The notes under the pieces are model-generated. The model saw only the letters and a program-made list of their open reading frames with translations, was not told where the DNA came from and ran no database searches. The position numbers and the translations under genes are program-made. Below, piece by piece: positions 1 to 26,772 of a stretch of 26,772 nt of DNA; within the stretch, counting starts at the first letter, position 1, and each line of letters opens with the position of its first letter. Origin of the DNA: a virus; the IMG/VR virus record IMGVR_UViG_3300021171_000039, positions 1 through 26,772 of that record. One strand, written 5' to 3'.

Positions 1-225
1 CAGGAACTAAAAGAGTTAGCAGTTCTTTTAAATTTACCAACACCATATGATTATGGATTAATGACCGAGGAAGAGATAATAGAACTTGTGAAGTCTAAAC
101 CTAATAGTCTTACAGCCGTTAGACCAATGACCATTGAAGGTGTTATTTGTAGATCAGAACCTTTGATAATTGCCAACTTAGATAATAGGCCAATAATGTG
201 GAAATTAAAGTGTAAAGAATTTTAA
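1..225 (+). CDS. RNA ligase family protein, C-terminal 74 residues (cut by window edge)
   Basis: Frame 1 is open from the first base to a TAA at 223-225, giving 74 residues with no start in view. Two features resemble the end of the nucleotidyltransferase domain of RNA ligases of the Rnl2/DRB0094 type: EGVICR at about residues 47-52, matching nucleotidyltransferase motif IV (usually EGvV.R), and a final WKLKCKEF, matching motif V, where lysines contact the ATP phosphates. Family members join or repair RNA ends through an enzyme-AMP intermediate; in phages they often counter host tRNA cleavage. The catalytic lysine (motif I) would lie upstream and is not visible. A DNA ligase or an mRNA-capping-like enzyme with the same fold cannot be excluded. 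The gene ends 63 bases before the portal gene and is followed by a separate promoter, so it may belong to a different transcription unit. Confidence 0.55.
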   Translation, partial: QELKELAVLLNLPTPYDYGLMTEEEIIELVKSKPNSLTAVRPMTIEGVICRSEPLIIANLDNRPIMWKLKCKEF

Positions 226-230
226 AATAC

Positions 231-259
231 TTGATATTGAAGCAACACAATTCTAGAAT
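231..259 (+). promoter_or_regulatory. Sigma70-like promoter upstream of portal
   Basis: TTGATA (231-236) and TAGAAT (254-259) each match five of six consensus bases and are separated by exactly 17 bases. The predicted start near 266 would give a leader of about 23 bases holding the portal ribosome binding site (TAGGAG, 275-280). It is the best promoter-like sequence seen in the window and is a natural start for the head-gene transcript. No experimental support. Confidence 0.6.
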
Positions 260-288
260 AAGGGAAAATACAAATTAGGAGATGAAGT

Positions 289-2316
289 ATGTCATTATTC
301 CCCATGCTAGGCGATGTTTACCTAAATGAGCGAGATAGAGGCATCATTGCTCGTATGGAATCATTTTACTCTGAATCCATAACGATAAATCAGTCTTATT
401 GGGGTGAGGCAGACACAGATACTAGATTTTATTGTAATGACCAAACTCTTTGGCAGAATCTTTATGGTAATCTTCCGGCTAATAGACGACGCAACTTAGC
501 ATTTAATAGAATAATGAGGGTTGTTAATATGATTGATGGTCATCAAAGACGCAATCGTAAGTCTATTATCATGACTCCTAAAGAGAATGGGGATAATGAG
601 ACTGCTGATCAATTCACAAAGATAATAATGACCTTATGCCAACAAGAAGGAATTCTAGAAACTATATCAGATTCTTTCCATGGTGGTTTAGTTACAGGCA
701 TGAATCTATTACATGTTTGGTTAGATTATAGAAATGATCCAATATCAGGCGATATCAAGGTAAATAACTGTTCTTATAATTCTTTCCTTATTGATCCTTA
801 TTTTAGGAAAGCAGATCTGTCAGACTGTAACGGAATCTGGAAACGTAGCTACTTAACTAAACGTGAATGTATTTCTTTGATGCCGCAGTTTACTGACGAA
901 ATTTTAGGACTGCCAGGTAATCAGTACGGAAACAAAGATGGCAAGTTTCAGTTTATGCCTGAATCTTATCAATATGGCTATAAAAATTTATTAGCATATG
1001 ATGAATTTTACTATCGTGATTTTAGACAGCAAAGATTATTAGCTGATTCTAAAACTGGTGAAGTTATGGAATGGAAAGGTAAAGATGAAGATGCACTTAA
1101 GCTGTTCTTACAACTTCATCCTTCTGTGACGGTATTAGAAACTGAAATTCCAACAGTCAATCTAGCAATAGTGATTCAAGGAAAGGTATTTTATAATGAT
1201 CGATTACCTACTGGGGCTGATAATTATCCTTTCATTCCTGTTTTTGCCTATTATAATCCTCAGATACCTTATTTCGAAAACCGAATCCAGGGCGTCGTTA
1301 GAGGACTCAGAGACAGCCAGTTCTTGTACAATCGTAGGAAGATTATTGAGCTCGATATTCTCGAATCTCAAATCAATTCTGGCTTTATTTACAAGGAAAA
1401 TGCGCTCGTTAATCCGAAAGATGTCTTCTTGTCAGGTCAGGGAAGGGGACTGGCTCTAAAAGAAGAAGCGCAAATGACTGATGTGCAACAAATACAATCT
1501 CCACAGATTCCTCCTACAACAATTGAATTATCTAAAATGCTAGGTGAGGAAATAAATCAAATTGCCGGTGTGTCAGAAGAACTACTTGGATTTGATAATA
1601 AAGATACCCTTTCAGGATTCCATTCAATGTTAAAACAATCAGCTTCAACCACAACACTACAAATTCTATTTGATCACCTTGACCGTTCTATAAAATTATT
1701 AGGTGATAGAATGGCTGAAATAATTCAGATTAACTATACTCCTGGAAAGATTAAAAAGATTTTAGAAGGACAAGAGCCACAACCATTATTTTATAATAAA
1801 GCTTTTGGTAAATACCATGCCGCTGTTGAAGAAGGTCTCAATACTACCACACAAAAACAAATGCAAATGGCTCAAATGCTTATGCTTAGAGAAGCTGGAG
1901 TTCCAATATCTAACCAAGATCTACTTGAAGCTTCAACACTTCAAAACAAGAAAATGGTTATTGATAATATGGTAAAAGAGCAGCAGGCTGCTCAGCAACA
2001 ACAGCAACAACAATCTCAAGTTCAAATGCAGGAAATGCAAGCTAGAACTAACTTGGCTCATGCAAGAGCTGCTGCCGATCAAGGATTGGCTGTTGAAAGA
2101 ACATCACGTGTTGAAGAGAATAGAGCATTGGCTATGCAGAAGTTAGCAGAAGCTAATAAAAATGATGAACAAGCTCTACTTGAAAAAGTTAAGATTATTA
2201 AGGAGATTGGTCATATGGACTTAGATGAAATAGCTAAGTTAATTAATATGGCTAATTTATTAAAGGCTAATGAAAATAATATGAATATAAACCAGCAGAA
2301 TGGTTCTGCTGCGTAG
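289..2316 (+). CDS. Portal protein, P22-like
   Basis: This 675-residue protein probably forms the dodecameric portal at the unique capsid vertex, through which DNA is packaged and ejected. Length and layout fit P22-type portals (P22 gp1 is 725 residues). An N-terminal part (about 1-120) contains an FNRIMRVVNMIDGHQRRN segment typical of the family, where portals read N.i...v....g. A central domain (about 300-400) contains a PYFENRIQGVVRGLRDSQF segment followed by NRR. The C-terminal 110 residues are helical and Gln-rich, with a near-continuous glutamine run around 565-580, comparable to the barrel helix of P22. The start has TAGGAG eight bases upstream. It is the first gene after a promoter and is followed by the small head genes, scaffold and coat. 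Codon use changes sharply at 1261-1460. Confidence 0.85.
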   Translation: MSLFPMLGDVYLNERDRGIIARMESFYSESITINQSYWGEADTDTRFYCNDQTLWQNLYGNLPANRRRNLAFNRIMRVVNMIDGHQRRNRKSIIMTPKENGDNETADQFTKIIMTLCQQEGILETISDSFHGGLVTGMNLLHVWLDYRNDPISGDIKVNNCSYNSFLIDPYFRKADLSDCNGIWKRSYLTKRECISLMPQFTDEILGLPGNQYGNKDGKFQFMPESYQYGYKNLLAYDEFYYRDFRQQRLLADSKTGEVMEWKGKDEDALKLFLQLHPSVTVLETEIPTVNLAIVIQGKVFYNDRLPTGADNYPFIPVFAYYNPQIPYFENRIQGVVRGLRDSQFLYNRRKIIELDILESQINSGFIYKENALVNPKDVFLSGQGRGLALKEEAQMTDVQQIQSPQIPPTTIELSKMLGEEINQIAGVSEELLGFDNKDTLSGFHSMLKQSASTTTLQILFDHLDRSIKLLGDRMAEIIQINYTPGKIKKILEGQEPQPLFYNKAFGKYHAAVEEGLNTTTQKQMQMAQMLMLREAGVPISNQDLLEASTLQNKKMVIDNMVKEQQAAQQQQQQQSQVQMQEMQARTNLAHARAAADQGLAVERTSRVEENRALAMQKLAEANKNDEQALLEKVKIIKEIGHMDLDEIAKLINMANLLKANENNMNINQQNGSAA

Positions 2317-2338
2317 ATAGAGATTGAAATCTTGCTAT

Positions 2339-2419
2339 CAACTTTCAGTTGCCGACAAAATGGAAGTGACTGAGTACGTGACAAAACGTCCCACACTGAA
2401 AGTGTGAAGAAACGTCACG
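2339..2419 (+). other. Structured non-coding segment after portal (three nested or adjacent stems)
   Basis: The 137-base gap between portal and the next gene has no convincing ORF but is rich in base pairing. Stem 1 is CAACT (2339-2343), loop TTC, AGTTG (2347-2351). Stem 2 is CACACT (2392-2397), loop GAA, AGTGTG (2401-2406). Stem 3, CGTGAC (2377-2382) with GTCACG (2414-2419), encloses stem 2. ACTTTCAGT in hairpin 1 is the exact reverse complement of ACTGAAAGT in hairpin 2, so the two could pair as alternatives or kiss through their loops. The GC content is higher than in the flanks. No T-run follows, so it is not an ordinary terminator; an mRNA processing site, leader or small RNA are possibilities. 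Confidence 0.4.
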
Positions 2420-2453
2420 GGTTGAAAAGCAGTTTCTACATAGGAGTACCGTA

Positions 2454-2792
2454 ATGGCAAAAAGATATATGCATTCAATGAAAAGATCTGGCAAATCACA
2501 ACCAGGTCCAGAATACGCAATGAATGATGGTTTTAAGGATCGTAGTTCTTTAGATATGGAAGATTATGTTTCAGGTTTAAGAGCTAGAGATAGAATGGAA
2601 GCTCAAAAAGATGGCATGATCAGAGAAGATCACAGAGCTATCGCAAATCTTCCACAAGAAGTTATGATCAAGCCTTATGAACAAGTTGGACCATATCTTC
2701 CTGAAGGTATTGATGACACAATCCGTGGTGCAGATATGCAAATGGATGACAATGATGAGCAAAGATCTCGTTATTTCTCACCAAAGAAGTAA
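2454..2792 (+). CDS. Small hypothetical head-region protein, paralogue of 3004-3312
   Basis: The gene encodes 112 residues, starting at ATG with TAGGAG about seven bases upstream. It is not recognised by function. The protein is hydrophilic, with a basic start (MAKRYMHSMKRSGKS), an acidic tail, no signal peptide and no membrane segment. Residues about 45-72 contain MIREDHRAIANLPQE, repeated in modified form in the protein of 3004-3312 (MVREDQNAMANLPRQ), so the two are probably diverged duplicates. Position between portal and scaffold suggests a virion or assembly role, for example a minor capsid component, but nothing in the sequence proves it. Confidence 0.75.
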   Translation: MAKRYMHSMKRSGKSQPGPEYAMNDGFKDRSSLDMEDYVSGLRARDRMEAQKDGMIREDHRAIANLPQEVMIKPYEQVGPYLPEGIDDTIRGADMQMDDNDEQRSRYFSPKK

Positions 2793-2794
2793 TC

Positions 2795-2941
2795 ATGGCA
2801 GCAGCACCAAGGCCTAATAACAAGGCCACTAAAATCTTATACTCTCTGTTAGGAAGGCCACCAAATTTGGTCAAACTAACAAAGAGACAAAAGATGATAA
2901 ACGACAGACTTAAGGTGGAAGAATCTAGTCGATTGAAATAA
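2795..2941 (+). CDS. Small basic hypothetical protein (48 aa)
   Basis: This ORF of 48 residues begins three bases after the previous stop (TAATCATG), which suggests translational coupling. The product starts MAAAPRPNNKATK and is rich in Lys and Arg, with a likely amphipathic helix in the second half; no known family was recognised. The upstream AAAGAAG is only a weak ribosome binding site. It ends just before the terminator at 2952-2991, so it would be the last gene of the portal transcript. Because it is short, a chance ORF is possible. Confidence 0.45.
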   Translation: MAAAPRPNNKATKILYSLLGRPPNLVKLTKRQKMINDRLKVEESSRLK

Positions 2942-2951
2942 GGTCTAACAT

Positions 2952-2991
2952 AAGGCAGGAGGTTCCCCCTACTTTTTACCCTCCTGCTTTT
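2952..2991 (+). terminator. Intrinsic terminator
   Basis: GCAGGAGG (2955-2962) pairs perfectly with CCTCCTGC (2980-2987) across a 17-base loop. The stem extends by G-T and A-T pairs into AAG/TTT, and the 3' side runs into TTTT (2988-2991). This is a standard rho-independent terminator layout, though with a long loop. It would end or attenuate the portal transcript before the gene at 3004. Confidence 0.65.
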
Positions 2992-3003
2992 AAAAGGATG
3001 AGT

Positions 3004-3312
3004 ATGAAAAGAAATAGAAAAACAGTAGAAGGTCATGAATCTGAAGCTGAAAAGAATTATCTTGTACAGAAAGGTCTCGAAGAAGATAATTTCTATGGAA
3101 ATATAGATCCTAGAAGACGCCAAGAGATGCATGATGCCTATATGGTTCGTGAGGATCAAAATGCTATGGCTAACTTGCCTAGACAGGCGATTCATCATGA
3201 ATTTAATCCAGATAAATTTAAATATAATAGTGTGTCAGCAGGATCTCCTGACTGGTCACATAATGAAATTGGTTTTATAAGAAAAGCTCAACGTGGCTTT
3301 ATTGAGGAGTAG
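3004..3312 (+). CDS. Small hypothetical head-region protein, paralogue of 2454-2792
   Basis: The gene encodes 102 hydrophilic residues from the ATG at 3004. I prefer this over the ATG at 2998 because AAAAGG (2992-2997) directly abuts 2998 but stands six bases from 3004. The product is not functionally recognised. Residues about 36-60 contain RRRQEMHDAYMVREDQNAMA followed by NLP, matching RDRMEAQKDGMIREDHRAIA and NLP in the 112-residue protein upstream; the rest has diverged. The C-terminus is different, ending in a GFIRKAQRGFIEE segment. It lies directly behind a terminator hairpin and two bases upstream of the 30-residue zinc-knuckle gene. Confidence 0.7.
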   Translation: MKRNRKTVEGHESEAEKNYLVQKGLEEDNFYGNIDPRRRQEMHDAYMVREDQNAMANLPRQAIHHEFNPDKFKYNSVSAGSPDWSHNEIGFIRKAQRGFIEE

Positions 3313-3314
3313 AA

Positions 3315-3407
3315 ATGAAGAAATGCGCTAAATGTGGAAAAATGCATTCTGGTAAATGCAAGGTAAAAGAAGAAAAAGGTTCTCCATATCGTATGAAGGT
3401 AAGGTAA
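3315..3407 (+). CDS. Zinc-knuckle-like mini protein (30 aa)
   Basis: The ATG lies two bases after the previous stop, with GAGGAG (3304-3309) six bases upstream. The 30-residue product begins MKKCAKCGKMHSGKC, so C4, C7, H11 and C15 form C-x2-C-x3-H-x3-C, one residue shorter in each of two gaps than the retroviral CCHC knuckle. The remainder is Lys/Arg-rich. A zinc-dependent nucleic-acid contact is plausible but unproven. The stop codon overlaps the next start (TAATG), a sign of coupled translation with the Lys-rich protein at 3407. Confidence 0.6.
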   Translation: MKKCAKCGKMHSGKCKVKEEKGSPYRMKVR

Positions 3408-3604
3408 TGGCACACAAAAAAAAGGCTAAAGAATCTCCAAAAGCGAAGAAAAAGATCGAAAAAGTTATGCACGAGTATAAAGAAGGTAAATTACATTCAG
3501 GTTCCAAAAAAGGACCTATTGTAAAGAATCCTAAACAGGGAATTGCTATTGCAATCTCTGAAGCTCGTAAAAAAGGAATGAAGGTTCCTAAGAAAAAGAA
3601 ATAA
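3407..3604 (+). CDS. Lys-rich DUF6496-like protein (65 aa)
   Basis: The reading frame is open from further upstream, but the start at 3407 (overlapping the preceding stop as TAATG) gives a clean 65-residue product, preceded by AAGGTAAGG. Twenty-two residues are lysine. The middle, KVMHEYKEGKLHSGS, then VKNPKQGIAIAISEARKKG, matches the pattern I know from DUF6496-type proteins (KVM.E...G.L.SGS...VK..KQAiAIAlSEArk.G), found in bacteria and phages; their function is not established. The extreme charge suggests nucleic-acid binding, for example with packaged DNA, which is inference. A hairpin follows at 3629-3652. Confidence 0.7.
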   Translation: MAHKKKAKESPKAKKKIEKVMHEYKEGKLHSGSKKGPIVKNPKQGIAIAISEARKKGMKVPKKKK

Positions 3605-3628
3605 TTACTGATTCTATTATTGCTATGT

Positions 3629-3652
3629 GGGTAGTGCTCTCACACACTACCC
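3629..3652 (+). terminator. Probable terminator hairpin
   Basis: GGGTAGTG (3629-3636) and CACTACCC (3645-3652) form a perfect 8-bp stem with an 8-base loop, followed by TTTAAATT. The T-run is short, so termination may be partial. It separates the small basic-protein group from the gene at 3743. Confidence 0.5.
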
Positions 3653-3668
3653 TTTAAATTAGGAAGCT

Positions 3669-3740
3669 ATGGAATTTACAGATTACTTATTATTAGCCCT
3701 TATGGGCCTTTTAATAATATTAATTTATAAGACTTGGTGA
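3669..3740 (+). CDS. Possible single-pass membrane peptide (23 aa)
   Basis: The ORF starts at ATG with AGGAAG (3661-3666) just upstream and encodes 23 residues, MEFTDYLLLALMGLLIILIY and KTW. Almost the whole peptide is a hydrophobic helix with a basic C-terminus, suiting a small inner-membrane peptide. It ends two bases before the next start. Holin-like or regulatory roles cannot be judged from so short a peptide, and a chance ORF is possible. Confidence 0.35.
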   Translation: MEFTDYLLLALMGLLIILIYKTW

Positions 3741-3742
3741 AT

Positions 3743-4237
3743 ATGACTAAGAAAACATTAGGAAGTATAGTTACCGATCTTAATAAGCAGCAAACCCCTG
3801 AAATGGTTCCTGTATTACTTAAAGCTGCTGAAATGAAATCGGAATATATGGATAATCTTTTAGAAGCAGTTGATCGTGGCTGTAAAATGTTCCCAGGAAA
3901 TTTTTACATTGAGGTAAGTTCAAAAAAGGAAAGATTACTTGATAGAGTTTATAGGGATATGTTTACTCCTCTTTTGGCGTGTCCTGCTCCTTTTTGGGAT
4001 CAAACGGTTTTTAGATACAACAGATTCGATGGACAAATAGAATATCTATGGACATTGCCTGGAATGAATGAAGCTTATTATATGGCTGAACATTCCAAAG
4101 AAATTATGAAGCAACCAGATCATACTGGTGAAAAACAACTATTGGGGTTTGTAATGATGGCTGTTAATGGCAGCCTAACTAAGATGATGAAAAAGTATAA
4201 CAATGAGAAAGAAGATAGTCCGTTACTTATAAGTTAA
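3743..4237 (+). CDS. Conserved-type phage protein of unknown function (164 aa)
   Basis: I use the ATG at 3743; an in-frame TTG nine bases earlier lies inside the preceding tiny ORF. The 164-residue product is soluble, with an N-terminal helix (MTKKTLGSIVTDLNKQQTPE), a central FYIEVSSKKERLLDRVYRDM segment, and CPAPFWDQTVFRYNRFDGQI followed by EYLWTLPG around 85-110. The pattern of an early KKERLL helix followed by P.wDQ.V..y and eyLW..P resembles uncharacterised proteins coded beside coat genes in other short-tailed phages, from memory and not checked. Its place between the small head proteins and the scaffold suggests a head-assembly role, but no function is assigned. Confidence 0.8.
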   Translation: MTKKTLGSIVTDLNKQQTPEMVPVLLKAAEMKSEYMDNLLEAVDRGCKMFPGNFYIEVSSKKERLLDRVYRDMFTPLLACPAPFWDQTVFRYNRFDGQIEYLWTLPGMNEAYYMAEHSKEIMKQPDHTGEKQLLGFVMMAVNGSLTKMMKKYNNEKEDSPLLIS

Positions 4238-4245
4238 AGGAATAA

Positions 4246-5079
4246 ATGATGGAAAATTATGAAGTGCATCCAGAAATAGCAGCAGAGCTAGCAGAAGCAG
4301 CTAAAAGAGGGAAACCTATTCAACAAGCTCAGCCAACTCCAGCTCCGGCACCTCAACCAGTGCAACCACAAGTTGAACAAATGGAACAAGAACAAGCGCA
4401 AGAGCAAACTCCTCAACCTATTAATGATCCAGCTCCTGAGTCTGAGGAAAGTGGCTACAAAGTTAATATGAGGATAAAAGCCCTTAGGTTAGCCAAGGAA
4501 AAGGCTGAAAGAGAACGTGATGATATACTAAGATTAGCACAGATGAATAATGCACTAAATAAACCACAAGAAGAAAAACAGGTTACCAAGTCACGTAATA
4601 GATTAAGACCTGAGGAACTCGTAGATGGAAGTCATGTTAATGAACTTGATGATGAATTACAACAATTAAAACAACAATTATTAAGGCAACAACAGCAATC
4701 TTATAATGAAAATTCAAAACTGCGCTTAAAGGCAAAGTTTAATGACTTTGAACAGGTAGTAAACCAAGAGACCATTGAAATGTTACAGGTTCTTCAACCT
4801 GAAATAGCTCAAACTTTAAATTCAACTCAAGACATTTATGCAGCTGGAGTTACAGCTTATAACATTATTAAGAACTTGGGATTGAAACCTGAAGCAAATT
4901 ATGAATCTGATATAAAACGAATACAGACTAATGCAGTAAAGCCAAAACCAATGGTTAGTATAAATCCTCAGCAAGGAGAATCTGCCTTATCTCAGGCCAA
5001 TGCTTTTGCTAATGGATTGACTCCAGAGTTAAAAGATCAACTCTATAAAGAGATGCAGGCAGCTAGAAGAAATTATTGA
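4246..5079 (+). CDS. Probable scaffolding protein
   Basis: The gene encodes 277 residues; an ATG at 4249 is also possible, both served by AAAGGA (4236-4241). Residues about 20-70 form a Pro/Gln/Ala-rich flexible linker. Residues about 75-165 are highly charged and predicted coiled coil, with Lys/Glu-rich and Gln-rich heptad-like stretches. The C-terminus ends in a helix with basic residues (KEMQAARRNY). A disordered start, a coiled-coil body and a C-terminal basic helix directly upstream of the coat gene is the usual layout of a phage scaffolding protein, which templates procapsid assembly and is then lost. No sequence motif proves the family, so the call rests on architecture and position. 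Confidence 0.6.
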   Translation: MMENYEVHPEIAAELAEAAKRGKPIQQAQPTPAPAPQPVQPQVEQMEQEQAQEQTPQPINDPAPESEESGYKVNMRIKALRLAKEKAERERDDILRLAQMNNALNKPQEEKQVTKSRNRLRPEELVDGSHVNELDDELQQLKQQLLRQQQQSYNENSKLRLKAKFNDFEQVVNQETIEMLQVLQPEIAQTLNSTQDIYAAGVTAYNIIKNLGLKPEANYESDIKRIQTNAVKPKPMVSINPQQGESALSQANAFANGLTPELKDQLYKEMQAARRNY

Positions 5080-5108
5080 TCTCTTCCGTCGCTTTTAGTA
5101 CGCTCGAC

Positions 5109-5217
5109 TGTGCCCGTGGATTAAAGTATATTTTTTTATGATTTAATATGTTGATTTTGAGCTCTCCGTTTTTTATTTAGGTACATTTTTTATAATTTTT
5201 CTTAATCTACGGGCACA
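5109..5217. repeat. 16-bp inverted repeat enclosing a 77-base AT-rich loop
   Basis: TGTGCCCGTGGATTAA (5109-5124) and TTAATCTACGGGCACA (5202-5217) are inverted repeats with one difference, which is a G-U pair in plus-strand RNA. The 77 bases between are extremely AT-rich with several T-runs. The pair sits between the scaffold stop (5079) and the stop of the minus-strand gene (5222), and ATTTTT follows directly on the plus strand. It may be a bidirectional terminator with an unusually long loop, the frame of a small RNA, or the scar of an insertion. No ORF was seen inside. Confidence 0.55.
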
Positions 5218-5221
5218 ATTT

Positions 5222-5527
5222 TTAATCTTCTTTAGATTTCTTTAAGCTTTTGATAGCAATTCGGATATCATCCAATACATCAGGTAATGATTCTGAAAGG
5301 TTTTTAAAGTTAGAATTCATATCTATAAGTTTATCATTAATCAATTCAGTATAATCTTTCATATCACTTAGATAATCATGCATTCCACATAAGTTTCTTA
5401 TAATAAGCCAGTCTTTTAATACATTCATTTTTAACTTATCTTTTTCTGTAATAGCTTCTTCATCTTCTATTACTTTATTAATTAAACGTTCGTATATTAT
5501 TTCTTTGTCTTTGTAATCTGAAATCAT
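5222..5527 (-). CDS. Minus-strand acidic helical protein of unknown function (101 aa)
   Basis: The start at 5527 has AAGGAG seven bases upstream and gives 101 residues; the open frame extends 24 codons further without a better signal. The product is hydrophilic, mostly helical and acidic, with a KLKMNVLKDWLIIRNLCGMH stretch near residues 30-50 and a Lys-rich end (KSLKKSKED). No family was recognised. It is a lone minus-strand gene inserted between scaffold and coat, both read on the plus strand, with its own inverted-repeat structure at the 3' end. This arrangement suits an accessory 'moron' gene expressed separately from the virion genes. Confidence 0.65.
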   Translation of the reverse strand: MISDYKDKEIIYERLINKVIEDEEAITEKDKLKMNVLKDWLIIRNLCGMHDYLSDMKDYTELINDKLIDMNSNFKNLSESLPDVLDDIRIAIKSLKKSKED

Positions 5528-5567
5528 AAGATACTCCTTAGTACTATTGCTTTTGAAAATAAATATT

Positions 5568-5595
5568 AGTATATCTATTTGTAGCGTAATATGAA
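5568..5595 (-). promoter_or_regulatory. Possible promoter of the minus-strand gene at 5527
   Basis: Read on the minus strand, TTCATA (5595-5590) and TATACT (5573-5568) are 16 bases apart and lie about 40 bases upstream of the start codon. The -10 match is good and the -35 match only fair. In AT-rich DNA such pairs occur by chance. Confidence 0.3.
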
Positions 5596-5615
5596 GCATC
5601 GCTAACTTCTAAATT

Positions 5616-5692
5616 TAGACGTAATGAAAGCTCGTCTACTTCAAAAAAGGACGTAAAATCTGTTTTAAGATTCGTCATCTTATCGTTATAAA
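5616..5692 (+). promoter_or_regulatory. Possible coat-gene promoter and nearby inverted repeat
   Basis: TTAAGA (5665-5670) and TATAAA (5687-5692) are 16 bases apart and about 30 bases upstream of the major capsid start, whose ribosome binding site is AAGGAG (5709-5714). A separate coat promoter would make sense because a minus-strand gene intervenes. About 30 bases further upstream, TAGACG (5616-5621) and CGTCTA (5633-5638) form a 6-bp inverted repeat that could be an operator. Both assignments are weak. Confidence 0.3.
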
Positions 5693-5721
5693 TCATTTTT
5701 CTTATCTTAAGGAGAATAGAT

Positions 5722-6669
5722 ATGGCGATAACTACGACAAGTACTTTGCCAGCACCTATTCAAGCTAGTTTTAGCTACAAACTCTTAAGTGTTCCAGTAC
5801 CTGATTTTATCTACCGCATACCTGCTATGAAGAAGCAGATGCCTAGAAACGGTGGTACAACACTAAGAATGAGAAGATATAATCCATTAAACACAGCAAT
5901 GGTTCCACTTGGAAATTCTGGTATCACACCTCCAGCTCAAAATCTAACAGCGTTGGACATTGATGCTAAGATCTCCTTTTATGGAACATATATTCAGTTA
6001 AATGAACAAGTTACATTACAAAACCAAGATCCAGTATTGAACGAAGCAGCAGCACGTTTAGGCGTATGTCTTCGTCAAACAGAAGATCAACTTACACGTG
6101 ATATGTTAGCGGCTACAGCTGCTTTCATTAACTGTACAGGTGGCGTAAATGGTGACGTTCCTACTGAATTGACACGTTCTGATGTTGATCTATTGATTGC
6201 GACATTGAAAAATAACAATGCACAAACAATTATGGACAACATTGAAGGTGAAGATAAATATGCAACATCACCAATTCGTGATGCGTACTTTATGCTAGCA
6301 TCTACAGGCCTTATCGGTGACTTTGAAGCCGTAGCAGGTTTTGTAGCTAAAGCACAATATGCAGCACCTACCAATGCTCTGCCATCAGAATGGGGTGCAA
6401 TTAGCAACCTCAGAATCTTGGTATCTAGCATAGGTTCAATTAGCCCTAATGCATCATCTTTAGGCAATACCGTGTATAACAACATGGTAGTCGGAATGGA
6501 AGCTTATGCCATAATACAGCAAGACGGATACTCCGCTTCCTTCATCTATCGACCACCTATCTATGATGGTCCATTGGCTCTTAATGCGTCTGTTGGTTGG
6601 AAAGCAGCTTTTGTACCTAGAATCACAAATGATCTATGGGTACTTAACTCAAGATGCACACACTCATAA
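5722..6669 (+). CDS. Major capsid protein, N4-gp56 type
   Basis: The 315-residue product is the likely coat protein that builds the icosahedral shell. It follows the pattern of the N4-gp56 family: an N-terminal LPAPIQASFSYKLL segment, a PRNGGTTLRMRRYNPL segment (about 40-55), where family members read k..Gkt...rr..pl, then PLGNSGITPPAQNLT, FYGTYIQLNEQVTLQNQDPV and an LGVCLRQTEDQLTRDMLAAT helix (about 110-135). The family is expected to have an HK97 fold. It is a little shorter than N4 gp56 (about 400 residues) but within the family range. AAGGAG lies upstream. The gene follows the scaffold candidate and precedes the connector genes, as usual for the coat. Confidence 0.85.
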   Translation: MAITTTSTLPAPIQASFSYKLLSVPVPDFIYRIPAMKKQMPRNGGTTLRMRRYNPLNTAMVPLGNSGITPPAQNLTALDIDAKISFYGTYIQLNEQVTLQNQDPVLNEAAARLGVCLRQTEDQLTRDMLAATAAFINCTGGVNGDVPTELTRSDVDLLIATLKNNNAQTIMDNIEGEDKYATSPIRDAYFMLASTGLIGDFEAVAGFVAKAQYAAPTNALPSEWGAISNLRILVSSIGSISPNASSLGNTVYNNMVVGMEAYAIIQQDGYSASFIYRPPIYDGPLALNASVGWKAAFVPRITNDLWVLNSRCTHS

Positions 6670-6680
6670 GGAGATAGCCC

Positions 6681-7880
6681 ATGGATGGTACAATATTATG
6701 TCAAGGTTCATTTATAGCTAACTCAACTGGATTATCAAATCCAAATGCAGGTAATGCTTCTATTGGTCAGGCAAATGCCCAACTTATAGTAATACCAAGC
6801 AATGTTGATTGGCTATCAGTATGGAACTATACAAGATATGGCACAGTTGGAACAACCGGTGCTTATTTCAATGGAACAGCTAACGCTTCAGTAGGTGTAG
6901 AATTCTACTGGCAACGTGGCATGGCTCCAGGAACAGGTATAGTTAAATACTATGGTGCAGCATCTCAAGTGCTTGATGGTGACACATTAGTTTCAGGTGG
7001 TTTCACACTTTATGATCCATCTGGACAAAGTGCAGGCTCATTGCCTCTATTAGGCAATGCAGTTGCAACAACAGCTTCTACTAACGTAACAAGACCAGTT
7101 GTTTCCACAGGAAACACAGCAGGCGTTATAGTTGGTTCAGTTGTTCGTTTAAGCAATACAGCTCAAACAGATGTTAATGGTGTTGATTTTGTAGTTGGTG
7201 CAGTTACTGCAAATACCAGCTTTACATTATTGACAGCATCTAATCCTCTAGCTAATGCTCCAGGAGCAATTGGTGGTGCAGGATTCTATAGATTAGTTAA
7301 TACTGACGGACTATTTTATCCAAAGCGCAGATATGTAGTTAATATTACAAAGGCAGTTAATGCTCAAGTGTCTACATCTGTTGCTCATAGATATGTAGCA
7401 GGTCAAGCAGTAAGATTCGAAATTCCAGCCGTATCAGGAATGGTTCAATTGAATTCTACTGTGTTTAACAATTATTTAACTGCAACTGTTGTAACAGTCG
7501 TTGATGATTATAATTTCACAATTAATATCGATACAACTGCATTTACAACATTTACTTGGCCAACAATTGCACAACAGCCAAGTTCATTCCCTGAAGTTAA
7601 TCCGGTTGGTGAAGATTCTGCTTCGGCTTTAATGTCGATTCAAGCTCAAACACCGATATATCAAGGTCAGCAAATCTACAACACTAACGTTGGCGTCCTT
7701 TCAGATTCTACAGTTAACACTGGGTTTCTTGGAATGTTGCTAGGCAATGGTGGAAATGGAAATGCTCTAACCACACCGATATTAGGACCTTCTGGTGCTA
7801 TATCTTGGTCTGCTGGTAACGTTGCTACAGGTGATACAGTTTACTGGGTAGCTGGTAAATCATCACTTGGCGGACTCTAA
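6681..7880 (+). CDS. Virion structural protein with FCCH-like beta modules
   Basis: The 399-residue product has an AAGGAG site (6669-6674) upstream and lies 11 bases behind the coat gene. It is rich in Thr, Ser, Asn, Gly and Val, with almost no charged residues, typical of secreted or virion beta proteins. Residues about 219-295 (VNITKAVNAQVSTSVAHRYV onward to TFTWPTI) resemble the small beta module that databases label ubiquitin-activating-enzyme E1 FCCH-like in phage proteins; the wording there is structural and does not imply ubiquitin chemistry. A weaker copy may occupy residues about 135-190 (VNGVDFVVGAV). Position suggests a head decoration or connector protein. A terminator follows at 7898. 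Confidence 0.7.
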   Translation: MDGTILCQGSFIANSTGLSNPNAGNASIGQANAQLIVIPSNVDWLSVWNYTRYGTVGTTGAYFNGTANASVGVEFYWQRGMAPGTGIVKYYGAASQVLDGDTLVSGGFTLYDPSGQSAGSLPLLGNAVATTASTNVTRPVVSTGNTAGVIVGSVVRLSNTAQTDVNGVDFVVGAVTANTSFTLLTASNPLANAPGAIGGAGFYRLVNTDGLFYPKRRYVVNITKAVNAQVSTSVAHRYVAGQAVRFEIPAVSGMVQLNSTVFNNYLTATVVTVVDDYNFTINIDTTAFTTFTWPTIAQQPSSFPEVNPVGEDSASALMSIQAQTPIYQGQQIYNTNVGVLSDSTVNTGFLGMLLGNGGNGNALTTPILGPSGAISWSAGNVATGDTVYWVAGKSSLGGL

Positions 7881-7897
7881 GTAATTAATGGACTTAT

Positions 7898-7930
7898 GGG
7901 AGAGGAATGTAATGACCCCCTCTCCCTTTT
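7898..7930 (+). terminator. Intrinsic terminator after coat operon
   Basis: GGGAGAGG (7898-7905) pairs perfectly with CCTCTCCC (7919-7926) across a 13-base loop and is followed by TTTT (7927-7930). It would end or attenuate the coat transcript before the gene at 7947. An in-frame ATG at 7896 lies inside this hairpin, which supports the later start at 7947. Confidence 0.7.
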
Positions 7931-7946
7931 AATTAAAGGAATAAAT

Positions 7947-8372
7947 ATGTCATCACCAAAAAATTTGACCCCTAAGCAATCAACAGGTAAAAAACTTACC
8001 CCTGAAGAAATAGAGAAAATGAGAGTAAAGGATCGTACTCTTGTTAGAGGAAAATATCATTTTCATGAATGCCCAGGCGGCATGATCCAATTTCCATTTA
8101 AGAAATATGCTGCCGATCCAATGGAATGGTACAAGATGACAGATGGAGAAGTTCATACTATTCCATTAGGAGTAGCTAAACATTTAACAGATAATTGCTG
8201 GTATCCTGAATATTCTTATAGAAGAACTGAAGGCCAGGATCTTCAACAGGTTACTAAGAAAATACCTAGAATGAGTTTCCAAAGTATGGAATTTAGCGAT
8301 TATGATGATATAAGAGATATTTCCGGTGAAAGAGTTAATACAGCTGTATATTATCCAGGAAGATCAGTATGA
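7947..8372 (+). CDS. Hypothetical connector-region protein (141 aa)
   Basis: The start at 7947 has AAAGGA (7935-7940) upstream; an earlier in-frame ATG would run through the terminator. The 141-residue product is hydrophilic. It has a basic start (MSSPKNLTPKQSTGKKLTPE), a YHFHECPGGMIQFPFKKY segment (about 38-55), HTIPLGVAKHLTDNCWYPEY (about 72-92) and a C-terminal SFQSMEFSDYDDI segment. I do not recognise a named family, but compact aromatic-rich sequences of this kind occur near connector genes. Its stop overlaps the next start (ATGA at 8369-8372), so the two proteins are probably made together. Confidence 0.75.
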   Translation: MSSPKNLTPKQSTGKKLTPEEIEKMRVKDRTLVRGKYHFHECPGGMIQFPFKKYAADPMEWYKMTDGEVHTIPLGVAKHLTDNCWYPEYSYRRTEGQDLQQVTKKIPRMSFQSMEFSDYDDIRDISGERVNTAVYYPGRSV

Positions 8373-8740
8373 TCGTAGCCCAACCATTTCCTACTTATCA
8401 ACCAAAAATGTGTGGAATACTAAGTATAACCAATGCCAACCCGGCATTGGTTACCACCACACTCGATGGTGTTAATCCGGGAAATCACCAATACATAGAT
8501 GGTTTAATAATTAGAATAGATATTGCACCTGGATATGGAATGGGTCAAATAAATCAGCAATTTGCGCCAATAACAGTCGTTAGTCCTACTCAGTTTACAA
8601 TAGCGATAGATACTACAATGTATGATATTTTTTCTTTTCCTGTGGCATATCCATTAACCTCGCAATATTCACAAAGTGTTCCCTTTGCAGAACTTAATGG
8701 TGAGATTATTGGAGCAGTGCAGAATGTTTTACCATATTAA
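8369..8740 (+). CDS. Small structural protein consisting of one FCCH-like module
   Basis: The gene overlaps the previous one by four bases (ATGA) and encodes 123 residues. Nearly the whole chain, from GILSITNANPALVTTTL to FTIAIDTTMYDIFSF, looks like one copy of the beta module also seen in the products of 6681-7880 and 11736-14180: an i..itna.pavvtt start, a GQINQQFAPITVVSPTQFTI segment and a dTt.y..fsfP end. It is probably a virion component of the connector or tail; its exact role is unknown. Confidence 0.7.
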   Translation: MIVAQPFPTYQPKMCGILSITNANPALVTTTLDGVNPGNHQYIDGLIIRIDIAPGYGMGQINQQFAPITVVSPTQFTIAIDTTMYDIFSFPVAYPLTSQYSQSVPFAELNGEIIGAVQNVLPY

Positions 8741-8791
8741 TTAGATATCTATTGTTTATATATTTTTATTATAGGAATATTAAATATATAT

Positions 8792-8805
8792 AAGGAGATA
8801 TCAAG
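8792..8805 (+). promoter_or_regulatory. Ribosome binding site placed before an AAG codon
   Basis: AAGGAGATATC is followed by AAG GCT TTA ACT at 8803. The AGGAG (8793-8797) is five bases from the AAG, exactly where an ATG stands in neighbouring genes, and GCT as second codon is typical of a start. In frame, a TAA stop lies at 8791-8793, and only ATC (8800) or TTG (8827) are other near candidates. The simplest reading is an ATG-to-AAG change, or an error in the sequence. Confidence 0.6.
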
Positions 8806-9267
8806 GCTTTAACTTCTACAATTCTTTTGGATATTCCAAACAAAACACAAACATTAACTTTTTTTCAAGGCGTTACTCAAGTTGATCAGATAACTTTTTC
8901 AAATAATGCCATCACGATGGGAGCTACATCAGGATTTGATTTATCCAAAACTGATTGTTTGTTATATAATAGTTTGCTTCAGACTTGGATAAATGCACTT
9001 GAATTGAACTTTCCATCAGTATTTATAAGCACTAATAAGATTTGGCCACAAAGTCTATTTAGTGTAAATATAGTTTCAATAACTGGCTTGCTTAGAGTTC
9101 TTTATACACAAACATCTTTAGGTAATTCTATTTATGCCACGGATTATCTTATTGTTGCTCAAACAGTTATTTATGCCGCTAGGGCACAAACTATTATAAC
9201 TTTGCAAGAATTCTTTATGATGCAAATAATGATACAACAATTCACTAACCAGGTAGCTCTTAATTAA
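8803..9267 (+). CDS. Structural protein of unknown function with non-canonical (AAG) expected start
   Basis: The open frame encodes about 154 residues if read from 8803 (x-ALTSTILLDIPNKTQTLTF) or 146 from the TTG at 8827. The strong ribosome binding site and the coding look of residues 2-9 favour 8803, although its codon is AAG; the TTG has no binding site. The product is low in charge, rich in Thr, Ser, Asn, Gln and hydrophobic residues, and lacks a signal peptide; a TDYLIVAQTVIYAARAQTII stretch near the C-terminus may be an amphipathic helix. Function is unknown, and the surrounding connector genes suggest a virion part. Its stop overlaps the stop of the minus-strand gene at 9264 by three bases. 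Confidence 0.65.
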   Translation, partial: KALTSTILLDIPNKTQTLTFFQGVTQVDQITFSNNAITMGATSGFDLSKTDCLLYNSLLQTWINALELNFPSVFISTNKIWPQSLFSVNIVSITGLLRVLYTQTSLGNSIYATDYLIVAQTVIYAARAQTIITLQEFFMMQIMIQQFTNQVALN

Positions 9268-9515
9268 TCCATTTCGATCTGTATTTTGTTTATATTGTCT
9301 TCAATTAAAGTTAGATTACCTGTAATATCTTCTATTCCTGTTGAAATATCTAATACATAATCAGCTATATTGCTTAGATTCATAGTATCAATATAACCTT
9401 TAAGTAAAGTTATTTTCTGGGAAAGTCGATCTCGGGAGTCTTGATCCAAGAGTGTTCCACTAAAATAATAATCTAAAAGTTCATTATACATTTGAATTGC
9501 TTTTGAAAGTTCCAT
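9264..9515 (-). CDS. Minus-strand helical hypothetical protein (83 aa)
   Basis: The gene encodes 83 residues beginning MELSKAIQMYNELLDYYFSG, with AGGAGAAG upstream on the minus strand. The product is acidic and almost wholly helical, perhaps a short coiled coil in the C-terminal half (GIEDITGNLTLIEDNINKIQ). No family was recognised. It lies ten bases downstream of the zinc-ribbon gene at 9526-9711, so the two form a small minus-strand operon inside the plus-strand tail module. Confidence 0.6.
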   Translation of the reverse strand: MELSKAIQMYNELLDYYFSGTLLDQDSRDRLSQKITLLKGYIDTMNLSNIADYVLDISTGIEDITGNLTLIEDNINKIQIEMD

Positions 9516-9525
9516 TAAACTTCTC

Positions 9526-9711
9526 CTATCTAATTTTTGGATAATTGCATCTACATATAGCTAAATCTCCCTTATATCTAGATGTGAATTTTTTGGTTAG
9601 TATATTTAGTTTGCAATGTCCACATATCGGTATTTGATACGAACCGGCAGCGGTTGTCTTTTTTTTTCGAAATACAGAATTAGCACCACTATTTATTCTT
9701 CTTCTTTTCAT
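9526..9711 (-). CDS. Small zinc-ribbon-like basic protein (61 aa)
   Basis: The start at 9711 has AGAAGG six bases upstream; the open frame extends 27 codons further, but those encode an unrelated hydrophobic stretch and lack a well-placed binding site. The 61-residue product is strongly basic at the N-terminus (MKRRRINSG, FRKKK) and carries C30, H32, C33, C53 and C55, giving CGHC and CRC pairs suited to binding one zinc ion. Such small zinc ribbons often bind nucleic acid or another protein, but no family was recognised. First gene of a two-gene minus-strand cassette with 9264-9515. Confidence 0.6.
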   Translation of the reverse strand: MKRRRINSGANSVFRKKKTTAAGSYQIPICGHCKLNILTKKFTSRYKGDLAICRCNYPKIR

Positions 9712-9782
9712 TTTATTCCTTCTATTGATTTCGAACATTCCTCTTAGTATAACTAGGAATATAAAAAAGATTAGGAGATAGA

Positions 9783-10901
9783 ATGCCAGCAACCTTAGCG
9801 GATATAGAAAAAAAGGTTAGGTTACTTACAAGATTGCCAAGTACTGCTCAATTATCTCAAGCAGATTTAGATAATTATATAAATACATTTATTCTTTACG
9901 ATTTTCCAGAGCAATTAAGGACTTTTAATTTACTGAAACCGTTCTCCTTTTACACTAACCCAGGTCAAGATGTTTACGACACTAACATTTTGTCCTTCGC
10001 AGGGGCGACCAACAATATCTTATATAACTTTCAAAACTTGTATTTAACTGTACATGAGCCAGTATATATTGCTGGTTTCCCTGCGTTATATACACAAGAT
10101 AGACAACAATTCTTTGGCATATATCCCATAATTAATAGTATTTCTTCTATAGGTGTAACAGGAAATGGTACAGCAGGACCATTCACAGGTGTAATAAATA
10201 CTCAACAATCTATAGTGCCACCTGGAACAATGCAGAATATAGGCTTATTACAAAATAACGTTTTATTTTCTGCTATAGGAACTCCAGGAACAGGCGAAGC
10301 AGAAGGAATGGCTTTAGTAGACGTGCCTGTAGTTGATGGAGGAACAGGATTTAAACTTAATATAGGTAATCTTTATGATCCAAACTCATTGGCTTATAGA
10401 ACAGCATTAGTGAATCCTCCAACGGTAGTTGATCCAAATAACAATATAAATTATTTAACTGGTGTATTTACTATTAATTTCTCAATGAATACTTTGGCAG
10501 GAACTCCAATTAATAGTCAAACAGTTCCACAACAATATGCATTACCTCAATCTCTAATGTTTCATAATAATCAATTTACAGTAAGGCCAGTTCCGGATCA
10601 GACTTATGCAGTTAACTTTGAAGTTTTTGTAAGACCAACCCAATTAATATTAGCAGGCGATGTACCAAATCTTGATGAATACTGGCAATACATTGCTTAT
10701 GGCGCAGCAATTAAGGTTCTGCAGGATAAAATGGATCTAGATTCAGTTAATTTAATTATGCCTGAATTTAAAGTACAAGAAAGATTATGTTTGCGTAGAA
10801 CTATAGTTCAATATACAAATACCAGAACGGCTACTATTTACACTGAAAACAATGGTTTAGGTGGTGGTTGGACATGGGGTTATGGATCAGGTTACCAATA
10901 G
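9783..10901 (+). CDS. Probable neck / head-tail adaptor protein
   Basis: The 372-residue product starts behind TTAGGAG (9771-9777). The N-terminus (KVRLLTRLPSTAQLSQADLD onward, then YINTFILYDFPEQLR) and the C-terminal helical part (VRPVPDQTYAVNFEVF, then LDEYWQYIAYGAAIKVLQDK) together resemble the adaptor layer of short-tailed phages (tail tubular protein A or P22 gp4-like), in which an N-terminal and a C-terminal helix pair with the portal and a beta insertion lies between. The beta insertion here is large (about 70-260). Position after connector genes and before the nozzle-like protein fits. Similarity is judged by eye, so the family is not certain. A run of C-ending codons occurs near 9941-10015. 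Confidence 0.6.
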   Translation: MPATLADIEKKVRLLTRLPSTAQLSQADLDNYINTFILYDFPEQLRTFNLLKPFSFYTNPGQDVYDTNILSFAGATNNILYNFQNLYLTVHEPVYIAGFPALYTQDRQQFFGIYPIINSISSIGVTGNGTAGPFTGVINTQQSIVPPGTMQNIGLLQNNVLFSAIGTPGTGEAEGMALVDVPVVDGGTGFKLNIGNLYDPNSLAYRTALVNPPTVVDPNNNINYLTGVFTINFSMNTLAGTPINSQTVPQQYALPQSLMFHNNQFTVRPVPDQTYAVNFEVFVRPTQLILAGDVPNLDEYWQYIAYGAAIKVLQDKMDLDSVNLIMPEFKVQERLCLRRTIVQYTNTRTATIYTENNGLGGGWTWGYGSGYQ

Positions 10902-10908
10902 GAGAAGC

Positions 10909-11130
10909 ATGTTTTTAAAGATTTTATCATATTTTGGATATTGTGAACTTTGCTCAATAGATTCAACACCTTTGTTGGAAAAGAGTACTCAATGTTTATA
11001 CACAGAAATGTGTGACATGTCAGATGAAGATTTTTATAATTTGCGTAGCCTTATTTCAATGGCACATGATACTAGAAAAGCTAACGTAGAATACATAAAA
11101 GAAAAGGAAAAAGATGCCTTATCAAAATAA
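10909..11130 (+). CDS. Small Cys-containing hypothetical protein (73 aa)
   Basis: The start at 10909 has AGGAG four to five bases upstream; the open frame extends further, but within the previous gene. The 73-residue product begins MFLKILSYFGYCELC and contains C12, C15, C29 and C35, the first two as a CxxC pair. The second half is a charged helix (AHDTRKANVEYIKEKEKDA). It may bind metal or carry a disulfide, but no family was recognised. The last 17 bases overlap the next gene. Confidence 0.6.
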   Translation: MFLKILSYFGYCELCSIDSTPLLEKSTQCLYTEMCDMSDEDFYNLRSLISMAHDTRKANVEYIKEKEKDALSK

Positions 11131-11734
11131 TATTCCGTTAGCTCCCGATCAATTATCTAGATCACAAGGTGATATTAACGGGAATTTTCAGATCTTAGGT
11201 GCTATAGGTGGTATTCCAGGCGTTAATAATAGCGCAGGGATCAACACAGCCCCAGGAGCAGGCTTTAATTATTTATTTTTAAATGCTGGAGGTGCTAACC
11301 CACCAGCAGGCTCAGTGTTTGCTAATAGTAATGCTTTATTTTCATCACCTATTGCAGCAGTAAATGAATTATTCGTTAACAAGAATAATCAGGCAGGTGC
11401 TGTACAAATACCATTTACAAAATCAATTTTAAGTACAGCTGTTGCACCAGCTAATGGATTACCTGGATGGACATACTTACCTTCAGGAATAATTATAAAA
11501 TGGGGAATAATTGCAGTACCAAATATAGCAGCAGGAGGAACGGCTAACTTTGATGCTACGGTACCATTTACTAGATTTTTTGCAGCAACCTTAGGAAATG
11601 GTAACTCAGGAGGTGCAAATTATTCATCTCAAATATCTGCGTTAAGTACTGTATCAATAACTGTAGTAAATAGAGGAACTGCTTTAGGAACTTACGTGGC
11701 TGCCAATGTATATTATTGCGTAATAGGATACTAA
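11114..11734 (+). CDS. Tail protein with gp53-like C-terminal fibre domain
   Basis: The gene encodes 206 residues, with AAAAGGA upstream inside the preceding gene. The first 100 residues are Gly/Ala/Asn-rich. The C-terminal 90 residues (GWTYLPSGIIIKWGIIAVPN, then AAGGTANFDATVPFTRFFAA, ending YYCVIGY) follow the pattern of the gp53-like domain at the ends of phage tail fibres (lP.Gli.qWG......G....fp..F........), a trimeric beta fold that often binds receptors or caps a fibre. It is short for a fibre and lies among connector genes, so it could be a short tail spike or a structural plug. Confidence 0.6.
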   Translation: MPYQNNIPLAPDQLSRSQGDINGNFQILGAIGGIPGVNNSAGINTAPGAGFNYLFLNAGGANPPAGSVFANSNALFSSPIAAVNELFVNKNNQAGAVQIPFTKSILSTAVAPANGLPGWTYLPSGIIIKWGIIAVPNIAAGGTANFDATVPFTRFFAATLGNGNSGGANYSSQISALSTVSITVVNRGTALGTYVAANVYYCVIGY

Positions 11735-11735
11735 T

Positions 11736-14180
11736 ATGGCATTTGATAGATTTCTTGTTGGTCCAATAAATACAGGTCTAGAAAGAGATCTAAAGCCATT
11801 TTTGATAGCAGATGATGCTTTTACTTTATTGCAAAATTGTTATGTATTTAGAGGCCGTGTTAGAAAACGTTTCGGTTCTATATGGATGGGTGAAGGTAAT
11901 CAATTATTAACAAGGTTAAGAGTTCAGGTCGGAACAGTCGGTGCTCCCATTAGTCCAGTGCCAGGCTTAATATTTCCTATAGGTTCTATGTTCTCAGCAG
12001 GCAGCCAGGTATTTACAGTTATAACAGCAGGCGTATTGCAACCAACCTTAGGTGCCGATATCGCAACCAATTTGCCATCAGCAGGTAATATGACATTTAG
12101 CACAACAAACGGTGCATTTACCATAGCAGGTACAGGTTTAGCAGGGGCAACTCCAATTTATTGGTATCCCGCATTGCCTGTAATGGGATTAACCCAATAT
12201 GAAATTGGAGCAATAAATAACCATCCAAGTTATGCTTTTGATCAAGAATTTGCGTATGTTTATACAAATGGCTGGTCAAGATCAGTAGATGCTGGTGTAC
12301 CAGCACGACCATTATTTCACGGAGCAAATAATAATTATTTCTGGGCAACCAATTGGACAGGTATAACAAGCTCAAGTGAAACCCTATTTGTAACGAATGA
12401 TTACTTAGTAAACGTGCCAGCTCCTCAAGGTACAGGATTAGGAACTCTTACAGATGATCCTATATGGACATTTAGTCAAGCAAATGGTGTAAATGCATGG
12501 ACACCTTTCAGCTATTCGCCTGATGTAGTTCAGAATCCAGCAAACTTACAACCAATTACGGTAACACGTACAACTACTGGTAATAATCAAATTATAGCGA
12601 ACTATGTTCAGCAATGTAGAATAATACTTCCATTTAAAAATCGTTTAATCTTGCTCAATACTATTGAAAATAACGCAAATGGAGCAACGGCTATGGCTGG
12701 AGTTACACCCGCTACATATGCAACTTCAACAAATACAGCTTTCCCAGCAAGATGTAGATATTCACATAATGGAAGTCCGTTTGCTACCAATGCATGGCTT
12801 GAACAAAATCAAACTTATAATCCATTTGCAACTGGTGTAGTTAATGCAGACGGCGGTGGATTCATAGATGCAGCAACAGATGAGCAGATTGTTAGTGCAG
12901 AATTTATTAAAGATAGATTAATAGTCTACTTTGAAAGATCTACTTGGGAACTTGCATATACAGGAAATGAAATACTACCTTTTATATGGCAGAAGCTTAA
13001 CACTGAGTTGGGCAGCCAGGGAACTTTTTCTTCGGTTCCTTTTGATACACAAGTTATGGTTACGGGAAACACTGGGATCCATGCTTGTAACGGAAGTAAC
13101 GTAGATAGAATAGATCAAAAAATCCCAGACGAAGTATTTAATGATTTCAAGACAAGCCAGAGTGCAACATTAAGAATATGCGGTATAAGAGATTATTATA
13201 CTGAACTTGTTTACTGGATTTTCCAGAATACAGCAGTCACAGAGTTTCAGAACTTTGATAATCAAATCTTAGTGTACAACTATAAGACTGGTTCATGGGC
13301 ATTATTTGATGATTGCTATACTACATTTGGCTATTTCGAACAATCTATAGATATGACATGGGCTAGTTCAATTCCATTAACTTGGCAAGAATCTAACTTT
13401 GCATGGAACGATAACATAGTTGAAGCCAATAAGAGACAAATTCTAGCAGGAACTCCTGAAGGCTATGTAGTTATTATCGGAGCAGACGTAGCAAGAAATG
13501 CACCTGCAATGCAGATAACTAACTTGGTAAATGACGGAACAGGAATTATTACATTAACTATTATAAATCATAACTTTACTGCCAACCCAACAAATTATAA
13601 TAATACTGATTATATTCTCACAGAAAATATAGTAGCAGATGCAGCAACAATGCTCTTTATGAATGGAACAACTTTCCCTGTAGCAACTGTTGTTGATGCG
13701 AATAATATAACGATTAATACTTATGGTGCCCTATTAGCTAATACTTATTATGGAGGAGGAACAGGCACCCGTGTTTCTAACATACAAATGGAAACAAAGT
13801 GGATCAATCCATACTTCAATAAGGATAGAAGTTTATATTTGTACAAGGTTGATTTTTCTGTAACAAGAACAGAAGCTGGTGCAATAACCGTAGATTATTA
13901 TCCATCCTCATCAACTGTTTCAATGTTAGATCAAGGTGCAGCTTCAGGTGCCTTATTAGGAACAGGCGTTTTAGAAACATCGCCTTATGCATTATATCCA
14001 TTAGAAGCTTCACAAGAAATATTATGGCATCCAGTATATTTCCAAACAACTGGCGAATCTATTCAGCTTGCTCTGTTCTTTACTGATGAACAAATGATTA
14101 ATCCTAATGTGACGTTGTGTGATTTCCAACTTCAGGCATTTATTTTATATACACAACCAACAAGTCAAAGATTGGAGTAA
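11736..14180 (+). CDS. Large tail protein, nozzle-like (T7 gp12-like role proposed)
   Basis: The 814-residue product is the second longest scale of tail gene here and starts one base after the preceding stop. Its N-terminus, FLVGPINTGLERDLKPFLIA followed by DDAFTLLQNCYVFRGRVRKR and FG, matches what is usual for tail tubular B/nozzle proteins (a g.n.gl..d.kP......a...l.N....g..r.r.G pattern), which form the tail tube of short-tailed phages. The remainder is beta-rich with many Thr, Asn, Gly and Trp residues, consistent with a propeller fold. Residues about 592-670 contain another FCCH-like module (MQITNLVNDGTGIITLTIIN). The 3' neighbour at 14182 is spaced by one base. The assignment is by pattern and position, not homology search. 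Confidence 0.65.
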   Translation: MAFDRFLVGPINTGLERDLKPFLIADDAFTLLQNCYVFRGRVRKRFGSIWMGEGNQLLTRLRVQVGTVGAPISPVPGLIFPIGSMFSAGSQVFTVITAGVLQPTLGADIATNLPSAGNMTFSTTNGAFTIAGTGLAGATPIYWYPALPVMGLTQYEIGAINNHPSYAFDQEFAYVYTNGWSRSVDAGVPARPLFHGANNNYFWATNWTGITSSSETLFVTNDYLVNVPAPQGTGLGTLTDDPIWTFSQANGVNAWTPFSYSPDVVQNPANLQPITVTRTTTGNNQIIANYVQQCRIILPFKNRLILLNTIENNANGATAMAGVTPATYATSTNTAFPARCRYSHNGSPFATNAWLEQNQTYNPFATGVVNADGGGFIDAATDEQIVSAEFIKDRLIVYFERSTWELAYTGNEILPFIWQKLNTELGSQGTFSSVPFDTQVMVTGNTGIHACNGSNVDRIDQKIPDEVFNDFKTSQSATLRICGIRDYYTELVYWIFQNTAVTEFQNFDNQILVYNYKTGSWALFDDCYTTFGYFEQSIDMTWASSIPLTWQESNFAWNDNIVEANKRQILAGTPEGYVVIIGADVARNAPAMQITNLVNDGTGIITLTIINHNFTANPTNYNNTDYILTENIVADAATMLFMNGTTFPVATVVDANNITINTYGALLANTYYGGGTGTRVSNIQMETKWINPYFNKDRSLYLYKVDFSVTRTEAGAITVDYYPSSSTVSMLDQGAASGALLGTGVLETSPYALYPLEASQEILWHPVYFQTTGESIQLALFFTDEQMINPNVTLCDFQLQAFILYTQPTSQRLE

Positions 14181-14181
14181 C

Positions 14182-14724
14182 ATGGCAGTATCAGGACAAT
14201 ATAGTGCAAAGATACCTACAACTAGTGTCTGGGATCCCAGTACTATTCCACAGAATATAGATCCAATTCTTAAAGAATTATTTATACGTATGTATCAGAA
14301 TTTAAACTTGATGGCCAATGTTCTTAATGTTGCTGATATAGGATTTTATACTAACCAATTTGAATTCGTTAATGGACAACAATACTTTGCTAATCCAGCA
14401 AATAATTCAGCTACTCAGACTAATGCGACCCAAAGGCCAGTATTTAGAACAACTATTAATTTTGGTACTTTGCCTAATAATGGTGTACCAATTGCGGTTA
14501 ATCATAATATTCAAGTCAATGGAGCTTTTTCTTTTACTAGAATATATGGATGTGCGACAGATCCAGGTACAAGGTTTATTCCATTACCATATGTTTCAGC
14601 TGCAGATGTAGCTCATAATATTGAATTAAACGTAACTAATACACAAGTAATTATAACTAGTGGTGGTGCTGATTATTCTGCCTTTACTACAGCATATGTA
14701 GTACTGGAATATATAAAGTTCTAG
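14182..14724 (+). CDS. Tail-region structural protein of unknown function (180 aa)
   Basis: The start at 14182 has TTGGAG upstream; a longer open frame lies inside the previous gene and is rejected. The 180-residue product opens with MAVSGQYSAKIPTTSVWDPS and a helix (DPILKELFIRMYQNLNLMAN), then becomes beta-rich (INFGTLPNNGVPIAVNHNIQ, FTRIYGCATDPGTRFIPLPY) and ends TAYVVLEYIKF. This pattern of short helix plus beta sandwich suggests a trimeric tail accessory protein such as a fibre base or adaptor. No named family recognised. Confidence 0.7.
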   Translation: MAVSGQYSAKIPTTSVWDPSTIPQNIDPILKELFIRMYQNLNLMANVLNVADIGFYTNQFEFVNGQQYFANPANNSATQTNATQRPVFRTTINFGTLPNNGVPIAVNHNIQVNGAFSFTRIYGCATDPGTRFIPLPYVSAADVAHNIELNVTNTQVIITSGGADYSAFTTAYVVLEYIKF

Positions 14725-14731
14725 GAGATAT

Positions 14732-15142
14732 ATGAAGAAGTTATTTTTGCTTTTATGTATGTCTTATAGTTGTTGTGCTTTAGAATTAGGAATTAAATTT
14801 GATGTCGATGAGGGTAGAGAAAAAAAAGAAGAACAGGAACCACAAAGTCCAGTTTGGGGAGCTAATAGAAAAAAAGTTGAACAAATAGACGAAGTATTTA
14901 CTCCAGTTAATGAAGAAGAGCGCAATATTGTTTTAGATATTAATGATCCAGAAGTTCAGGAAGTTATAAGAAGAGTAGTTTCCGCTTCTATTCACCAAGC
15001 ATTTAAAAACAAAGAGCTTGAAAAAGAATTAGCTAATAAAAACAAATGTTGTAATTCAAGTACAAAGCTTAAGATTGCATTGCTAACTGCCCTATCTTCA
15101 ACGGCTACAGCAATCATTACAATTATACTTAACAACCAATGA
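14732..15142 (+). CDS. Signal-peptide protein with C-terminal membrane helix (possible u-spanin)
   Basis: The 136-residue product starts behind TAGGAG (14722-14727). It has an N-terminal signal-like segment (MKKLFLLLCMSYSCCALELG), with cysteines at 14 and 15 that could be lipidated although the lipobox is poor. A charged central region (about 25-110) includes an acidic stretch and helices, and a C-terminal hydrophobic helix follows (KIALLTALSSTATAIITIIL, about 113-132). An outer-membrane-anchored start joined to a C-terminal inner-membrane helix in about 130 residues is the layout of unimolecular spanins such as T1 gp11, which fuse the two membranes at lysis. However, no holin or endolysin is nearby, so a virion-linked or superinfection-exclusion role is equally possible. 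Confidence 0.55.
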   Translation: MKKLFLLLCMSYSCCALELGIKFDVDEGREKKEEQEPQSPVWGANRKKVEQIDEVFTPVNEEERNIVLDINDPEVQEVIRRVVSASIHQAFKNKELEKELANKNKCCNSSTKLKIALLTALSSTATAIITIILNNQ

Positions 15143-15195
15143 AACATGATCTAAGATGATTGTAGTTTGAATTTAACTTATTTTTAAGGTGTTTA

Positions 15196-15555
15196 ATGAA
15201 GAAGCTTTTATTTTCATTGTTATTTGTTGTTAATTGTAATGCAATGTCAGATGGAACATGTGGATCAGTCAAAAGTTCAGATTGGAACTCTCCAAATGAT
15301 AGGATAGCTAGACTTAATGGAGTATGCAAAATTGATAATCATGCAGATTGTCCTTTTAAATGTAAGACTTATTATGCACATGTAATGATAGAAGCAATTA
15401 AACAGTTGGTTGAAGATCTATATAATGAAAATATGATAGATATTGAAACAATGGAAAGAGAAATATTATCCTTAAGAAATGAAAAGAACGCTGAGATGAT
15501 TAATCAGGTTCTTGATAAAATACAAAACCTGAAGGAAAAAGATGGCGGGATTTAA
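15196..15555 (+). CDS. Secreted or envelope-associated small protein (119 aa)
   Basis: The gene starts behind TTTTTAAGGTG and encodes 119 residues. Residues 1-16 (MKKLLFSLLFVVNCNA) form a signal peptide with cleavage likely after NCNA; C14 makes a lipoprotein possible but the lipobox is not canonical. The mature part has C22, C44, C52 and C56 in the first half, which could form disulfides, and a helical acidic second half. No family recognised. It overlaps the next gene by 14 bases. Together with the preceding gene it forms a two-gene envelope pair between tail and internal-protein genes. Confidence 0.6.
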   Translation: MKKLLFSLLFVVNCNAMSDGTCGSVKSSDWNSPNDRIARLNGVCKIDNHADCPFKCKTYYAHVMIEAIKQLVEDLYNENMIDIETMEREILSLRNEKNAEMINQVLDKIQNLKEKDGGI

Positions 15556-16183
15556 TGATTTTCTTTTTGGAACTCCAGAGAGAACCCAACAATTTCAAAG
15601 ATTTACTCCCCAACAACAAGGATTTCAAAATCAATCTACTATGGGAGCCCAGAATCTTTTAAATAGATTGTTGAGTCCTCAAGGTGGATTTTCTCCTATT
15701 GCACAAGAAGCTAGAAATCAATTCCAAACCGAGACGGTTCCGGGATTGGCTGAAAGGTTTACTGCATTTAGAGGAGGTCAAGGAGGTCAAAGATCTTCTG
15801 CTTTCCAAGGAGCTTTAGGCTCAGCAGGTGCAGGCCTAGAACGTGGCCTAGCTGCCGATTCCTCCAGATTCAATCAAAATTTATTAAGTATGCTTAGCGG
15901 AATATCACAACAGCCATCATTTGAAAATTTATTTAGACCCCGTGAAGCAGGGTTTTTAGAAAATAGTGCCAACAAGTTTGTAGATTATCTGCCATCCATT
16001 ATTGGTGCCTTATTCGGTGTGCCGGTACCTCCAATGGGTGGTGGACAGCAACAACAAGGTAATAGTTTATTTGCTCTTAGTGGCGGAGTAGGTGGAAATT
16101 ATAACCCCGGAGCTTCAATAGGTTCTATTGGAGGATTTCAATCACCTAACTTTGCACAACAATTTGGTAATATGAGATTTTAG
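15542..16183 (+). CDS. Gln/Gly-rich probable internal virion (ejection) protein A
   Basis: The gene encodes 213 residues beginning MAGFNDFLFGTPERTQQFQR. The sequence is rich in Gln, Gly, Phe and Ala. A QTETVPGLAERFTAFRGGQG segment (about 59-78) precedes Ala/Gly-rich helices (GALGSAGAGLERGLAADSSR), and a C-terminal Gly/Asn-rich, low-complexity tail ends at residue 213. It is the first of three consecutive genes with this composition after the tail genes, where short-tailed phages encode internal or ejection proteins that enter the host with the DNA. No family is firmly recognised; the call rests on position and composition. Confidence 0.6.
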   Translation: MAGFNDFLFGTPERTQQFQRFTPQQQGFQNQSTMGAQNLLNRLLSPQGGFSPIAQEARNQFQTETVPGLAERFTAFRGGQGGQRSSAFQGALGSAGAGLERGLAADSSRFNQNLLSMLSGISQQPSFENLFRPREAGFLENSANKFVDYLPSIIGALFGVPVPPMGGGQQQQGNSLFALSGGVGGNYNPGASIGSIGGFQSPNFAQQFGNMRF

Positions 16184-16191
16184 GAGATAGT

Positions 16192-17259
16192 ATGCCTCAA
16201 ATATATCAAGGACAGTCTTTAGGTGGCTCTTTAGGTTCTGCTTTTGGAACAGGCCTTGGAGGCACATTATCGCAACTAGCTAATCAACGTGCTAATAGAT
16301 TAAAACAACAAGCGGGTCTTTCTGGAGTTCCAGGAATAAGTCCTGAGCAAGCAGAACAATTAGCTAATTTGGATCCACAAACATTAGGACCAGTTCTTAA
16401 GGAACTTATTAGTCAACCAAGAAGGGCAGCTTTTGGAAACGCTGTTTCTGGTTTGGCAAATAGATTATTTCAAGTTCCTGGATCACAAGGAGAAAATCAA
16501 GAGCAAGAACCAATAGATTTATCACAGCTAAATCCACAGGAAGCACTTCAATTAATTAATACCCAGTTAAATGCTGAAAATAGAAAATCACAACAAGAAG
16601 AAAAACAAAGAGAGTTTGATGAAAGATTGGCTCAACGCAAATCTGAACAAGAAGAAAAATCTGCATTAAAAAAAGAAGAACAAGACTTAAAATATGCTAC
16701 TTCTGTTAGACCTTTTTTGAAAGAACAACAAAAGGAATACTCTCAACAAAAAAAAGTTAAAAGATTAGCTCAAGATGCACTTAAAATTATAGAAGCAAAT
16801 AAAGATTCTTGGCCAGGAGCTATAACAGGAAATCTGCCTATTGCTCTTCAAACTTTATTCCAAAGGAATCCTGCTATTAGAAAATATATGGCAGATATAG
16901 ATCAACTGGTTCTTGAAAAAGCAGGTACAAGAAAAGGTAACCCTACTGAATGGAAAGTTAAATTAGAACAGTTAGGAAAAGCTGGAACTGATAAGCCAGT
17001 ACAAACTCAAATAGATATATTAAAAGATATCATAAGAGATGCTGATGAGGTTGAGGAGGATCAACGCTATATACATTCCACCAAGAATAAAGAAACTGGT
17101 AGATATCCTTTAGATATAGAACAAAGATTAGTTGGTTTTGATATGGCTAGACAAAATCCATTACAACATCCTGAATTCTATGAAGAAGGTACAAATTATA
17201 CTGATGATGATGGTTCAGAATACGAAATAGTAAATGGTAAATGGGAACCTAAGGAGTAA
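16192..17259 (+). CDS. Coiled-coil probable internal virion (ejection) protein B
   Basis: The 355-residue product starts behind TAGGAG. An N-terminal Gly/Leu-rich segment (MPQIYQGQSLGGSLGSAFGT) could associate with membranes. A low-complexity region (about 20-120) leads into a long charged coiled coil (about 120-200) dominated by Gln, Glu and Lys, with EEKQREFDERLAQRKSEQEE. A soluble acidic C-terminus follows. The long coiled coil and amphiphilic start fit an internal or ejection protein. The last bases contain the ribosome binding site of the next gene, which starts two bases after the stop. Confidence 0.6.
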   Translation: MPQIYQGQSLGGSLGSAFGTGLGGTLSQLANQRANRLKQQAGLSGVPGISPEQAEQLANLDPQTLGPVLKELISQPRRAAFGNAVSGLANRLFQVPGSQGENQEQEPIDLSQLNPQEALQLINTQLNAENRKSQQEEKQREFDERLAQRKSEQEEKSALKKEEQDLKYATSVRPFLKEQQKEYSQQKKVKRLAQDALKIIEANKDSWPGAITGNLPIALQTLFQRNPAIRKYMADIDQLVLEKAGTRKGNPTEWKVKLEQLGKAGTDKPVQTQIDILKDIIRDADEVEEDQRYIHSTKNKETGRYPLDIEQRLVGFDMARQNPLQHPEFYEEGTNYTDDDGSEYEIVNGKWEPKE

Positions 17260-17260
17260 G

Positions 17261-19147
17261 ATGGGAAGAATAACTTCTGGTGGTCTAAAAGGAATAAAAT
17301 CTATACAAAAATTAAATAACACAGAACCAGTGATGTCTTCTAGTTCTACTACAGAATCTTATACTGACTATGCAAAAAGAAATATAGCTAAGGTTCCTGC
17401 TATGGCCTATGAATTAGGTCGTTCAGGCTTAGGATTAGGAAATCTATTAAATTTTATTGGTGAACGTAGTCAACAAGCAGGTCAAGGATATTTACAACAA
17501 TATCCTCAAGCCATTCAACAGGCCAGTCAGGGTTTAAGCAATCTGGGACAATTAGCTAGAAGAACTATATTACCTACAGGACAAGAAGCTAATCGAGAAG
17601 CTCAAACATTAGCGTCTCTTTTGCCAGGCGCTACTCCAGAAAGAATTAGATATGCTACCGAACATAGACCAGAAGATTATCCAGCAGAGTTTGCTTTAAT
17701 GGAACTTCCTAGAATTATTGCTTCAGCAGGTTCAGGAGGAATTCCAGGAGCTGCCAAAGCATTAGGCAGATCTTTAGGTTTATTTGGAGGAAGTGAAGCA
17801 GGGCATGTAGCAGGTGGTGCTTTAGGTGAACTATTAGGTGACAGACAAGTTGGTGAATTAGCAGGTGGTTTAGCTGGTGGTCACTATGGACAAAAATTAG
17901 CAAATGTAGCTATGAACAGACCTGGTAAATTTTTTCCTGAAAAGGTGAGACAGGCTGAAGAAGGTGCTTTTGAACAAAATAAATTACAAAGACTTTCTGA
18001 AATAGAAAAAGAATATACTCCTAAAATAAGGGAACAAGAAGAAGCTGCAAGAAAAGCTTATTTAGAATTACCTAAAGAAAAAGCTGGTTTTGAAGCAGCT
18101 AAAAAAGATCAAATTAATTCTGTTAAAAAAGATATTAATGACTTTAGAAATAAGATAAAAACTTTAGATCAAAGCCGTAAGCCTGCATATGATATGGCAG
18201 CTAAATTAGAAAACAATGCAAAAGGTAATGCTTCAGGGATCTTAAATGCTATCAAAGAAATTGAAGATGATGTTAGAAAAGGTGTTGCTAAAGCAGATCG
18301 TAAATCTATTTATGATAGTTTGAATGACCTTGAGCAAAGTGTAAATAAAGGTAAGGGTGAATTATCTTTAAGGGAAGCTAAGCAATTTCAGAAGAACTTT
18401 AATGATCAAATATATAACTTTGGTGCATCAAATAGTTTTAAAAGACAAATGAACAAAGCTACTGCAGCCCTTAATGATTTCATTAAGAACACTGGAAGCG
18501 AAGAACATAATTCCTTTTGGCAAAAAGGTGAACAGGCTACTCGTGAATTAAAAGAACTTAAACGTAATGAAAAAGATTTCTTGAGAGGCAAACAGCAAAT
18601 TATTAGTGATTTATCCAAAGAAAAGTTTTCACCTGAAAAGGAAGCTATTCTTAGACGAGAAACCAAAGAAGCTACTGAAGGTTTAAAAAATCTAAGAAAC
18701 CAAAAAGAAGCTACAATAGATGCTATAGGCAAAGAAACTTACGATAAGTTACTTAAGTCAGAAGAAAGCCAAAATAAATTAATTAGTTCCATAACTAAAT
18801 TAGTAAATAGCGGACTAGGTAAATATGGAATCTCAGGCTTAGCAACGGCATTAGGTTATTTTACTTATGGTAAAAAAGGTGCTTTAGTCGCAGGTCTAGG
18901 TACAAAATTAGCTCATGGATTAGCAAACGAAGTTAGGCTCACCAAAGATGTTTTTAACAAACATCCTGAATTGTATAAGCAGTATGCTAAGGAAATAAGC
19001 AAAATGGGAACTAAAGATTTAGCTGCATCTGTTTTGAGAATAAATCAACTTGGACAAAAGGTAGAACAATATTCCAAAAGTTTACCTCAAGAAGAAAACA
19101 AACCAAAAAAAGGAATTACTAAAGGTGGTTTAAAATTTGGTGTCTAA
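17261..19147 (+). CDS. Large probable internal virion (ejection) protein C
   Basis: I use the ATG at 17261, five bases after AAGGAG; an earlier in-frame start lies inside the previous gene. The 628-residue product alternates amphipathic Gly/Ala-rich stretches with charged coiled coil. Residues about 45-70 (YELGRSGLGLGNLLNFIGER) and 150-220 (SAGSGGIPGAAKALGRSLGL onward) are glycine-rich and could insert into membranes. Residues about 230-510 are Lys/Glu-rich helices. About 515-560 (GKYGISGLATALGYFTYGKK) is again glycine-rich and hydrophobic. This alternation resembles internal virion proteins that form a DNA channel through the cell envelope. No peptidoglycan-hydrolase motif was seen. Confidence 0.6.
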   Translation: MGRITSGGLKGIKSIQKLNNTEPVMSSSSTTESYTDYAKRNIAKVPAMAYELGRSGLGLGNLLNFIGERSQQAGQGYLQQYPQAIQQASQGLSNLGQLARRTILPTGQEANREAQTLASLLPGATPERIRYATEHRPEDYPAEFALMELPRIIASAGSGGIPGAAKALGRSLGLFGGSEAGHVAGGALGELLGDRQVGELAGGLAGGHYGQKLANVAMNRPGKFFPEKVRQAEEGAFEQNKLQRLSEIEKEYTPKIREQEEAARKAYLELPKEKAGFEAAKKDQINSVKKDINDFRNKIKTLDQSRKPAYDMAAKLENNAKGNASGILNAIKEIEDDVRKGVAKADRKSIYDSLNDLEQSVNKGKGELSLREAKQFQKNFNDQIYNFGASNSFKRQMNKATAALNDFIKNTGSEEHNSFWQKGEQATRELKELKRNEKDFLRGKQQIISDLSKEKFSPEKEAILRRETKEATEGLKNLRNQKEATIDAIGKETYDKLLKSEESQNKLISSITKLVNSGLGKYGISGLATALGYFTYGKKGALVAGLGTKLAHGLANEVRLTKDVFNKHPELYKQYAKEISKMGTKDLAASVLRINQLGQKVEQYSKSLPQEENKPKKGITKGGLKFGV

Positions 19148-19218
19148 CTAAATATCCAATCACCAATTTGTACTACTATGTAAGTTATAATTATTATTTC
19201 AAAAATGGCTTTTAACAT
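19144..19218 (-). CDS. Tiny membrane peptide ORF (24 aa)
   Basis: On the minus strand, ATG at 19218 follows AGGGATATT, and the 24 codons encode MLKAIFEIIIITYIVVQIGD and WIFS. The peptide is one hydrophobic helix. It is the last ORF of the minus-strand cassette and its stop overlaps the stop of the large gene ending at 19147. It may be a real membrane micropeptide or a chance ORF in AT-rich DNA. Confidence 0.3.
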   Translation of the reverse strand: MLKAIFEIIIITYIVVQIGDWIFS

Positions 19219-19228
19219 AATATCCCTA

Positions 19229-19312
19229 TTATTCCATGTCTAAACTAAAAAATTCAATATCAGTTCTATCAAAATATTCACACATATAACAACTCAAACA
19301 ACAATGCTCCAT
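19229..19312 (-). CDS. Tiny Cys-rich ORF (27 aa)
   Basis: The ORF encodes 27 residues starting MEHCCLSCYMCEYF, with four cysteines, and its ATG overlaps the stop of the ORF at 19312-19383 (TAATG). It may be coupled to it, or both may be halves of one broken gene: one extra T in the ATTTC run near 19319-19323 would fuse them into a signal-like start plus a Cys-rich body. No family recognised. Confidence 0.3.
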   Translation of the reverse strand: MEHCCLSCYMCEYFDRTDIEFFSLDME

Positions 19313-19383
19313 TATGCTATTTTCTTTATTTGACGATACAAAGCTCAACATAATTAAAAATAATGCAATCTTGGCCATCCTCA
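19312..19383 (-). CDS. Tiny hydrophobic ORF, signal-peptide-like (23 aa)
   Basis: Starting at ATG 19383 (or 19377), four bases after the zinc-finger gene stop and just behind GGAAGG, the ORF encodes MRMAKIALFLIMLSFVSSNK and EIA. It looks like a signal peptide or small membrane peptide. See the next ORF (19229-19312) for a possible frameshift joining them. Real coding is uncertain. Confidence 0.35.
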
Positions 19384-19387
19384 TTGG

Positions 19388-19615
19388 CTACCTTCCAGCT
19401 AAAAACCAAAAAAGCTTCTTTGTCCAACTTGGATCTTTTTTATTTATTGTTATACTTTCTTCAATTACAGGCTTGCTAGAAGGTCTTTTTAAAAACTCAT
19501 TATAGCAAGCCCGTGAGCAGTATTGTGCATTCTTTCTTTGAGACTTCAAGTACTCGAATTGCACCACACAAGTCTTACATCTTGCTGTCGCTTTCTCTAA
19601 CTTCTTTTCTTCCAT
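19388..19615 (-). CDS. Zinc-finger protein of accessory cassette (75 aa)
   Basis: The product has C13, C16, C33 and C37 (C-x2-C-x16-C-x3-C) in a CKTC ... YCSRACYNEF context, a treble-clef/zinc-ribbon pattern common in small proteins of phages and bacteria and often linked to HNH-type or nucleic-acid-binding proteins. The N-terminus is Lys/Glu-rich, the C-terminus ends in WTKKLFWFLAGR. No nuclease residues are visible, so binding of nucleic acid or a partner protein is likely. The gene overlaps the 3' end of the RHH gene by 41 bases in another frame, its ribosome binding site is weak (GAGG about 12 bases upstream), and coupled translation from the RHH gene is likely. Confidence 0.65.
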   Translation of the reverse strand: MEEKKLEKATARCKTCVVQFEYLKSQRKNAQYCSRACYNEFLKRPSSKPVIEESITINKKDPSWTKKLFWFLAGR

Positions 19616-19763
19616 AGTCTATTTCGTCCTCTTTTTGAATCTTTTCATATATCCATCTATTCATTAGTTTTGCAACGCTAATATTATATTTTAATGCTAT
19701 ATATTTCAATCTAGTGTGAAACTCTTCAGGTATTTCACAAGTTAGCCTTTTTTTGTCAACCAC
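19575..19763 (-). CDS. Ribbon-helix-helix (CopG/Arc-like) DNA-binding protein
   Basis: The 62-residue product starts at GTG (19763), with AAGGA a few bases upstream. Residues 5-40 fit a ribbon-helix-helix fold: the beta strand KRLTCEIPEEF, helix HTRLKYIALKYN and, after ISVAKL, a second helix MNRWIYEKIQKE. Such dimers bind direct repeats through the strand and usually repress their own promoter, as in CopG, ParG and many antitoxins. A tandem 13-bp repeat lies 9-37 bases upstream of this start. It is first in a minus-strand cassette with a zinc-finger protein and three tiny ORFs. Antitoxin is one option, but no toxin is recognisable next to it. Confidence 0.7.
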   Translation of the reverse strand: MVDKKRLTCEIPEEFHTRLKYIALKYNISVAKLMNRWIYEKIQKEDEIDYGRKEVRESDSKM

Positions 19764-19771
19764 ATCTTCCT

Positions 19772-19800
19772 TATGTATAAATGTATCTATGTATAAATGT
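19772..19800. repeat. Tandem 13-bp direct repeat, probable operator of RHH gene
   Basis: TATGTATAAATGT occurs at 19772-19784 and again, identically, at 19788-19800, separated by ATC, so with a 16-base period. On the minus strand this places it directly upstream of the ribosome binding site of the ribbon-helix-helix gene. TTGTGT about 18 bases upstream of a TATACA within the upstream copy could be a promoter overlapped by the repeats. Operators of two identical direct half-sites are typical for ribbon-helix-helix repressors. Confidence 0.6.
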
Positions 19801-19892
19801 TACAACTAAATTTACACAATGTCTAGAAGTGGAACAAATTTTTTGCTTATATTTCCTTAAGTAGTAATTTTCTTCAAATTAAGGAGATATTA

Positions 19893-20840
19893 ATGTCAAA
19901 CAATCAAGTGCTGAATACAGCATTTAGTCTTGGTCAAGGTCCTTTATCACCTATATTTCCACCACCAATATCAAGTATCCGTGCACCGGGTGCAAATGAT
20001 ATCGGCTATCCAATAGGACAAGTATGGGTTGTTAAAGGTGGAAGTGCAGCTTATCTACTTGTTAATGTAGCAGCTGGAGCAGCAACTTGGCTAAGCATAG
20101 CTGGAGGAGGAGCTGGAGTATTTAGTTCATTAACAGTAAATCCAGGTCCAACAAATTTATCAACCGTAGGAAACGGTGCAGTCACAATAGGTAATGCAAC
20201 TAACACAGGTGCAGTAACTATTAGTGTTGGTACAGGTAACTTTGCTCTTAATGGGAATGGCCACACTATAGGAATTGGATCAGATGCCGCAGCAAACACC
20301 ATAAATATAGGTAATAATACTGGAGCAACTGCAGTATCTATCAATGGTGGAACAGCAGGTGCAGGTGCCATAAATATTGGTACAACTGCAAATGATGTAT
20401 CAATTGGTATTGGTAGCAGCACAGGAGTTTCATTAGTTGCAATCAATGGTGGTACAGGCGGTGTAACTCTAGGAACAAATTTAGTCGCACATCCAATATC
20501 AATTGGTAATGCTACAGGTGCAACTGCCATAACAGTTACAACTGGTACAGGCACAGCTGCTTTTGCTGCAAATGCCACAGACCACTCAACAAATGTGGGA
20601 TCTGTAACAGGTGCATCAGCAACAACTATACAAGGTGGTACAGCAGGTATAACTTTAACAGCTCCTTTTGTTGCTTTACCTGGACCTGTTTATATCTACA
20701 CTGGTGCAGGAGCTCCCGGAAACGGCCTAGCTCTACATGTTGGTGATATGTATATAAACACAACAGCTGCAAGTGCTGTAACTCGTCTATACATAGCGAC
20801 AGCAGCAGGCGCATGGACCAACGTAACTTGTGCTGCATAA
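19893..20840 (+). CDS. Repeat-containing tail fibre-like protein
   Basis: The gene starts behind AAGGAG and encodes 315 residues. The N-terminus (about 28-70, IRAPGANDIGYPIGQVWVVK onward) is a module shared with the fibre at 22807 (NRAPTVNDFANFNTGDLWLN). Residues about 97-258 are five irregular repeats of about 31-40 residues around an IGNxTGAxAxxIxGG core, almost free of charge, as expected of a beta-helical or trimeric shaft. The C-terminus (GLALHVGDMYINTTAASAVT) resembles the N-terminal module. A receptor-side or virion fibre role is likely. No enzymatic motif seen. A 12-bp hairpin follows. Confidence 0.65.
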   Translation: MSNNQVLNTAFSLGQGPLSPIFPPPISSIRAPGANDIGYPIGQVWVVKGGSAAYLLVNVAAGAATWLSIAGGGAGVFSSLTVNPGPTNLSTVGNGAVTIGNATNTGAVTISVGTGNFALNGNGHTIGIGSDAAANTINIGNNTGATAVSINGGTAGAGAINIGTTANDVSIGIGSSTGVSLVAINGGTGGVTLGTNLVAHPISIGNATGATAITVTTGTGTAAFAANATDHSTNVGSVTGASATTIQGGTAGITLTAPFVALPGPVYIYTGAGAPGNGLALHVGDMYINTTAASAVTRLYIATAAGAWTNVTCAA

Positions 20841-20862
20841 AAAGACCCCTATTTAACGTTCA

Positions 20863-20889
20863 GGCTTCCTAGGATGGTCCTAGGAAGCC
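20863..20889. terminator. Perfect 12-bp hairpin without T-run
   Basis: GGCTTCCTAGGA (20863-20874), loop TGG, and TCCTAGGAAGCC (20878-20889) pair without mismatch. It is followed by CCCCAATTT, so it lacks the T-run of a standard intrinsic terminator. It may be an attenuator, an mRNA-stabilising 3' end or a processing site between the fibre gene and the gene at 20916. Confidence 0.5.
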
Positions 20890-20915
20890 CCCCAATTTAA
20901 AGAAGAAGGAATGAC

Positions 20916-21212
20916 GTGGAAGACCAAATAATTAATCATAAAGAAACACAATCAGAAGACAAAAGATATAACATTCAGCTAGATAAAAATGGCAAGAGAT
21001 ATATCTTTTCTGTACCTGATGGAACACCATTAGGTGTAGCTTATGATTCGTGTGCAGAAATTTTATATGCTTTGAGTGGTATGATTCAAGAAGCTACCAA
21101 GCAAATGTTACCAAAACCAGCAGATGAAGCTGCAGTAGCTTCGCCAGAAGTGCAGGCATCCGTCGTCGCTGAAGCTATGACGGACCAGGAAGTAGTAAAT
21201 CAAGCGAATTAA
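20916..21212 (+). CDS. Small hypothetical protein between fibre genes (98 aa)
   Basis: The start is GTG at 20916, five bases after AGAAGGA; an ATG at 20911 in another frame stops after six codons. The 98-residue product has a KRYNIQLDKNGKRYIFSVPD beta-like segment (about 16-35), a helix (VAYDSCAEILYALSGMIQEA) and an Ala/Glu-rich C-terminal tail. It is not recognised. By position it may be a fibre-attachment, chaperone or small virion protein. Confidence 0.65.
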   Translation: MEDQIINHKETQSEDKRYNIQLDKNGKRYIFSVPDGTPLGVAYDSCAEILYALSGMIQEATKQMLPKPADEAAVASPEVQASVVAEAMTDQEVVNQAN

Positions 21213-21228
21213 AATTTAGGAGAGTAGT

Positions 21229-21579
21229 ATGTCAAATAATGCAGTAATGGCAGCAACTGAGCCATTAAGATCTTTAGCATTTGGATCAATTTCAGGTGCT
21301 TATGCAGCAGTAGGTACACCTTTCGTTAACCCATGTAGAATTCTGATACTTCAAAATTTTACAGATACCCAAATGTTCTTTTCAGATGATTCAACAGTTT
21401 CAGCAGGTAAATGGACATTGCCTAGCGGAGGCCAACTTATAATAGATTATGAAACCAATAAGACTGAAACAGGTGGAGCTTTAGCCTATCCAATTGGAAC
21501 ACAAATTTATGTAAAGCAGGGAACTGCTCCATCACTTGGTTCTGTTTATGTAGGTGTAACATACGGCAGAAACGGATAA
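21229..21579 (+). CDS. Beta-rich virion protein of unknown function (116 aa)
   Basis: The gene starts behind TAGGAG and encodes 116 residues. A PLRSLAFGSISGAYAAVGTP start leads into NPCRILILQNFTDTQMFFSD and ends in an IGTQIYVKQGTAPSLGSVYV segment. The composition and alternating hydrophobic pattern suggest a small beta sandwich, compatible with a fibre collar or decoration protein. No charge-rich or catalytic motif and no known family recognised. It lies ten bases upstream of the S74 fibre gene. Confidence 0.65.
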   Translation: MSNNAVMAATEPLRSLAFGSISGAYAAVGTPFVNPCRILILQNFTDTQMFFSDDSTVSAGKWTLPSGGQLIIDYETNKTETGGALAYPIGTQIYVKQGTAPSLGSVYVGVTYGRNG

Positions 21580-21588
21580 GGAGATACG

Positions 21589-22797
21589 ATGAGTCAAATT
21601 ACAGCATTTGTCCTTGGTGGTGGTGGTGGAGGTGGAGTGCTTACTTTAACTGGAAACAGTGGAGGGGCCGTTTCGCCTACAGCTGGTAATATAAATGTAG
21701 TTGGTGATGGTACAACAATAACAGTAGTTGGTAATCCCGGAACAAGCACATTAACTATATCAAGTTTAGTAACCAGTGGAATTACTTCAATAACAGGTAA
21801 TAGTGGAGGAGCACAATCAGGTCCAGCAATAACTTTAACTGGTGGTACATCCGGAGGTACATTCTCAGGAGCAGCTAATACTTTAACAATGGCTTTTACT
21901 GAACTAAATCTACCTACATCTACTAGTTCATCTACAGGTGTTATAAATTTAGGTGGCTCTAATTTTCTACATAATTATGGCGCATTGGCCGATAAAAACA
22001 CTTTTGTAGGTCAAAATTCAGGCAACTTTACTTTAACATCAGGAACAGCGACTGGCAACGTCGGATTAGGTGCCCAGAGCTTGAACGCACTCACGACGGG
22101 CGGATTTAATTTGGGAATTGGATTTAATGCGGGTTTTGCGCTAAATTCGGGCAATCAGAATTTACTAATTGGAAATTATTCTGGCTTTCAAGCGACCTCA
22201 TCTAGTAATAACAGTATTTTTGGATTTCAAACTGCAATTAATTTACTAACGGGTTCATGGAATGTGATAATAGGTGTGGATCAACCTTCTGGAGCTAATG
22301 GATACACTGGCGCAGAAAGTAGTAATATCACAATAATGAATGCAGGTGTCACTGGAGAATCAAATACAATGCGTCTAGGAACTTCAGGTGCTGGAAACAA
22401 ACAAGTAAACAGATGCTTTGTAGCTGGAATTAGGGGAATTACTACAGGCAATAATGATGCTGTAGCAGTTCTTATAGATTCTGCAGGACAACTTGGAACC
22501 GTATCATCTTCAAAAAGGCATAAAGATAACATTGAAGATATGGATGATTATAGCGAAGATATTTTGGATCTAAGGTGTGTTAAATTTAACTACAAGAATA
22601 ATTCTGAAGATCAAATATCTGTTGGTTTAATTGCAGAAGAAGTTGAAGACATTATGCCACAACTTGTTGTTAAAGATCTTCAAGGCAAGCCAGAAACAGT
22701 TAAATATCTTGATCTTATACCAATGTTATTAAATGAAGTTCAGAAACTTAAGAAAGAAATAAAAAATCTATCTGAACGTCTTGAAGAATTAGAATAA
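21589..22797 (+). CDS. Tail fibre with C-terminal S74 intramolecular chaperone
   Basis: The 402-residue product starts behind AAGGAG. Residues 1-110 are Gly/Thr-rich shaft (LTLTGNSGGAVSPTAGNINV). Residues about 130-230 hold repeats with a KNTFVGQNSG/NLLIGNYSG-like core, also common in trimeric adhesin heads. Residues 305-402 form a Peptidase_S74 domain: SSSKRHKDNIEDM (S307 and K312 would be the self-cleavage pair), GLIAEEVEDIMPQLVV and a coiled-coil end. In relatives such as endosialidase, this domain helps trimerisation and then cleaves itself off. The gene is followed by a paralogue with the same shaft but a different tip. Codon use changes at about 22078-22260. Confidence 0.85.
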   Translation: MSQITAFVLGGGGGGGVLTLTGNSGGAVSPTAGNINVVGDGTTITVVGNPGTSTLTISSLVTSGITSITGNSGGAQSGPAITLTGGTSGGTFSGAANTLTMAFTELNLPTSTSSSTGVINLGGSNFLHNYGALADKNTFVGQNSGNFTLTSGTATGNVGLGAQSLNALTTGGFNLGIGFNAGFALNSGNQNLLIGNYSGFQATSSSNNSIFGFQTAINLLTGSWNVIIGVDQPSGANGYTGAESSNITIMNAGVTGESNTMRLGTSGAGNKQVNRCFVAGIRGITTGNNDAVAVLIDSAGQLGTVSSSKRHKDNIEDMDDYSEDILDLRCVKFNYKNNSEDQISVGLIAEEVEDIMPQLVVKDLQGKPETVKYLDLIPMLLNEVQKLKKEIKNLSERLEELE

Positions 22798-22806
22798 AGG
22801 AGAGCT

Positions 22807-24504
22807 ATGCCTACAAGATTAACGGGTTTACCCTCACTTGCTAGCTTAGGAGTAGAAGCTCCACAACCACCAAATCTGGTGGCCCTTAATAGAGCTCCTA
22901 CTGTAAATGATTTTGCTAATTTCAATACTGGAGATTTATGGCTGAATACAGCCAGTTTATCTAATAGTCCACCAACTGCTCCAAGAGCAGAAGATGTATG
23001 GATGTTAGTTAGTAAAAATAAACGAATTAATAATGCTACATGGATTAACTTTAGTGGCGGAAATGCATTACTTACCTTGACAGGTAACGTTGGTGGTGCA
23101 GTTCCAGGTGATGTTAATCAAAATATTAATACTCTTGGTGATGGTGTTGGTATAACCGTCACAGGAAACCCAGCAACTAATACTTTAACATGGTCACTTG
23201 TTGGTGGTGGTGTGGCAACACAGTCATATCTAACAGATGATGCATTAGTAGAAGTACCAAATGCTGCAGGCCAATTAACAGTTACGGGTACAGGAGTTGT
23301 ATCAGCTGGTAACGTCTATAGCAATACCAATACTTTACGGGGTGCAAATAATCATGTAGTTGGTATAGCTTTAGATAATTCTATTGGACAGCCTAATACA
23401 AATATTACCGCTACAACTGGTATGTATGCATTAGGAACAGCAAATAATTTAGTTACCGATAGATTCATGTATAATTATGGAACCCATAATACTTTCCTTG
23501 GATCACAGAGTGGTTCATTAGGCCTTACAACTGCCGCAGCTCAAAATAATACTTTTATAGGATATCAGGCAGGCACAGCCACCACGACAGCGGCACAATC
23601 GACTTACGTGGGCAGCTTGGCGGGCAATGCAAATCAAACTTCGAATAATAATACTTTCGTTGGATATGCTTGTGGGATCGCATGTAACGGAGGAGGCGGA
23701 AAAAATACCTCGTGTGGAAGCACTAGTTCGAATGGCCTGACCACGGGGACCCAGAATTGTGCATTTGGTGACTTAGCTCTTCAAGTTACGACTGGATCGA
23801 ATAATTCAGCATTTGGATATAATGCGGGAAGCGCATACGTGGGTAACGAATCTGGAAATGTGACCATTGGATCAGGCAATACAGGTACCGTTGGAGAGAG
23901 CAACACCTTTAGGGTGGCTACTGCAGCTGGTTTAACCAGAGCATTTGTCCAAGGTTCTTATGGTGTTAATCCTCCAGGAGGAGGAGTTCAAACCATGGTT
24001 CAAGATATGAATGGTCAACTTGGAACAATGGCTGGTGTAGGTCCAAATCCATTTGCAACGACTGGATTTATGGCTACAAACTCCACAAGTCCTGCTAATT
24101 ATTTCACTTTAGGTGCATTTGTTACTATTGGATTGGATACAGCAGTTTTTGATTTAGGCGCAAATTTCAATACAGGAACTTCTTTATATACAGTTCCTAG
24201 CACAGGTTATTATTGGTTCAATGCCATGGTAACCTTAACTGCAGTTCCTAATACAATTACTGAATGTACCATGTCATTTGCTCCTTCTGCAGGTTCAGGA
24301 ACATTTGGTCCTATGAGTTTTAACCCTAATTTATATCAAGCAATTATAGCAGCAACAGGAATGGCATTTGGCGGATCCTGGATGACATTCATAACAGCTG
24401 GTACTACTGTAGCTCTTCAGGTTCTCTTGGGTGGTTCTGCGGGCAATACTGGATATGTTGGTGGTCAAGGAAGAACATTCTTCCAAGGCTATAGAATATA
24501 TTAG
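22807..24504 (+). CDS. Tail fibre paralogue with C1q-like C-terminal domain
   Basis: The 565-residue product starts behind AAAGGAGAG. Residues about 28-50 share the RAPTVND module with the fibre at 19893. Residues about 88-135 (LTLTGNVGGAVPGDVNQNIN) and 220-410 (NTF.G..AG repeats, then TGTVGESNTFRV and GQLGT) parallel the S74 fibre upstream. From about residue 415 it departs: FDLGANFNTGTSLYTVPSTG, then YYWFNAMV, and a final GRTFFQGYRIY match the C1q/TNF-type jelly roll (G.y....f..P..G.Y.f, ending tfFsG). Such domains form trimers and recognise ligands. There is no S74 chaperone. It is the likely receptor-binding fibre. Codon use shifts at about 23575-23900. Confidence 0.8.
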   Translation: MPTRLTGLPSLASLGVEAPQPPNLVALNRAPTVNDFANFNTGDLWLNTASLSNSPPTAPRAEDVWMLVSKNKRINNATWINFSGGNALLTLTGNVGGAVPGDVNQNINTLGDGVGITVTGNPATNTLTWSLVGGGVATQSYLTDDALVEVPNAAGQLTVTGTGVVSAGNVYSNTNTLRGANNHVVGIALDNSIGQPNTNITATTGMYALGTANNLVTDRFMYNYGTHNTFLGSQSGSLGLTTAAAQNNTFIGYQAGTATTTAAQSTYVGSLAGNANQTSNNNTFVGYACGIACNGGGGKNTSCGSTSSNGLTTGTQNCAFGDLALQVTTGSNNSAFGYNAGSAYVGNESGNVTIGSGNTGTVGESNTFRVATAAGLTRAFVQGSYGVNPPGGGVQTMVQDMNGQLGTMAGVGPNPFATTGFMATNSTSPANYFTLGAFVTIGLDTAVFDLGANFNTGTSLYTVPSTGYYWFNAMVTLTAVPNTITECTMSFAPSAGSGTFGPMSFNPNLYQAIIAATGMAFGGSWMTFITAGTTVALQVLLGGSAGNTGYVGGQGRTFFQGYRIY

Positions 24505-24512
24505 GAGATACT

Positions 24513-24659
24513 ATGTCAGATATAGGAATCAAGGCAATGATAGTTGCGGCTGCAATAGCGGTAGCAATAGCTTCTAGATTTATTCCAAGTGATAAAGATA
24601 AGCAATTGGTAGAAAAAGTAGCAGAAGAGGTCATTAAAGAAGAAGTCGCACAAATTTAG
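24513..24659 (+). CDS. Small single-pass membrane protein (48 aa)
   Basis: The ORF starts behind TAGGAG (24502-24507) and encodes 48 residues: MSDIGIKAMIVAAAIAVAIA is one transmembrane helix, followed by SRFIPS and a charged, alternating Lys/Glu helix (KQLVEKVAEEVIKEE). It is the last plus-strand gene and is followed by a hairpin. A holin-like, spanin-like or virion-anchoring role are all compatible; none is demonstrated. Confidence 0.55.
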   Translation: MSDIGIKAMIVAAAIAVAIASRFIPSDKDKQLVEKVAEEVIKEEVAQI

Positions 24660-24686
24660 CTTCACTCATTTATTCCTTCTTTAACA

Positions 24687-24714
24687 GTAGGCGGGTTTTT
24701 TACTTCCCGCCTAT
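24687..24714. terminator. Hairpin between convergent operons
   Basis: TAGGCGGG (24688-24695) and CCCGCCTA (24706-24713) pair perfectly, plus one G-T pair, around a T-rich 10-base loop. It lies between the last plus-strand virion gene and the 3' end of the minus-strand operon, so it is probably a bidirectional terminator, although neither side has a T-run directly after the stem. Confidence 0.55.
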
Positions 24715-24726
24715 GTAATAGAAGAG

Positions 24727-24927
24727 TTAAATGAATTCTTTTATAGCTTCTTCTTCAGTCTTCGCTTCTAACTTAACCCAGTTAGGTAATTCTTCATTAG
24801 GGCTAATTTGAATGTAAAAGGAAAAAGGAATATCAAACCCTTCGAATACTTTACATAATGTTCCTTTTTGAGCAGTGTCTAATATTGTAGGTCTGGAATG
24901 TCTGGTTATTACAAAAGGCTTTTCCAT
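24727..24927 (-). CDS. Hypothetical protein of ERF operon (66 aa)
   Basis: The start at 24927 has AAAGGAA about eight bases upstream; a TTG 18 bases earlier is less likely. The 66-residue product begins MEKPFVITRHSRPTILDTAQ, has a central GFDIPFSFYIQISPNEELPN stretch and ends in an acidic helix (KTEEEAIKEFI). It may be a small alpha/beta domain, not recognised. It follows the ERF gene by 18 bases and is the last gene of that operon before the hairpin at 24700. Confidence 0.55.
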   Translation of the reverse strand: MEKPFVITRHSRPTILDTAQKGTLCKVFEGFDIPFSFYIQISPNEELPNWVKLEAKTEEEAIKEFI

Positions 24928-24945
24928 TACTAAGTTTCCTTTCAA

Positions 24946-25542
24946 TTACTTTATTTCTCTAATTCTTTTTATAGTAGCTAAAAATACATCTTTAGGCATC
25001 TCTTTAAAAGTATTAATCTTAAGAGCTCCCAGAATCATCTTTGCTATATCAGGATTATCCTTAAGCTCATTTTGTAACATTTCATGTTGTTCAGCTGTAA
25101 TGAACTCTTGTGGCTTACTTACTGGTTTAGGTGCAGGTGGTGGAGAATAGGTTGCATTTCCAGCGTCATTGTCTTCTGGATCTTGTGCAATTGATACACC
25201 ACAAAGCTCCCTATAAGTATAACGAGCCAAATAGCTCAGGCAGGCTCCGAGACCTTGCATGGTTGCCTTTTCAGGAACTAATAACATTTTAGACTCAATG
25301 AACTGCCCTGATGAATGACCCAACGTTCCAATGTAAATTTGTTTGCCATCTACTATATCAATTCGTCTGCTTACACTTAAGCCATATTTTGTTAAAGCAG
25401 GCCTTGTAGCAGCTATTAGTTCTTCTAAATCTGCATAACCACCATAATGAGATGATCTATTTTTTCCAACAATATCAAATTCAGCCTGAGCTTTAGCTAG
25501 AGCTGCAAATAATTCGTTATACTTGTTTATCTGATTTTCCAT
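24946..25542 (-). CDS. erf: ERF-family single-strand annealing protein
   Basis: The 198-residue product matches the ERF family (P22 Erf-like recombinases), which coat single-stranded DNA and anneal complementary strands during phage recombination and genome circularisation. Diagnostic features are an N-terminal AALAKAQAEF helix, SSHYGGYADLEELIAATRPA (about 30-49), LTKYGLSV and especially MQGLGACLSYLARYTYRELC followed by GV (about 94-115), matching the q..gsaitYa.RY.l....Gi core of the family. After a Pro-rich linker (about 132-142) comes a helical C-terminal domain. Its start overlaps the 3' end of the membrane-protein gene at 25517 by 26 bases. A minus-strand early/replication operon is implied. 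Confidence 0.85.
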   Translation of the reverse strand: MENQINKYNELFAALAKAQAEFDIVGKNRSSHYGGYADLEELIAATRPALTKYGLSVSRRIDIVDGKQIYIGTLGHSSGQFIESKMLLVPEKATMQGLGACLSYLARYTYRELCGVSIAQDPEDNDAGNATYSPPPAPKPVSKPQEFITAEQHEMLQNELKDNPDIAKMILGALKINTFKEMPKDVFLATIKRIREIK

Positions 25543-25792
25543 TAATTAAATCCTTTTGTTCCTTAACTAATCTCTCTGTGCTTACTAGTATCTTTCTTGC
25601 TTCGTCTCTATGTCCCGTTAATTCTTCTAATAATTTATCGTTACTATAGGCTACATATAACGAAGCAGCAACTATTGTACCGCAGGCAGCCAATAAAGCA
25701 GCTATAAAAGAGGCATCCAAAAATAACCATCTCATTAACCAATGAACCCCAACGGCTATTAATACAAATATTACAAAATCTTTTAATTCCAT
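25517..25792 (-). CDS. Two-helix membrane protein (91 aa)
   Basis: The start has AGGAAT just upstream (AGGAATAATATG). Residues about 5-25 (FVIFVLIAVGVHWLMRWLFL) and 28-49 (FIAALLAACGTIVAASLYVA) are transmembrane helices, and the remaining 40 residues form a charged helix (NDKLLEELTGHRDEARKILV). The topology could suit a holin or a membrane-tethered factor, but gene order beside ERF does not point to lysis. No family recognised. The 3' end overlaps the ERF start. Confidence 0.6.
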   Translation of the reverse strand: MELKDFVIFVLIAVGVHWLMRWLFLDASFIAALLAACGTIVAASLYVAYSNDKLLEELTGHRDEARKILVSTERLVKEQKDLINGKSDKQV

Positions 25793-25799
25793 ATTATTC

Positions 25800-26192
25800 C
25801 TAATGTTTTATATCATGTATTCTAACTTCACCATCTAATACTTTAAGTAACAAAATAGAGGGGTCTTTAGCGTATTGAAATATTTCTTTTTCTTTTGAAA
25901 TAATTCTTCCATAAATACCACAATCCCAAATTGTTACATGTATATCATTATGACCAGTTTCTGTAATAGCAAATGAAGTTCCATGTTTTTGATTAAATAT
26001 AGGAGTTACATGGGAAGTCTTGGTACTAGGTAGAAAATTAGTATTTAATAATCTACATTCATGTTCAAAAGTAGGTGTATTATACCAACGTATTTCTTGT
26101 TTTATACATACTATGGCCAATAATATTACACTAAAAATAACTACAACTATAATAGTCATTCCTACATATTCAAAAAAATCCATGAAATCCAT
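25800..26192 (-). CDS. Membrane-anchored hypothetical protein (130 aa)
   Basis: The start has AAAGGAAT a few bases upstream. Residues about 9-30 (VGMTIIVVVIFSVILLAIVC) form one transmembrane helix near the N-terminus. The C-terminal 95 residues are a soluble domain with alternating strands (GTSFAITETGHNDIHVTIWD, ISKEKEIFQYAKDPSILLLK) that could face either side. No catalytic motif or family recognised. It lies seven bases upstream of the two-helix membrane-protein gene, so the two may act together. Confidence 0.6.
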   Translation of the reverse strand: MDFMDFFEYVGMTIIVVVIFSVILLAIVCIKQEIRWYNTPTFEHECRLLNTNFLPSTKTSHVTPIFNQKHGTSFAITETGHNDIHVTIWDCGIYGRIISKEKEIFQYAKDPSILLLKVLDGEVRIHDIKH

Positions 26193-26207
26193 ATTATTCC
26201 TTTAGAA

Positions 26208-26236
26208 AGGCCTGTGAGCAGAATACCCACAGGCTT
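26208..26236. terminator. Hairpin in minus operon
   Basis: GCCTGTG (26210-26216) and CACAGGC (26228-26234) pair perfectly around an 11-base loop, extended by one G-T and one A-T pair. Read on the minus strand the 3' side runs into CCTTTC, a weak T-run. It would terminate or attenuate between the zinc-ribbon gene (stop at 26254) and the membrane-protein gene (start at 26192). Confidence 0.4.
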
Positions 26237-26253
26237 ATAGGGGTTAGTGATTT

Positions 26254-26403
26254 TTATTCATAATCTTCATGATCGACTCTATATACAAAATCTTCCATAG
26301 AATCATACCATTTCACTTTGCAAGAATAACATCTATTTACATATACTTCTGTTTCAGTCTTACAATCCACACATCTAATATCAGCTTTATGCTTTGTATT
26401 CAT
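26254..26403 (-). CDS. Mini zinc ribbon (49 aa)
   Basis: On the minus strand AAAGGAA lies seven bases before ATG at 26403, and the 49-residue product begins MNTKHKADIRCVDCKTETEV. C11, C14, C25 and C28 form C-x2-C-x10-C-x2-C, the usual layout of a zinc ribbon. The C-terminus is acidic (DSMEDFVYRVDHEDYE). The first 17 bases overlap the preceding gene's 3' end, suggesting coupled translation. A role in nucleic-acid or partner-protein binding is plausible; no further family was recognised. Confidence 0.6.
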   Translation of the reverse strand: MNTKHKADIRCVDCKTETEVYVNRCYSCKVKWYDSMEDFVYRVDHEDYE

Positions 26404-26761
26404 TGGATATTTCCTTTAATAAATCAGAAGCATGATCGATCTTGCAATTTATTACACTAGTTGGATCATCTTTGAATTTTTCTATGTTATCAAAGATATG
26501 TTTTATAAGATCTAATTCTTCACTATCTTCAAGAGCTTTTATAAGATTCTTTCTTCCATTTTTACCCAAATCATTATAAACTGCATAACCAAATTTGCAG
26601 CCAGCTTCAAAAAAGATATGTTTAAAGTTTCCATATTCTTTATTATCTGGAATACCAACTGCCACTAATCTCATTAAATGATCTAATATTAATAATGATT
26701 TACATTTAGCGGTTAAACCATCACTTATTAATGCTTCTATTTGTTCTTTTGTATAATTCAT
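26387..26761 (-). CDS. Hypothetical helical protein (124 aa), start near window edge
   Basis: The frame gives 124 residues from ATG at 26761. Only eleven bases remain upstream, without a visible ribosome binding site or stop, so the true start could lie outside the window. The product is helical and charged: MNYTKEQIEALISDGLTAKC, then LILDHLMRLVAVGI, and a C-terminal HASDLLKEISNEYKA helix. C20, C55 and C106 are isolated and do not form a metal site. No family recognised. Its 3' end overlaps the zinc-ribbon gene by 17 bases, placing it upstream in the same minus-strand operon. Confidence 0.55.
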   Translation of the reverse strand: MNYTKEQIEALISDGLTAKCKSLLILDHLMRLVAVGIPDNKEYGNFKHIFFEAGCKFGYAVYNDLGKNGRKNLIKALEDSEELDLIKHIFDNIEKFKDDPTSVINCKIDHASDLLKEISNEYKA

Positions 26762-26772
26762 ATATTTTTCAA

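Follow-up and report, generated by a model that had tools for sequence, protein, structure and literature searches.

How is a phage gene to be read when the codon at its expected start is AAG? The question is raised by a stretch of 26,772 nucleotides (IMG/VR virus record IMGVR_UViG_3300021171_000039, here called the window), in which an open reading frame at 8803..9267 carries AAG at 8803..8805. The preliminary description of this DNA regarded it as a structural gene that is silenced by a point change, expressed by re-initiation, started at a TTG further on, or misread in the assembly. Coordinates refer to the window, and features lie on the plus strand unless the minus strand is named.

The start region of the gene

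The gene comprises 154 codons including the first (K-ALTSTILLDIPNKTQTL...NQVALN). Its frame reads AAG GCT TTA ACT TCT (A-L-T-S-T...) and stays open up to the TAA at 9265-9267. The Shine-Dalgarno sequence (SD) AAGGAG at 8792..8797 is followed by the spacer ATATC (8798-8802) and then by AAG, which confirms the earlier observation of AGGAG five bases before AAG GCT TTA ACT. An in-frame TAA at 8791..8793 closes the frame upstream, as had been described, and there is no ATG or GTG start in frame near 8803. The sole canonical candidate is the TTG at 8827..8829, for which the reported lack of a ribosome-binding site also stands, no SD having been found there. An in-frame ATC at 8800..8802 is a weak alternative start that had been set aside as too close to the site. 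This judgement is fair, as the ATC lies 2 nt after AAGGAG and the SD-supported starts surveyed in the window have spacings of 4-9 nt. Nearly all of the other likely window genes surveyed begin at an ATG or GTG with SD support.

Homologues and the ancestral start codon

Full-length homologues are present in the contigs L003, L120, L121, L125 and L128, and partial homologues in L009 and L007. L003 is ~90% identical to the window over most flanking stretches and its start region reads CCATATTAGGAGATATC ATG GCT TTG ACT TCT, while L120 and L121 (42-43% amino acid identity) read ATG GCT TTA AC(T/A) TCT. The residues A2-L3-T4-S5 that follow the start codon are invariant across the window and these three homologues. 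The comparison of start sites, which had been proposed as a check, thus places ATG in the 8803 column in three full-length homologues and finds the TTG at 8827 to be the start of none. Because L003, L120 and L121 carry ATG at exactly that codon (MALTS...), 8803 is, on this alignment, the ancestral start position, and the window bears a T-to-A change in the start codon. With ATG in the same column of three homologues, the alignment confirms that the AAG observation is real and not a matter of chance.

In L125 (TTAAAAGGAGG CATTT ATC GCA CTC ACT AGT) and L128 (TTAAAAGGGGG TTTATT ATC GCG CTC ATA GCA) the start column is occupied by ATC, and a canonical start codon is absent both upstream and in the next eight codons. 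The closest pairs by amino acid identity are L120 and L125 (63%), L121 and L128 (69%), and L003 and the window (84%). Each pair consists of one ATG member and one non-ATG member, and the non-canonical start is therefore not conserved among orthologues. Since every closest pair is split in this way, about three start-codon changes are implied, within a family known from only six distinct full-length lineages.

As a baseline, 16 other gene families from the fetched contigs were surveyed in a matched way. A start other than ATG, GTG or TTG was found in 2 of the 5 family members outside the window and in 2 of 641 copies of the other families (Fisher p ~3e-4, a value that is indicative, as the copies share kinship). 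One of the two exceptions may be an alignment artefact. The other is a portal gene (L039:2011-2030, contig IMGVR 3300050821_003793) that has no nearby ATG, GTG or TTG and reads GAGGAG ACGACA ATT TTA TTC CCA, in which an AUU start for an essential gene is likely from the sequence. Additionally, ORFs of at least 100 aa were scanned in six contigs (the window, L125, L128, L120, L121 and L018) for a strong SD joined to a non-canonical codon, with no SD-supported canonical start. The signature was convincing for this gene only, in the window, L125 and L128 contigs; a few other ORFs were flagged, without homology support. No phage-encoded initiator tRNA with a matching anticodon was found, the only tRNA being one tRNA-Asn in the L125 contig. 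The departure from ATG, first noted as a point change, thus appears to be wider and to recur across an accessory gene family of uncultured phages, which seems to be repeatedly tuned down or switched off at its first codon.

The upstream insertion and the predicted hairpin

The gene upstream (8369..8740) encodes a protein of 123 aa whose matches, to tail proteins and E1_FCCH-like sequences, are weak. Its stop codon in L003, a TAG, overlaps the accessory-gene SD. In the window an AT-rich insertion of 54 bases relative to L003 (8740..8793) separates the end of the upstream gene from GGAG. Since the insertion separates AAG from the upstream stop by 62 nt, whereas stop and SD overlap in L003, the proposed re-initiation is unlikely to be the main route of expression. 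No match to the insertion was found among the fetched loci, and promoter-like sites are no more frequent in it than in shuffled sequence. Over its final 40 bases (window 8696-8740) the upstream gene departs at many positions from both L003 and L018, two contigs that match one another there. This hints that the insertion arrived on a short recombination tract.

A hairpin is predicted at 8744..8802, in which GATATCT (8744-8750) pairs with AGATATC (8796-8802) and TTATATAT (8756-8763) pairs with ATATATAA (8786-8793). It encloses the SD and stops one base short of AAG. The predicted energy is -11.7 kcal/mol and 35 of 1000 dinucleotide shuffles fold equally well, which is moderately unusual for such AT-rich DNA. 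The predicted cost of opening the ribosome-binding site is ~9.1 kcal/mol in the window vs 4.0-6.1 kcal/mol in the other members.

Shine-Dalgarno strength and expected initiation

The pairing energy with the anti-SD is -11.6 and -11.3 kcal/mol in the ATC members L125 and L128, respectively, which places each SD within the three strongest of the contig that carries it (contig medians about -5.5 to -5.8 kcal/mol). The SDs of the ATG members L003, L120 and L121 are weaker than those of the ATC members (-3.5 to -7.3 kcal/mol). In the window the energy is -9.3 kcal/mol vs -7.3 kcal/mol in L003. A strong SD at the right spacing, with the start column 5-6 nt from the SD core, is thus found in the ATC members and in the window, where the SD lies partly inside the predicted hairpin.

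In S. aureus, initiation at AUU and AUA is directed by extended SDs and reaches ~10-30% of the level of AUG (PMC13009471). In a reconstituted system, most non-Watson-Crick pairs at the first and second base, including the ANG/CNU series, resulted in essentially no full-length product (PMC10158994); an acylated non-methionine initiator was used, so these results serve as a guide only. By analogy, the ATC codons of L125 and L128 probably function as starts, though weak ones. The window copy is at a greater disadvantage than the ATC copies, because of the hairpin and because its AAG is mismatched to the initiator anticodon at the middle base. Its sequence suggests that it is most likely silent or expressed at trace level.

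Accessory status, neighbourhood and possible function

The whole gene is missing in L004, L005 and L018, which are ~97% identical to the window on both flanks. The scar in these contigs (TATTAGGAATTTATCTTTAAAATTAATCC) retains AGGA. Because it keeps the L003-like start of the SD together with the 3' end of the gene, the gene was probably deleted there. Among the more distant relatives, the great majority yielded no homologue, and in these an SU10-adaptor-like tail gene (window 9783..10901) closely follows the upstream gene. On this distribution the gene is accessory and dispensable. Two minus-strand ORFs lie between the accessory and adaptor genes (window 9264-9792), of which the first is kept in L018 despite the deletion. 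Another variable accessory site is found before the major capsid gene, where a minus-strand ORF (window 5222-5599) lies in a stretch (5215-5538) that is unmatched in L003.

The accessory protein has no Pfam, PHROGs or PDB match, and no homologues were found in cultured phages, plasmids, or bacterial and archaeal genomes. Two AlphaFold models had pLDDT values of 38-39, a confidence too low to be usable. In L120, L121, L125 and L128 the gene adjoins tail-fibre-like genes. The description of the gene as structural is therefore plausible from its neighbourhood in these four relatives, but finds no match in the domain and structure databases. Judged by its position, the protein is probably a minor tail or host-recognition component.

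Two further observations concern the tail region of L120. A small tail-module gene of 116 aa (window 21229-21579) has a homologue (~41% amino acid identity) at L120:1564-1902, close to the accessory-family copy of L120, and from this the window and L120 appear to share parts of the tail module. L120 also carries, beside its tail-fibre module, a minus-strand ORF of 302 aa (L120:5244-6152) with a U-box domain (Pfam PF04564, E 2.3e-6), which is unusual for a phage contig. This ORF may belong to a host flank or may hint at a host living within eukaryotes.

Selection and lesions

Between the window and L003 the gene has a dN/dS of 0.195. Since the split, nonsynonymous and synonymous changes stand at 11:8 on the window branch and 9:6 on the L003 branch (partial outgroup L009; Fisher p = 1). 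A search of the window ORF for marks of a pseudogene (stops, frameshifts, relaxed selection) found none. Had the window branch drifted neutrally from its split with the L018 group onward, ~19 nonsynonymous changes would be expected on it, as estimated from the dS of the flanks; because only 11 are seen, the loss, if it is a loss, would be recent.

The position of the lesions was also considered. Possible nonsense changes outnumber inactivating start-codon changes by about 61 to 7, so that the start codon makes up ~10% of the joint target. In each of the three affected members the change fell on the start codon, and internal stops are absent from all of them. If these were random single-base losses, the chance of three out of three at the start codon would be ~0.001, or 0.01 for the two members that were not used in the discovery. 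Random pseudogenisation thus appears to be a poor account of the family. Selection for lower expression acting at the start codon, or the plain use of weak starts, would fit better.

Explanations for the AAG codon

We consider it reasonably probable that a real change from ATG to AAG has left the window copy silent or at trace level, as one case of a family-wide weakening of the start codon in which the ATC members probably retain weak functional starts. The ancestral ATG of the accessory gene would have changed to AAG in the window lineage, where the 54-base insertion probably also puts the ribosome-binding site in a hairpin. Pairing of the initiator tRNA with AAG should be very poor, and the window copy would then be mostly or entirely unexpressed, while the ATC members, behind their extended SDs, probably make the protein at a low level. 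As for the selective reason, the protein may be needed at low copy only or may be costly in some hosts. Among the options first put forward for the window copy, silencing by a point change is the best supported, given the ATG of the homologues, the deletion of the whole gene in close relatives and the ribosome-binding site in the predicted hairpin. Against this reading, the window ORF is intact and its branch has no sign of long neutrality (11:8 vs 9:6). The SD of the window is stronger than that of L003, which could be compensation for a weak start that works. The hairpin is only moderately significant, and the family comprises only six full-length lineages.

It is possible, although we think it unlikely, that AAG is a plain and recent pseudogenisation, a chance loss in a dispensable gene that is unrelated to the ATC copies. 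The deletion of the gene in close relatives would agree with this, as would the insertion and hairpin, which arose on the same lineage as AAG. Such an account requires the start codon to have been lost three times independently, and no other lesion to have arisen, among the six members of the family, set against a baseline of 2 in 641.

Rather doubtful is the reading in which AAG, or the ATC at 8800, is used at a low rate through AAGGAG so that the output of a low-copy virion protein is deliberately kept down. The intact ORF, the lack of relaxed selection on the window branch, the SD that exceeds that of L003, the extended SDs of the ATC members and the concentration of all three changes in a tenth of the mutational target, with no internal stop, would all suit a working start. 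AAG, however, mismatches the initiator anticodon at the middle base, where such pairs gave essentially no product (PMC10158994); the hairpin is predicted to lower access to the ribosome-binding site; and close relatives manage without the gene.

An error of assembly or sequencing at 8804 is very improbable. A second IMG/VR contig of 6,895 bases (L002) is 100% identical to window 4436-11330, AAG included, and the 54-base insertion accompanies the change in both contigs. A third AAG copy did not turn up when the viral collection was searched by pattern, and L002 might come from the same or a related sample as the window, so that the agreement is possibly not independent. ATC stands at the same codon in two unrelated contigs, and the misreading that had been suggested is on balance unlikely.

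We give equally little credence to translation from the TTG at 8827, which would yield a protein of 146 aa. It is the first in-frame canonical start codon, but it lacks an SD, the homologues begin 8 codons earlier, and a canonical start codon is missing from the site in L120, L125 and L128. The A-L-T-S residues that are invariant in the window and the ATG members would be lost. A fusion to the upstream gene through frameshifting, readthrough or bypassing is the least credible: in L120 the TAG of the upstream gene is in frame with the start and directly adjoins it, and the frames overlap in L128 and L003, but there is no common arrangement, with two in-frame stops between the genes in L125 and no overlap in L121 and the window, and the upstream genes differ between family members.

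Relation to known systems and significance

Non-canonical first codons are known from cellular genes, such as infC and pcnB of E. coli (AUU) and infC (AUA), cvfC1 (AUU) and ccpN (AUA) of S. aureus (PMC9410913; PMC13009471). In these genes the first codon keeps expression low, with an extended SD in S. aureus, and L125 and L128 fit this arrangement. Several of the cellular genes have conserved weak starts, whereas the phage family switches among ATG, ATC and AAG, and the AAG of the window mismatches the middle base. A study by Belinky et al. in 2017 followed 61,358 ancestral AUG starts and found, beyond GUG and UUG, 2 switches to CUG and 1 to AUU, counts that are lowered by annotation bias (PMC5622118). 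Suboptimal starts were paired with stronger SDs there as in the phage family, which in contrast has three non-canonical starts in six members. In its patchy presence and clean deletion from close relatives the gene resembles phage accessory (moron-like) genes and decaying pseudogenes, but in this family the ORFs have stayed intact and it is the first codon that is altered in every case.

Standard gene callers take ATG, GTG and TTG only, so genes such as this one would be truncated or missed. A bolder proposal, which we put forward tentatively and regard as unlikely, is that the first codon acts as an evolvable volume knob in a host-recognition accessory family, whose flips between ATG and ATC or AAG, with compensating SD strength, would determine how many copies of a minor tail protein are made. 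If the pattern holds, the family would provide a compact natural series (ATG, ATC and AAG, with matched SDs) for the dosing of a phage accessory virion protein, and a test case for the co-evolution of start-codon and SD strength.
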